Assembly (NCBI RefSeq): GCF_039536245.1
Contig: NZ_BAAAYN010000007.1
Coordinates: 91,947 to 144,151 of the forward strand
DNA: 52,205 nucleotides
Reading direction: 5' to 3'
DNA from: Cryptosporangium minutisporangium
Lineage (GTDB): Bacteria; Actinomycetota; Actinomycetes; Mycobacteriales; Cryptosporangiaceae
In this document: piece by piece, positions 1-52,205 of the stretch
Numbering within the stretch: position 1 is the stretch's first letter
How the letters are laid out: each line of letters begins with the position of its first letter
The notes under the pieces: model-generated
What the model was told of the DNA's origin: nothing
Database searches by the model: none
What the model saw: only the letters and a program-made list of their open reading frames with translations
Made by a program: the position numbers and the translations under genes

Positions 1-29
1 TGCTCGGAGGCCGGTTCGCTCACGGAGCG

Positions 30-611
30 TCAGTCGGCGGGGGCTAGGTCGGTGACCAGCCGGATCTCGGCGACCTCGGTGCCGTCCATGTCCAGGACTC
101 GGCCGACGCCGTCCGACGCCCACCCGGTCGACTCCAGGAAGGAGCGGGTGGCGCCGTCGGCCTCCAGCGCCCAAGTCAGCGCCCGGGTGAATCCCTCGTC
201 GCGCGCGACGTCGACGACCGCCGCGAGCAGGCGGCTGCCGTGGCCGCGCCGTCCCCAGCGCGGCTCGACGAGCAGCGTGTTGACCAGCAGCGCGGTCGCG
301 TCCCACTCGCCGACCGGCGTCGGCGCCGTGGACTCGTACCCGGGGCCGACGAGATCCTCGCCCGCCGCAGGCCCGATCGCGGCGAACCCGACCGTGGTCG
401 CTCCCTCGTACGCGACGTACAGCCGGTGCCGCGGGGTCGGCGGTTCGACGATCGCCGAGCGCCACTGGGCCGCCACGTCGTCCTCGTCCAGCGCGTCGAG
501 GACGGATGCCGGGATCACCGCGGCGTAGGCGGTCCGCCAGGTGGCGAGCTGGACGCGGGCCACCGCGGCGGCATCGTCCGCCCGCGCCGCCCGTACGAAC
601 GCGTCGACCAT
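30..611 (-). CDS. GNAT family N-acetyltransferase
   Basis: A 193-residue protein of the GCN5-related N-acetyltransferase fold, which moves an acetyl group from acetyl-CoA to an amine; the substrate cannot be told. The acetyl-CoA loop is visible around VNTLLVEPRWGRRGHGSRLL (about residues 115-140, R-x-x-G-x-G pattern), followed by the usual helix and a C-terminal FLESTGW segment. The length is normal for a single GNAT domain. I chose the ATG at 611 because the frame upstream has no GNAT character and a TAGGCT -10 box lies 7 bases before it, which suggests a leaderless transcript. It is the first gene at the left edge, with 29 bases of unassigned sequence after its stop. Confidence 0.85.
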   Translation of the reverse strand: MVDAFVRAARADDAAAVARVQLATWRTAYAAVIPASVLDALDEDDVAAQWRSAIVEPPTPRHRLYVAYEGATTVGFAAIGPAAGEDLVGPGYESTAPTPVGEWDATALLVNTLLVEPRWGRRGHGSRLLAAVVDVARDEGFTRALTWALEADGATRSFLESTGWASDGVGRVLDMDGTEVAEIRLVTDLAPAD

Positions 612-618
612 GGCGGGA

Positions 619-624
619 AGCCTA
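619..624 (-). promoter_or_regulatory. Candidate -10 box for leaderless GNAT mRNA
   Basis: On the minus strand TAGGCT lies 7 bases before the ATG at 611. This fits the actinobacterial TANNNT -10 element with transcription starting at or next to the start codon. No clear -35 is seen. Confidence 0.4.
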
Positions 625-637
625 GTAGGTAGGGCGT

Positions 638-1294
638 TCAGTAACCGTCGCCGGCACCGGGCTCGACCACCCGCGGCGCCTGCTCGATCGCGGCGCGACG
701 GGCGGAGACCGCCGCACCGAGCGGTGCGAACCAGGGCATCTCCAGGCCGCGCGCCCCGTACACCAGCCAGGACACCGCGACGGCGAACCACGGTGCGGAC
801 GGACCGTGGAGCATCAACGGTGCGCCTGCCTCGTAGCGCAGCACGAACGCCCAGCGGGTGAGATCGACGAGGAGTTCCTGCACGCCGTCGTGCCAGAAAT
901 TGAGCCACTCCCCACTGTGGTCGCACAGGATCCGCTGGTCGGTAAGCGCGGTCCGGACCATCGCGTGGTCGCGCCACTGGGCTGCCGCCATCGCCGCCGC
1001 CCGGTTGCGCGCCTGCTGGTTGGCGATCGCCTGCACCGCGAGGCCGCCGAGCACGAACGCCGGCGACCCGAACCAGAGACTGCTGCCCTGCTGGTACTCG
1101 ACCGTCGTGCCGTAGAACCGCGCGTACCCCAGAACGGCGGTGGCGAAGTGGTTCTCGTCCGATCGCAGGCGAAGCGGCGTACGCGGATCGGCGCGCAGCG
1201 TCCCGCCGCGGCTCAGGTGCTCGTAGAGGCCGCACGCGCTGGACCAGCCCGCCCGCAGCGTGGCGTCCATCGCCGGATCGATCGGTGGGATCAT
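638..1294 (-). CDS. Conserved hypothetical protein with PH-like region
   Basis: A 218-residue protein of unknown function. It has a moderately hydrophobic stretch near residues 80-95 and another near 180-195, so membrane association is possible but not certain. The segment VRTALTDQRILCDHSGEW followed by a tryptophan-rich strand resembles the start of bacterial PH-like domains, in which 'T..R' precedes a strand-rich region; this is a weak inference. The start could be the ATG at 1294 or the one at 1270; a GGAG lies upstream of 1294. It sits between two other minus-strand genes, 26 bases from the GNAT start. Confidence 0.6.
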   Translation of the reverse strand: MIPPIDPAMDATLRAGWSSACGLYEHLSRGGTLRADPRTPLRLRSDENHFATAVLGYARFYGTTVEYQQGSSLWFGSPAFVLGGLAVQAIANQQARNRAAAMAAAQWRDHAMVRTALTDQRILCDHSGEWLNFWHDGVQELLVDLTRWAFVLRYEAGAPLMLHGPSAPWFAVAVSWLVYGARGLEMPWFAPLGAAVSARRAAIEQAPRVVEPGAGDGY

Positions 1295-1349
1295 CGCCGG
1301 CCCCGCTCCGGCTGGCGAGGCCGCTCCGGCTGGCGAAGCCCGAGGCGCG

Positions 1350-2186
1350 TCACTTCTCGCTCCGGGGAAGCCGAGACGCCATCCGGGTCGCCATCGCGAT
1401 CGCATGGCGCTGGTAGCTGGTCGACTTCTGGTGGGCATCGACCGCGAGCACCAGAACGGCCTGTCCGGAGCGGACGACGAGGACGGCGGTCGCCTCGTTG
1501 ATGGTCGCCGTGTTCCCGAACGCCGCAAACGACTCGTCGCCCAGTCTCCGGACGCTGAACTCCTGCCAGCCGCATTCCTGGGCGTGCGCGCGCACCTGGC
1601 CGAAGTACTCGGTGCTGTAGCGACCGTAGAAGCCGGCGACCGCGGAGGAGATCTCGACGGCATCCTCGGTCCCGACGATGCCGAGCCCGTTGGCGTCCTG
1701 GGAACCGATCGCGTCGCCGGCCACCGACCCCGTCTCGCAGAGCTGGAACGGCGAGAGCGTGACCACACGATCGGGGGGCCAGGTGGCGCTGTCGTCGACC
1801 CGTGAGCCGGTGGCGGCCAACGCGTCTGCCGGGGTGACGAGCGCCTTCGCTAGGACCTCGGCGGCGGGCGGCGGCGTCGATCGGTCGACGGATCGTGTCG
1901 GTGACGCGGCGAGCACATCCGGGCGGTCCGACTCGGAGGACCCGAACGCCCACGTCGCGCAGCAGCCCAGGACCAGGACGAGCGGCAGTACGACGGCGAG
2001 GCCGACGATCAGGCCGATGCGCTTCCTCTTCGGGGGGACCGCGGGTGCGCCGGGGAAGATCCACGGCGAACCGCCGGATGCGGGATGGACCGAGGGCGGC
2101 ATCGGGTAGTCGATCGGCGGTAACGGGTGCTGGTCGGACGGCTCGTTTCCCCGCGAGTCACCATCAGCGACGTGCATGGTGCGCAT
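1350..2186 (-). CDS. Single-pass membrane protein with extracytoplasmic domain
   Basis: A 278-residue protein. A proline-rich cytoplasmic N-terminus (about 1-52) is followed by a basic PKRKR patch and one strong transmembrane helix (about 57-82, with LVLGCCATW). A soluble outer domain of roughly 190 residues follows, with two cysteines (CETGSVAGD and QECGWQEF) that could form a disulfide. This plan resembles actinobacterial PknH-sensor-like envelope proteins, but I do not see enough to assign that family. The start may be the ATG at 2186 or the one at 2174. Function unknown. Confidence 0.7.
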   Translation of the reverse strand: MRTMHVADGDSRGNEPSDQHPLPPIDYPMPPSVHPASGGSPWIFPGAPAVPPKRKRIGLIVGLAVVLPLVLVLGCCATWAFGSSESDRPDVLAASPTRSVDRSTPPPAAEVLAKALVTPADALAATGSRVDDSATWPPDRVVTLSPFQLCETGSVAGDAIGSQDANGLGIVGTEDAVEISSAVAGFYGRYSTEYFGQVRAHAQECGWQEFSVRRLGDESFAAFGNTATINEATAVLVVRSGQAVLVLAVDAHQKSTSYQRHAIAMATRMASRLPRSEK

Positions 2187-2296
2187 CTTGTCATGAGTGG
2201 CGGAACTGGCTTCCGGGACAGCTGGGCCGACCCAGAATTGTCGGGGGGTCGGGGCACACTGAGCCGAACCGTCGACGACCCGGAAGGCGATCTCCC

Positions 2297-3619
2297 GTGA
2301 GCAGCACCTTGCCGGCCGCGCGCCGGCCGGGCCCCACCCAGACCTTGTCGGCGGCCGAGGCGCGGCGCGTCGCCCTGGCGGCCCAGGGCTTCGCCGACCC
2401 GCGGCCGACCGGCCGTCCCGGTGCCCGGGCGCTGCGCCGGGTGCTCGATCGCGTCGGGCTGTTCCAGATCGATTCGGTGAACGTGCTGGTCCGCTCCCAC
2501 TACCTCCCGCTCTTCAGCCGGCTGGGCAGCTATCCGGTCGAGATGCTCGAGCGAGCCGCCTACTCCCCGGGCCGGCAGCTGTTCGAGTACTGGGCGCACG
2601 AGGCTTCGCTGGTTCCGGTCGAGGTCCAGCCGCTGTTGCGCTGGCGGATGGACCAGGCGGCCGACAATTCCTGGGGCGGCATGCGCCGGATCGCCGCGGA
2701 GAAGCCGGACCTGGTCGCGAAGGTGCGGGCGACGATCGCCGAGCGCGGTCCGCTCACGGCGGGGGAGCTGGAGGCCGAGAACGGCCCCCGGGCGCCGCGC
2801 TCCGGGCCGTGGTGGGACTGGCGGGAGAGCAAGCTCGCGCTGGAGTACCTGTTCTGGGCGGGCGAGGTCAGCACGTTCGACCGCCGGAACTTCGAGCGTC
2901 GGTACGACCTCACCGAGCGGGTGCTGCCGCCGGAGGTGATCGCGACACCGACGCCCGAGCCGGCGGTCGCGTACCGGGAGCTGATCCGGCTCTCCGCTCG
3001 TTCGTTGGGCGTCGCGACCGAGCCCGACCTGCGCGACTACTTCCGGCTCAAGCCGCAGCAGTCGAAGCCGGCCGTCGCCGAACTGGTCGAGGAGGGCGCG
3101 CTGGTCCCGGTCACGGTCGAGGGCTGGCGGGACGTGGCGTACCTCGCCGCGGACGCTCGGATGCCGCGCCGGGTGGGCGCGACCGCGCTGCTCTCGCCGT
3201 TCGACTCGCTGGTCTGGTTCCGGCCCCGTGCCGAGCGGCTGTTCGACTTCCACTACCGGCTGGAGATCTACACCCCGGCCGAGCGTCGGGTCTACGGCTA
3301 CTACGTGCTGCCGTTCCTGTTCCGTGGGCAACTCGTCGGCCGGGTCGACCTGAAAGCCGATCGAGCGGCCGGCGTGCTGCGGGTGCCTGGCGCGTTCGCC
3401 GAACCAGCGGTGTTGGCCACGCCGCTGGTACCCACCGGCGACGGAGAGGAGCCGGTGCGGGGCGCTTCGGCCCGGCGGCGGGCGTTCACGGCCGAGGCGG
3501 TGGCGGCGCTCGCCGTCGAGTTGCGTGCGCTCGCGGCTTGGCTCGGGTTGGACGGGGTCGAGGTCGGGCCCAACGGCGACCTCGCAGCGCCCCTCAGCGC
3601 CGCCCTGCTGACCGAGTGA
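2297..3619 (+). CDS. YcaQ/AlkZ-type winged-helix DNA glycosylase
   Basis: A 440-residue protein of the winged-helix HTH_42 superfamily that includes E. coli YcaQ (AlkX) and Streptomyces AlkZ, glycosylases that unhook alkylated bases and interstrand crosslinks. Visible hallmarks are the early RVGLFQIDSVN segment, where Q57-I58-D59 matches the family's catalytic Q-hydrophobic-D/Q motif, then LFEYWAHEASLVP, the winged-helix region near residue 230, and a C-terminal LLSPFDSLVWFR...YGYYVLPFL block typical of the family. Length agrees with YcaQ (about 410). The start is the GTG at 2297, preceded by GGAAGG; the frame remains open upstream but that sequence is not conserved-looking. The gene stands alone. 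The lesion repaired is inferred from the family. Confidence 0.88.
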   Translation: MSSTLPAARRPGPTQTLSAAEARRVALAAQGFADPRPTGRPGARALRRVLDRVGLFQIDSVNVLVRSHYLPLFSRLGSYPVEMLERAAYSPGRQLFEYWAHEASLVPVEVQPLLRWRMDQAADNSWGGMRRIAAEKPDLVAKVRATIAERGPLTAGELEAENGPRAPRSGPWWDWRESKLALEYLFWAGEVSTFDRRNFERRYDLTERVLPPEVIATPTPEPAVAYRELIRLSARSLGVATEPDLRDYFRLKPQQSKPAVAELVEEGALVPVTVEGWRDVAYLAADARMPRRVGATALLSPFDSLVWFRPRAERLFDFHYRLEIYTPAERRVYGYYVLPFLFRGQLVGRVDLKADRAAGVLRVPGAFAEPAVLATPLVPTGDGEEPVRGASARRRAFTAEAVAALAVELRALAAWLGLDGVEVGPNGDLAAPLSAALLTE

Positions 3620-3725
3620 CCGCTGCACGCGTGGTCGGCCGACGGGCTGTCGGGACCTCGACGACCGCCGTCAGAGGTCGCGAACCGCGTGTATCGTCGC
3701 CGACAGAAGGATCGGAGGAGGGCGG

Positions 3726-4310
3726 ATGCTCGAGCAAGCCGGAGCGCCGGGTTCGTTGGCGCCGGCCGGGGCGCCGGTACCGCCGCCGCACCCCGACGGC
3801 GCATACGCCCCCGCTGGGCAGGGCCAGCACGCTGGTGACCCGTCTGCATGGAACTACACCCCGCCGAGCCGGATCGAGCGACTGGCGACGGCGGCGTGGT
3901 CCAAGCCGTCCTGGCTGGCTCCGCTGGCGATCCTCGGCTGCGTGGGCGCGGCCGGCACGTACGTCCTGAACAACGACCCCACCGACGCGCGGCTCGACCC
4001 GGTCGGTCCGTGTGCGTTCAAGCTGATGACCGGGCTCGACTGCCCGGGCTGCGGCGGCACCCGGATGGTCTGGTACCTCCTGCACGGCGACGTCGTGCAG
4101 GCCTTCCGCCACCACCTCGTCGCCCTGATCGCGATCCCGATCCTCGCCTGGGCGTACGTGGTCTTCGCCGCCAAGCGCCTGTTCGGCGTCCGGCTGCCGA
4201 GCAAGCGGATCCCGCTCGTCGCGATCCTCGGCTACCTCGTCTTCTGGGTGGTGTTCGCGGTGCTGCGCAACCTGCCGTGGGCGCCGTTCTCCTGGTTCTT
4301 CGTATCCTGA
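3726..4310 (+). CDS. DUF2752 membrane protein
   Basis: A 194-residue integral membrane protein. The first 45 residues are proline- and alanine-rich. A hydrophobic helix near 63-80 is followed by the DUF2752 signature: CAFKLMTGLDCPGCGGTR with three closely placed cysteines, then WYLLHGDVVQAFRHH. Two further helices end the protein. DUF2752 proteins have no settled function; the CPxCG cluster could bind metal. The ATG at 3726 follows a good GGAGGAGGGCGG ribosome site. It lies 51 bases upstream of thyX on the same strand. Confidence 0.85.
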   Translation: MLEQAGAPGSLAPAGAPVPPPHPDGAYAPAGQGQHAGDPSAWNYTPPSRIERLATAAWSKPSWLAPLAILGCVGAAGTYVLNNDPTDARLDPVGPCAFKLMTGLDCPGCGGTRMVWYLLHGDVVQAFRHHLVALIAIPILAWAYVVFAAKRLFGVRLPSKRIPLVAILGYLVFWVVFAVLRNLPWAPFSWFFVS

Positions 4311-4361
4311 TTCTCTTCGTATGCTGACGGGGTACCCGACTCCGAACAGCAGGGAGAAATC

Positions 4362-5120
4362 GTGGCCGAGATCGTGCCGCTGACTGTCCGCGCGATCGCC
4401 TGGACGCACTTCGAGCCCCCCGCCGACGTCGACTGGTCGACCGACGCCGAGGGCGGTGAAGCGCTCGCCGAGTTCGCCGGCCGGGCCTGCTACCAGTCGT
4501 GGAGCAAGCCGAACCCGGCCACCGCGACGAATGCGGGGTACCTCCGGCACATCCTGGACGTCGGCCACCTGTCGGTGCTCGAGCACGGCAGCGTGACGTT
4601 CTACCTGACCGGCGTCTCCCGGTCGCTGACCCACGAGCTGATCCGGCACCGGCACTTCTCGTACAGCCAGCTCTCCCAGCGGTACGTCCCGGAGCGGGAC
4701 GCGGCGATGGTCGAGCCGGACATCATCGCGGCCGACCCGGAGCTGCACGAGGCGTTCACCAAGGCCGCGGAGGCCAGTGTCGCGGCCTACACGACGCTGC
4801 TCGAAGGCCTGGAGAAGAAGTTCGCCGAGGAGGGCGCGACCAACCGGACGCTCGCCCGCAAGCAGGCCCGCCAGGCCGCCCGGTCGGTGCTGCCGAACGC
4901 GACCGAGACCCGGATCGTCGTCACCGGCAACTACCGTGCGTGGCGGCACTTCATCGCGATGCGCGCCACCGAGCACGCCGACGTGGAGATCCGTGCGCTC
5001 GCCGTCGCGTGCCTGCGGGAGCTGCAGCGCATCGCGGCGAACGCCTTCGCCGACTTCACGATCGACGCCCTCCCGGACGGCACGGAAGTAGCGACCAGCC
5101 CCTTGGTCACCGAGGGCTGA
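4362..5120 (+). CDS. thyX: Flavin-dependent thymidylate synthase ThyX
   Basis: ThyX makes dTMP from dUMP using FAD, NADPH and methylene-tetrahydrofolate. The 252-residue protein carries the ThyX signature [13 protein letters not shown] at residues 95-107 (RHR-x7-S-x-R), which binds FAD and dUMP, and the conserved [12 protein letters not shown] upstream of it. Length matches the mycobacterial enzyme. GTG start at 4362 is set by the AGGGAG at 4351-4356. thyX-dapA-rnj is the order found in Mycobacterium (Rv2754c-Rv2752c). A thyA gene is not in this window, so whether ThyX is the only thymidylate synthase is unknown. Confidence 0.97.
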
Positions 5121-5151
5121 GTCCCCCGACGCGTTCCGGCCGCCGGGACGG

Positions 5152-5157
5152 TAGCGT
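5152..5157 (+). promoter_or_regulatory. Candidate -10 box upstream of dapA
   Basis: TAGCGT ends 7 bases before the ATG at 5165. The spacing would put transcription start at the start codon (leaderless mRNA). The in-frame GTG at 5156 overlaps this box, which argues for 5165 as the true start. Confidence 0.4.
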
Positions 5158-5164
5158 GAGCAGC

Positions 5165-6079
5165 ATGAGCGCCGAACCACGGCGGCCGTTCGGCCGCGTT
5201 CTCACCGCCATGGTCACGCCCTTCACGGCGGACGGATCGCTCGACCTCGACGGCGCGCAGAAAGTGGCCGAGCACCTCGTCGACGTGGCCGGTAACGACG
5301 GTCTGGTGGTCAACGGCACCACCGGCGAAGCACCGACGATGACCGACGCCGAGAAGGAGTCGGTCCTCCGCGCGGTCATCGAGGCCGTGGGCGACCGGGC
5401 GACGATCGTCGCCGGGGCGGGCAACAACGACACCAACCACTCGGTGGAGCTCGCCCGTACCGCAGAGAAGGCGGGTGCCCACGGGCTCCTCGTCGTCTCC
5501 CCGTACTACAACAAGCCGCCGCAGTCGGGTCTCGTCCGGCACGTCCGGACGATCGCGGACTCGGCCGGCCTTCCGGTGATGCTCTACGACATCCCGCACC
5601 GCACCGGCGTGGCGTTCGCCACCGAGACGCTGATCGCGCTCGCCGAGCACCCGCGCGTCGTCGCGGTCAAGGACGCCAAGGGCGACCTGGCCGCCAGCGC
5701 CGAGGTGATCGCCGGCTCCGACCTCGCGTTCTACAGCGGAGACGACATCCTCACGCTGCCGCTGCTCTCGGTCGGCGCGGTCGGGGTCGTGAGCGTCACC
5801 GGTCACCTGGTCGCGCCCCGGATCCGCGCGATGATCGACGCGTACGAGCGCGGCGACGTCGCCGAGGCACGCGCGCTCCACCAGGGCATGCTGCCGGTCG
5901 ACATCGGGGTGTTCCGCACTCAGGCGGCGATCCTCACGAAGGCCGCCTACCACCTGCTCGGCCTGCCTGCCGGGTCCGTGCGATCGCCGCTGGTGGACGC
6001 GACCGCTGAACAGATCGCGATACTCCGCGACGATCTCGCCCGTGGTGGCGTGGAACTGGCCGACGAGGAGGCTGCATGA
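5165..6079 (+). CDS. dapA: 4-hydroxy-tetrahydrodipicolinate synthase DapA
   Basis: DapA condenses pyruvate with aspartate semialdehyde, the first committed step to diaminopimelate and lysine, and so feeds peptidoglycan synthesis. The 304-residue protein shows the class I aldolase signatures: GTTGEAPTMTDAE near residue 50, SPYYNKPPQSGL with the catalytic tyrosine, and VAVKDAKGDL with the Schiff-base lysine. ATG at 5165 is preferred over the in-frame GTG at 5156 (see the -10 box). No lysine riboswitch is seen upstream: only about 44 bases separate it from thyX. Its stop overlaps the rnj start by 4 bases, so the two are translationally coupled. Confidence 0.96.
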   Translation: MSAEPRRPFGRVLTAMVTPFTADGSLDLDGAQKVAEHLVDVAGNDGLVVNGTTGEAPTMTDAEKESVLRAVIEAVGDRATIVAGAGNNDTNHSVELARTAEKAGAHGLLVVSPYYNKPPQSGLVRHVRTIADSAGLPVMLYDIPHRTGVAFATETLIALAEHPRVVAVKDAKGDLAASAEVIAGSDLAFYSGDDILTLPLLSVGAVGVVSVTGHLVAPRIRAMIDAYERGDVAEARALHQGMLPVDIGVFRTQAAILTKAAYHLLGLPAGSVRSPLVDATAEQIAILRDDLARGGVELADEEAA

Positions 6080-7836
6080 CCGTCGCGTCCGACAAAGGCG
6101 GTTCCCGGCGAGGCCGGGGTGCTCCGGCCGCAGTGGGAGGTGTGGACGCGATGACGATTCCGGCGCCGCTGGGCCCACCGCCGCCGCTTCCGGCCGGCGG
6201 ACTGCGCGTCCTCCCGCTCGGCGGCCTGGGTGCGATCGGCCGCAACATGACGGTGTTCGAGGCCGAGGGACGGCTGCTGATCGTCGACTGCGGCGTCCTG
6301 TTCCCGGAGGCCGACCAGCCCGGCGTCGACCTGATCCTGCCGGACTTCACGCCGATCGCCGACCGCCTGGGCGACGTCGAGGCGATCGTCCTCACGCACG
6401 GGCACGAGGACCACATCGGCGGCGTGCCGTACCTGTTGCGCCTCAAGCCGGACATCCCGCTGGTCGGCTCCCGGTTCACGCTGGCGCTGATCGAAGCCAA
6501 GCTTCGTGAGCACCGCATCGAGCCGTACAGCCTGACCGTGCGGGAGGGCCAGGCCGAGCAGCTCGGGCCGTTCGGATGCGAGTTCTTCGCGGTCAACCAC
6601 TCGATCCCGGACGCGCTGGCGGTGGCGATCCGGACACCGGCCGGCACCGTGCTGCACACCGGCGACTTCAAGATGGACCAGCTGCCGCTGGACGGCCGGC
6701 TGACCGACCTCGGCGGGTTCCACCGGATCGGACGCGAGGGCGTCGATCTCCTGCTCTCCGACTCGACGAACGCCGAGGTGCCGGGTTTCGTCACCGCGGA
6801 GCGCGAGATCGGTCCGGTCCTCGACGACCTCTTCCGGAACGCCACCAAGCGCATCATCGTGGCGAGCTTCGCGTCGCACGTGCACCGCGTCCAGCAGGTG
6901 CTCGACGCCGCACACGCGCACGGTCGGCGGGTCGCGTTCGTCGGGCGGTCGATGGTGCGCAACATGGGCGTCGCCCGGGACCTGAAGCTGCTCCGCATTC
7001 CGGAGGGTCTGGTCGTCTCGCTCGACGACGCGGCCAGCCTGCCGCCGACCCAGGTCGTCTTCATGTCGACCGGATCCCAGGGCGAGCCGATGAGCGCGCT
7101 CGGAAGGATGGCGTCCCGCGATCACCGGCACATCACGATCGAGCCGGGCGACACGATCATCCTGGCGTCGTCGCTGGTGCCGGGCAATGAGAGCGCGGTG
7201 TACCGGGTCATCAACGGGCTGGCGCGGTGGGGCGCGAACGTGATCCACAAAGAGGTCGCGAAGGTACACGTCTCCGGGCACGCACCCGCGGGGGAGTTGC
7301 TGTACCTGCTGAACGCGGTGCGACCGCGGAACTTCATGCCGGTGCACGGCGAGTGGCGTCACCTGCAGGCGCACGCCCGGCTCGCAGGACAGACCGGGGT
7401 GCCGGACGACCGGATCGTGATGTGCGCCGACGGCGACGTCGTGGACCTCGTGGACGGCGTCGCGCGGATCACCGGGCACGTCGAGAACCACTACGTGTAC
7501 GTGGACGGCTTGGCGGTCGGCGACGTCGGTGAGACCGCGCTGACCGAGCGTCGGATCCTCGGGGACGAGGGCTTCATCGCGGTCACCGTGGTGGTGGACG
7601 AGGCCACCGGCAAGGTGGTGGGTGGCCCCTTCGTCGCTGCCCGCGGATTCGCCGACGACCCGACGGCGTTCGACCCGGTGCTGCCGTTGATCGAGCAGGC
7701 GCTGGACGCCGCCGCGGCCGACGGGGTGATCGAACCGCGGCAGCTGCAGCAGACCGTGCGGCGCACGGTCGGGCGCTGGGTGTCGGACACCTACCGGCGC
7801 CGCCCGATGATCGTGCCGACGGTCCTCGAGGTCTGA
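6076..7836 (+). CDS. rnj: Ribonuclease J
   Basis: RNase J is a zinc-dependent 5'-3' exonuclease and endonuclease for mRNA decay and rRNA maturation. The 586-residue protein has the metallo-beta-lactamase core with HGHEDH at residues 108-113, NHSIPDALA, HTGDFKMD, the beta-CASP region (LSDSTNAEVPGF, STGSQGEPMSAL) and a C-terminal PVHGEWRHL...RRPMIVPTVLEV. Length fits the family with a 25-residue unstructured N-terminal extension. The ATG at 6076 overlaps the dapA stop; an internal ATG at 6151 would give a more standard N-terminus. A perfect hairpin lies 24 bases after the stop. This genome also carries RNase Y (40164-42395). Confidence 0.95.
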   Translation: MTVASDKGGSRRGRGAPAAVGGVDAMTIPAPLGPPPPLPAGGLRVLPLGGLGAIGRNMTVFEAEGRLLIVDCGVLFPEADQPGVDLILPDFTPIADRLGDVEAIVLTHGHEDHIGGVPYLLRLKPDIPLVGSRFTLALIEAKLREHRIEPYSLTVREGQAEQLGPFGCEFFAVNHSIPDALAVAIRTPAGTVLHTGDFKMDQLPLDGRLTDLGGFHRIGREGVDLLLSDSTNAEVPGFVTAEREIGPVLDDLFRNATKRIIVASFASHVHRVQQVLDAAHAHGRRVAFVGRSMVRNMGVARDLKLLRIPEGLVVSLDDAASLPPTQVVFMSTGSQGEPMSALGRMASRDHRHITIEPGDTIILASSLVPGNESAVYRVINGLARWGANVIHKEVAKVHVSGHAPAGELLYLLNAVRPRNFMPVHGEWRHLQAHARLAGQTGVPDDRIVMCADGDVVDLVDGVARITGHVENHYVYVDGLAVGDVGETALTERRILGDEGFIAVTVVVDEATGKVVGGPFVAARGFADDPTAFDPVLPLIEQALDAAAADGVIEPRQLQQTVRRTVGRWVSDTYRRRPMIVPTVLEV

Positions 7837-7860
7837 GCGATCGAGTGAGATCGAGGGAAC

Positions 7861-7885
7861 CGGCCGCTCCGGACCGGAGCGGCCG
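7861..7885. terminator. Bidirectional hairpin terminator, rnj / small ORF
   Basis: A perfect inverted repeat, CGGCCGCTCCGG then A then its exact complement, forms a stem of 10 or more pairs. It lies between the stop of rnj (+) and the stop of the 55-aa gene (-). There is no T-tract, as is common in actinobacteria. Confidence 0.75.
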
Positions 7886-7895
7886 ACTCGGTCAG

Positions 7896-8063
7896 TCAGT
7901 GGTGGCGGGTCCCGCCGCTACCACCGCCGCGCAGGCGGCCGGACAGCTTGCGGAGCTTGTCCTGGTTGCCCGGCTTCCCCAGCTCGCGCTGGGCTCGAGC
8001 GATCGTCTGCTGCCCCTTCGGGCTGCGTGCGAACGCCATGAGCTTGTTGATGATCGACGCCAT
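7896..8063 (-). CDS. Small basic conserved protein, 55 aa
   Basis: A short gene whose product begins MASIINKLMAFARSPKGQQ and ends in a Gly/Arg/His tail. It is strongly basic, has a helical N-terminal half and no transmembrane helix. The start is clear: AGGAGGGA lies 6 bases before the ATG at 8063, better than any upstream start in the frame. Small proteins of this look occur in actinomycetes, but I know no function. It is convergent with rnj and divergent from ftsK. The basic character would suit nucleic-acid or membrane-surface contact, which is conjecture. Confidence 0.65.
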   Translation of the reverse strand: MASIINKLMAFARSPKGQQTIARAQRELGKPGNQDKLRKLSGRLRGGGSGGTRHH

Positions 8064-8181
8064 CGTGGTCCCTCCTGTAGTGGAGCGGGTAGTCCCGCTG
8101 CTCCGGACCGGTGCTGCGGGAGTTCCCCGTTCTCCATCAAACAACGCGCGGACAACACGTAATCGTTCCGCTACTCACAGT

Positions 8182-8192
8182 TAGGGTAGACT
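8182..8192 (+). promoter_or_regulatory. Possible -10 region of the ftsK promoter
   Basis: TAGGGT (8182-8187) overlaps TAGACT (8187-8192) in the AT-richer gap between the small ORF and ftsK. Either could be a -10 element, giving a 5' leader of about 45-55 bases. No convincing -35 is seen. Confidence 0.3.
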
Positions 8193-8246
8193 CGGGACCG
8201 GCGCGGCAGTGCGGCACACGGGTGTCGGCACGATACGGTCGTCACC

Positions 8247-10871
8247 ATGGCTGGTGGTCGTTCCCGCGCGTCTGGATCAAATCCGGCCGGCTCGCAGAAC
8301 GGACCCGCGAAGAAGGCTGCCCCGCGGAAGGCCGCTCCTCGCAAGGCCGCCGGACGGACCCCCACTGCACGCACGGCCGCCGCTCGCGGCGGCGCGAGGC
8401 CCGCGAAGGCCACCAAGCGCGCTACCCCGGCCGGCCGCGGCAAGGCAGCGCCGTCCCGGGTCCCCGGTCCGGGTCAGGTCCTGCTCAACGCCTGGCTGCT
8501 AGTGGCGCGCGGCGTCGGCGGTGGAGTACGCGCGGCCGGGCGACAGGCGTCCACGGCCCGAGACCTGCCTGCTGAACATCGGCGGGACGGTGCCGGCCTG
8601 CTGGTGCTGGCGATCGGCATCGTCGCGGCTGCCGCGCTCTGGTTCAACGCAGGCGGACCCACCGGCGACGTGACCCGGACGGCCCTCCGATGGCTGTTCG
8701 GCTCCGCCGCCGTGGCGCTCCCGGTCCTGTTCGGCGCGGCCGCGGTCCGGATGATGCGGACGCCCGCCGACCCCGAGCACCGCGGCCGGATGGTCGTCGG
8801 CTGGTCGGCGCTGACCATCGGTTTACTGGGCCTGTTCCACCTGGGCGCCGGTGACGCCTCCGACCCGGACACCTGGACGCACGCCGGCGGGGTGATCGGC
8901 CGGTTCGCCGCCGGTCCGCTGGTCGCCGCGGTCACCGCGTGGGTGGCGATCCCGATCCTGGTGCTGGTCGTGATCTTCGGCGTGCTGGTGATCACCGCGA
9001 CGCCGATCGCCGCGATTCCGGCCCGCCTGGACCAGCTCTGGGGCCTGACCCAGGGCCGCGTCCAAGCCCTGCCGCCGGACGTCGAGGGCGAGGACGTCGG
9101 CCTGGACGTGGTCGACGATGCACTCGCTGCGCCGCCTCGTCCGCGGCGCCGCCGCCGGGCCGCGGACGGCCTGACCCCCGACACCGGGCCGGTCGGCGAT
9201 CCCGAGGAGACCGGCGCGATCCGTCGCACCGGTCCGGACAGCGTGCCCGCTGCGGGGGTGCCCGGCCCGCGTCCCGGCGTCAAGCGGGCGACGACCCCGG
9301 CCGAGCCGGCGGACGTACCGGCGTCACCACCGCGCAGCGCTCCCGAGCACACGCCGGCACCGACGCGGGCCGAACAACTCGCGCTCAGCGCGACCGAGGG
9401 CGACTACCGGCTCCCGCCGCCGAACCTGCTCTCGTCCGGCCCGCCGGCGAAGACCCGTAGTCGCGCCAACGACACCGTGATCGCGGCGCTGACCGGCGTG
9501 TTCGAACAGTTCGACGTGGACGCTGCGGTCACCGGCTTCACCCGGGGGCCGACGGTGACCCGGTACGAGATCGAGCTGGGCCCGGCCGTGAAGGTCGAGC
9601 GGATCACGCAGCTCTCCCGGAACATCGCGTACGCCGTGAAGTCGCCGGACGTCCGGATCATCAGCCCGATCCCGGGCAAGTCCGCGGTCGGCGTCGAGAT
9701 CCCGAACACCGACCGGGAGACGGTCGCGCTCGGCGACGTCCTGCGCAGCCACGCGGCGACCAGCGACGAGCACCCGATGCTGGTCGGGCTGGGCAAGGAC
9801 ATCGAGGGTGGCTACGTCGTCGCGAACCTCGCGAAGATGCCGCACATCCTGGTAGCCGGAGCGACCGGCGCCGGCAAGTCCAGCTGCATCAACACGCTCC
9901 TGGTGTCGATCCTGTCCCGGTCGACGCCGGACGAGGTGCGGCTGGTGCTCATCGACCCCAAGCGGGTCGAGCTGACGCTCTACGAAGGCATCCCGCACCT
10001 GGTCACGCCGATCATCACGAACGCGAAGAAGGCCGCGGACGCTCTGCAGTGGGTCGTCCGCGAGATGGACATGCGCTACGAGGACCTCGCGGCCTCGGGC
10101 GTGCGGCACATCGACGACTTCAACAAGAGGGTGAAGAGCGGCAAGATCACCGCGCCACCCGGTTCGGAGCGGGTCTACCGTCCCTACCCGTACCTGCTGG
10201 TGATCGTCGACGAGCTGGCCGACCTGATGATGGTGGCGCCGCGGGACGTCGAGGACGCGATCGTCCGGATCACGCAGCTGGCCCGAGCCGCCGGCATCCA
10301 CCTGGTCCTCGCGACGCAGCGCCCGAGCGTCGACGTGGTCACAGGTCTGATCAAGGCCAACGTGCCGTCGCGGCTGGCGTTCTCCACCTCGTCGCTGGCG
10401 GACTCGCGGGTCATCATCGACCAGCCCGGCGCGGAGAAGCTCGTCGGCCGTGGTGACGGGCTGTTCCTGCCGATGGGTGCGTCGAAGCCGATCCGCATCC
10501 AGGGCGCCTGGGTGACCGAGAACGAGACCGCGGCGATCGTCAAGTTCTGCAAGGAGCAGCGCGAGCCGGAGTTCCGCGAGGACGTGACCGCGCCGACGGC
10601 GGCCAAGAAGGACATCGACGAGGACATCGGCGACGACCTCGACCTGCTCTGCCAGGCGGTGGAGCTGGTCGTGACGACCCAGTTCGGCTCGACGTCGATG
10701 TTGCAGCGCAAGCTGCGCGTCGGGTTCGCGAAGGCGGGCCGGCTGATGGACCTGATGGAGACGCGGGGCGTCGTCGGACCGTCCGAGGGGTCGAAGGCCC
10801 GGGATGTTCTGGTGAAGCCGGACGAGCTGGACTCGGTCCTCACCGTCCTCCGTGGAGGCGCTGCGGAGTAA
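8247..10871 (+). CDS. ftsK: DNA translocase FtsK/SpoIIIE
   Basis: FtsK pumps chromosomal DNA through the closing septum or sporulation septum. The 874-residue protein begins with an 80-residue Lys/Ala/Pro/Arg tail (repeated KKAAPRKAAPRKAA), then four transmembrane helices (about 115-265), a variable Pro-rich linker (about 290-380), the motor with Walker A GATGAGKSS near residues 537-545, Walker B VIVDELADLMM and ATQRPSVDV. A C-terminal winged-helix gamma domain (about 805-874, STSMLQRKLRVGFAKAGRLMDLME) binds orienting DNA sites. The highly basic N-terminal tail is histone H1-like. ATG at 8247 is the first start in frame. A hairpin follows 21 bases after the stop. Confidence 0.96.
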   Translation: MAGGRSRASGSNPAGSQNGPAKKAAPRKAAPRKAAGRTPTARTAAARGGARPAKATKRATPAGRGKAAPSRVPGPGQVLLNAWLLVARGVGGGVRAAGRQASTARDLPAEHRRDGAGLLVLAIGIVAAAALWFNAGGPTGDVTRTALRWLFGSAAVALPVLFGAAAVRMMRTPADPEHRGRMVVGWSALTIGLLGLFHLGAGDASDPDTWTHAGGVIGRFAAGPLVAAVTAWVAIPILVLVVIFGVLVITATPIAAIPARLDQLWGLTQGRVQALPPDVEGEDVGLDVVDDALAAPPRPRRRRRAADGLTPDTGPVGDPEETGAIRRTGPDSVPAAGVPGPRPGVKRATTPAEPADVPASPPRSAPEHTPAPTRAEQLALSATEGDYRLPPPNLLSSGPPAKTRSRANDTVIAALTGVFEQFDVDAAVTGFTRGPTVTRYEIELGPAVKVERITQLSRNIAYAVKSPDVRIISPIPGKSAVGVEIPNTDRETVALGDVLRSHAATSDEHPMLVGLGKDIEGGYVVANLAKMPHILVAGATGAGKSSCINTLLVSILSRSTPDEVRLVLIDPKRVELTLYEGIPHLVTPIITNAKKAADALQWVVREMDMRYEDLAASGVRHIDDFNKRVKSGKITAPPGSERVYRPYPYLLVIVDELADLMMVAPRDVEDAIVRITQLARAAGIHLVLATQRPSVDVVTGLIKANVPSRLAFSTSSLADSRVIIDQPGAEKLVGRGDGLFLPMGASKPIRIQGAWVTENETAAIVKFCKEQREPEFREDVTAPTAAKKDIDEDIGDDLDLLCQAVELVVTTQFGSTSMLQRKLRVGFAKAGRLMDLMETRGVVGPSEGSKARDVLVKPDELDSVLTVLRGGAAE

Positions 10872-10892
10872 CCGCCGCTGTAGTGCCCGATC

Positions 10893-10915
10893 GGGTCCAC
10901 GTGCGGTGTGGACCC
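10893..10915. terminator. Hairpin terminator between ftsK and eIF2B-like gene
   Basis: An 8-bp perfect stem, GGGTCCAC / GTGGACCC, with a 7-base loop between two convergent genes. No T-tract. Confidence 0.6.
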
Positions 10916-10948
10916 CGCTCAGGCACCACAGTCGGGCTGCGCCGAGGA

Positions 10949-11614
10949 TCAGGCCGGGCGGGCCGCGGCCATCGCTGCGGCGCGGGCGCCGGCCTGGGCC
11001 GGCGTCAGAACCTCGTCGGCGACGACGACGGCCTCGAACAGCGACAGCGGGATGCGTTCGAACAGCGGCGAGCCGAGGCTGTCGAACACGTCCGGCGGCA
11101 CGATCCGGTCGGGCGTCGTGACGACCACCGTCGGCAGCCGCTCGGCCAGATCGCGGGTGCCGACGATGTTGAGGACCTCGGTCGGCCCCACCGCGTCGGC
11201 CCCGGCGAGTCCGGTCAGCGCGCGGGAGGCGTCGGTGCCGGACGCCGCCCCGCCGAGCCGGGCGAGCACGCGCCGGGTGGTCCCGCTGCTCGGCGCGGTG
11301 ACGAACCCGCCCACCCGGCCGGCCAGCAGCCGGTAGGCGGTGTCGACGGCCGCCTGAGCGTCCCGCTCCAGGCGAGCGGCGAACCGTGGCAGCTCGATCC
11401 GGGGGTCGCCCGTCTCCAGCAGCCGCTCCAGGTGCCACAGGCTGGCATAACCGGCGAGTTCGCGGCGAAGAAAGCGAAGACAATGCGCTACGAGTTCAGA
11501 TTGATCCGCGATTTCTTCGAGTTCAGAAATGGCGCGCAATGTGACTCCGGTAGAGCCGACGTCGCGAACAGAGGTCAGTGCGACGAGTCCAGGGGGAATA
11601 TTTTCCGCGGTCAC
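10949..11614 (-). CDS. Compact eIF2B/MtnA-fold-like protein
   Basis: A 221-residue protein that resembles the eIF2B alpha/beta/delta family, which also includes methylthioribose-1-phosphate and ribose-1,5-bisphosphate isomerases. Matching blocks in family order are FVTAPSSGTTRRVL (like the THSxSSTVxxxL block), GLAGADAVGPTEVLNIVGT (like GAD..........NKIGT, with D140), LPTVVVTTPDRIVP, and SPLFERIPLSLFEAVVVADE near the C-terminus (like NPxFExTPxxLITAIITE). The segment between the SSGTT and GADAV blocks is only about 25 residues, where isomerases have about 55-60, so part of the sugar-phosphate site appears missing. The gene is divergent from the NDPK-like gene. The family call is my pattern match; function unknown. 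Confidence 0.6.
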   Translation of the reverse strand: MTAENIPPGLVALTSVRDVGSTGVTLRAISELEEIADQSELVAHCLRFLRRELAGYASLWHLERLLETGDPRIELPRFAARLERDAQAAVDTAYRLLAGRVGGFVTAPSSGTTRRVLARLGGAASGTDASRALTGLAGADAVGPTEVLNIVGTRDLAERLPTVVVTTPDRIVPPDVFDSLGSPLFERIPLSLFEAVVVADEVLTPAQAGARAAAMAAARPA

Positions 11615-11831
11615 CCAGCGACCTTTCCGATCAGGCGGGAGTTCACCGGGGAACTAAGCTACCGTCGAGGGCGACCGCCACTTCATCCACGGTCGACTAA
11701 AGCTGATGCTGACCGAATGCATGAACGCATCGCTCCGTGTCGACTCCTCGGCGCGACGAGCCTCCCCGCGCTGTGCTGGGGCGATAGCACTGCTCGCGCT
11801 GGATACCCACCGACCTGTCTGGGAGGCCACG

Positions 11832-12824
11832 GTGGCTCAGCCGGACCATTTCGGCCCTACTCCGTTAACTGAATTCGTGCACTTGGATCCCGTTGTCGTA
11901 CCGGATCCGGTGGACCTTCGATTAGCACAGTCGGCCGGTAAACGGCGACTCTATTCGGTCGACACCTATTACCGGGACTCCTGGGAGGATTTAATGCGTA
12001 TCGGTGGCTCTGATGCCGTCGGGATAGCCACCCGGCATGCGTTCGCGCTGCTCAAACCGGATGCGGTGGTACGACGGCGGTTGGTGTCCGCGCTGGAGTG
12101 GCTTTCGGTGCGGGGATGGCGGGTGGTGCACGCCCGCCGGTTCCGCGTCCACCGCTGGGCGGTTCGTGCGTTCTGGCAGTACCAGTGGAACACCGCGACC
12201 CGCGACCGGCGGGAGATGGCGGACCTCTACATGTCGGCGACCGACTCGCTCGTGCTGCTGCTCCGCGCGCCGCACGACGGCGAGTGGGCGTCGTCGATCC
12301 TCACCCGCGGGAAGGGATCGTCGGATCCGGCGCGCTGCCGGCCCGGCCAGCTGCGGCACGCGCTGGGGACGCTCAACCAGCAGCTCAACCTCGTGCACAC
12401 CGCGGACGAGCCGGTGGATCTCATCCGGGAGATCGGGATCTGCTGCACGGCGTCGGAGCGCGCGGATCTCTACCGGGCGCTCGTCGACGGGGTGGACGCA
12501 GCGGACGAGGCGGTCGACCGGGCGCGCCGGTTGGAAGCCGACCACGAAGCGCTCGACCTGTCGCTGACCGGCACCGTCGCGCGGCTGGCCGGCCGGTCGG
12601 TCGGCGGCGGCGAGCGCGCGCTGCTGCGACGCAGGCTCACCGGACTGCTGGACGGACGCACGACCGGCTGGCGGGAGCTCGTCGCGCTGGCCGACCGGGC
12701 CGGTGTCGCGCTCTCCCGGTGGGACCGGGTCGTGCTCGGCACGTACCTTCTCGTCCCGACGCTTCCGGGCGTCGTCCCGCTCGTTTCGGACGCCTCGGCC
12801 GCCGGGGTCGGGCCGCCTCAGTAG
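11832..12824 (+). CDS. Nucleoside-diphosphate-kinase-like protein
   Basis: A 330-residue protein whose middle (about 66-206) matches NDP kinase: HAFALLKPDAVV (Lys75 equals the conserved IKPDA lysine), GSSDPARCRPGQLRHALG (like GxTDPxxAxPGTIRGxF) and NLVHTADEPVDLIREIGI, where Asn186 and His189 correspond to the conserved asparagine and the phospho-accepting histidine of NxxHGSDS. NDPKs move the gamma phosphate between nucleotides. It is far longer than the usual 140 residues: a 65-residue N-terminus and a 120-residue helical C-terminus are unassigned, and the HGSDS motif has become HTADE. I chose the GTG at 11832 because GGGAGG lies 5 bases upstream; the frame is open from the ATG at 11706. Its last 7 bases overlap the convergent deformylase gene. 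Confidence 0.7.
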   Translation: MAQPDHFGPTPLTEFVHLDPVVVPDPVDLRLAQSAGKRRLYSVDTYYRDSWEDLMRIGGSDAVGIATRHAFALLKPDAVVRRRLVSALEWLSVRGWRVVHARRFRVHRWAVRAFWQYQWNTATRDRREMADLYMSATDSLVLLLRAPHDGEWASSILTRGKGSSDPARCRPGQLRHALGTLNQQLNLVHTADEPVDLIREIGICCTASERADLYRALVDGVDAADEAVDRARRLEADHEALDLSLTGTVARLAGRSVGGGERALLRRRLTGLLDGRTTGWRELVALADRAGVALSRWDRVVLGTYLLVPTLPGVVPLVSDASAAGVGPPQ

Positions 12825-13525
12825 TTCCCGGCGGCCTCGGTCGCGCGGTAGTCCTCGACCGGGATCAGCCGGTCCGTCGCCGCCATCAGGTCGCAGTACA
12901 GGACGCCGTCCAGATGGTCGATCTCGTGCGCCACCAGCCGCGCCAGGCTGCCGTTGAAGCGGGTGGTGCGCGGCGTCCCGTCCCACGCCTGGTCTTCGAC
13001 CACGAGGTGCACCGGACGCCGCACCCGGCCGCGCACGTCGAAGAAGCTCAGGCAGCCCTCGAAGCGGACGTCGTCGGCCGCGGAGCGGTCGACCACCCGC
13101 GGGTTGAGCAAGACGATCGGCCCGCGGGCGTCGGGCGTGCACACGATCGCGGCCCGGCGGCCGACCCCGATCTGCGGGGCGGCGAGCCCCATTCCCCCAC
13201 GGAACGAGTGGATGCGCCGTACCTCCGCCGCGGTGGCGCGCAACCGGGCCACCACCTGGCGGGCCGCCCGCGCCTCGGTGGGAAGGGTGAACTCGACGGA
13301 CGGTTTGCCGAGTAGCGGATCCTCGTCCCTCTGGGCGATCCCCAACGCTCGCAGGTCTCCGCTGGACGCCGAGCGGGCGGGGAGAACCGGGGCGATCGTT
13401 GTGGCGCGAGAGGCGGATGAGATCACGGAAGGGCAGATTAGCGCCCCGATGTCTGGTCTCGCTGCCGCCCCACCGGCGCTCACCCCGGAACCCGGCCATG
13501 ACCGGCGGGAAACCTGGATTCTCAT
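12818..13525 (-). CDS. def: Peptide deformylase
   Basis: Removes the formyl group from the initiator methionine of new proteins. All three PDF motifs are present: GMGLAAPQ (111-118), EGCLS (156-160, metal cysteine) and HEIDH (200-204, metal histidines and catalytic glutamate). From the ATG at 13525 the protein is 235 residues, 45-60 longer than typical, and the first 55 residues look unstructured. A GTG at 13426 would give a 202-residue protein closer to the family length, so the start is uncertain. The gene is convergent with the NDPK-like gene and divergent from the HAD gene. Whether it is the only deformylase cannot be judged here. Confidence 0.9.
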   Translation of the reverse strand: MRIQVSRRSWPGSGVSAGGAAARPDIGALICPSVISSASRATTIAPVLPARSASSGDLRALGIAQRDEDPLLGKPSVEFTLPTEARAARQVVARLRATAAEVRRIHSFRGGMGLAAPQIGVGRRAAIVCTPDARGPIVLLNPRVVDRSAADDVRFEGCLSFFDVRGRVRRPVHLVVEDQAWDGTPRTTRFNGSLARLVAHEIDHLDGVLYCDLMAATDRLIPVEDYRATEAAGNY

Positions 13526-13547
13526 CCATTCTCATGCGGTGGGGCCC

Positions 13548-14288
13548 GTGAGCGATTGCGACCGGCCGACGAGCAAATCACTCTGGGGTGTGTCGCACTT
13601 GCCGGGAAGTGAGGAAAGCCCACAGGACGACGTCGCGTTACGCGCAGTGCTGTTCGATATGGACGGCACGCTGGTCGCGAGCGACGGGGTGTGGGACCAG
13701 GCCATGACCGAATTGGCAGCCGCTCACGGTGGTGAACTCCCACCCGAATTCTTCGTTCGCAGCGTCGGCCTCGCCACCTCCGAGGCGCTCGTCATCGCCC
13801 ACAAGGTACTGGGCCTCTCCGACGATCATCTGGACGGCAACCTCCGCTGGGTGCAGGACCGGGCGCGGATGTTGCTCGACGAGGCGCCGCCGCCGTGGTT
13901 CGACGGCGCCCGGGAACTCGTCCGGACGGTGCAAGCCGCCGGGCTCCACACCGGCCTGGTCACCTCCTCCGGGCGGGCGCACGTGGAGGCGGCGTTGGTC
14001 GAGGCCGACCGGTCGCGCTTCGACGTCATCGTCTCCGCGGACGACGTGGCGGCACTGAAGCCGAGCCCGGAGCCCTATCGGCGGGCGGCGGACACCCTGG
14101 GCGTCACCCCCGCCGAGTGTGCCGTGGTGGAGGACTCCGCGATCGGCGTGGCCAGCGCGCTGGCGGCTGGGTGTCGAGTGGTCGTGGTGGCCCCGGTGAC
14201 CACCGCCTGCCTCACCGTCGGCGGGATCGCCGCGGTCGATCTGGACCTGCTCCGCTCACTGCAGAACGGCCGGCCGTCGACGGTTTAG
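13548..14288 (+). CDS. HAD-superfamily phosphatase / phosphoglucomutase-like
   Basis: A haloacid-dehalogenase fold hydrolase of the beta-phosphoglucomutase-like subfamily. Motifs are in order: VLFDMDGTL (nucleophile Asp37 when counted from the GTG at 13548), TSSGRAHVEAAL, LKPSPEPYRRAA (motif III lysine) and VVEDSAIGVASALAAG (motif IV acids). A helical cap lies between residues 50 and 110. The substrate is probably a small sugar phosphate, by family. Starts at 13548 or 13590 (GTG) are both possible; 246 or 232 residues. The 3' end overlaps the convergent XRE gene by 33 bases. Confidence 0.88.
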   Translation: MSDCDRPTSKSLWGVSHLPGSEESPQDDVALRAVLFDMDGTLVASDGVWDQAMTELAAAHGGELPPEFFVRSVGLATSEALVIAHKVLGLSDDHLDGNLRWVQDRARMLLDEAPPPWFDGARELVRTVQAAGLHTGLVTSSGRAHVEAALVEADRSRFDVIVSADDVAALKPSPEPYRRAADTLGVTPAECAVVEDSAIGVASALAAGCRVVVVAPVTTACLTVGGIAAVDLDLLRSLQNGRPSTV

Positions 14289-15302
14289 CAACGACCGGCG
14301 GGCTCTGCCGGGGTGGTCGGACCGGTCCGCGCGTTCGGGCCGGTCCGAGCGCTCGGACCGCTCCGACCGCTCGGCGGCCTGGCCGGATCGAATGCCGGGA
14401 CCGTTCTGGAACTGCCAGAGCAGGCGGTAGCGCGCGTTGAGCTGCGGGTGCGGAACCTCCCAGAACCATTCCGACTCACCGTCGGGGGAGTGAGTGATCC
14501 GCGGGGTCGCGGCGAGCGGAGCACCGTCCGCGGTCATCGACGTCTCGGTACCCCAGACGCGGGGCTCCAGGTGGGTCGGGAACGTCAGGCGGATCGAGAG
14601 GTACCGGGTGGGCAGGCGGATCGCTCGCTGGAACCAGTGCCCCCAGATGCCCTCGGCGACCGTGTACGAGTACTCGATCCAGGTCCGGTCGCCCGGATAG
14701 AGCGGGAACTCGTAGTCGCCGTGCCGGAACTGGAGCCAGACGTGCTTGGCGAACGGTTGGTCGCTGGCGACGCGCCAGTCCATCGGCTCGCCGTTGCAGC
14801 TCGCGCGGAGATCGATCATGTCCCAGGTGAGCGGCGCCTCGGACCGGTCGTCGCTGACGATCCTGATCCAGTACAGCGACACCGGCTTGGTGCCGACGTT
14901 GTGCAGTTGCCGACGGATCGTCATCACGTAGCTGTGTCCGTCGAACCGCATCGACGCTTCTTCGCGCTCGACCACCAGGTCGGAGGACGAGTCGGCGGTC
15001 GGGGTGACCGGCACCGCGGCGCCGGCGGCTGATTCCTGCCGGGAGCGGTCGTACTCCCGCCAGAGCAGCCAGAGGCGGCCACCGGACCCGAGGACGTCGT
15101 CCGCCCGGCGCGCGAAGTCCTCGGTGGGGCGGTGGCGTCCGCTCTCGATGTGGCTGACGTAGGACGGGTCGAACGACATCCGGCGCGCCAAGGCCTTCTT
15201 CGATAAACCGGCCTCGACACGGCGTCTCGTCAACTCCGTGCGAAATGCGTCCATCGTCGCTGTCACCTGCGTCACCGGGGTCGTCGTGACGTCATGGTCC
15301 AT
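14256..15302 (-). CDS. XRE-family regulator with large C-terminal domain
   Basis: A 348-residue protein. An XRE helix-turn-helix spans about residues 18-72 (TELTRRRVEAGLSKKALARR then FDPSYVSHIESGRHRPT). The central region (about 95-300) is rich in strands and aromatic residues (YVMTIRRQLHNVGTKPVSLYW, YSYTVAEGIWGHWFQRAIRLP), looks like a ligand-sensing beta domain, and is not a family I can name. The tail is a charged low-complexity run of SER/SDR/ER units, then Arg-rich. Start is the ATG at 15302 with GTGAGGTG upstream; a second ATG at 15254 is possible. A near-perfect palindrome covers its promoter, suggesting autoregulation. No dedicated target gene is adjacent. Confidence 0.8.
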   Translation of the reverse strand: MDHDVTTTPVTQVTATMDAFRTELTRRRVEAGLSKKALARRMSFDPSYVSHIESGRHRPTEDFARRADDVLGSGGRLWLLWREYDRSRQESAAGAAVPVTPTADSSSDLVVEREEASMRFDGHSYVMTIRRQLHNVGTKPVSLYWIRIVSDDRSEAPLTWDMIDLRASCNGEPMDWRVASDQPFAKHVWLQFRHGDYEFPLYPGDRTWIEYSYTVAEGIWGHWFQRAIRLPTRYLSIRLTFPTHLEPRVWGTETSMTADGAPLAATPRITHSPDGESEWFWEVPHPQLNARYRLLWQFQNGPGIRSGQAAERSERSERSDRPERADRSDHPGRARRSLLNRRRPAVLQ

Positions 15303-15317
15303 GTGCGCACCTCACTG

Positions 15318-15345
15318 AGTGCGTGGACATACTCCACACACTGTA
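15318..15345 (-). promoter_or_regulatory. Palindromic operator overlapping XRE promoter
   Basis: The arms AGTGCGTGGA (15318-15327) and TCCACACACT (15333-15342) are inverted repeats with one mismatch and a 5-base spacer. On the minus strand a TACAGT -10 box (15340-15345) runs into the palindrome, so a bound protein would cover the transcription start of the XRE gene. Confidence 0.6.
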
Positions 15346-15506
15346 AGCCGTCGGAGTGACAGGCGGCGCGGTGTACGCGTACGTCGCCCGGTATCGGACG
15401 ATTAGAGACCGCTTGAGCCTGTGGTATCTGTCACCTTCGTGCCCATCGACTCCGCTCGGGGCACAGACCGGGCCTCGGTCCGGCGGGCGAACACATCCTG
15501 GGCCGG

Positions 15507-15512
15507 TAGGCT
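15507..15512 (+). promoter_or_regulatory. Candidate -10 box for leaderless rimO mRNA
   Basis: TAGGCT ends 6 bases before the rimO ATG at 15519, and no Shine-Dalgarno sequence is visible. This is consistent with a leaderless transcript. Confidence 0.45.
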
Positions 15513-15518
15513 CGCCGC

Positions 15519-17015
15519 ATGCCTCGGAATGCCGGCGACCGACGTGTCGCCCTCGTCACGCTGGGCTGCGCGCGCAACGAGGTCGACTCCGAAGAGCTCG
15601 CCGGCCGTCTCGCCGGTGACGGCTGGGAACTGGTCGACGCCTCGGACGCCGACGTGGTGCTGGTCAACACCTGCGGGTTCGTCGAGCAGGCCAAGAAGGA
15701 TTCGGTCGACACCCTGCTCGCCGCGTCCGACAGCGGCGCGAAGGTCGTCGCGGCCGGCTGCATGGCCGAGCGGTACGGCAACGAGCTGGCCACGGCGCTG
15801 CCCGAGGCCGACGCCGTGCTCGGCTTCGACGACTACGCCCAGATCTCCGACCGGTTGAACCGGGTGCTCGCCGGTGAGGAGCTCACCGCCCACACCCCGG
15901 TCGACCGGCGCACGCTGCTGCCGATCACGCCGGTCGAGCGCTCGTCGGCGTCGGTGGCCGTGCCCGGCCACGGTGCCGATCTGCCCGACGGCGTGGCGCC
16001 CGCCTCCGGACCACGGGTCCTGCGGCGTCGCCTGGACGGCGGCCCGGTCGCCCCCCTGAAGCTGGCCAGCGGCTGCGACCGCCGATGCGCGTTCTGCGCG
16101 ATCCCGTCCTTCCGCGGCGCGTTCGTGTCCCGGCGTCCGACCGAGATCCTCGACGAGGCCCGCTGGCTGGCGTCCCAGGGCGTTCGGGAACTCGTGCTGG
16201 TCAGCGAGAACTCGTCCTCGTACGGCAAGGACCTCGGTGACCCCCGCTTGCTGGAGTCGCTGCTGCCGGAGCTGGCCGCGGTGCCGGGCGTCGTTCGGGT
16301 CCGGTTGTCGTACCTGCAGCCGGCCGAGACCCGGCCGTCGCTGATCGAGGTCATCGCCGAGACGCCTGGCGTCGCGTCGTACTTCGACCTCTCGTTCCAG
16401 CACTCCTCCGAGCCCGTGCTCCGCCGGATGCGGCGGTTCGGGTCGACCGAGCGGTTCCTGGAGCTGCTCGCGACCGCGCGGGAGCTGGCGCCGGAGGCCG
16501 GAGCGCGCTCGAACGTCATCGTCGGTTTCCCGGGGGAGACCAAAGCCGACGTCGCCGAGCTGGCCCGGTTCCTCTCCGCCGCCCGGCTCGACGCGATCGG
16601 TGTGTTCGCCTACTCCGACGAAGACGGCACCGAGGCCGCGACCCTGCCCGGCAAGATCCGCCGCGACGCGATCGACCGGCGGTACGACCGGATCTCCCGG
16701 CTCGCCGAGGAGCTCACCGCCCAGCGGGCGGAGGAGCGGCACGGTCAGATCGTGGAGGTCCTGGTCGAGACCGTGGACGACGGGGTGGCCGAGGGCCGAG
16801 CAGAGCACCAGGCACCCGAGGTCGACGGTTCGGTGACGCTCACCGGCGACTGTCCGGTGCTCGGCCGGCTGGCGGTCGGTGACCTGGTGCGTGCCCGGGT
16901 GACCGGCAGCCTGGGGGTCGATCTCGACGCCGAGGTGCTGGGCGTCGTCGACCGGGCCGGCGTGGACCGGCAGTTGCTCGACCGGGTTCCGGCGCCCGTC
17001 GGCACTGGCGGATGA
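15519..17015 (+). CDS. rimO: Ribosomal protein S12 methylthiotransferase RimO
   Basis: RimO is a radical-SAM enzyme that adds a methylthio group to an aspartate of ribosomal protein S12. The 498-residue protein has an N-terminal UPF0004 domain ([19 protein letters not shown]; cysteines of the second cluster), the radical-SAM motif C186-DRR-C190-AF-C193 followed by [20 protein letters not shown], and a C-terminal TRAM domain (about 420-490). ARNEVDSE and AIPSFRG distinguish it from MiaB, which is also present (46048-47541). About 50 residues (near 115-165) between the two cluster regions look like a loose insertion. Its stop overlaps the pgsA start by 4 bases. Confidence 0.95.
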
Positions 17016-17659
17016 GCGGCGTGGCGACCGGCGCTGACTCGCCAGTGCCCGCCGAGAACGGGAACGCCACGACTGGGCCGGCCGGGCCCGTTCCGAAACC
17101 ACCCGCCCCGCTGGTGAACGCGGCCAACGTGCTCACCGCACTCCGGATCGTGCTCGTCCCGGTGTTCGTCGCCGCCCTGGTCGTCTCCGACGGCACGCAC
17201 GCGGGCTGGCTCCTGACCTCCGCCGTGCTGTTCGCCGTCGCGTCGATCACCGACTACTGGGACGGGCGTATCGCCCGCGCCCACGACCTGGTGACGCCGT
17301 TCGGCGCGGTCGCCGACCCGATCGCGGACAAGGCGCTCACCGGCGCGGCGCTGGTCGGGCTGTCCGCCTACGACCTTCTGCCGTGGTGGGTCACCGTGGT
17401 GATCCTGGTGCGCGAGCTCGGCGTCACCGCCCTGCGGTTCTGGGTGATCCGGCACGGCGTGATCGCGGCCAGCCGCGGTGGCAAGCTCAAGACGCTGCTG
17501 CAGATCGCGGCGATCATCTGGTACCTGTGCCCGATTCCGGACCCGGTGGACCACGTCGGCACCGTCGTGATGGGAGCCGCGGTGCTGGCCACTGTGGTGA
17601 CCGGCGGCGACTACGTCTTCCGGGCGCTGGCCGTCCGTCGCGCCGGCCGCGCCCGATGA
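17012..17659 (+). CDS. pgsA: CDP-diacylglycerol-glycerol-3-phosphate 3-phosphatidyltransferase
   Basis: Makes phosphatidylglycerol phosphate from CDP-diacylglycerol at the membrane, the route to phosphatidylglycerol and cardiolipin. The 215-residue protein shows the full CDP-alcohol phosphotransferase motif starting at D81 (DYWDGRIAR, then G and two Asp in the x8-G-x3-D-x3-D spacing, DPIADK). Several transmembrane helices follow (about 40-80, 110-130, 170-205). The first 35 residues are Pro/Ala-rich. GPSA-type synthases of about 200 residues match. It overlaps rimO and the CinA-like gene by 4 bases each, so the three form one translationally coupled unit. Confidence 0.93.
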
Positions 17660-18138
17660 CCGAGCCGACCGCGGCGGGCGTTCTCGCCGCGCTGCGGGCC
17701 CGGGGCGCGACGCTCGCGACCGCCGAGTCGCTCACCGGCGGAATGCTCGCCGCGCGTCTCGTCGACGTTCCCGGCGCGTCCGCGGTGTTCCGGGGTGGCC
17801 TCGTGCCTTACGCGACCGACCTCAAGGCCACGCTGGTCGGCGTCGACGGCGCGCTGCTCGACCGGCTGGGCCCGGTCGCCGGGGAGGTGGCCGCCGCGCT
17901 GGCGGAGGGCGCCCGGCGCCGGTGCGGCGCCGACTGGGGCTTGGCGACGACCGGCGTGGCCGGGCCCGACTCGCAGGGCGAGGTGCCGGCCGGCACCGTC
18001 TACGTGGGCGTGGCCGGCCCGGACGGCGCGCCGACCGTACGGAAGCTCTCCCTCGACGGCGACCGGCCCACCATCCGGGCCGCCACCGTCGAGAGCGTTC
18101 TGGCGCTGCTCGCCGAGCGACTCGACGCCACCCGCTGA
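17656..18138 (+). CDS. pncC: CinA C-terminal domain nicotinamide-nucleotide amidase
   Basis: A stand-alone CinA C-terminal (PncC) domain of 160 residues, which deamidates NMN to nicotinic acid mononucleotide in pyridine-nucleotide salvage. Signatures are TAESLTGGMLAARL near residue 20 (T-x-E-S-x-T-GG), FRGGLVPYATDLKATLVGV and GLATTGVAGPD near residue 100. The N-terminal MoCF-like half of full CinA is absent, as in many actinobacteria. The ATG at 17656 overlaps the pgsA stop. Position between pgsA and clgR is conserved in actinomycetes. Confidence 0.92.
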   Translation: MTEPTAAGVLAALRARGATLATAESLTGGMLAARLVDVPGASAVFRGGLVPYATDLKATLVGVDGALLDRLGPVAGEVAAALAEGARRRCGADWGLATTGVAGPDSQGEVPAGTVYVGVAGPDGAPTVRKLSLDGDRPTIRAATVESVLALLAERLDATR

Positions 18139-18249
18139 GGCCCAGAGCGGCGACGCGGGAAGCCCCGCGCCGCCGTGGACGTTCGTTCCGTTGATGGCTG
18201 ATGCAGACGAAATACGACCGGTACCTCACCACGGGGTAAACGGCGAGCG

Positions 18250-18267
18250 GTTACGCCCTCGGCAAAC
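18250..18267 (+). promoter_or_regulatory. Candidate ClgR operator upstream of clgR
   Basis: GTTACGCCCTCGGCAAAC closely resembles the actinobacterial ClgR box (CGC-N5-GCG core flanked by GTT/AAC), with the last core base A instead of G. It lies about 100 bases before clgR in the 228-base gap after the CinA-like gene, where autoregulation would act. The rest of this gap holds no gene that I can see. Confidence 0.55.
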
Positions 18268-18366
18268 GCGCGTGTCCCGACGGCCCGTCACCGTGCCTCG
18301 GACTGGCTGGCCGGAGTACGGTGAGCCCATGCCTGATCCCTGGCAGCTGCGCGAGAGGGGTGCCTG

Positions 18367-18828
18367 ATGGTCCTGCTGCGCCGGATCCTCGGCGACACGC
18401 TGCGGGCGCAGCGGCTCGCCCAGCAACGCACTCTCCGAGAGGTGTCCACGGCCGCGAAGGTGAGCCTCGGATACCTCTCCGAGGTCGAACGCGGTCAGAA
18501 GGAAGCCTCCTCCGAACTGCTCTCCTCGATCTGTGAGGCGCTCGGCGTACCGCTCTCGGAGGTCTTGCGCGACGTCAGCGACACGCTGGAAGTCGCGGAG
18601 ACCGCTCCGGCGGCGAGCGCGAGCGTGCTGAACGCGGTCGAGCCGGTCGCGCTCAGTGGCGCTGTCGGCGGCGACGGTGCCGAGCTCGAGGTCGTCGGCG
18701 CGAACGGTGTCGTCGGCGGGTCCGGAATGAACGGACCGAGCCGGCTCGAGGTCCACCTCGACCAGCACCACCACCGTGACAGCCATCTGGACGCGCGCGG
18801 TCGCCACCGGGTGGTCGCGGCCGCGTGA
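18367..18828 (+). CDS. clgR: ClgR-type XRE transcriptional regulator
   Basis: A 153-residue regulator of the ClgR family, which activates clp protease and phage-shock genes in response to envelope and protein stress. The N-terminus [20 protein letters not shown], followed by [20 protein letters not shown] and [21 protein letters not shown], is very close to known ClgR proteins. The last 70 residues are low-complexity with a His-rich patch ([10 protein letters not shown]). Mycobacterial ClgR is a substrate of Clp proteolysis through its C-terminal Ala-Ala; this protein also ends VVAAA, consistent with the same control. It is followed by TetR, pspA and pspM genes in one direction, as in the mycobacterial clgR-pspA-Rv2743c operon. 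Its stop overlaps the TetR GTG by 4 bases. Confidence 0.9.
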
Positions 18829-19556
18829 CCGGCCCGGTTCCTCCAGGCCTGGATCGTCCGCCCACGCGCCCCGAACCGGACGCGAGGGTGGTCGGTCGGG
18901 GCACGGCGGACGACCGGGTGACGGGGGAGTACCCCGGCGCGGGGGAACTGCCGTTCGACTGGAGCGCCGTCGGCCCCGCCGACGTCGCTTCGGGCGGCCG
19001 CGCCCGCTTCCGGGGCACGCGAGTGCGGGCCGGCAACGCGATGGCGCGCACCCGGGCCTCCCTGTTGGACGCCGCCGTGCGCCTGATCGCCGAGCGCGGT
19101 ACCCGTCGCACATCGATGACCGACATCGCTCAGGCCGCCGGCATCGCCAAGGGAACGCTCTACAACCACTTCCGCAACAAGGACGAGGTTTTCGCCGCGC
19201 TCGTCGAGGCCGAAATCCTGCTGATCGCCGACGAGTGCCGCGGCCTGGCGCTGGAGGACGCGCTGGCGGTCGCCGCGATCCGGCTCGACACCCACCCTGC
19301 GTTGCGTCGGGTTGCCGACGATGACCCGGCCGCGCTGGCGGCTCTGGTCGGGGCGGACGCCGGCGCTGCCGGATGGCGTGCGGCCCGGTCGGGGGCCGCC
19401 GACGTCCTGGCGGCCAGCGGCCGTGATCCGCGCGGCGCCGAGCTGGTGGTTCGCTGGCTGGCCAGCCATGTCGCCGCACCCGACGGCGACGACGCCGAGG
19501 CGGGCGCGCGCCTGCTCGCCGCAGTACTTCCCCTCCGGGCTCTGGCTACAGTCTGA
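18825..19556 (+). CDS. TetR/AcrR-family regulator
   Basis: A 243-residue protein with a TetR helix-turn-helix at about residues 77-122 ([20 protein letters not shown], then [20 protein letters not shown]) and a helical C-terminal ligand domain. The first 65 residues are an unusual unstructured extension; internal starts such as the ATG at residue 73 would remove it. The GTG at 18825 overlaps the clgR stop, which supports coupled translation. Lying between clgR and pspA, it may tune the envelope-stress operon; its ligand is unknown. Confidence 0.85.
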
Positions 19557-19739
19557 CCCTGACGCCTACCCTGAGGTTGACCCTGAGCCTGGCGTCCAGC
19601 AGGTGACGATGGTGCGCAGGCCTGAGACGATAGGGGAAACGCACCGCACGTCCAGGGTCGAGTACGACTGGTCACCGGCCGGCTCAGCCGCGGCCGGCCC
19701 CGGCCTGGTCGCACGCGCCACAGGGAGTTGAGGACACCG

Positions 19740-20618
19740 ATGGCCAACCCGATCATCAAGGCCTGGAAGTACTTCATGGCGTCGTTGGGCGCCACGGTCG
19801 ACGCGCACGCCGACCCGAAGGTGCAGATCGAGCAGGCCATCGACGACGCGAAGAACCAGCACCGGGCGCTCGTCGAGCAGGCCGCGAACGTCATCGGCAA
19901 CCAGCGCCAGCTCGAACTGAAGCTGTCCCGGCAGATGACGCAGGTCGAGAAGCTGCAGAGTTCGGCCCGGCAGGCGCTCGTCCTGGCCGACAAGGCGCGC
20001 GCCGAGGGCAACGAGCAGCAAGCCACGCAGTACGAGAGCACCGCGCAGGCGTTCGCGACCCAGTTGGTCGCCGCCGAGCAGTCGCTGGAGGACCTCAAGA
20101 CGCTGCACGACCAGGCGCTGGCGGCCGCACAGCAGGCCAAGCAGGCCGTCGACAGCAACGCGATGCTGCTCCAGCAGCGCCTGGCCGAGCGTGCCCAGCT
20201 CCTGAACCAGCTGGAGCAGGCGAAGATGCAGGAGCGAGTCGCCGACTCGCTGCAGGGCATGTCGCAGCTCACCGCGTCCGGCAACGTCCCGAGCCTCGAC
20301 GAGGTCCGGGAGAAGATCGAGAGCCGGTACGCGACCGCGATGGGCCGGTCCGAGCTCGCCCAGAACTCGGTCGAGGGCCGGATGATCGAGGTCCAGAAGT
20401 CGGCGCTCGACATGGCCGGCGCCAACCGCCTCGACCAGATCCGGGCCAGCATGTCCGGTGGCCAGCTCGGTCAGGGACAGCAGAAGCCTGCGGTGCAGGC
20501 CGCCCCGACATCCGCATCCACCGCGCCGGCGGCGGCGAACGGCTCCCTACCGCTCGCGGAACAGCGGCTGAAGGAACTCCGGGACGCCGACGCTGCCGCG
20601 GGCCGGCCGCCGGCGTAA
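19740..20618 (+). CDS. pspA: Phage-shock protein A (PspA/IM30 family)
   Basis: A 292-residue PspA/IM30 protein, a peripheral membrane coiled-coil that oligomerises on damaged membrane (homologue of the mycobacterial 35-kDa antigen, Rv2744c). The N-terminus [20 protein letters not shown] forms the amphipathic membrane helix. Residues 25-225 are almost unbroken coiled coil rich in Gln, Ala and Leu. The last 50 residues are a Gln/Pro/Ala linker and a short conserved helix ([15 protein letters not shown]). The ATG at 19740 follows a GAGG; the TTG at 19728 is less likely. The 183-base gap before it carries no gene but may hold its own promoter. pspM follows after 9 bases. Confidence 0.95.
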
Positions 20619-20627
20619 GGAGCCCAC

Positions 20628-21401
20628 GTGTTCACCTTCGGTGGTCCGGACGCACGCGCACGGCACCTCCGCGAATTGCGGAAGGCACGCAACCGTGCGC
20701 GGGCGTGGGGCGTGTGGGCTGCCACGGTGGGCGGGTCGACGCTGGTCGCCGTCCCGTACGCCGGGCTGGGCCTGCCCGACATCCTGTGGGCGGGCGCGGC
20801 GGGCGGCGCGGCCGCGATGGCGGTGCTGCGCCGGCGTGATCACCGGGAACTGGCCGCGGCGCCGGTGCCGGAGCCGGAGGTGCGGCGGGACCTGACCATC
20901 GGGCAGCGGATCGCTCCGCTACTCGGGCCCCGGCTCGGCGCGCTGATCGACCATCCGCACCGGGTCGTCCTGCCGGCCGGTTCGCCGGGGGCCGACGCCG
21001 CGCAGCGGCTGAACAACGCCGCGCGGGTGCTGCCGGAGATGCTCGACCGGTTGGGGCCCTACCGGGGTCAGCTACCGGCGGAGGCGGAGTCGGCTCATGC
21101 CGCGCTGCGCGACCTCGGCAAGCGGCTCGGGCTGGTCGAGCGCACGCTCGCGTCCGCGGCTCCCGAGGCCCGGCCGCCGCTGCTCGCGGCCCGCGACGAG
21201 CTGGTCGTCCGGTTCGTCGAGGGCGTGGACGCCTACGAGGCGCTGACCATGGCGGCGGCCGAGTGCGTCGCCGCCGTGGCCCGCGGCGGCGAGAACAGCG
21301 TCTCGTTGCGGCTCACCGAGGCCGCCGACCGCCTCGCCGGCGTCGCCTTCGGCCTCAACACGGTCCACGACATTGCACGGCCCGCTGAGGGGCGAGCCTG
21401 A
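20628..21401 (+). CDS. PspM-like envelope-stress membrane protein
   Basis: A 257-residue protein in the place of mycobacterial Rv2743c (PspM), the membrane partner of PspA. It has a basic N-terminus (RHLRELRKARNRARAW), two adjacent transmembrane helices (about 27-48 and 50-67), and a helical cytoplasmic domain with repeated Leu/Ala/Glu patterns (RLGLVERTLASAAPEAR). The GTG at 20628 follows AAGGAG. Two-helix anchor, basic N-terminus and gene order support the PspM assignment; the sequence itself is weakly conserved. The operon ends in a perfect hairpin. Confidence 0.75.
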   Translation: MFTFGGPDARARHLRELRKARNRARAWGVWAATVGGSTLVAVPYAGLGLPDILWAGAAGGAAAMAVLRRRDHRELAAAPVPEPEVRRDLTIGQRIAPLLGPRLGALIDHPHRVVLPAGSPGADAAQRLNNAARVLPEMLDRLGPYRGQLPAEAESAHAALRDLGKRLGLVERTLASAAPEARPPLLAARDELVVRFVEGVDAYEALTMAAAECVAAVARGGENSVSLRLTEAADRLAGVAFGLNTVHDIARPAEGRA

Positions 21402-21405
21402 CAGG

Positions 21406-21457
21406 CGAGCGCGAGGCCTTGAGACCACAGCCAAAGGTCGCGGCGGCCTCGCGCTCG
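21406..21457. terminator. Hairpin terminator, psp operon / nei2
   Basis: A perfect 13-bp stem, CGAGCGCGAGGCC at 21406-21418 and its complement at 21445-21457, with a 26-base loop that can pair further (GACC/GGTC). It lies between convergent pspM (+) and nei2 (-) and can serve both. Confidence 0.75.
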
Positions 21458-21473
21458 ACTGCCAGCCTCGTCC

Positions 21474-22286
21474 TCAGCGGGCTCCAGCGCCGTTGACAGG
21501 CTGGCACTTCGGGCACCAGAAAGCGGTGCGTTCGGCGTCGGTGCCTTCTGCGCCGGAGCCGAGCGGGCCGGCGGTGATCCGGCCGCCGCAGCGGAGGCAG
21601 GGCCGGCCGCGGCGGCCGTAGACGTAGCGTTCCCGGCCGCGCACGAGGGACCCGGTCGTCGACTGCTCCACCCGGTCGCGGTTCGCGTAGAGCAGCCGCT
21701 GCGCGGTCGTCACCAACCCCGGCAGATCGGGCACCGCGCCGGTGGCCGTCGTCGGGTGCACGCCCCGGAGGAAGAGCACCTCGGCCCGGTACAAGTTGCC
21801 GATCCCGGCGAGATTCCGCTGGTCGAGCAGTGCCAGGCCGATCGGGCGCTCCGGTGTGGCGAGGAGCCGCCGCACCGCCTCGTCCGGGCTCCAATCCGGG
21901 CCGAGCAGGTCCGGCCCGAGGTGCCCTACCAGCGACGATTCGTCCGCGGTCGCCACCACCGCGAGGTCGTGGAGCCGGGAACCCACCGCCACGATCTCGT
22001 CGGTGTTCAGCACGACCCGGACCTGGTGGCCGGGGGACCGCCACCGTTCCCCCGGGCGGTACAGCCACCAGTTCCCGTCCATCTTCAGGTGACTGTGCAG
22101 CGTGATCCCGTCGGTCAGCCGGATCAGCAGGTGTTTGCCGCGGGCGAGGGCCTCGGTCACGGTCCGGCCGGAGAGGTCGACGAGCGCCAGTCGCGGGTGG
22201 CGGAGGTCGGACGAGACGATCCGGCGACCGGCCAGGGCTTGGTGCAGTCGGGCGGCGGTCCGCCACACCACGTCTCCCTCGGGCAT
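21474..22286 (-). CDS. nei2: Endonuclease VIII-like DNA glycosylase (Nei2)
   Basis: A 270-residue Fpg/Nei glycosylase-lyase that removes oxidised pyrimidines. The N-terminus MPEGDVVWRTAARLHQAL carries the Pro2 nucleophile and Glu3. Family blocks LALLDQRNLAGIGNLYRAEVLF (helix-two-turns-helix; here cut to its ends LALLDQRN...AEVLF for comparison) and a zinc finger with CLRCGG and FWCPKC follow. This is the actinobacterial Nei2 pattern. In Mycobacterium nei2 neighbours lhr (Rv3297/Rv3296); here they lie on the same strand but 6.4 kb apart. The ATG at 22286 is the only start giving proline at position 2. Confidence 0.93.
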   Translation of the reverse strand: MPEGDVVWRTAARLHQALAGRRIVSSDLRHPRLALVDLSGRTVTEALARGKHLLIRLTDGITLHSHLKMDGNWWLYRPGERWRSPGHQVRVVLNTDEIVAVGSRLHDLAVVATADESSLVGHLGPDLLGPDWSPDEAVRRLLATPERPIGLALLDQRNLAGIGNLYRAEVLFLRGVHPTTATGAVPDLPGLVTTAQRLLYANRDRVEQSTTGSLVRGRERYVYGRRGRPCLRCGGRITAGPLGSGAEGTDAERTAFWCPKCQPVNGAGAR

Positions 22287-22491
22287 GCTTCCATCCTTCC
22301 AGCCTTCCGCCCTCCCGCTGTCCGCCCGCGCCCGGCGGAACGCCTGGCGGGCGCTGAGCCGAACGGCTGACCTCTGCCGGGGCCGTAGGCGGTCCGGACC
22401 ACGGCAGGGCAGGATAGAGGGACCGGCGGGGCGGCCGGAGGGGCGAAGGCACAGCAACTATCAGGTGGACGAGACGGAGAGCGACGTTCGA

Positions 22492-23409
22492 ATGCCGACC
22501 CAGCCTGGATTCCGTTACCGCCGCTCCGCGGTAACCGAGGCCCGTCACGGTCAGGAACGCGTGGTCGCGGTCCGGCGGCGTCCGCGACGCAAGCTGATCG
22601 GCGTCCTGGTCGTGATCGTCTTGCTGGTCCCGGCTGGCTTGCTGGCGGCGAAGTCGCTGTACGGCACGATGTCCGGGACCGTGGCCGACCCCGAACTCGT
22701 CGCGGAGGCCCCGGCGTCGCCCAGCCCGTCGCTGAACCCGAACGACCCGTTCGACGGGACGCCCGCCGCCCGGTACCTCCCGGCGGAGCAGGGGATCACG
22801 CTGCCCACCCCCGCGAAGGCCGGCCAGTGGGCGGCGAAGGACGTCGGCGCCGTGCTCACCAAGACGAAAGCGGTGCTCCTCTCCGCCCGCACCGATCCGA
22901 AGGTGCTCGGCGGCGACCCGACCAACTACGTGGACACGCTCGCGCCGAACGTCCGGGAGCCGGTGAAGAAGGAGATCGTGAGCGGCACCGACACGCTCGG
23001 GTACGTCACGAACCTGGGCGCGGGGTACTCGCTCGCGGCGCCGATCCGAGCCGTCGGGTCGCTCGCCGTCACGACGGGCTCGCTCGACCAGTTGGTCGTG
23101 CGGTCCGACGTCGTCTGGATCTATCCGCTCAAGGGGCCGCTGCCCGAGGAGTCGACCGGAGCCGGTGTCCGTCTGGTCGTCCTGCACACGGTGGAGAGCT
23201 ACGAGTGGTACCCCTCCAAGGGCTTCGCCGACGAGGACCAGGGCGCTCGTCCCGGTCCGGGCGAGCGTGCGGTGTTCAACGCCGACTGCCCGAAGTACCT
23301 GAAGGGTGCGCTCGCACTGCCGGCCACGCCGGTGCAGGATCCGATCAAGGGCAACGAGAACGTGTTCGTCGCGACGACCCCGCTCACCTCGTTCCCTACG
23401 GGGTGTTGA
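22492..23409 (+). CDS. Membrane-anchored extracytoplasmic protein, unknown
   Basis: A 305-residue protein. A basic cytoplasmic N-terminus (VVAVRRRPRRK) precedes one transmembrane helix (about 36-55, LIGVLVVIVLLVPAGLLAA), a Pro/Ser linker and a soluble outer domain of 230 residues. Two cysteines near the C-terminus (FNADCPKYL and the final FPTGC) could pair in the cell wall space. I do not recognise the fold. It is divergent from nei2 and its last 14 bases overlap the convergent DUF4153/DUF4173 gene. A GACGGAGAG stretch lies about 8 bases before the ATG at 22492. Confidence 0.72.
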   Translation: MPTQPGFRYRRSAVTEARHGQERVVAVRRRPRRKLIGVLVVIVLLVPAGLLAAKSLYGTMSGTVADPELVAEAPASPSPSLNPNDPFDGTPAARYLPAEQGITLPTPAKAGQWAAKDVGAVLTKTKAVLLSARTDPKVLGGDPTNYVDTLAPNVREPVKKEIVSGTDTLGYVTNLGAGYSLAAPIRAVGSLAVTTGSLDQLVVRSDVVWIYPLKGPLPEESTGAGVRLVVLHTVESYEWYPSKGFADEDQGARPGPGERAVFNADCPKYLKGALALPATPVQDPIKGNENVFVATTPLTSFPTGC

Positions 23410-25210
23410 GCCGGCAGACGCCGGGCGGACGCTCGCGGAGGATCTCCCGCGCCCGGGAACGGCCGAGGCTCGCGCTGTACCACTCGTCGTCGGCCGGCAG
23501 CCGGTACTCCCACTGGTAGAGCGCGCAGGACCGGTACGGCTCCGGAAGCCGGTCGAGCGCCGGTGCCGCGTCCGCGGACAGCCCCGAGAGGTAGTCGACG
23601 TCGATCCGGCCGGTCTCGGCGTACCGGACGGTGTTCCGCTCGGCGATGAACGCATCCGGGTTCAGCGCGGCGAGGCCGAGCAGGATCAGCGCGCCGGTCG
23701 CGAGCACCGTGCGGGGCAGCCAGCTACCCCGCAAGCGGATACCGGCGACCGCGACCAGCACGAACACCAGCCCGAGCCAGAGTTCCGCGGCCTGCACCAA
23801 CACCCGGAGCCGGGTGAAACCGTAGGCGTCCTCGTACAGCCACATCCGCCGGATCGCGGAGGCGACGACCAGCGTCGCCAGCAGGCAAAGCGCACCGAGC
23901 AGGACCCGCAGCGTCATCCGGTCCGCGCGGCTCTCCCGGCCCGCGAGCCGGACGACCACGGCGACGACGAGCAACGTCAACGCGGTCACCGCGAGCAACT
24001 GCCAGAAGCCCTGGCGGGCGTACTCCGCGTAGGTCAGGCCCGCGGTCGTGCGCACGTAGCGGTCGCCTTCGGCCAGAACGACGAGTTGGACGCCGACGAA
24101 GCAGGCGAAGAGCGCGACCAGGGCCCCGAGCGGGATCGCCCACTCGGCGCGCGGCCGTCCGGCGCCCCGCTCGGGTGCGAGCACGTCGAAGTCGGGCGCC
24201 TGGTGGGTGAGGCAGGCGGCGATCAGGGAGAGTCCGGCCACCACGGAGAACAGCACCGACCGGCCGATCCACCGGGCCGGGTCGACCTCCGGCACCAGGC
24301 CACCGACCAGATCGGCGAAGACCGGGTCCGCCCCGGCGAAGAGCCCGCCGAACACGAGCAGCAGAACGGCCGACGATGCACCGATCGCGACGATTCGCCC
24401 GACCGGCAGCCGGCGGCCACGCAGACGCGGGACGACGCCGCGGCCGGCCCAGCGTGCGGTCCGGCTGACCGCGCCGAACGGGGACAGCGCGCCGACCAGC
24501 AGGCCGGTCCAGGTGCGCCCGGCGGTGACCGCGAGCACCGCGGCGAGTAGGCCTGCCAGCAGGCAGAGTCCGATCAGCCAGCCCGCGGTGCGGACGCTCG
24601 CCACGCCCCACAGGGCCACTGCGATCGCCGCGAACCCGGCCTGGCGGGGACGGACGGCGCCCGGCCGGGTCGCGAGTGCGGCGAGCAGCACGACGAGCGC
24701 GAGGAGCCCGATGCCGACGCCGAGCGTGTCCGTGACCAGGACGACGGCGCCGACCAGCCCGGCGATCGCCGCGCCGACGAGGACGCCGAGTGGGGCGCCG
24801 GCTTTCGTCAGGGGCCAGACCCGTGCGGACCACAGCGGAGGCAACGGAGTCGGTCCCGACGGGACTGGTGGGGTGGCGGGTGCCGGCGGTGCCATCGTGG
24901 CGGTCCGGCTCCCGGCCGCGCCGCCACCCGGACCCGCCGGAGACGCGTCGGCGGACTTGCTGGCCGTACGTGCCCGAGCGGTACCACCGCCCGGGGCGGC
25001 CGGCGCGCCGGGCGGCCTCTCCGCGGCGGGCCTCTCCGCGGCGGGCCTCTCCGCGGCGGGCCGCTTCGCGGTGTCCGCAGGCTTCGCTCCGTCGGCAGGT
25101 TTGGCCGGTTCGGCGGGCTCGGTGGGCTCGCTGGGCGTCGGCTGGCCCGCGGCGGCCGGGGGACTCGGCTCGGGCGGCGTGGACGGGGACGACGGATCGC
25201 TATCGGTCAC
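23396..25210 (-). CDS. DUF4153/DUF4173 polytopic membrane protein
   Basis: A 604-residue protein. The first 140 residues are disordered and Pro/Ala/Glu-rich, including three tandem ERPAA units. About ten transmembrane helices follow, with the DUF4173-like TYAEYARQGFWQLL near residue 390. A C-terminal soluble part (about 525-604) has CALYQWEYRLPADDEW. The function of the family is unknown. The GTG at 25210 follows GGAG. It lies 77 bases downstream of the histidine-kinase gene on the same strand, so the two-component system may control or sense it. Confidence 0.8.
   Translation of the reverse strand: MTDSDPSSPSTPPEPSPPAAAGQPTPSEPTEPAEPAKPADGAKPADTAKRPAAERPAAERPAAERPPGAPAAPGGGTARARTASKSADASPAGPGGGAAGSRTATMAPPAPATPPVPSGPTPLPPLWSARVWPLTKAGAPLGVLVGAAIAGLVGAVVLVTDTLGVGIGLLALVVLLAALATRPGAVRPRQAGFAAIAVALWGVASVRTAGWLIGLCLLAGLLAAVLAVTAGRTWTGLLVGALSPFGAVSRTARWAGRGVVPRLRGRRLPVGRIVAIGASSAVLLLVFGGLFAGADPVFADLVGGLVPEVDPARWIGRSVLFSVVAGLSLIAACLTHQAPDFDVLAPERGAGRPRAEWAIPLGALVALFACFVGVQLVVLAEGDRYVRTTAGLTYAEYARQGFWQLLAVTALTLLVVAVVVRLAGRESRADRMTLRVLLGALCLLATLVVASAIRRMWLYEDAYGFTRLRVLVQAAELWLGLVFVLVAVAGIRLRGSWLPRTVLATGALILLGLAALNPDAFIAERNTVRYAETGRIDVDYLSGLSADAAPALDRLPEPYRSCALYQWEYRLPADDEWYSASLGRSRAREILRERPPGVCRLNTP
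25016..25060. repeat. Three 15-bp tandem repeats in the DUF4153/DUF4173 gene
   Basis: CCTCTCCGCGGCGGG is repeated three times exactly, in frame, encoding the ERPAA units of the disordered N-terminal tail. A fourth, degenerate copy follows. Copy number could vary between strains. Confidence 0.85.
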
Positions 25211-25287
25211 GGATGCTCCATCGATCGGGTTTCCGGGCAGGGCGAGATGACCGGTGGTCGGCGACCATCGGCGTCGAGAAGAAGAGG

Positions 25288-26388
25288 TCAGGCGGGCAGC
25301 GTCACCTGGATGCGGCAGCCTGGGCCGGTGTCGGCGACCGAGATCGTGCCGTCGTGCAGCTCGACCGCCCAGCGGGCGATCGCGAGCCCCAGGCCGGTGC
25401 CGCCGTCCCGGGCGATCGCCGGCGTCGAGCCGCGGCTGAACCGGTCGAAGACGCGGGTGCGCTCCTCCGGTGGGATGCCCGGCCCCTCGTCGGTCACTTC
25501 GAGCAGCAGCCCGGTTCCCGACGTGGCCGCGCCGAGCGCAGGCAACCCGCGGGCGCGTACCAGCACCCGTCCGCCCGGCGGGCTGTGCCGGGCCGCGTTG
25601 TCGAGCAGGTTCGCGACGACCTGGTGCAGCCGCGCCTCGTCGGCGTTCACCTCGAGGTCGGCGGGCAACACGTCGACCTCCATGCGCACCGCGGTAGTCG
25701 CCTCACCGCCGACCATGGCGGCCTCCACCGCCGCGGTCAGGAACGGCTCCAGCTTCACCGGGCTGCGCCGCAGCGGTTCGACGCCCGCGTCCAGGCGGGA
25801 CAGGTCCAGCAGCTCGGTGACGAGCCGGGACAGCCGCTCGGTCTGCCCCAACGCCACCCGCAGCGTGGCCGGGTCCGGTTCGGCCAGCCCGTCCACCAGG
25901 TTCTCCAACACCGCTTGCAGCGCGGTGATCGGCGTCCGCAGCTCGTGCGAGACGTTCGCGATCAGCTCGCGGCGCTGCCGGTCGGCGGTCTCCAGGTCGG
26001 CGGCCATCCGGTTGAACGCCCGGGCGAGCTCCCCGACCTCGTCCCGGGACGTGGCCGGAACCCGCTGGCTGTAGTCGCCGCGGCTCATCGTCCGCGCGGC
26101 GGCCGTCATCGCGCGGAGCGGCGCGGTCGTGCCGTGCGCCAGCAGTTGCGACATGACCAGCGACACCGTCAGCGCGGTGAACACCGTCCAGGGCGGCAGC
26201 CATCCGATGCTCAGGACGAACACGGTGAACCCGGCGCCGCCGGAGCCGACCAGCAGGATCGCGAGCTTGAGCTTGATCGACCGGATCCGTCCCAGCGGCT
26301 GGGGCAGCCGACGCAAGGGCCCGGCGACGCCATCCCAAATCCGGCGCAGAGTCCTCACCCGGCGGGGCAGCGCGAGCAACCGCCTCAT
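25288..26388 (-). CDS. Sensor histidine kinase
   Basis: A 366-residue membrane histidine kinase. Two close transmembrane helices (about 30-75) with almost no outer loop are followed by HAMP (about 75-130), HisKA with VSHELRTPITALQ (phospho-accepting His148), and the ATPase domain with NLLDNAARHS, DEGPGIP and GGTGLGLAI. The tiny external loop suggests it senses the membrane or a partner protein rather than a soluble ligand. The ATG at 26388 overlaps the stop of the upstream response regulator (ATGA), so the pair is co-translated. The DUF4153/DUF4173 gene follows. Confidence 0.93.
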   Translation of the reverse strand: MRRLLALPRRVRTLRRIWDGVAGPLRRLPQPLGRIRSIKLKLAILLVGSGGAGFTVFVLSIGWLPPWTVFTALTVSLVMSQLLAHGTTAPLRAMTAAARTMSRGDYSQRVPATSRDEVGELARAFNRMAADLETADRQRRELIANVSHELRTPITALQAVLENLVDGLAEPDPATLRVALGQTERLSRLVTELLDLSRLDAGVEPLRRSPVKLEPFLTAAVEAAMVGGEATTAVRMEVDVLPADLEVNADEARLHQVVANLLDNAARHSPPGGRVLVRARGLPALGAATSGTGLLLEVTDEGPGIPPEERTRVFDRFSRGSTPAIARDGGTGLGLAIARWAVELHDGTISVADTGPGCRIQVTLPA

Positions 26389-27086
26389 CGTGCCGTCTCC
26401 CACGCGTACCCGACGCCGTGCACGGTGCGGATCCGGTCACCGCCGAGCTTGCGGCGCAGCGCCTTGATGTGGCTGTCGACGGTGCGACTGGCGGCGCCGT
26501 CCGTCCATCCCCAGATCGCGGCCAGCAACCGCTCCCGCGGCAGCACCGTCCGGGGCCGGGACGCGAGAAAGACCAGCAGGTCGAACTCGGTGCGGGTCAG
26601 GTGCACCTCGTCACCGGCCACCCGTACCCGGCGTTCGGCCAGGCTGATCTCGACGTCGTCGATCGCGATCCGCTCGGACTCGGCCGGTTCGGCGCCGATC
26701 CCGGCCAGCTCCGCCGCCCGGTCGACCCGGCGGAGCAGCGCGTGGGCCCGCGCGACCAGTTCCCGCATGCTGAACGGCTTGGTCAGGTAGTCGTCGGCGC
26801 CCACGGCGAGACCCACGAGGACGTCGGTCTCGGCGTCCCGGGCGGTGAGCATCAGCACCGGGACGGCGCGTTCGGCCTGCAGCCGCCGGCAGACCTCCAG
26901 GCCGTCGTAGCCGGGGAGCATGATGTCGAGGACGACGAGGTCGTGCGGGTGAGCGGCGAACGCGGCCACCGCGGCCGGCCCGTCACCGGCCAGCTCCACC
27001 GAGAAACCCTCGGCGCGGAGCCGGGTCGCGATCGACTCGGCGATCGTCTGTTCGTCCTCGACCACGAGGACTCGGCGCTCGCTCAT
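26385..27086 (-). CDS. OmpR/PhoB-family response regulator
   Basis: A 233-residue two-domain regulator: receiver domain (1-120) with VLVVEDEQ, the phosphorylated Asp54 in VVLDIMLPG, and KPFSMRELVAR; then a winged-helix output domain (about 140-233) with HLTRTEFDLLVFLASRP and RTVDSHIKALRRKLGG. The ATG at 27086 gives the standard N-terminus MSERRVLVVEDE; the upstream start at 27119 adds only a loose extension. It is the first gene of the regulator-kinase-DUF4153 run. The 126-base gap upstream lies between it and the permease gene. Confidence 0.94.
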   Translation of the reverse strand: MSERRVLVVEDEQTIAESIATRLRAEGFSVELAGDGPAAVAAFAAHPHDLVVLDIMLPGYDGLEVCRRLQAERAVPVLMLTARDAETDVLVGLAVGADDYLTKPFSMRELVARAHALLRRVDRAAELAGIGAEPAESERIAIDDVEISLAERRVRVAGDEVHLTRTEFDLLVFLASRPRTVLPRERLLAAIWGWTDGAASRTVDSHIKALRRKLGGDRIRTVHGVGYAWETAR

Positions 27087-27212
27087 GGCGCTGACTGTAG
27101 GAGCCACTGGTGGCGGCAACCGTCGGAGATCTGGCAGATCTTGTGAAGATCGTGGTCAGGACTCGTGGTCGACGAGGTTCTCGCCGGCCACGGACCTGTG
27201 CCCGACGCCGGC

Positions 27213-28013
27213 TCAGGCGTCGCGGCGGACCAGCACGGCGCCGCCGGCCGCGAGCGCGACCGCGACCGCGACCCAGGCGGCCAGCACCACAGCACCGGCC
27301 GCCGGCCCGAGTAGCTCGATCGGCCCGCCGTCGGTGGTCACCGCGTACAGACTCTGCGCGGCCGCGACCGGCGTGTACTTGAGGGTCGCGTCCTCGACCG
27401 ATTGGGACAGGGCGGCCGGAATCACGAGGAACGCGGCGGCGAACATCGTGATCGCGCCGGCTGTGTGGCGAAACCCCGTTCCGACACCGAGTCCCAGGAG
27501 CGTGGCCGCGAGCGGATAGGCAGCGGCGCCCAGCACTGCCGGGGCGACGCCGTCATCGGTCAGCGCCACGGCGTCGTCACCGAGAACGTTCTGCACGACG
27601 ACGAACGAGACCAGGCACACCACCAGGCCCAGCGGCGTCACCACCGCGATCAGCACGACGGCTTTGCCGACGAGCAGCGGACACCGCCGCGGTACCGCGG
27701 TGAGGCTCGCGCGGATCAGGCCGGATCCGTGCTCGCCGGTCGCCTGTAGGACACCGAACACCCCGAGCACCAACCCCAGTCGATCGAGCCCGAGGAACGT
27801 CACGTCGACGGCCTGCGCGGCACCGGCGGCCTCCTCGCCGGATCGGACCGCGCTCCGGTGCGCGAAGCCGAACGCGGTCGCCATCCCCACGGTGATCACG
27901 GCGGCGGTGCCGAGCGTGACCCACGTCGACCGCAACGACCACAGTTCAGTCCATTCGGAGCGGACGACCCGAGGCTGGGTGACGACTCCGCGCTGGGCGC
28001 CGAGGACGCTCAT
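27213..28013 (-). CDS. ABC-2 type transporter permease, probably orphaned
   Basis: A 266-residue membrane protein with six predicted helices (about 32-50, 75-92, 117-140, 160-180, 188-208, 235-258) and the ABC-2 permease signature EWTELWSLRSTW at the N-terminus and GEHGSGLIRASLTAVPRR in the first long loop. Such permeases need a separate ATPase. The ATG at 28013 overlaps the stop of an upstream ATPase remnant, the usual coupling for these pairs, but that ATPase has lost all but its C-terminus. The permease frame itself is intact, so it may be recently orphaned or use another ATPase. Confidence 0.85.
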   Translation of the reverse strand: MSVLGAQRGVVTQPRVVRSEWTELWSLRSTWVTLGTAAVITVGMATAFGFAHRSAVRSGEEAAGAAQAVDVTFLGLDRLGLVLGVFGVLQATGEHGSGLIRASLTAVPRRCPLLVGKAVVLIAVVTPLGLVVCLVSFVVVQNVLGDDAVALTDDGVAPAVLGAAAYPLAATLLGLGVGTGFRHTAGAITMFAAAFLVIPAALSQSVEDATLKYTPVAAAQSLYAVTTDGGPIELLGPAAGAVVLAAWVAVAVALAAGGAVLVRRDA

Positions 28014-28170
28014 CGCGAGGCCTCCTGGTAATCGACGGCGTCCCTGGTCAGCTCCATGTACGCCTCCTCCAGTGAGGCCCGGCGCGGGGTGAGTTCGGAC
28101 CGGGCCAGCCGGCGGTCCGCTGCCACCTCGCTGCCGGCATACGTGCCGATCGGGGCGACCGGGGGTGAGG
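28010..28170 (-). pseudogene. Remnant of an ABC transporter ATP-binding subunit
   Basis: Only the last ~50 residues survive. The sequence RSELTPRRASLEEAYMELTR then DAVDYQEASR is the typical C-terminal end of ABC-2 ATPases, where SLEEAFxELT is conserved. No Walker A, signature or Walker B motif exists upstream: the sequence breaks at about 28170, next to the start of a response-regulator fragment on the other strand. The stop overlaps the permease start by 4 bases, so the reading frame is the original one. I infer a deletion that removed the 5' nine-tenths of the gene. Confidence 0.75.
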
Positions 28171-28174
28171 CCGC

Positions 28175-28611
28175 GTGATCCGAATCCTGGTGGTCGACGA
28201 CGAGCCGATGGTCTGCGCTCATCTGCGGACGATTCTCGGCTCCGCGCCGGATCTGGACGTGGTCGATCAGGCGCACGACGGGGCGGCCGCGGTCGAGGCG
28301 GTGATTCGGTACCGGCCGGACGTCGTCCTGCTGGACCTGCGGATGCCGGGTGTGGACGGCCTGGCGGCGATCGAACGTCTCACCCGGCTGCCCGTGCCCC
28401 CGGTGATCGTCGTGCTGACGACGTTCGACGCCGACCACGACGTCACCCGCGCGCTTCGGGCCGGGGCGGCCGGCTTCCTGGTGAAGTCGACGCCCCCGCA
28501 GGACCTGATCGGGCTGGTCCGAGTGGATACGTCTCCCGGCTCCTTCTCAAGCTGGGCTGTGCGAACCGCACCCAAGTCGGCCTCCTCGCCCAGCACCTCT
28601 GCGCTGAGTGA
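28175..28611 (+). pseudogene. Broken NarL/LuxR-type response regulator
   Basis: The receiver domain is good from the GTG at 28175: MIRILVVDDEPMV, Asp54 in VVLLDLRMPG, and AGAAGFLVKSTPPQDLIGLV. From about 28524 the frame runs into unrelated residues. In the second frame, 28528-28611 encodes YVSRLLLKLGCANRTQVGLL followed by AQHLCAE, the very end of a LuxR-type DNA-binding domain. About 60 codons, most of the helix-turn-helix, are therefore missing and the frame shifts. The normal partner histidine kinase is absent. Together with the ATPase remnant it marks a decayed transporter/two-component module. Confidence 0.8.
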
Positions 28612-28675
28612 GGGACGTCGAGCAGATCGCGTTCGAGACGTAGGGCGCTAGCAAGAGCAAGCGGAAGCTGGCGTG

Positions 28676-31600
28676 CTATCCGCGCAGGCGGAGGCCCCGT
28701 GGTGTCGGTCGGAAGCCCGCGGCTTCCAGAGCATCGGCGAGCGGGCTGCCGCCCACGCGCGTGCCGTCGGCGCGCTCCACCGCGAGCCCGCCGAGGCGCC
28801 CGGCGTGCACCGCCTCCGCGAGCGCCCTCGCGGCCAGCCCCAGCACCGCCGAATCGTCGCGGTAAGAGAGCAGCGTCTTGCCACCCCGCTCCACGTAGAG
28901 CGTCAGCGCGCCGTCGACCAGCACCACCACGGCACCGGCCTTCCGTCCGGGTTGGTGGCCCCGGGCCCGGCCCTTCGCCTGAGCGCCCTCGGCGGCCTCC
29001 GGCTCGTCGGCCTCACCCCCGGCGGACGAACCTCGGTCCGGCCACGACAGCGCCGCGCCGTACGGGTTGGCCGGGTCGGTCGCCGCGAGCACCACCGCCT
29101 GCGGTTGTCGTTCGTCCGCCTCCAGCTCCGACGCGACGGCCCGCAGCCGCTCGACCGCGCCCGGCTCGGCGAACTGCGCCCCGCCGAGTCCCTCGACGAA
29201 GTACCCGCGCCGCACTCGTCCGGTGTCCTCGGCGGCGCCGAGGACCCGGTACAGCGCCCCGAAGCCACCGACCAGCCGCTCGGGTCCGACCGTGCCCCGC
29301 ACCACGACGCCGTGCCGGTCGAGCATGACCTCGGCGGCGGCGTGGGCGCGGCGGGTCGGATCCAGCTCCCGGTCGGGCACGAGTGACCACCGCCCGGCCA
29401 TCGTCGGTGGGCCGGTGCGGCTCGGCATCGCGGGCCGCGGCACACCTCGGCCGGACGCCGTACCCGCCCCGCCGAGCCCGCCCAGCCCTGGCCGACCGGC
29501 CCGGCGGAACCGCCCGCTCGGCGCTGCGCGGCGGACCGAATGCCGGGTCCGGCCGCCGTTCTGCAGCGCCCGCAGCGGGGCGAGCGTGTCGTTCGTGACG
29601 ACGCCCGCCCACACCAGGTCCCACACCGCGGCCGCCAGCTCCGCGTCGTCGGTGGTGCCCAACTCTGCGCCGACCGCGTCGGACAGCGCTCGGAAGAACA
29701 GCGCCCGCCCGTCGGCCAGCGCGGCGATCGCCGCGTCGTGCAGCGGTGTCGAGCTCCACTCGACCGGAGGGGGCAGCAGCAGCGGTGCGGCGTCCGCGTA
29801 GGCCAGCGTCACCCACCCGTCGTCGCCGGGCAGCGACCCGGCGCCGCTCCACACCACCTCACCGGCCGTACAGAGCTCGTCGAGCAGCGCGGGGTAGTAA
29901 TCCGGGATCCGGGACGCCAGCACGAGCTGCTCCAGCGCGGACGCCGGCACCGCGAGACCCTGCAACTGCTCGATCGCTCGCAGCAGAGCGTCGGCGGCAC
30001 CGGTGCGTGGCGCGGACGACCGGGACCCCCGTCGGTCGCCGGTCGGCTGCGCGGCGGTGACCTGCTGCCAGCGCGCCAGGAACGTCGTGTACGCAGCCGG
30101 CCCGACCGGCTCCACCTCCTTGCGGAGTGCGGCCAGCGACCGGCGGCGCAGCGTCCGCAGCACCTCGGCGTCGCACCACTCGGTGCCAGCACCGTCCGGG
30201 CGGAACTCACCGGACGTCACGCGCCGGGTGGCCGCGAGCCGCTGCAATGCGCCGTGCACCACCGCGACGCCGAGCCCGAAGCGCTCCGCGCACTCGGCCG
30301 CGCGGAACGGCCCGTGCGTGCGGGCGTACCGGCTCACCAGGTCACCGAGCGGATCGCGCACCGGCTCGGTGAACGCCTCCGGGACGCCGACCGGCAGTGC
30401 CACCCCGAGCGCGTCCCGCACTCGGCCCGCGTCCTCGATCGCCAGCCAGCGTTCCTCACCGGCGATCCGCACCCGGATCGCCCGCCGCGCGGCCTCCAGC
30501 TCGGCCAGCCACTCGGGGGTCGCCTCGCGCTCGGCTGCCTCGGCGGTGCTCAGCCCGCCGAGTACGCGCAGCAGGTCGGCGGTCGAGTCGAGGTCGTACG
30601 CCCGCCGTTCGTCGGTGAGCCGCTGCAGCTGGCGCTCGGTCTCGGTGATCACGGCCGGGTCGAGCAGCTCACGGAGCTCCGCCCGGCCGAGCAACTCGGA
30701 CAGCAGCGACGAATCCAGGGCGAGCGCCTGCGCGCGTCGCTCCGCCAGTGGAGCGTCCCCCTCGTAGAGGAACGCACCGACGTACCCGAACAGCAACGAC
30801 CGCGCGAATGGCGACGGGGCCGGCGTCTCCACCTCGACCACGCGCAACGTCCGGGCTTGCAGCTCGCGGGCGAGCCCGACCAGCCCCGGGACGTCGAAGA
30901 CGTCCTGCAGGCACTCGCGCATCGTCTCCAGCACGATCGGGAACGAGCCGAACTCCGACGCCACCCCCAGCAGCTGCGCCGCGCGCTGCCGCTGCTGCCA
31001 GAGCGGGGTGCGACGGCCCGGGTTCCGGCGGGGGAGCAGCAGCGCACGGGCCGCGCACTCACGGAACCGGGCCGCGAACAACGCCGACCCGCCGACTTCG
31101 TCGGTGACCAACGGCTCGATCTCGTCCGGCTCGAACAGCGCCAGATCGGCGGTGGGTGTGGCCAGCTCCCCGGTCACGTCCGGCAGCCGCAGCACGATCC
31201 CGTCGTCGGAGTGCAGTGCCTGGACGTCCAGGCCGGTGCGTTCCCGCAGGCGGGCGGCGATCGCCAGTGCCCACGGTCCGTTGACCGGTGTGCCGAACAG
31301 CGAGTGCACCACGACGCGCCAGTCGCCCAGCTCGTCCCGGAAGCGTTCCACCACGACCGTGCGGTCGTCCGGGAGCCGGCCGGTCGCCTGCCGCTGTTCG
31401 TCCAGGTACGCCAGCAGGTTCGTGACGGCCCGCTGGTCCAGCCCGGCCGCGGCGGCGCGGGCCTGCGCGGCCTCGGCGTCGAGAGCGGACAGCTCGCGGA
31501 GGAAGCCACCGATGGCCCGGCCCAGCTCGACCGGGCGGCCCGCGGTGTCGCCCTTCCAGAACGGCATCCGGGCGGCCTGGCCGGGAGCGGGCGTCACGAG

Positions 31601-33460
31601 GACCCGGTCGTGGGTGATCTCCTCGATCCGCCAGGACGTCGAGCCGAGCAGGAAGACGTCGCCGACCCGGGACTCGTAGACCATCTCCTCGTCCAGCTCG
31701 CCGACCCGCCGACCCGGCTCTCCGGGCGCGCCGACCAGGAACACCCCGAACAGGCCACGGTCGGGGATCGTGCCGCCGCTGGTGACGACCAGCCGGTGCG
31801 CGCCGGGCCGGGCGGTGAGCACACCGGTGACCCGGTCCCAGACCAGCCGCGGACGCAGCTCGGCGAAGTCGTCGGACGGATAGCGGCCGGCCAGCATGTC
31901 GAGCACCGACTCCAGCGCGGAGTCGGGCAGCTCGGCGTACGGGGCGGCGCGCCGCAACACCGCGGCGAGATCGTCGACGGTCCACGGCTCCATCGAGACC
32001 ATCGCCACGACCTGCTGGGCGAGGACGTCGAGCGGGTTGCGGGGGTACCGCATCGACTCGATCTGTCCGGCGGCCATGCGCTCCGCCACCACCGCGCAGG
32101 AGAGCAGGTCGCCCCGGTGCTTGGGGAAGACCACACCACGCGAGGCGGCACCCACCTGGTGGCCGGCCCGCCCGATGCGCTGCAAACCGGACGCGACCGA
32201 CGGCGGCGCCTCCACCTGAACGACCAGGTCGACCGCGCCCATGTCGATGCCGAGCTCCAGGCTGGAGGTCGCCACGACGGCGGGCAGCCGACCGGCCTTC
32301 AGGTCCTCCTCGATGTCCCGCCGTTCTTCCCGGGAGACCGAGCCGTGGTGCGCCCGTGCGACCACCGGAGGAGCGCCGGCCGCGGCCCCGGACTGCGCCA
32401 TCAGCTCGGCCGGCATCCGAGCCGGCTCGAGCGGGGCGTCGCCAGGCCCTCGGTTGCCCGAACGGGCCCCCTCGACCGCTGCTGCTTCCTCGCTGCGCTC
32501 CTCGGCCAGCTCGTTGAGGTGGGCACAGAGACGCTCGGCCAGCCGCCGGGAGTTCGCGAACACGATCGTCGACCGGTGCCCGCCGACCAGGTCGAGCACC
32601 CGTTCCTCCACCGCCGGCCAGATCGAGTTGCGGCGCGGAGAGCCCAGCGCGTTGCCCTCGACCTCCCCCGTCGGCTCGCCGAGCTGCGACATGTCCTCGA
32701 CCGGCACCTCGACCGTGAGTTCGACCTGCTTCGCCGCCGGTGGCTGGACGATCGTCACCGGCCGGGCACCGCCGAGGAAGCGAGCCACCTCGTCGACGGG
32801 GCGCACGGTCGCGGACAGACCGACGCGCTGCGCGGGTCGTTCCAGCAGCTCGTCCAGCCGTTCCAGGCAGAGGGCGAGGTGGGCGCCGCGTTTGGTGCCG
32901 CAGACCGCGTGCACCTCGTCGAGGATGACGGTCTCCACGCCGCGGAGCGCGTCGCGGGCCTGGGAGGTGAGCAGCAAGAAGAGCGACTCGGGGGTGGTGA
33001 TCAGGATGTCGGACGGGGCGCGGGTGAACGCCCGGCGGTCGACTGCGGGTGTGTCGCCGGTGCGCATCGCCACGGTGACCGCGGGCTCGGGGTGCCCGAG
33101 CCGCTGGGCGGCCTGCCGGATGCCTGCCAGCGGGGCACGGAGGTTGCGCTCGACGTCCGCCGCGAGAGCCTTCAGGGGGCTGACGTAGAGCACCCGACAA
33201 CGGCGGGACGCGTCGGCCGGCGGTTGTTCGCGGCTCAGCCGGTCGAGCGCGGAAAGGAACGCGGCGAGCGTCTTTCCGGAACCGGTCGGCGCCACCACCA
33301 GTACGTCGTCGCCCTGCCCGATCGCCGACCAGGCCCCGAGCTGCGCCGCCGTCGCATCGGCGAACGCGGCCCGGAACCAGGCGCGGGCAGGCTCACCGAA
33401 CGCCTCGACCGGATCCGGCCCGGGGAACGCCCAGCGGGAGTCACCACCTGGAACTGCCAC
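28676..33460 (-). CDS. lhr: Large helicase-related protein Lhr
   Basis: A DNA-repair helicase of about 1,594 residues. Lhr is a 3'-5' single-strand translocase that unwinds DNA and RNA:DNA hybrids. The first ~880 residues form the Lhr core: motif I APTGSGKT (58-64 region), TTPESLFLLLTS, ILDEVHAVCGTKRG, LSATVRPVDEVARFLGG, IVFANSRRLAERL and QRIGRAGHQVG, then winged-helix and beta-barrel parts. The rest is the Lhr C-terminal domain found in the long bacterial form. I prefer the GTG at 33460 (GGCAGGA upstream); a GTG at 33529 would add 23 residues. In Mycobacterium lhr neighbours nei2; here a 6-kb block intervenes. A 1,415-codon antisense frame is a GC artefact. Confidence 0.95.
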   Translation of the reverse strand: MAVPGGDSRWAFPGPDPVEAFGEPARAWFRAAFADATAAQLGAWSAIGQGDDVLVVAPTGSGKTLAAFLSALDRLSREQPPADASRRCRVLYVSPLKALAADVERNLRAPLAGIRQAAQRLGHPEPAVTVAMRTGDTPAVDRRAFTRAPSDILITTPESLFLLLTSQARDALRGVETVILDEVHAVCGTKRGAHLALCLERLDELLERPAQRVGLSATVRPVDEVARFLGGARPVTIVQPPAAKQVELTVEVPVEDMSQLGEPTGEVEGNALGSPRRNSIWPAVEERVLDLVGGHRSTIVFANSRRLAERLCAHLNELAEERSEEAAAVEGARSGNRGPGDAPLEPARMPAELMAQSGAAAGAPPVVARAHHGSVSREERRDIEEDLKAGRLPAVVATSSLELGIDMGAVDLVVQVEAPPSVASGLQRIGRAGHQVGAASRGVVFPKHRGDLLSCAVVAERMAAGQIESMRYPRNPLDVLAQQVVAMVSMEPWTVDDLAAVLRRAAPYAELPDSALESVLDMLAGRYPSDDFAELRPRLVWDRVTGVLTARPGAHRLVVTSGGTIPDRGLFGVFLVGAPGEPGRRVGELDEEMVYESRVGDVFLLGSTSWRIEEITHDRVLVTPAPGQAARMPFWKGDTAGRPVELGRAIGGFLRELSALDAEAAQARAAAAGLDQRAVTNLLAYLDEQRQATGRLPDDRTVVVERFRDELGDWRVVVHSLFGTPVNGPWALAIAARLRERTGLDVQALHSDDGIVLRLPDVTGELATPTADLALFEPDEIEPLVTDEVGGSALFAARFRECAARALLLPRRNPGRRTPLWQQRQRAAQLLGVASEFGSFPIVLETMRECLQDVFDVPGLVGLARELQARTLRVVEVETPAPSPFARSLLFGYVGAFLYEGDAPLAERRAQALALDSSLLSELLGRAELRELLDPAVITETERQLQRLTDERRAYDLDSTADLLRVLGGLSTAEAAEREATPEWLAELEAARRAIRVRIAGEERWLAIEDAGRVRDALGVALPVGVPEAFTEPVRDPLGDLVSRYARTHGPFRAAECAERFGLGVAVVHGALQRLAATRRVTSGEFRPDGAGTEWCDAEVLRTLRRRSLAALRKEVEPVGPAAYTTFLARWQQVTAAQPTGDRRGSRSSAPRTGAADALLRAIEQLQGLAVPASALEQLVLASRIPDYYPALLDELCTAGEVVWSGAGSLPGDDGWVTLAYADAAPLLLPPPVEWSSTPLHDAAIAALADGRALFFRALSDAVGAELGTTDDAELAAAVWDLVWAGVVTNDTLAPLRALQNGGRTRHSVRRAAPSGRFRRAGRPGLGGLGGAGTASGRGVPRPAMPSRTGPPTMAGRWSLVPDRELDPTRRAHAAAEVMLDRHGVVVRGTVGPERLVGGFGALYRVLGAAEDTGRVRRGYFVEGLGGAQFAEPGAVERLRAVASELEADERQPQAVVLAATDPANPYGAALSWPDRGSSAGGEADEPEAAEGAQAKGRARGHQPGRKAGAVVVLVDGALTLYVERGGKTLLSYRDDSAVLGLAARALAEAVHAGRLGGLAVERADGTRVGGSPLADALEAAGFRPTPRGLRLRG

Positions 33461-34231
33461 GCGACCATCCTGCCTCGCACCCCCGACAAAACCGTGGGCC
33501 CGCAGCGCGCGCACGCGATCTGGCGGCACCCGTCGAGTCCGAACCGGTCAAGATCCACCCAGGGGTGGACGCACACGAGTTCAACCCACCGTTACGGTCT
33601 TAACACGCTGAGCGTTCGAACGGCGGGGGGTCGGTCGGGCGTTGGCGTGCAAACCGGGCGAAAGGGCGGTGAGTGGTGTTATCCACCGCGACGGGGGCGG
33701 GCGTGCGATTGCCGTGGCACGACCGACCCGCTGGGCGCGCGTACTGAGTCGGACCCACCTCCGACCCAGCGACGCCGGCCCCGGTAACCCGGCGAGGAGT
33801 ACCCCGGCAGGGGGAACCTGTCGGTCCCAGGTCCGGTTCGCCGGACCATTCACGGCACGAGGAAACCACCGCGGGGACGCGGTGATCGGTCGGCAACTGC
33901 TGACGGTGCGACGCCGCCCGTTAAGGGCCGCGCGGTGAGATCGGTGAGCTGGTCGGATGGGGGTCCGGCTAGTACGACGGCGCCGGTCGGACCTCAGGCA
34001 CCGCACCGGCAGTTCCGTCCTCCGGCGGAGAGGGGACGCACAGGAGGATCGGACGTCGGGCTCTGCCGCCTTCGGGCGCCAGGGGTCAGTGGGAAGCACG
34101 GCCGTCCAGCGGCTGGGCGGCGGAATCGAGGGGGTTCCGTCGTCCAGCCGCGCCATCCCCGTTCGTAGACGTGTCAGGAGCGGCCACCGGCCGGTGTGTG
34201 GGGCGCACCGTCGGTGGAGTGGCGCTCCTCC
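33461..34231. other. Gene-free region upstream of lhr, no feature recognised
   Basis: About 770 bases between lhr and the terminator of the next gene. Short frames exist on both strands (up to about 190 codons) but none shows a recognisable domain, a good ribosome site or codon pattern, and their compositions read like random GC-rich frames. I see no tRNA, RNase P, SRP or tmRNA signature. Local inverted repeats occur (for example around 33556-33572, CCACCC/GGGTGG). It could hold the lhr promoter, an untranslated RNA or a decayed gene. Confidence 0.5.
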
Positions 34232-34274
34232 AGGCGGCGGTACCGGGGGACTCCCGTCCTCGGTACCGCCGCCT
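34232..34274 (-). terminator. Strong hairpin terminator after PNPOx-GNAT gene
   Basis: A perfect 14-bp stem (AGGCGGCGGTACCG and its complement at 34261-34274) with a 15-base loop, 6 bases after the TAA stop of the minus-strand gene. Confidence 0.8.
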
Positions 34275-34280
34275 GTTCTG

Positions 34281-35549
34281 TTACGCCGTGGTCAGGCGCT
34301 CCTGCAGCCGGTTCCGATGGGCGGGCCACTCGGTCGAGGTCATGCCGTAGAGCACGGTGTCCCGCCAGGAACCGTCGCGGCGCTGCTTGTGCCGCCGGAG
34401 CACGCCTTCCCGGACCGCACCGAGTCGCTCGATCGCCACCTGCGAGCGCTCGTTCCGGATGTCCGTGTGCCAGGTGACCCGCTCGGCGCCGAGCGTCTCG
34501 AACGCGTGGCCCAGCAGCAACAGCTTCGCCTCGGTGTTCATCCCGGAGCGCCACCAGGCCTTGCCGAGGAACGTGTAGCCGATCGCGAGCGACGGCCGGC
34601 TCGGCTCGATCTCGTAGTACGACGTGCTGCCGATCGCTCGTCCGGTCACCACGTCCACCTGCGCGAACGGGACCCGTTCGCCGCGTTCGGCATCGGCCAG
34701 CGCGGTCTGGACGAGTCGCGTCATCTCCACGTGCGTGGACGGCACCGGGTGCGGGATGTACTCGTGCACCTCCGGGTCGCTCGCGGTGGCGAGCAGGTCG
34801 TCGACGTGCTGCAGACCGAGCGGCTCCAGCCGGACCCGTCGCCCCTCGAGCACCGGGGCGCGGTGCCAGTCGTCGCGCGGTCCGGCCGAGCCGGGGCGCC
34901 GGTACGCGGACAGATAGAAAGGTGTCGGCACCGACCCGAGGTCGGCCGAGGCCACCGGAGGCCCGGGCACGGTCCGCAGCGGTAGGAACCCGGCCCAGTA
35001 GGGGAGCCCGTAGTCTTCCGGCTCCTCCTCGACCACCGCACCCGGCACCAGACGGTCGCCGATCTTCGCCGACGCCTCGTCGAGCGGAATCGCCAGCACC
35101 GCGGTCGCGGCCAGTTCCTTCGGACTGGGCGGCCGGCAATCCGCGGCACGCCCCGGCGCGGCCTGGTCGAGCAGCGCGTCGAGCGCGCGGAGCTTCTCGT
35201 CCCGATCGCGGACCGGCCGCGCCAGCCCGTGCACGATCACCGAGCGGTAGTCCACCGAGTGGTTGAACCCGGAGCGCGCGAACACCAATCCGTCCAGCAG
35301 CGTCACCGTGACGCAGACCGGAACGCCGTCGTCGGCCTCGCGAAGTGGTCGGCTACCGGTGGAGCCGTGCAGGTACAGCGTGTCGCCGACGCGGGCGTGC
35401 AGGGTCGGGATCACTCGCGGCGCGCCGTCGACCACGATGCCGAGGTGCGCGACCAGCGCCTCGTCGAGGATGGCGGCGATCGTCTCCCGGTCGTAGCGGG
35501 CGCGGTCGGCATACCGGGTCGGCACGGTTCGTGCGCTCGGCGCGCTCAT
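34281..35549 (-). CDS. PNPOx-like / GNAT acetyltransferase fusion
   Basis: A 422-residue two-domain protein. Residues 1-215 are a flavin-binding split-barrel like pyridoxamine-phosphate oxidases (ILDEALVAHLGIVVDGAPRV, LYLHGSTGSRPLR, VDYRSVIVHGLARPV). Residues 250-415 are a RimJ/RimL-type GNAT domain (VRLEPLGLQHVDDLL, GRAIGSTSYYEIEPSRPSLA, GYTFLGKAWWRSGMNTEAKL). The first may act on a flavin or vitamin B6-like compound, the second would acetylate; the joint substrate is unknown. The ATG at 35549 has GAGGAGC upstream. It is divergent from a MocR regulator with two palindromes between them, and ends at a strong terminator, so it is a one-gene regulon candidate. Confidence 0.88.
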   Translation of the reverse strand: MSAPSARTVPTRYADRARYDRETIAAILDEALVAHLGIVVDGAPRVIPTLHARVGDTLYLHGSTGSRPLREADDGVPVCVTVTLLDGLVFARSGFNHSVDYRSVIVHGLARPVRDRDEKLRALDALLDQAAPGRAADCRPPSPKELAATAVLAIPLDEASAKIGDRLVPGAVVEEEPEDYGLPYWAGFLPLRTVPGPPVASADLGSVPTPFYLSAYRRPGSAGPRDDWHRAPVLEGRRVRLEPLGLQHVDDLLATASDPEVHEYIPHPVPSTHVEMTRLVQTALADAERGERVPFAQVDVVTGRAIGSTSYYEIEPSRPSLAIGYTFLGKAWWRSGMNTEAKLLLLGHAFETLGAERVTWHTDIRNERSQVAIERLGAVREGVLRRHKQRRDGSWRDTVLYGMTSTEWPAHRNRLQERLTTA

Positions 35550-35564
35550 TCTTGCTCCTCGATC

Positions 35565-35601
35565 TTTGTACTGATACAAACTTAACTTTGTGCCGACACA
35601 A
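35565..35601. promoter_or_regulatory. Two palindromic MocR operator candidates
   Basis: TTTGTA-CTGA-TACAAA (35565-35580) is a perfect palindrome with a 4-base spacer. TTGTG-CCGA-CACAA (35588-35601 region) is a second copy of the same pattern. Their centres are 22 bases apart, two helical turns, so dimers bind the same face. The second site covers the GTG start codon of the MocR gene. Sequence is AT-rich against its surroundings. Confidence 0.75.
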
Positions 35602-36906
35602 TATCGGATCATCGGCCGCGGAGCCGAGGAGATATCCGCAGCCGTCGAGCGGGGTATCCGCGACGGTGGCCTCGCGCCGGGTGCCGCGCTGCCGCCGGTG
35701 CGCCGGCTCGCCACCGATCTCGGGGTGGCCGCCACTACGGTGGCCGCCGCCTACGCCGACCTGCGCCGGCGCGGTCTGGTCGAGACCGCCGGCCGACGCG
35801 GAACCCGGGTCCGGTCCCGTCCGGCGACCGCTCCGCGATCGGTCCACCTCCCGGTCCCGCCCGGTGCGCGCGACCTCTCCCACGGCGAGCCCGACCGCGA
35901 ACTGCTCCCGCCGTTGGCAGCGGTGCTGGCCCGTATCGACCCCGGTCCGTTCGGTTATGCCGACGATCCGGTGCTGCCGTCCGTGCGGACGCTCGCCACC
36001 GACCGGCTGGTCGCCGACGGTGTCCCGGCCGACGCGCTCACGCTCTGCCATGGCGCACTCGACGCGATCGAACGGTGCCTGCTCACCCGAGTCCGTCCGG
36101 GGGACCGCGTGGCGGTGGAGGATCCGGCCTGGGGCAACGTGCTCGACCTGCTCGCCGCCCTAGGCGCCGAACCAGTCGGTATGGCGGTCGACGACGACGG
36201 ACCGCTGCCGGACGCCGTCGCCGCAGCCCTGCGCCGGGGCGTCAGCGCGATGGTCGTAACCAGCCGCGCCCACAACCCCACCGGCGCGTCGATCAGCCCG
36301 GGCCGCGCGGCGGCACTGCGCGCGCTGCTCGACGGGCGCGATCTGCTGCTGATCGAGGACGACCACGCCGCCGAGCTGGCCGGCGTCCCCCTGGCCTCGC
36401 TGGCCGGCGCCACGTCCCTGTGGGCGGCGGTCCGGTCGGTGAGCAAGCCGTACGGGCCCGACCTGCGCTGTGCGCTGCTCGCCGGCGACCCGGCGACGGT
36501 GGCGCGCGTCGACGGCCGCCGCAGGCTGGGGCCGGGCTGGGTCAGCCGACTGACCCAGCAGATCCTGGCTGAGCTCTGGCAAGACCCGGCCGTGGACGCG
36601 TTGATCGCGCACGCCGCAGCCACTTACGACGCCCGGCGGGGCGCGCTGCTGGCCGCGTTGCAGGCCGCCGGAGTGCCCGCCACCGGCCGGACGGGTCTCA
36701 ACGTCTGGATCCCGGTCGCCGACGAGACCGCGGCGGTGGCCGCGTTGCGGGACGCGGGCATCGTCGTCGCACCCGGGGCGCGGTACCGGGTGCACACCGG
36801 GGCGGGACTCCGGATCACCGCGAGCACGCTCCCGGTCTCCGACGCGCCCGCGGTGGCGGCCGCGGTGGCCGCCGCAGTAGCCACCCACCTGATGCCTCAC
36901 GCCTGA
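35590..36906 (+). CDS. MocR-type GntR/aminotransferase-like regulator
   Basis: A 438-residue MocR regulator. A GntR winged helix (1-75; GGLAPGAALPPVRRLATDLG then VAATTVAAAYADLRRRGLVE) is joined to a fold-type I aminotransferase-like domain that binds pyridoxal phosphate. Lys286 in VRSVSKPYGPDLR is the expected Schiff-base lysine, and HNPTGAS and LLIEDDHAAEL complete the PLP pocket. MocR proteins often sense PLP and control divergent genes. Here the divergent gene has a pyridoxamine-oxidase-like domain, which fits a PLP-related signal. The GTG at 35590 lies inside the second operator palindrome and has no ribosome site, so the mRNA is probably leaderless. Confidence 0.92.
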   Translation: MPTQYRIIGRGAEEISAAVERGIRDGGLAPGAALPPVRRLATDLGVAATTVAAAYADLRRRGLVETAGRRGTRVRSRPATAPRSVHLPVPPGARDLSHGEPDRELLPPLAAVLARIDPGPFGYADDPVLPSVRTLATDRLVADGVPADALTLCHGALDAIERCLLTRVRPGDRVAVEDPAWGNVLDLLAALGAEPVGMAVDDDGPLPDAVAAALRRGVSAMVVTSRAHNPTGASISPGRAAALRALLDGRDLLLIEDDHAAELAGVPLASLAGATSLWAAVRSVSKPYGPDLRCALLAGDPATVARVDGRRRLGPGWVSRLTQQILAELWQDPAVDALIAHAAATYDARRGALLAALQAAGVPATGRTGLNVWIPVADETAAVAALRDAGIVVAPGARYRVHTGAGLRITASTLPVSDAPAVAAAVAAAVATHLMPHA

Positions 36907-36949
36907 CCGCTCGTCGGTTGGCGCGGCCCTCACGCCCGAGCTACCAGAC

Positions 36950-36987
36950 GCCTGGCCGTTCGGTGCCTGGCCGTTCGGTGCCTGGCC
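36950..36987. repeat. Short tandem repeat, 15-bp unit
   Basis: GCCTGGCCGTTCGGT occurs twice in tandem with a third partial copy (GCCTGGCC). It lies just after the MocR stop. Confidence 0.8.
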
Positions 36988-37000
36988 CACTCACGTCCCG

Positions 37001-37113
37001 CGCGTTGGGCGATTTTCGGGAAGTGCACCTCTCGCAGCGCCGCGTTGGGCGGACTTTCGGGAAGCGCACCTTTGGCGGTGCGCTCTGAGGGGTGGTCTTC
37101 CCGAAAAACCACC
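37001..37113. repeat. Direct and inverted repeat cluster upstream of DUF3046-recA
   Basis: Two imperfect direct copies of about 32 bases (37001-37032 and 37041-37073) share CGCGTTGGGCG, TTTCGGGAAG and GCACCT. The 11-base core TTTTCGGGAAG (37013-37023) also occurs exactly inverted at 37097-37107, inside the loop of a 6-bp stem (GGTGGT/ACCACC, 37091-37113). It fills the 288-base gene-free gap between the MocR and DUF3046 genes. Function unknown. Confidence 0.7.
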
Positions 37114-37181
37114 GGACGCTGGCGGTGGCGGTGGCGTGGCAGGGGGCTGTGGAGAAGCGGTCGGTGCGCTGCGTGGGCAGG

Positions 37182-37187
37182 TAGCCT
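37182..37187 (+). promoter_or_regulatory. Candidate -10 box for leaderless DUF3046 mRNA
   Basis: TAGCCT ends 7 bases before the GTG at 37195, with only a weak purine stretch as a ribosome site. Spacing suggests a leaderless transcript. Confidence 0.4.
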
Positions 37188-37194
37188 GGCCGCC

Positions 37195-37389
37195 GTGCGG
37201 CTCACCGAATTCTGGCAGCGAATGGACACCACCTTCGGGGCCACCTACTCACGTTCGATCGCGACCGACCAGGTCCTCGCCACGCTCGGCGGCCGGACCG
37301 TCGACCAGGCGTTGTCCCAAGGGGAAGACGCCAAGGCCGTGTGGCGCGCGGTCTGCGCCGCGTTCGAGCTCCCGGCATCCCACCGCTGA
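37195..37389 (+). CDS. DUF3046 small protein
   Basis: A 64-residue protein of the DUF3046 family, found next to recA throughout actinobacteria (Rv2738c in M. tuberculosis). The sequence MRLTEFWQRMDTTFGATYSR, then TLGGRTVDQALSQGEDAKAVWRAVC, is characteristic. It is all-helical, without signal peptide or membrane helix. Function unknown, but constant linkage to recA suggests a role near DNA repair. The GTG at 37195 is chosen from the conserved N-terminus; upstream frame is not conserved. Confidence 0.9.
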   Translation: MRLTEFWQRMDTTFGATYSRSIATDQVLATLGGRTVDQALSQGEDAKAVWRAVCAAFELPASHR

Positions 37390-37437
37390 GCTGCCTCGCA
37401 ACGCGGGTATGACACGCCCGAGAGCGATGTTGCGCGA

Positions 37438-37453
37438 TCGAACATAAGTTCGG
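37438..37453. promoter_or_regulatory. LexA binding site (SOS box) upstream of recA
   Basis: TCGAACATAAGTTCGG matches the actinobacterial SOS box TCGAAC-N4-GTTCGA with a single mismatch at the last base. It lies about 115 bases before the RecA-NDp promoter and 152 before the recA ATG, and marks recA as a LexA target. Confidence 0.9.
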
Positions 37454-37537
37454 TTAGCATGGCGACACGCGCATCGTGGTCGTCACCGGAGCCCCTGGGT
37501 CCAGAGAGTGTCCACAGATCCGAGCCGGATCTCAAAA

Positions 37538-37560
37538 CTGTCGTACCCAGCCTCTAGCGT
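37538..37560 (+). promoter_or_regulatory. RecA-NDp (PafBC-type) promoter of recA
   Basis: CTGTCGTAC, 8 bases, then TAGCGT matches the mycobacterial RecA-NDp pattern (TTGTCRGTG-N8-TAGNNT) that PafBC activates independently of LexA. Transcription would start near 37567, about 38 bases before the recA ATG at 37605. Confidence 0.75.
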
Positions 37561-37604
37561 CAGCCGCGATGAAAACTTCCCGACGACTTCCCAAGGCGGC
37601 AGCC

Positions 37605-38651
<1,047 letters not shown>

Positions 38652-38716
38652 GCAGGGATCCCGCCGACGACTCGCAGGCTGAGCGCAGAGCGGCAGCCCG
38701 GTTCCCGGACGGCCCT

Positions 38717-38755
38717 CCCCGGGTCGGTATCGATGACGATCGGAACGACCCGGGG
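38717..38755 (+). promoter_or_regulatory. Hairpin directly abutting the recX start
   Basis: CCCCGGGTCG (38717-38726) and CGACCCGGGG (38746-38755) form a perfect 10-bp stem with a 19-base loop. Its last base is the one before the recX GTG at 38756, so in recA-recX mRNA the ribosome site of recX would be hidden. It may be a partial terminator for recA or a translational attenuator for recX. Confidence 0.65.
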
Positions 38756-39757
38756 GTGACGCCGGAGAGCCAGGGGTGGTCGGCGACCGACCGGGCAGCG
38801 GTAGCGCGTGCCGCGCTGGCCGAGGCCGAGCGGCTCGTCCGGTCCCGCGCCGCGCCCAATCCGCCGGCGGCCTCCGCCCACGGACGGCAGCCCGGTGCGA
38901 GCCGCGGTGACGCCGACGGGCCGCGACCCGGCGCAGGTCACGGTGGCGCCGACGGCCGGCGTCCCGGTGCGGGCCCCGGTGGTACTCGGGGCGCTTGGGC
39001 CGCTGCGGATGACAGGGGCGCCGACGGTGCCCGGTTCCGCGCGGCGGGGGACGCGCCACTGACCGACGACGTCGAGGACGGGGTCGGTGGAGGCCGTGCT
39101 CGACGGGGTCGGGGGCGCCGTGGCGGCCCCGGCAGGGCGGGGCGTGGACGCAACGCGCGAAGCGGCACCGACGAGCCGCCGACGTGGGCCGACGGTGACG
39201 ACACCGCCCCGGACGAGTCGCGGGCCCGAAGGGGGTCGGACGCCGACCCCGAGCAGATGGCTCGCGCGATCTGTCTCCGACTGCTCACCGGGCAACCTCG
39301 TACCCGCGCCGAGCTCGCCGCTGCCCTGGCGAAGCGGAACGTTCCCGTCGAGGCGGCGGAGGCGGTGCTCGACCGGTTCAGCGAGGTCGGCCTCATCGAC
39401 GATGCGGCGTTCGCCCGCGCGTGGGTGGAGACGCGGCAGCGCGGCCGGGGCTTGGGGCGCAGTGCGCTCGCCGGTGAGCTACGCCGCAAGGGCATCGATC
39501 GGGACGTCGCCCAGGAGGCGCTGGAGCAGATCGACGCGGACGACGATCTCGAGGCGGCACGTCGCCTGGTCGAGCGGAAGCTGGCGGCTACTCGGGGATT
39601 GGCGCCCGACAAGCGGGCGCGCCGTCTCGTCGGGATGCTCGCTCGCCGGGGGCACCCAGCCGGGCTCGCCTACCGGGTCGTGCGGGAGGCGCTGGCGGCG
39701 GAGGGCACCGACCCCGATATCGCGGGGGTGCCCGATCCGACGCTCACCGACGAGTGA
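38756..39757 (+). CDS. recX: Regulatory protein RecX with long N-terminal extension
   Basis: RecX binds the RecA filament and limits its activity. The 333-residue protein is about twice the usual 150-190. The RecX three-helix modules occupy the last ~165 residues (ICLRLLTGQPRTRAELAAAL, VGLIDDAAFARAWVETRQRG, RKLAATRGLAPDKRARRLVG). Residues 1-165 are low-complexity Gly/Arg/Asp/Pro, with three tandem 12-residue units near 42-77. The GTG at 38756 directly follows a hairpin; the true start could be later, since the extension is not conserved-looking. recA-recX is a standard order. Confidence 0.88.
   Translation: MTPESQGWSATDRAAVARAALAEAERLVRSRAAPNPPAASAHGRQPGASRGDADGPRPGAGHGGADGRRPGAGPGGTRGAWAAADDRGADGARFRAAGDAPLTDDVEDGVGGGRARRGRGRRGGPGRAGRGRNARSGTDEPPTWADGDDTAPDESRARRGSDADPEQMARAICLRLLTGQPRTRAELAAALAKRNVPVEAAEAVLDRFSEVGLIDDAAFARAWVETRQRGRGLGRSALAGELRRKGIDRDVAQEALEQIDADDDLEAARRLVERKLAATRGLAPDKRARRLVGMLARRGHPAGLAYRVVREALAAEGTDPDIAGVPDPTLTDE
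38879..38986. repeat. Three 36-bp tandem repeats in recX
   Basis: Three imperfect in-frame copies encode 12-residue units of the type DGRRPGAGPGGT. They make most of the disordered N-terminal part of RecX basic and glycine-rich. Confidence 0.75.
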
Positions 39758-40163
39758 CTCGGTTCTCGGTCGCCAACGCTCACGGTGAGTAGCCGTGCCT
39801 TGACCTCTGGTTGAGCGTGAGGCGGGTGTGGGGCTAGTGGACGTTCCTTGACCGGCCGGTAACCTGCACATAGCCTCACGGGTACTGAGATCGAGCCTGT
39901 GTACGTGACATCTGCTGATACGCACCTGCGATACCCATAACTTCACGAAGTGTGCCTTTAGGCCGACTTGCCGACTGCGTCGAGTGCTCCTTTGCGGGCT
40001 TGGCCTGTCGGCTCTTTGATGATGGCGCTCTTCGTTCGTTCCGGGATGTGCCGATGCGTGTCCCGTCGCGTCTCCGGGCTCGTGTCGCGTGCCCCGGCGC
40101 GAGCGCCGCCCGGCTTCCGGACGGGCTCTTCTCGGCGGCCGCGAGCCGGGACGAGGAGGGGCC
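39758..40163. other. Intergenic region recX-rny, promoter only
   Basis: About 400 bases with lower GC than the neighbours and no supported gene. It contains a palindrome CTTCACGAAG near 39942-39951 and a good promoter (separate entry). The long leader, about 280 bases from that promoter to rny, could hold regulatory RNA structure; no known riboswitch is recognised. Confidence 0.5.
39848..39876 (+). promoter_or_regulatory. Housekeeping-type promoter upstream of rny
   Basis: TTGACC, 17 bases, then TAGCCT: close to the actinobacterial primary-sigma consensus (TTGACN-N17-TANNNT). It would start a transcript around 39883 with a ~280-base leader before rny. Confidence 0.55.
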
Positions 40164-42395
40164 ATGGGCATGTCGGGAGCCGCGCTGGTCGGGCTCGCCG
40201 TGGTCATTCTGCTGGTAGCACTCCTGATCGCCGTCGTGACGGCGCTCGTGGTGCTCCGAGTGCTCGCGCCTCGGATGCGCGGCGCGGCCGACTCAGAGGG
40301 CCGACTCACTCCGAGCGACGACGGCGCCCATGCCACCCTGCCGGCCCCGCCGTCAGAGCCGGTGAGCCCGGCAGAGTCAGCCCCGCCGTCAGAGTCGACC
40401 AGTCCTGCTGAGCCGGCCACCCCGGCCGCACCCGCCGAGTCGGCCGCACCCGCAGCCACAGGCTCGGCCACACCCACAGGCTCGGCCACACCCACAGGCT
40501 CGGTCACGCGCACACCCACACCCCCGGCCTCGGCGCCACCCGCAGCCCCGGCCACGGCAGCCGAGTCGGGCACAGCCAACTTGGCCCCAGCGGCCGAGCG
40601 GGCCACCGCGGCCACGCTGGCTACGCCGACCACCGCTGCCGCCCCGGCAGCAGCCCTGACCCCGCCGGCCGCATCCGTGGACGCCGATCCGGACGGATCG
40701 GCCGCGCAGCGGACAGCGGCGCGAAGCGGAACCGCCGCCCGGGCGGCGGGGGACACCGGGGACGGCGCCGAGTCGCGAGGCGCCGACGGCCTGGCGTCCG
40801 GATCTACCGTGGTGACCGATGGACGACCGCCTGCGGACGCCACCGCGGCGACCGCGCAGGTGCACGTGGTCGCACCGCGCCAGGCGCCGGACGCCGACGA
40901 CACCGATCCGCATGCGCTCGCCGTGGTCCGCGGGCAGGTCCGGCGGGTAGTGGAGGCCGCGCAGACCGAGGCGGCCGAGATCCTCGATCGAGCGCGCCGC
41001 CGCGCCGAGCGCGAAGCCGAGGAACTGCTCGTGGACGCGCGGCGCAACGCGGAGCGTGAAGCGGCAGGGCTGCGCGCGGACGCCGCCGCCCGCCGCGACG
41101 AGGCACAGCGACGCGAGTTGCGGGTCGCCGAGCGGGAGGAACGGGCCGGCCAGACCGAAGGGCGCCTGGCCGAGCGGGAGGCAGAACTCGCCGCGCTGGC
41201 CGAGGAGCTCGCCGCCCAGAAGGCCGCCGTCGCCGCCGCAGCCGACGAGCGGCGTGCCGAACTCGAGCGGATCGCGGGGCTCTCGGCCGACGCCGCCAAG
41301 GCGGAGTTGGTGAAGGAGGTCGAGACGCAGGCGAAACGCGAGGCCGCGATCTTGGTCCGCGACATCGAGGCCGAGGCGCGCGCGAAGGGCGAAGAGCGTG
41401 CCCGGCGGATCGTCGTCGACTCGATCCAACGCGTCGCCAGCGAACAGACCGCCGAGAGCGTCGTCAGTGTCCTGCACCTGCCCGGCGACGAGATGAAGGG
41501 TCGCATCATCGGCCGCGAAGGGCGGAACATCCGGACCTTCGAGTCGGTCACCGGCGTCAACCTCATCATCGACGACACCCCGGAAGCGGTGCTGCTCTCC
41601 TGTTTCGATCCGGTCCGGCGCGAGGTCGGGCGCCTGACGCTGGAGAAGCTCGTGCTCGACGGGCGAATCCATCCGCAGCGGATCGAAGAGGTGTACGAGC
41701 GGGCCCGTGACCAGGTCGAGCAGCTCTGCGTCCGGGCGGGCGAGGACGCGTTGGTGCAGGTCGGAATCGCGGACATGCACCCGGAACTGATCGCGACGCT
41801 CGGCCGCCTGAGGTACCGGACCTCGTACGGGCAGAACGTGCTCAAGCACCTGATCGAGACCGCGCACATCGCCAGCCACATGGCGGCCGAACTGCGGTTG
41901 GACGTGGAGTTGGTGAAGCGCTCGGCGTTCTTGCACGACATCGGGAAGGCGCTCACCCACGAGGTGGAGGGCAGCCATGCGCTGATCGGTGCCGATCTGG
42001 CCCGCCGGTACGGCGAGCGGGAGGAGGTCGTGCACGCGATCGAGGCCCACCATGACGAGGTGCCGCCACGGACGCTGGAGGCGGTGCTGACCCAGGCGTC
42101 GGACGCGTGCTCGGGAGGGCGTCCGGGAGCCCGGCGGGAGAGCCTGGAGACGTACGTCCAGCGGCTGGAGCGCATCGAGCAGATCGCCGGCGGCATGCCC
42201 GGCGTCGAGAAGGTGTTCGCGATGCAGGCCGGGCGTGAGGTGCGGGTGATGGTGGCGCCGGATCAGGTGGACGACCTGGCCGCGCAGATGCTCGCCCGCG
42301 ACGTCGCGAAGCAGATCGAGGACGAGCTCACCTACCCCGGCCAGATCCGCGTCACCGTCGTCCGCGAGAGCCGCGCCACCGGCCTGGCCCGCTGA
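40164..42395 (+). CDS. rny: Ribonuclease Y with large disordered insertion
   Basis: RNase Y is a membrane-anchored endonuclease that starts mRNA decay. The 743-residue protein has one N-terminal transmembrane helix (about 8-33), a Pro/Ala/Ser/Thr-rich region (about 45-245), a long coiled coil rich in Arg/Glu/Ala (about 265-430), a KH domain (MKGRIIGREGRNIRTFESVT, near 442) and an HD domain with FLHDIGKALTHEVEG (near 588) and HHDE. Normal RNase Y is about 520 residues; the extra ~200 are the disordered block. The ATG at 40164 follows a strong GAGGAGGG. RNase J is also encoded here (6076-7836). A hairpin terminator follows. Confidence 0.93.
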   Translation: MGMSGAALVGLAVVILLVALLIAVVTALVVLRVLAPRMRGAADSEGRLTPSDDGAHATLPAPPSEPVSPAESAPPSESTSPAEPATPAAPAESAAPAATGSATPTGSATPTGSVTRTPTPPASAPPAAPATAAESGTANLAPAAERATAATLATPTTAAAPAAALTPPAASVDADPDGSAAQRTAARSGTAARAAGDTGDGAESRGADGLASGSTVVTDGRPPADATAATAQVHVVAPRQAPDADDTDPHALAVVRGQVRRVVEAAQTEAAEILDRARRRAEREAEELLVDARRNAEREAAGLRADAAARRDEAQRRELRVAEREERAGQTEGRLAEREAELAALAEELAAQKAAVAAAADERRAELERIAGLSADAAKAELVKEVETQAKREAAILVRDIEAEARAKGEERARRIVVDSIQRVASEQTAESVVSVLHLPGDEMKGRIIGREGRNIRTFESVTGVNLIIDDTPEAVLLSCFDPVRREVGRLTLEKLVLDGRIHPQRIEEVYERARDQVEQLCVRAGEDALVQVGIADMHPELIATLGRLRYRTSYGQNVLKHLIETAHIASHMAAELRLDVELVKRSAFLHDIGKALTHEVEGSHALIGADLARRYGEREEVVHAIEAHHDEVPPRTLEAVLTQASDACSGGRPGARRESLETYVQRLERIEQIAGGMPGVEKVFAMQAGREVRVMVAPDQVDDLAAQMLARDVAKQIEDELTYPGQIRVTVVRESRATGLAR
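40461..40514. repeat. Three 18-bp tandem repeats in rny
   Basis: GGCTCGGCCACACCCACA occurs twice exactly and a third time with three changes, encoding GSATPT units in the disordered part of RNase Y. Confidence 0.8.
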
Positions 42396-42460
42396 GCGCG
42401 ACAACCATGTCGGCGCGCCCCCGGAAACGGCGACAACCACGCCCGCCGTGCGGCTTCACA

Positions 42461-42498
42461 CGAACCGGGCCCCACGCCATCGCGTGGAGCCCGGTTCG
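42461..42498. terminator. Bidirectional hairpin terminator, rny / gluD
   Basis: CGAACCGGGC (42461-42470) pairs with GCCCGGTTCG (42489-42498); an inner CCACG/CGTGG stem extends it after one mismatch. It lies between convergent rny and gluD. Confidence 0.75.
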
Positions 42499-42546
42499 CC
42501 AAGTCTCGGATCCGCCCCGGCGCGCGCTGCCGGGCCCGGCGAGGCG

Positions 42547-43479
42547 TTAAATCGTCGCGGCTCCGCCACCCATTTGCTGCCCGACGTCACCGTGCATCGT
42601 CGGGGCCGCGGAGTGGCTGCCCTTCCGGGCGAGACGCCGCTCGACCCAGGTCGCGAACCAGGACAGCAGCAGGCACGTCGCCACGTAGATCACGCCACCG
42701 ACCAGCACCAGCGGAATCAGCGGGTACTCGAAGTCCGGAGCGGTCGCCAGCTGCTTGAGCTGCTTGAGCAACTCGTCGTAGGTGACGAGGAACCCGAGCG
42801 CGGTGTCCTTGAGCAGCACGACGAGCTGGCTGATGATCGCCGGCAGCATCGCCCGCACCGCCTGCGGAACCAGCACCGACATCATCACCTGGGACTTGCG
42901 CAACCCCAGCGCGTACGCCGCCTCCGACTGCCCGCGCGGCACCGACGCGATGCCGGCCCGGAACAGCTCCGCGAACACCGAGCCGTTGTAGAGCGTCAGC
43001 CCCAGGACGACGGCCCAGAGCGGACTGACCCGGAAGCCCAGCGTCGGCGCGCCGTAGTAGAAGAGGAACATCAGCAGCAGCAGCGGCACCGCACGGAAGA
43101 GTTCGACGAACGCGAACGCGGGCGTGCGCAGCCACGCGCGGTCCGACACCCGCGCCGCGGCCAGGGCGATGCCCAGCGCCAGCGCCAGCACCGCCGCGAT
43201 CCCCGCCGCCTTCAGCGTGTTGAGGTACCCCTCGAGGATCGTGATCTGCGGCTGCTTGTACGCGAAGATCTCCCACTTCGTGCCGGAGAACTGCCCGGTC
43301 TCCCAGAAGCGGTAGATCACGTAGCCCAGGGCCGCCAGGATCGCGACCGTGCCGATGACCCCGATCAGCGCGTTGCGTCGCCGGGCACGCGGCCCGGGAA
43401 CGTCGAACAGCACGGAGGTGGTCGGAGTGCTGGGCTTGCGTCGGGCCTTGGGTGGCCGCGGCGCCTCAGTGACGGTCAT
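42547..43479 (-). CDS. gluD: Glutamate ABC transporter permease GluD
   Basis: A 310-residue permease of the polar amino-acid (HisMQ) type. A basic cytoplasmic N-terminus leads into five or six membrane helices, with the EAA loop about residues 195-215 (SEAAYALGLRKSQVMMSVLV, then PQAVRAMLP). Longer N-terminal region than GluC, as in C. glutamicum GluD. The ATG at 43479 overlaps the gluC stop by 4 bases. Last gene of the four-gene operon, followed by the hairpin at 42461-42498. Glutamate specificity is inferred from gene order and similarity to GluABCD. Confidence 0.9.
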   Translation of the reverse strand: MTVTEAPRPPKARRKPSTPTTSVLFDVPGPRARRRNALIGVIGTVAILAALGYVIYRFWETGQFSGTKWEIFAYKQPQITILEGYLNTLKAAGIAAVLALALGIALAAARVSDRAWLRTPAFAFVELFRAVPLLLLMFLFYYGAPTLGFRVSPLWAVVLGLTLYNGSVFAELFRAGIASVPRGQSEAAYALGLRKSQVMMSVLVPQAVRAMLPAIISQLVVLLKDTALGFLVTYDELLKQLKQLATAPDFEYPLIPLVLVGGVIYVATCLLLSWFATWVERRLARKGSHSAAPTMHGDVGQQMGGGAATI

Positions 43480-44132
43480 CGGGCCACGCTCCAACGACGC
43501 TCGAGGTTGCGCTGTGCGGCCGAGAGCGGCAGCACCAGGATCAGGAAGCCGATCACGACCCAGATCAGGCCGGCGAGCGCCGGGTAGCCCAGCTCCGAGA
43601 GGTTGGCCCGGATCGAGCCCGCCTCGGCGACGCTGAAGCCGGCCGCGATCGTGGTGTTCTTCAGCAGAGCGATGAGGATGCTGGCCAGCGGCGGAACCAC
43701 CGCGCGGAACGCCTGCGGCAGGATCACGAAGCGCAGCGTCTGGAAGAACGTCAGCCCGACCGCTCGCGCCGCCTCGGCCTGGCCCGCGGGGACGGTATTG
43801 ATGCCCGACCGCACCGCCTCGCAGACGAACGCCGCGGTGTACGACGAGAGCGCGATGATCGCGAACGTGGTGAACGAGAAGTTGATCTCGAGGTAGGGGA
43901 ACCCGAACGCGACGAAGAAGAACACCAGCGTCAGCGGGGTGTTCCGCAACAGGTTCACGTACCCGGCCCCGAACCACCGTAGGGCGGGTACCGGCGCGAC
44001 CCGGAACGCGCCGAGCAGCGTACCGACGATCAGCGCGAACAAACCGGACACGACGAACAGCAGGATCGTATTGACGAACGCTTCGAGGAACAGATCCCAG
44101 TTGTCGGTCAGCGTGGGCAGGAAGTCACTCAT
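43476..44132 (-). CDS. gluC: Glutamate ABC transporter permease GluC
   Basis: A 218-residue inner-membrane permease with about five helices and the EAA loop AGQAEAARAVGLTFFQTLRF. Such permeases pair with a second one (GluD) and the GluA ATPase. The ATG at 44132 is the first good start. Between it and the upstream gluB stop lies a 15-bp hairpin, and gluD follows with a 4-base overlap. Confidence 0.9.
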   Translation of the reverse strand: MSDFLPTLTDNWDLFLEAFVNTILLFVVSGLFALIVGTLLGAFRVAPVPALRWFGAGYVNLLRNTPLTLVFFFVAFGFPYLEINFSFTTFAIIALSSYTAAFVCEAVRSGINTVPAGQAEAARAVGLTFFQTLRFVILPQAFRAVVPPLASILIALLKNTTIAAGFSVAEAGSIRANLSELGYPALAGLIWVVIGFLILVLPLSAAQRNLERRWSVAR

Positions 44133-44166
44133 CGGGCTCCCGGAGGCCAGCAGGGGACGAACGTTC

Positions 44167-44200
44167 GGTGGGGCCGTCCGACGACTCGGACGGCCCCACC
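44167..44200 (-). promoter_or_regulatory. Intra-operon 15-bp hairpin between gluB and gluC
   Basis: GGTGGGGCCGTCCGA (44167-44181) and its perfect complement (44186-44200) with a 4-base loop CGAC. It lies 11 bases after the gluB stop and 35 bases before gluC. It probably stabilises the upstream mRNA or stops part of the transcripts, giving more binding protein than permease. Confidence 0.8.
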
Positions 44201-44210
44201 GGAGGGCAAC

Positions 44211-45086
44211 TCAGTAGCGCTCGAGGGCGGGCGGCGTCGCCGTGGTTCCCGACTTACCGAGGGTGGCGTCGTAGATCGACTTCCACTCGCCGTCCTTCGC
44301 GGCTTCCTCGATGATGTCGTTGACCTTGCCGCGCAGCGCGCTGTCGTCCTTGGCCAGGCCGACGCCGTACTTCTCCTCGGAGAACGGCTTGCCGACGACC
44401 TTCAGCTTGTCGGGCTGCTGGGCCGCGTAGCCCTTGAGGATCGCGTCGTCGGTGGTGACCGCGTCGACCTGCTTGTTGATCAGGCCGTCGACGCACTGGG
44501 AGTACTTCTCGAACTCGACGGTCTTGGCGTCCTTGTGCTCGTCCTTGATCCGCTGGATCGAGGTGGAGCCGGTGGCCGAGCAGACCGTCTTGCCCTTCAG
44601 GGTGTCGGGCCCGGTGATCGACGTGTCGTCCTTGCGCACGAGCAGGTCCTGACCGGCGATGTAGTACGGCCCGGCGAACGAGATCTGCTGCTTGCGCTTG
44701 TCGGTGATCGAGTAGGTCCCGACGTAGTAGTCGACGTCCCCGTTGATGATCGCCTGCTCGCGGTTGGCGGACGGGATCGCCTTGAACGTGACCTTGTCGT
44801 CGCCGTAACCGAGCTTCGCCGCGATCAGCTTCGCGATCGAGATGTCGAAGCCGGAGTACTCGTTGGTGGTCGGGTCCTTGTAGCCGAGGTTCGGCTGGTC
44901 TTCCTTGACACCGATGACGACCGAGCCGCGCTTCTTGATCGCGTCGAAGGTCTTCGAGCCGGAGACCGCGACGGCGCTCTCGACCGCCGAGGTGGGCTCG
45001 TCAGAGCCGCTATCGCCTTCCTTGCCGCACGCGCTGAGCGCGAGCGCGCCGGCGATCGCCAGAACGGCGAGCTTCCGGAGCTTCAT
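44211..45086 (-). CDS. gluB: Glutamate-binding lipoprotein GluB
   Basis: A 291-residue solute-binding lipoprotein. The signal peptide ends in the lipobox ALSAC with Cys20 as the lipidation site, then a Gly/Ser/Asp linker. The type-3 amino-acid-binding fold follows: [71 protein letters not shown]. Residue pattern fits glutamate/aspartate binders. It is the second gene of gluABCD on the minus strand, 70 bases after gluA. Confidence 0.93.
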
Positions 45087-45156
45087 TCGATCTCCTCCTG
45101 GGGATCCGTCGGGTTGGTTCGGCGGGTCGCACTCAGGGCGCGCCCGGGCGCGGGAA

Positions 45157-45915
45157 TCAGTGGGTGAGGATCTTCGACAGGAAGTCCTTGGCCCGGTCGG
45201 ACGTCGGGTTGGTGAAGAACGTGTCGGGCTCGGCCGCCTCGACGATCTGTCCGTCGGCCATGAACACGACCCGGTCGCCGGCCCGGCGGGCGAAGCCCAT
45301 CTCGTGGGTGACGACGACCATCGTCATTCCCTCGCTGGCGAGTGCCGTCATCACGTCCAGCACCTCGTTGACCATTTCGGGGTCGAGCGCGCTGGTGGGC
45401 TCGTCGAAGAGCATGACCTTCGGTCGCATCGCCAGCGCTCGGGCGATCGCCACGCGCTGCTGCTGACCGCCGGACAGCTGCGCCGGGTACTTGTCGGCCT
45501 GACTGGCGATGCCGACCCGCTCCAGCAGCTCCATGGCGTGCTTCCGGGCGGCCTCGGCCGACTCCTTCCGGACCTTGGTCGGGCCGAGCGTGACGTTCTG
45601 CACGATCGTCTTGTGCGCGAACAGGTTGAACGACTGGAAGACCATGCCGACGTCGGCGCGCAGCCGGGCCAGCTCCTTGCCCTCGGCCGGGAGCGGGACA
45701 CCGTCGATGCGGATCTCGCCCTCTTCGATCGGCTCCAGCCGGTTGATCGCCCGGCAGAGCGTGGACTTCCCGGAACCGGACGGGCCGACGACGACCACGA
45801 CCTCGCCACGGGCGATGTCGAGGTTGATATCGCGGAGAACGTGCAGCTCACCGAAGTACTTGTTCACGCCCTGCAGGGAAACCAAAGGAGTCTCGGTCTT
45901 CGGCTCGTCAGCCAT
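45157..45915 (-). CDS. gluA: Glutamate ABC transporter ATPase GluA
   Basis: A 252-residue ATP-binding subunit of the polar amino-acid class. Walker [11 protein letters not shown]-loop [12 protein letters not shown], signature [15 protein letters not shown], Walker [15 protein letters not shown] and the switch histidine in [12 protein letters not shown] are all intact. It energises GluC/GluD. It is the first gene of the operon, divergent from miaB across 132 bases; AAGGAG lies a few bases before the ATG at 45915. The gluABCD block between recA-recX and miaB repeats the C. glutamicum arrangement. Confidence 0.95.
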
Positions 45916-46031
45916 CAGGCTCCTTGTCTCCAGGTGCGTTTCGTCCTGCGTAGTGCGGAACCTTATCGAGGTGAACGCTTGGATCCGGCGACGGACCGAT
46001 CACGGACGAGTAACGAGCAGTCCCCAGGTCG

Positions 46032-46037
46032 TAGGGT
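46032..46037 (+). promoter_or_regulatory. Candidate -10 box upstream of miaB
   Basis: TAGGGT ends 10 bases before the miaB ATG at 46048; transcription would start within about 3 bases of it. No ribosome site is visible. Confidence 0.35.
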
Positions 46038-46047
46038 GTGGGTTGTT

Positions 46048-47541
46048 ATGAGCACCCCGATCGTCACCCCCGCGCAAGCAGCCGGGCGCACCTACGCCGT
46101 GCGCACGTTCGGCTGCCAGATGAACGTGCACGACTCCGAGCGGCTGTCCGGCCTGTTGGAGTCGTCCGGCTACCGTCCGGCTGAGCCGGGCACCGACCCC
46201 GACGTCGTGGTGCTGAACACCTGCGCCGTCCGGGAGAACGCCGACAACAAGCTGTACGGCAACCTCGGTCATCTGGCGTCCGTGAAACGCCAGAAAAAGG
46301 ATATGCAGATCGCGGTCGGCGGCTGCCTCGCGCAGAAGGACCGCGGGACGATCGTCGAGAAGGCGCCCTGGGTCGACGTCGTCTTCGGCACCCACAACCT
46401 GGGCTCGCTGCCGGTACTGCTGGAGCGCGCGCGGCACAACGCGCAGGCCCAGGTGGAGATCAAGGAGTCGCTGGAGACGTTCCCGTCGGCGCTGCCCGCC
46501 CGGCGCGACTCCGCGTACTCCGGCTGGGTCTCGATCTCGGTCGGGTGCAACAACACCTGCACGTTCTGCATCGTGCCGTCGCTGCGCGGCAAGGAGACCG
46601 ACCGCCCGCCGGCCGACGTGCTGGCCGAGGTGCGCGCGCTGGTGGCCGAGGGCGTGCTGGAGGTGACGCTGCTAGGGCAGAACGTCAACTCCTACGGCGC
46701 CGAGTTCGGCGACCGCTCCGCGTTCGCGAACCTGCTCCGCGCCTGCGGCGACGTCGAGGGACTCGAACGCATCCGGTTCACCTCTCCGCACCCGCGTGAC
46801 TTCACCGACGACGTCATCGACGCGATGGCGAGCACGCCGAACGTCTGCCACCAGCTGCACATGCCACTGCAATCAGGCTCGGACGTCGTCCTGAAGGCGA
46901 TGCGGCGCTCCTACCGCTCGGAGCGGTACCTGGGCATCCTCGAGCGGGTGCGCGCCGCGATGCCCGACGCCGCGATCACCACCGACATCATCGTCGGCTT
47001 CCCGGGCGAGACCGAGGCCGACTTCCAGGCGACGCTGGACGTGGTGGCCGCCGCCCGGTTCTCCGCGGCGTTCACGTTCCAGTACTCCCAGCGCCCGGGG
47101 ACGCCGGCCGCGACCATGCCCGGCCAGCTGCCCAAGCAGGTCGTGCAGGAGCGGTACGAGCGGCTGATCGCCCTTCAGGAAGACATCTCCTGGGCGGAGA
47201 ACAAGAAGCTGGTCGGGAGGGATGTCGAGCTGCTGGTCGCCACCGGTGAGGGCCGTAAGGACGCCGGCACCGGCCGGATGACCGGGCGGGCCCGGGACGG
47301 TCGGCTGGTGCACTTCGCCGGTGACCCGGCCACGATCCGGCCCGGCGACATCGTGCACACGACCATCACCTACGCCGCGCCGCACCACCTGGTGGCCGAC
47401 GCGCCGATCCAGGCCCACCGCCGCACTCGCGCCGGGGACAACGTGGAGGCGGGTCGCAGGCCCCGGACCAGCGGTGTGGGGCTCGGGATGCCGTCAGTCG
47501 GCCCGCCTGCGCCGGTACCGGCCTCGGTCTGCGGGGCGTAG
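46048..47541 (+). CDS. miaB: tRNA-2-methylthio-N6-adenosine methylthiotransferase MiaB
   Basis: MiaB adds a methylthio group to isopentenyl-adenosine 37 of tRNAs reading codons that start with U. The 497-residue protein has the N-terminal UPF0004 domain ([34 protein letters not shown]), the radical-SAM motif C167-NNT-C171-TF-C174 followed by IVPSLRGKE, and a TRAM domain (about 390-450). The last ~45 residues are a low-complexity tail. ATG at 46048; upstream frame is unrelated. The response-regulator gene starts 8 bases after its stop. Its paralogue RimO is at 15519-17015. Confidence 0.96.
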
Positions 47542-47549
47542 GCCGAGTC

Positions 47550-48278
47550 ATGCGCGTGCTCCTGATCGAGGACGACGATCGCGTCGCGGGGGCGCTCTCG
47601 GTCAACCTCACCCGGCAGCGGATGGACGTCGACCGGGTGGGCAGCGCACAGCGGGCGCTGGAGCGGTTACGCACCGGCGCCCGGCACGACGTCGTCCTGC
47701 TCGATCTCGGGTTACCCGACCTCGACGGGTTGGTGCTGTGCAAGCGGATCCGCGAGCTGTGTGACGTGCCGGTGATCATGGTGACCGCCCGCACCGACAT
47801 GTCCACCCGGCTGCACGGCCTGCACGTCGGCGCGGACGACTACGTCACCAAGCCGTTCGACCCCCGCGAGCTGGTGGCCCGCATCCATGCCGTGACCCGC
47901 CGAGCGACCCGTGTCCCTCCGCCGGACGCGCCGGCGGACCAGGACGCCGCGTCGTCGGCCGCGTCGTCGGCGCCGGCGGTGTCCACCGTGATCGCCGGCC
48001 CGGGCGGCGTCCGGATCGACGTCGAACGGCGGGAGGTCACCGTGGACGGGGAATCGGTCCCGCTGACCCGGAAGGAGTTCAACCTGCTGGCCATGTTGGC
48101 GCGCCAGCCCGGCATCGTCTTCACCCGGTCGCGGATCCTCGCCGAGGTCTGGGACTCGGCCTGGGTGGGCAACCAGCGGACGCTCGAGGTGCACGTCGCG
48201 GCCGTGCGGGCGAAGCTCGGCGTCGCCGGTGTGATCGAGACCGTCCGCGGCGTCGGTTATCGCTTCCCGGCTGGTTAA
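47550..48278 (+). CDS. OmpR-family response regulator
   Basis: A 242-residue regulator. Receiver domain (1-118) with LLIEDDDRV, phosphorylated Asp52 in VVLLDLGLPDLDG and TKPFDPRELVAR; a 30-residue Ala/Ser/Asp linker (about 125-150); winged-helix output domain with PLTRKEFNLLAMLARQPG and NQRTLEVHVAAVRAKLG. The ATG at 47550 is followed two bases after the stop by the kinase gene. It is 8 bases downstream of miaB and may be co-transcribed with it. Confidence 0.94.
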   Translation: MRVLLIEDDDRVAGALSVNLTRQRMDVDRVGSAQRALERLRTGARHDVVLLDLGLPDLDGLVLCKRIRELCDVPVIMVTARTDMSTRLHGLHVGADDYVTKPFDPRELVARIHAVTRRATRVPPPDAPADQDAASSAASSAPAVSTVIAGPGGVRIDVERREVTVDGESVPLTRKEFNLLAMLARQPGIVFTRSRILAEVWDSAWVGNQRTLEVHVAAVRAKLGVAGVIETVRGVGYRFPAG

Positions 48279-48280
48279 CC

Positions 48281-49807
48281 GTGCGGGCCCGCCTGTTCGT
48301 CCTGCTGCTGACGCTGATCGCGCTCGTCGTGGTCGCGCTGCTGACGCCGCTGGCGACGAACTATGCGACCAACGCCCAGCGGCAGGTGTTCATCGACCGG
48401 CTCCAGGACACGAACCGGTTCGCGCTGCTGCTGCGGGACGGCGCGGGCAGCTCCGAACTGACCGCCCTCCGGGCCGAGATCGACCGCTACCACGACGTCT
48501 ACGGCATCCCGACCGTCGTCCTGGACGCCCACCGGCAGGTGCTGCTCAGCTCCGCGCGGGTCGATCTCGACGACCGGGCGGTGAGCGACCGGATCGACAC
48601 CGCACTCTCCGGTCGCAGCACCGAGGAGATGGCGATCTGGCCCTGGGAGGACCATCCGCTGGTGGTGGCGGTGCCGTTCCTGGCCGGTGAGGGCGCGGGG
48701 GTGGCGGGCGTCGTCGTCACGGTCTCGCCGACCGATGCGCTGCGGACGCGGGTCGGCACCGTCTGGCTCGTCCTCGCGGCGTTGAGCCTCGGCGCGATCG
48801 CGCTGTTCGTGGCGGTCGCCGACGCGTTGGCGACGTGGGTGCTGCGCCCGGTCAGCAGCCTGGACGCGGCCGCGCACGCGATCACGTCCGGTGACCTCGC
48901 GTCCCGGGCCCCGCTGGGCACCGGTCCGCCCGAGCTGAGACGTCTGGCCCGGTCGTTCAACGAGATGGCGGCCACCGTGAGCGGCGCACTCGAACAGCAG
49001 CGGGCGTTCGTCGCGGAGGCCTCGCACCAGATGCGCAACCCGCTGACCGCGCTGCTGCTGCGGGTCGACAATCTCGCCGACGCGGTCGCCGACGAGCACG
49101 CCGGCACGCTGCCCGATCAGGCCAAGGCCGAGTACGACGAGGCGGTCCGGGAAGGGCAGCGGCTGCAGCGGGTGCTGGAGGAGATGCTCGCGCTGGCCCG
49201 CGCCGAGCGGCACCTGGGCGCGGTCCGGCGGGTGGACGTCGGCACGGTGCTCGACGAGCGCCTGTCCGCCTGGCGCGTCCGGGCCGACCTCCGCGGCCAG
49301 ATGCTGGTGCGGTCCGGCGTGGCCAGCGCGGAAGCGGTGGTCGATCCGGAGTCGCTGGCCCGGGTGCTCGACGAGTTGCTCGACAACGCCAGCCGCTACG
49401 CCGGTGACAACGGCGTCATCGTCGCCGCGCTGCGGGCCGGTGCCGGGTCGTCGGAGTTCGTCCGGCTGACGGTCTCGGACGACGGCGACGGGCTGCCGCT
49501 GACCGAGCTGGACAAGGTCACCGACCGGTTCTGGCGTAGCCCGAGCCACGCGAACGTACCGGGCACCGGGCTGGGCATGAGCATCGTGACGTCGCTGCTG
49601 CAGACGTTCGGTGGCCGGCTGGAGGTCACCGCTGGTCCGCAGGGCGGCCTGGCGGTCACCTGCGTGCTTCCCGCGCCCCCGCCGTCGGCGAGCGAATCGC
49701 GCCCGTCCAGCGAGCAGCGCCCGTCCGGAGAATCCGCTCCGGAGACGGCGTCACCCGCCGCCGGGGCGGAGGAGATCTCCAGCGGTCAGGGTTTGACCGA
49801 CCGGTAG
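48281..49807 (+). CDS. Sensor histidine kinase with extracytoplasmic sensor domain
   Basis: A 508-residue kinase. Transmembrane helix 1 (about 5-28), a 130-residue outer sensor domain (30-158), helix 2 (about 162-186), HAMP (188-240), HisKA with EASHQMRNPLTALLLR (phospho-accepting His249; Gln replaces the usual Glu, as in many actinobacterial kinases), and an ATPase domain with ELLDNASRYAGDNG, DDGDGLP and GTGLGMSI. A disordered C-terminal tail of 60 residues follows. The GTG at 48281 is 2 bases after the regulator stop. The 3' end overlaps the convergent TAXI gene by 22 bases. Confidence 0.93.
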   Translation: MRARLFVLLLTLIALVVVALLTPLATNYATNAQRQVFIDRLQDTNRFALLLRDGAGSSELTALRAEIDRYHDVYGIPTVVLDAHRQVLLSSARVDLDDRAVSDRIDTALSGRSTEEMAIWPWEDHPLVVAVPFLAGEGAGVAGVVVTVSPTDALRTRVGTVWLVLAALSLGAIALFVAVADALATWVLRPVSSLDAAAHAITSGDLASRAPLGTGPPELRRLARSFNEMAATVSGALEQQRAFVAEASHQMRNPLTALLLRVDNLADAVADEHAGTLPDQAKAEYDEAVREGQRLQRVLEEMLALARAERHLGAVRRVDVGTVLDERLSAWRVRADLRGQMLVRSGVASAEAVVDPESLARVLDELLDNASRYAGDNGVIVAALRAGAGSSEFVRLTVSDDGDGLPLTELDKVTDRFWRSPSHANVPGTGLGMSIVTSLLQTFGGRLEVTAGPQGGLAVTCVLPAPPPSASESRPSSEQRPSGESAPETASPAAGAEEISSGQGLTDR

Positions 49808-50883
49808 TAGCGGATCGCCCCCGGGTGCAGCGGTATCGACGCGGTGCTGATCGCCGACCGGACGTCCAGCACCCGTCCGCTCGGCACGACCGAGGCGATC
49901 CGGGTGCGGTGCGAGAACAGCGCCGCGGAGAGTCGCATCACCAGGTCGTCGTCGAGCCGCAGGCTGGCGAGCAGGTAGCTCGGTACCGCCGCGGTGGGCG
50001 TGTCCGGGACGTTTGCGTAGGTGCCGGCCGGCACGGTCGCCAGCTGGTAGAACGATCCGTACTGTCGGCGCAGCTCCTCGACGTAGCGGTCGACCGGCAG
50101 CAACCGGATCGGCAGGTTGCTGGCGAGCGTGGCGACCGCGGTCGTGGGCAGGCCACCGACCCAGAAGAAGGCGTCCAGCGTGCCGTTGGCGAGCAGCCGA
50201 GCGGAGTCGCTGACGCTGTAACCGCGCCGCACGATGTCGGTGTTGTCGTCCATCCCGGCGGCGGCCAGCAGGCGCCGCGCGGTGATCTCCACCGACGAGC
50301 CCGCGGACCCGACCGACACCCGCTTCCCGCGCAGGTCCCGCAGCGACCGGAGCGGCGAGTCCTGCCGGACGACGACCTGGACGTACTCGTCGTAGATCCG
50401 GGCGACCGCGCGAATGCGGCCGGGCGCTCCGGCTGCCTGCTCCAGTGCCGGCGCTCGGAACGCGGTGTCGGCCGACATGAACGCCAGGTCGGCCCGGCCG
50501 GTCGCCAACCGCGTCAGGTTGTCGACCGACCCGCTGCTGTTGTCGACCCGCACCGTCAGGTCGGGCAGTTCGTCGGCGAGGACTTCCTGGAACGCCAGGC
50601 CGTACGCCTCGTAGACGCCGCCGACCCCGCCGGTGCTGATCGTGATCCCGCCCGGCGGGTAGTGCACCGGATCGCACACCGGCGCCCGGCAACCCCGCAA
50701 CGCCACCAGGCCGACCGCGGCGATCGCGAGCGCCACCACGGTGACCAGCAGCACCCAGCGTCGTCGCCGGGTCAGCACGATCGACATGAGTGCGGCGCCG
50801 CCGCGACCGCGTGAGGCGGAAGCGTGCTGACTCCGCGAGTGAGCACGGCCGCCGGACCTCAAGCGGTCGACGAGGCGGCGCAC
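49786..50883 (-). CDS. TAXI-family solute-binding protein
   Basis: A 365-residue extracytoplasmic binding protein of the TAXI (TRAP-associated extracytoplasmic immunogenic) family. A signal anchor (about 41-65, WVLLVTVVALAIAAVGLVAL) precedes the family core ITISTGGVGGVYEAYGLAFQ, VRVDNSSGSVDNLTRLATGR, ADLAFMSADTAFRAP, KRVSVGSAGSSVEITARRLL and LDAFFWVGGLPTTAV. TAXI proteins normally feed a fused TRAP permease, but none is in this window. The GTG at 50883 lies 3 bases after the upstream DUF349 stop, which suggests coupling; an ATG at 50787 would shorten it by 32 residues. It is convergent with the sensor kinase. Confidence 0.88.
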   Translation of the reverse strand: MRRLVDRLRSGGRAHSRSQHASASRGRGGAALMSIVLTRRRRWVLLVTVVALAIAAVGLVALRGCRAPVCDPVHYPPGGITISTGGVGGVYEAYGLAFQEVLADELPDLTVRVDNSSGSVDNLTRLATGRADLAFMSADTAFRAPALEQAAGAPGRIRAVARIYDEYVQVVVRQDSPLRSLRDLRGKRVSVGSAGSSVEITARRLLAAAGMDDNTDIVRRGYSVSDSARLLANGTLDAFFWVGGLPTTAVATLASNLPIRLLPVDRYVEELRRQYGSFYQLATVPAGTYANVPDTPTAAVPSYLLASLRLDDDLVMRLSAALFSHRTRIASVVPSGRVLDVRSAISTASIPLHPGAIRYYRSVKP

Positions 50884-50886
50884 TAG

Positions 50887-52205
50887 CTAGCCCGCTTGCT
50901 CGGCCAGGTTGAGGAACTGTCGCTTGGACGCCAGGGCCTTCTCCGCCTCGGCGATCCGGCGCTGGTCACCGGCGGTCTTGGCACGCTCCAGCTGACGCTC
51001 GGCCTTGGCGACCTGTTCCCGCATCTGGGCCAGCAGCGGGTTGCTCTCGACACTGCCGCGGCGCCACTCGGCGTCGGCGGCGACCCGGACCCGCTCCTCG
51101 ACCGCGCGCAGACGCCGGTCGAGCTGTGCGACGGCCTCCCGCGGAACCCGCCCGATCTCGTCCCAGCGGGCCTGGACGTCACGCATCGCGGCCTGAGCGC
51201 CCCGCAGGTCGGTCGCCGGGTCGATGCGCTCGGCCTCGGCCAACAGCGCTTCCTTCTTGGTCTGGTTCTCCTTGAGCTCGGCGTCCCGCTCGGAGAACGT
51301 GGCCGACCGGTGGGCGAAGAACGTGTCCTGCGCCGCCCGGAACCGCTTCCAGAGCTGCTCTTCGGCGTCCCGCGGTGCCCGACCGGCGGCCTTCCAGTCG
51401 GCCATCAGCTGCTTGAGCCGGTTCGCGGTGGCCTGCCAGTCGGTCGACTCGGCCAGCTCCTCGGCCTCGGCGACGAGCTGTTCCTTGATCGACTGGACCT
51501 GCTTGCGCTGGGCGTCGAGGCCGGCGAAGTGGCTACCCCGACGACGGCTGAACGCGTCCCTGGCCGCGGCGTACCGGCGCCAGAGCTCGGTGTCGGTCTT
51601 CCGGTCGACGCCGCGGATCGACTTCCACTCGGCGAGGATGTCGCGCAGCCGGTCGCCGGCGACCTTCCACTGGGTGGAGTTCGCCGCGATTTCTTCGGCC
51701 TCGGCGACCAGCGTCTGCTTACGGGCGGTGGCCTCTTCGCGGGCGCGGGCCTTCGCGACCTTCTGCTCGTCGGCCTTCGCGCTCGACTGCTCGATCAGCG
51801 TGTCCAGGCGGGTGGCGAGCGCGTCCAGGTCACCGACGACCGCGGCGGTCGCCAGCGACTCGCGCAGCCGCGCCGCGGAGGCCTTCGTGTGTGCGGCGTC
51901 GCTCATCCCGCCGGACAGCCGCGCCTCGAGCAGCTCCACCTCGGTCACCAGGTCGTCGTAGCGCCGCTGGTAGTGGTGCAGGCCCTCCTCGGGCGAGCCC
52001 GCCTGCCAGGAACCGACCGCGCGAGCGCCGTCGGCGGTGCGGACGAACACGGTGCCCTCGGCGTCGATCCACCCGAAGTCGCCCGTCGAGGTGCCGCCGG
52101 CCGTCGGCGCTGCCGCGGCGGGCGCGGTGGGCACTGGCGGCGCCGGAGTGGCGGCGGGTGCGGCGATCGCGGCGGGCGTGGGGACGGCGGGAGCAGCCGG
52201 CGTGG
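50887..52205 (-). CDS. DUF349 domain protein (5' end beyond window)
   Basis: A helical protein with repeated DUF349 units (GDRLRDILAEWKSIRGVDRK, ANRLKQLMADWKAAGRAPRD, QARWDEIGRVPREAVAQLDR), each about 70 residues, in a largely coiled-coil setting. Upstream lie a small beta domain (GDFGWIDAEGTVFVRTADGA) and an Ala/Pro/Thr linker whose frame stays open to the window edge at 52205, so the N-terminus is missing; the GTG at 52134 is probably internal. In Mycobacterium the DUF349 gene (Rv2731) also follows the miaB region. Function unknown. The TAXI gene starts 3 bases downstream. Confidence 0.88.
   Translation of the reverse strand, partial: TPAAPAVPTPAAIAAPAATPAPPVPTAPAAAAPTAGGTSTGDFGWIDAEGTVFVRTADGARAVGSWQAGSPEEGLHHYQRRYDDLVTEVELLEARLSGGMSDAAHTKASAARLRESLATAAVVGDLDALATRLDTLIEQSSAKADEQKVAKARAREEATARKQTLVAEAEEIAANSTQWKVAGDRLRDILAEWKSIRGVDRKTDTELWRRYAAARDAFSRRRGSHFAGLDAQRKQVQSIKEQLVAEAEELAESTDWQATANRLKQLMADWKAAGRAPRDAEEQLWKRFRAAQDTFFAHRSATFSERDAELKENQTKKEALLAEAERIDPATDLRGAQAAMRDVQARWDEIGRVPREAVAQLDRRLRAVEERVRVAADAEWRRGSVESNPLLAQMREQVAKAERQLERAKTAGDQRRIAEAEKALASKRQFLNLAEQAG

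Follow-up and report, generated by a model that had tools for sequence, protein, structure and literature searches.

Which function could join the gene of a compact eIF2B-like protein to the divergently oriented gene of a protein related to nucleoside diphosphate kinase (NDPK)? This question is raised by a locus of Cryptosporangium minutisporangium within the 52,205-nucleotide stretch of DNA analysed here (the window), for which a first-pass annotation had suggested a two-gene system acting on a shared phosphorylated metabolite or nucleotide signal.

Gene layout and translation start

Both open reading frames are found where the first-pass annotation had placed them. The minus-strand gene (10949..11614, GTG start) encodes the eIF2B-like protein of 221 amino acids, whose description draws on the reading frame, an AlphaFold model, Foldseek matches and purifying selection. 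The plus-strand gene (11832..12824) encodes the NDPK-like protein, recognised by the Pfam NDK family. An intergenic region of 217 bases (11615..11831) lies between them, and an alignment of four genomes shows it to be partly conserved between close congeners. The pair is flanked by ftsK on the plus strand (8247..10871; Pfam FtsK_SpoIIIE, E 7.5e-66) and by the convergent peptide deformylase gene def on the minus strand (12818..13525; Pfam Pep_deformylase, E 1.1e-29). These two neighbours are constant in 4/4 genomes of the genus, as recognised by Pfam for the window copies and by eye from the ORF starts for the others. A defence-system origin of the locus was considered and rejected, as PADLOC gave no match.

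The plus-strand reading frame offers two possible starts, ATG 11706 (372 aa) and GTG 11832 (330 aa). In comparison with the genome G002, the 42 codons 5' of 11832 have a dN of 0.119 and a dS of 0.123, and the bases 11706-11831 are 88.9% identical; 3' of 11832, the dN is 0.085 and the dS 0.53. The start at GTG 11832 is favoured because dN and dS are about equal before it, dN is far below dS after it, and a GGGAGG motif is located directly 5' of the codon. The residue numbers Lys75, Asn186 and His189 and the 217-base gap, as given at first, are consistent with this start, which is itself backed by the selection data. For the eIF2B-like gene, the dN/dS values against three congeners are 0.073/0.547, 0.191/0.467 and 0.268/0.948 (ratios 0.13 to 0.41), and both genes are under purifying selection.

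A compact eIF2B-type fold with a putative phosphate pocket

The eIF2B-like protein has no match in Pfam (0 families at E up to 1), NCBIfam, PADLOC or PHROGs, and searches against PDB sequences with phmmer and hmmsearch did not detect a relation to eIF2B. An AlphaFold model based on an alignment of 24 homologues, which replaced an earlier shallow model (4 sequences, pLDDT 61.9), reached a pLDDT of 92.1 and a pTM of 0.88. With this model, Foldseek found 104 matches at E ≤ 0.001, and 50/50 of those listed are eIF2B-family structures (E 5.0e-9 to 1.5e-6). They comprise eIF2B and eIF2B-eIF2 complexes such as the human 9hve_A (E 5.0e-9), human eIF2B-alpha (3ecs_D, E 3.3e-8), the Pyrococcus horikoshii homologue (1vb5_B, TMq 0.72) and ribose-1,5-bisphosphate (R15P) isomerase (5yft_A, E 1.4e-7). 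The predicted structure thus places the protein at the level of fold in the eIF2B/MtnA superfamily, with a two-domain eIF2B fold, and the check by structure prediction and structure search that had been proposed for this assignment came out in its favour. An hhalign comparison with 31 PF01008 proteins gave a score of 12.3 at E 0.63, which is not significant: among 150 column shuffles, 131 scored as high, the shuffle median was 14.8, and a reversed template reached 16.8 and the NDPK alignment 19.9. The best register was nevertheless the expected one, which sets GADR against GADA, NKIGT against NIVGT and PAFDVTP against PLFERIP. The relation to eIF2B rests on the fold match, and the profile comparison by itself gives no detection. 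Weak class-level matches to a profile of four close sequences, which turned up outside G000 in 11 genomes (E 2.8e-4 to 0.0097), were short and scattered and were discarded as chance.

The eIF2B-type motifs noticed at first are indeed present in the window protein and are mostly conserved across the 24 homologues, which represent all of the 26 loci except L170 and L172. All 24 have the compact form and share 26 invariant positions, among them His61, the sole invariant histidine (24/24), which lies in the helical domain beside the invariant Trp60. The loss of a part of the isomerase core is likewise real, although it had been underestimated at about 30 residues. The spacing from the THC to the GAD motif is 35 residues in the window protein, 30 to 49 in the 23 measurable homologues and 83 in the MtnA-type consensus, so that about 48 residues are missing from the window protein.

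Residues of the pocket were mapped by motif register onto R15P isomerase and eIF2B-alpha. Ser110 (codon 11285..11287, like all codons of this protein on the minus strand) corresponds to the 5-phosphate residue Ser137 of R15P isomerase and is Ser in 23/24 homologues and Thr in one. Asp140 of the GAD motif (11195..11197) corresponds to Asp204 of R15P isomerase and Glu198 of eIF2B-alpha (Asp in 23/24, Glu in one). Asn149 (11168..11170), at the sugar ring, corresponds to Asn214 and Asn208, respectively (Asn in 23/24), and Arg170 (11105..11107), at the phosphate, to Lys240 and Lys234 (Lys or Arg in 23/24, with Lys in 19/24). The roles of the isomerase residues, such as that of Ser137 at the 5-phosphate, are those given in PMC5789824, according to which Lys138 makes its contact via the backbone amide. 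Other parts of the isomerase site are absent. The position of the catalytic Cys135 is occupied by Pro in 23 homologues and by Ala in one, that of Lys215 by Ile or Val in 24/24, and the stretch for the phosphate residue Gln166 is lacking from the incomplete Rossmann core. Of the catalytic pair that would mark an enzyme of the R15P isomerase/MtnA type, the acidic residue is found in 24/24 and the cysteine in 0/24. The position of Arg132 of eIF2B-alpha and Lys138 of R15P isomerase carries no basic residue (Ser 13, Ala 7, Gly 3, Pro 1 of 24). As a whole, the eIF2B-like protein seems to retain a putative pocket for sugar or nucleotide phosphates. The proposed shared phosphorylated metabolite becomes more plausible, as far as residue patterns can tell, because the putative 5'-phosphate pocket residues are kept and the catalytic and 1-phosphate residues are lost.

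The protein thus shares with R15P isomerase and MtnA (PF01008) the fold, the pocket Asp and Asn and, by motif register, two residues at the site of the 5-phosphate, Ser and Lys, but it differs in the catalytic and phosphate positions just named, has no PF01008 match in Pfam and gives no significant profile comparison. With the sugar-phosphate sensor eIF2B-alpha it has in common the fold, the equivalents of Glu198, Asn208 and Lys234 and the lack of a catalytic Cys, whereas it is bacterial, only 221 aa long, shortened in its core, not part of an eIF2B complex and has Gly, Ser, Ala or Pro in place of Arg132.

The NDPK-like partner and its linkage across genomes

The NDPK domain claimed for the plus-strand protein is confirmed by Pfam (NDK, E 7.5e-10; 39.2 bits against a curated cut-off of 27) and covers residues 111-247 of the 372-aa frame (12036..12446). 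The NCBIfam NDK equivalog gives 33.1 bits, far below its cut-off of 155; a separate NDK is encoded elsewhere in the window genome (E 2.6e-49). In the numbering of the 372-aa frame, Lys117 (12054-12056), Arg217, Asn228, His231 (12396-12398) and Glu242 are kept, which we take to be the counterparts of Lys12, Arg105, Asn115, His118 and Glu129 of NDPK (PF00334). The equivalent of Arg88 is lost, and the Ser of HxSDS is replaced by Ala. The resulting HTADE motif had been read correctly, but the genome's own housekeeping NDK has HASDS and not HGSDS at this place. Judged by these residues, the plus-strand protein is a divergent NDPK-domain protein of 330 aa that retains most of the active site. Its N- and C-terminal extensions are common to a larger NDPK-like family and not peculiar to the pair. 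The C-terminal one, of about 125 aa (12447..12821), is conserved in paired homologues and is under weaker constraint, as dN/dS by part indicates.

An NDPK-like gene adjoins the eIF2B-like gene at 15/26 loci in six genera of four families. The orientation is divergent in 4/4 genomes of the window genus and co-directional at the 11/11 other linked loci, where, in Actinomadura, Sphaerisporangium, Plantactinospora and Nocardia carnea, the eIF2B-like gene lies immediately 5' of the NDPK-like gene on the same strand. The repeated linkage across genera that had been expected is therefore found, but it is not strict, as 10 of the 26 loci have no NDPK-like neighbour and one has only an atypical paralogue. 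In the ten genomes with an unlinked gene, all of which were searched, though for a part of them with only some of the first-look candidates scored, no member of the NDPK-like family and only four matches of housekeeping size were found. Since these loci and their genomes are without the partner, the eIF2B-like protein can persist alone. In the tree of NDPK-like proteins, which includes 13 of the 15 linked ones (L161 and L162 were left out), these 13 are all on one side of a branch with support 98/92, and 0/500 label shuffles gave a grouping as low. The linkage is real, and it is not obligatory. In the window genus and in Plantactinospora, a HAD phosphatase gene is found in the vicinity of the pair. 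It was considered as a further part of the system and rejected, as the window copy did not match the other at E 1e-3.

Proposed function and alternative readings

A reduced relative of eIF2B, which in eukaryotes senses stress, thus recurs beside an unusual NDPK-like protein in distantly related actinobacteria, and this recurrence hints that the two form a module, as yet undescribed, for sensing or transferring phosphate. Our preferred reading, to which we assign a probability of about 0.4, is a two-gene phosphotransfer module that consists of an NDPK-like phosphotransferase and a non-catalytic partner binding a phosphometabolite; the ligand class, the contact, the activity and the regulation are what we infer. 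The NDPK-like protein would transfer phosphate via a phospho-His231 with altered nucleotide recognition, and the eIF2B-like protein, with its minimal eIF2B fold, would be a non-catalytic subunit or partner. The ligand in its old isomerase pocket may be a nucleoside 5'-monophosphate or the 5'- or 6'-phosphate of a sugar, and the eIF2B-like protein could present this compound to the enzyme or control the enzyme, by analogy with eIF2B-alpha, in which this pocket serves to sense sugar phosphates. The fold match, the conservation of motifs and pocket residues, the loss of the cysteine and of core residues, the conserved residues of the NDPK active site, the linkage, the grouping of the kinases and purifying selection support this module. 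Against it speak the 10/26 unlinked loci, the null profile comparison, the missing basic counterpart of Arg132 and the N. carnea locus L088, where several pocket residues are lost and the gene is yet NDPK-linked; the losses of the Arg88 equivalent and of the HxSDS serine also count against it, and kinase activity is a prediction. A more far-reaching version, which we consider quite improbable, would see in the pair a bacterial counterpart of eIF2B-alpha sensing, in which a minimal fold that has shed its isomerase half and retained just the sugar/5'-phosphate pocket gates or feeds an NDPK-like phosphotransferase dedicated to this task; the phosphorylated product or signal would then reflect the level of a phosphometabolite. 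A separate lineage in which the catalytic half was dropped and pocket residues were kept would show that the evolution from enzyme to sensor took place independently, and the two-gene system is small enough for purification and testing. No description of the pair, and no paper that joins eIF2B, nucleoside diphosphate kinase and Actinobacteria, was found in the open-access PMC literature searched; the nucleoside diphosphate kinase passages of PMC6429109 and PMC12691670 are unrelated to it.

The two genes could instead have independent functions and be neighbours by descent, with a separate role of the eIF2B-like protein and an NDPK-like gene that is carried along or freely lost. The kinase-free loci fit this view, among them Plantactinospora L164, which has the same neighbours with no kinase gene between them, and the genus g250, where a citrate synthase-like gene adjoins the eIF2B-like gene in 7/7 genomes (by eye). 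We regard it as rather unlikely, because the two genes adjoin each other in six genera from four families, with two arrangements that are each uniform, and because a single branch holds the linked kinases. That the eIF2B-like protein is a functionless, decaying isomerase remnant, as its shortened core and lost cysteine might suggest, is hardly credible: the dN/dS ratios already weaken this reading, the same compact form recurs in 24 homologues with their invariant positions, and the compact fold is predicted with confidence. Very improbable, too, is a role of the NDPK-like protein as a protein-histidine kinase that phosphorylates the eIF2B-like protein, for example at His61. This residue is invariant, and NDPKs acting as protein histidine kinases have been described, according to titles in the reference list of PMC6429109, but a histidine next to the invariant Trp60 in a helical domain may be structural.

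The remaining alternative is a biosynthetic enzyme pair, in which the eIF2B-like protein would carry out an Asp-dependent, Cys-independent reaction on a phosphorylated product of the NDPK-like protein, possibly as a leftover tailoring step of natural-product formation. It gains some ground from the wider NDPK-like family, whose spread over actinobacterial biosynthetic-type clusters this analysis also delimits, and for which we know of no name. A contig scan with P0002 gave no relatives, and an alignment-based scan gave 124, the 80 best of which were retained. Many members sit in biosynthetic-type gene clusters: among these best 80 of 124, a PPDK_N-like gene is present at 68/80 loci (by single-linkage clustering, with Pfam on one example) and a nucleotidyltransferase-type motif at 69/80, compared with 0 occurrences in other loci that total 394,836 bases. 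Also three of the pairs (L057, L058, L178) are near AsnB, PqqD, NTase, AurF or transketolase genes. We nevertheless think that such a pair is unlikely, as the catalytic cysteine (24/24) and the 1-phosphate residues are absent and inspection by eye revealed no biosynthetic cluster next to the eIF2B-like gene in the window genus, Plantactinospora or g250. The cluster-borne family members, from Streptomyces, Nocardia, Kutzneria and others, have the NDPK domain and similar N- and C-terminal extensions, but the linked proteins group apart from them, and their genes have the eIF2B-like neighbour instead of the PPDK, ligase, ACP and reductase genes of the biosynthetic-type clusters.

Gene calls and home neighbourhood

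Both open reading frames lie where the first-pass annotation had placed them, the eIF2B-like gene at 10949-11614 on the minus strand (221 residues) and the NDPK-like gene at 11832-12824 on the plus strand (330 residues), in a genome of 9.23 Mb. The residue numbers in that annotation agree with a GTG start at 11832 for the NDPK-like gene. Compared with the congener G002, the gene from this position on shows a dN of 0.085 and a dS of 0.53, and the 42 codons before it 0.119 and 0.123, which is a non-coding pattern. For the eIF2B-like gene, dN/dS against the three congeners was 0.073/0.547, 0.191/0.467 and 0.268/0.948. Both genes are genuine and under constraint. In all four genomes compared within the genus (the window genome and G001-G003), ftsK-like and def-like genes flank the pair, as identified by Pfam for the window copies and by eye for the others. 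The stretch directly before the NDPK-like start (11706-11831) may contain conserved regulatory sites, because it is 88.9% identical to G002 with a low dS (0.12 against 0.53 in the gene); part of it is also present at locus L024.

Fold and pocket of the eIF2B-like protein

On sequence statistics alone, the eIF2B assignment of the minus-strand protein would fail. It matched no family in Pfam (E up to 1) or NCBIfam (E up to 0.1) and nothing in PADLOC (E up to 1), PHROGs gave a single match at chance level (E 0.61), and a ten-homologue profile found no convincing match among PDB sequences (best E 0.06). An hhalign comparison with 31 proteins of the eIF2B/MtnA family PF01008 gave a non-significant score (12.3, E 0.63), which 131 of 150 column-shuffled PF01008 templates reached or exceeded. 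The AlphaFold2 model, computed with 24 homologues, has a pLDDT of 92.1 and a pTM of 0.88, and a Foldseek search with it gave 104 matches in the PDB with E no higher than 0.001. The best 50 of these (E 5.0e-9 to 1.5e-6, query-normalised TM up to 0.72) come exclusively from eIF2B and eIF2B-eIF2 complexes, eIF2B-alpha, the P. horikoshii eIF-2B homologue and ribose-1,5-bisphosphate (R15P) isomerase. On the strength of model and matches, we accept the eIF2B fold proposed earlier as the predicted one. The accompanying estimate of about 30 missing core residues holds as to the loss itself and has to be raised to about 48, as the first Rossmann motif and GAD are separated by 35 residues versus 83 in an MtnA-type consensus. 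This distance is 30 to 49 residues in the 23 homologues measured, the altered motif of the Nocardia carnea copy (L088) placing it outside the measurement. Going by how the structural elements follow one another in the model, the missing part probably comprises the second and third strands of the core with their helices.

The ligand contacts described for R15P isomerase include Ser137, Lys240 and backbone amides for the 5-phosphate, Asp204, Asn214 and Lys215 for the sugar, and Arg22, Arg65, Gln166, Lys215 and one backbone amide for the 1-phosphate, with Cys135 and Asp204 as catalytic residues (PMC5789824). Those described for eIF2B-alpha include Gly196, Ala129, Tyr130, Glu198 and Asn208 for the sugar and Arg132 and Lys234 for the phosphate (PMC8187479). 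Pocket residues were mapped by motif register and counted over 24 homologues. The Ser110 position is serine in 23 and threonine in one, the Asp140 position aspartate in 23 and glutamate in one, and Asn149 and Lys/Arg170 are each kept in 23. The catalytic cysteine occurs in none (proline in 23, alanine in one), the Lys215 position holds Ile or Val in 24/24, and the Arg132/Lys138 position holds Gly, Ser, Ala or Pro in 24/24, which counts against a full pocket match. In this register the family keeps the equivalents of Ser137, Asp204, Asn214 and Lys240 of the isomerase, whereas Cys135 and Lys215 are replaced; of eIF2B-alpha it keeps those of Glu198, Asn208 and Lys234, whereas the Arg132 equivalent is non-basic. 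Read from sequence, the pattern is that of a putative sugar and 5'-phosphate pocket minus the isomerase half, with the N. carnea copy, which has lost several pocket residues, as the exception.

The NDPK-like protein and its relatives

The plus-strand protein matches Pfam NDK (E 7.5e-10, 39.2 bits versus a cut-off of 27) and scores far under the NCBIfam equivalog cut-offs; at another position, the genome has a separate gene for a normal NDK (E 2.6e-49). Aligned with the latter, it keeps the equivalents of Lys12, Arg105, Asn115, His118 and Glu129 and has lost that of Arg88, in NDK numbering. The HTADE motif noted earlier is indeed present where the genome's own NDK reads HASDS. The N- and C-terminal extensions are common to a larger family with 124 relatives on species-representative contigs, the best 80 of which, kept as loci L057-L136, are chiefly from Streptomyces and Nocardia, with isolated cases such as Aquabacterium. 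Aquabacterium sp. A7-Y (L102), a betaproteobacterium, carries two family members. One of them shares 35% identity with the query, and a transfer of the family between phyla is suggested by this. In a single genome, three diverged NDPK-like genes lie inside 16 kb at L020 and L021 (G008:C3:1775000-1806000), with companions that by eye are two MurA-like genes and one gene each of dTMP-kinase-like, NUDIX-like, aldolase-like and nucleotidyltransferase (NTase) type.

This widespread family is frequently found within biosynthetic-type gene clusters of actinobacteria. Among the best 80 of the 124 relatives, 68 loci have an ORF from the sequence cluster of PPDK_N/PEP-utiliser proteins. An NTase-type motif occurs at 69 of the 80, versus no match in other loci, unmatched for gene content, that total 394,836 bases; the motif does not capture every NTase, since Pfam identifies one at L178. 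Other genes in these surroundings encode an AMP ligase, ACP, reductase, AfsA-like, nitroreductase and UbiA-like proteins, with Pfam applied to eight proteins from two loci. The pairs at L057, L058 and L178 have AsnB, NTase, PqqD, AurF or transketolase genes nearby (Pfam on selected neighbours), together with a second, atypical NDPK-like gene. Three such paralogues, at L057 (11167-12417, minus strand, with a Pfam NDK match), L058 (10955-12004, plus strand) and L177 (8306-9364, minus strand), were aligned; Lys-Pro has become Pro-Pro at the Lys12 site, and the catalytic-type histidine is kept. The surroundings of the pairs and of the wider family point to nucleotide or phosphate chemistry. By eye, no biosynthetic-type cluster was recognised beside the pair in the window genus or Plantactinospora.

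Linkage of the two genes and a possible joint function

A tblastn search of the best-80 loci with the eIF2B-like protein gave six matches (L057-L061 and L088, E 1.1e-24 or better), all immediately upstream of the NDPK-like gene on the same strand; the spacing at the four junctions inspected lies between an overlap of 4 bases and a gap of 6. Profile searches found the eIF2B-like gene in 4/397 genomes of the window order (with a profile of four close sequences), 17/300 of the Plantactinospora family and 4/297 of the Sphaerisporangium and Actinomadura family. Counting each locus once, with L057-L061 taken as five of those from the profile searches, there are 26, and the NDPK-like gene adjoins at 15: four in the window genus, seven in the Plantactinospora family, three in the Sphaerisporangium family and one in N. 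carnea. The two genes diverge in the four window-genus genomes; at the remaining 11 loci they run in the same direction. At L177 the atypical paralogue is the sole NDPK-like neighbour, and ten loci (L164, L166-L174) have none, three of them on short contigs (L166, L169, L174). The expected repeated linkage therefore recurs across genera and is not obligatory; its frequency far exceeds chance adjacency. The genomes of the ten unlinked loci yielded no relative of the NDPK-like family, with only part of the first-look candidates scored in some; six gave no match and four gave housekeeping-size matches (about 150 residues, E 1.4e-7 to 3.3e-6). In genus g250 (L166-L172), a citrate synthase-like gene (by eye) adjoins the kinase-free eIF2B-like gene in 7/7 genomes.

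In a 98-row NDPK-like tree, which took in 13 of the 15 linked proteins, a single branch with support 98/92 separates these from the other rows, and they form a clade only if the root falls elsewhere; the L088 row is long. Shuffled linked labels need 12.4 changes on average. In a 24-row eIF2B-like tree, paired and unpaired states need two changes, and the unpaired L164 sits among paired Plantactinospora, which suggests that the kinase was lost there.

From fold, residue pattern, linkage and constraint, all obtained by computation, we infer a ligand, a contact and an activity: the NDPK-like protein would transfer phosphate via a phospho-histidine, and its non-catalytic partner of eIF2B fold, to which it would be coupled, would bind a sugar or nucleoside 5'-phosphate. 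We give this tentative reading a probability of roughly 40%. That the genes serve two independent functions, as the ten kinase-free loci would allow and the recurrent linkage would not lead one to expect, is a less probable reading. Marginally behind it stands a biosynthetic enzyme pair, which would suit the surroundings at L057, L058 and L178 and less so the absent catalytic cysteine. Phosphorylation of the eIF2B-like partner by the kinase is improbable. A dead remnant, conceivable from the lost core, is the least credible beside the constraint on the gene.

A compact eIF2B fold is paired here with a divergent NDPK, two kinds known in themselves, and the combination seems to be new; in the open-access PMC literature, we found no paper joining eIF2B, nucleoside diphosphate kinase and Actinobacteria, and no account of the pair. 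Four N. carnea strains are among the best-80 loci, and only the locus of 760185008 (L088) showed the eIF2B-like gene; at L105, L107 and L116, from the remaining strains, the NDPK-like genes group with the Nocardia biosynthetic-cluster type.
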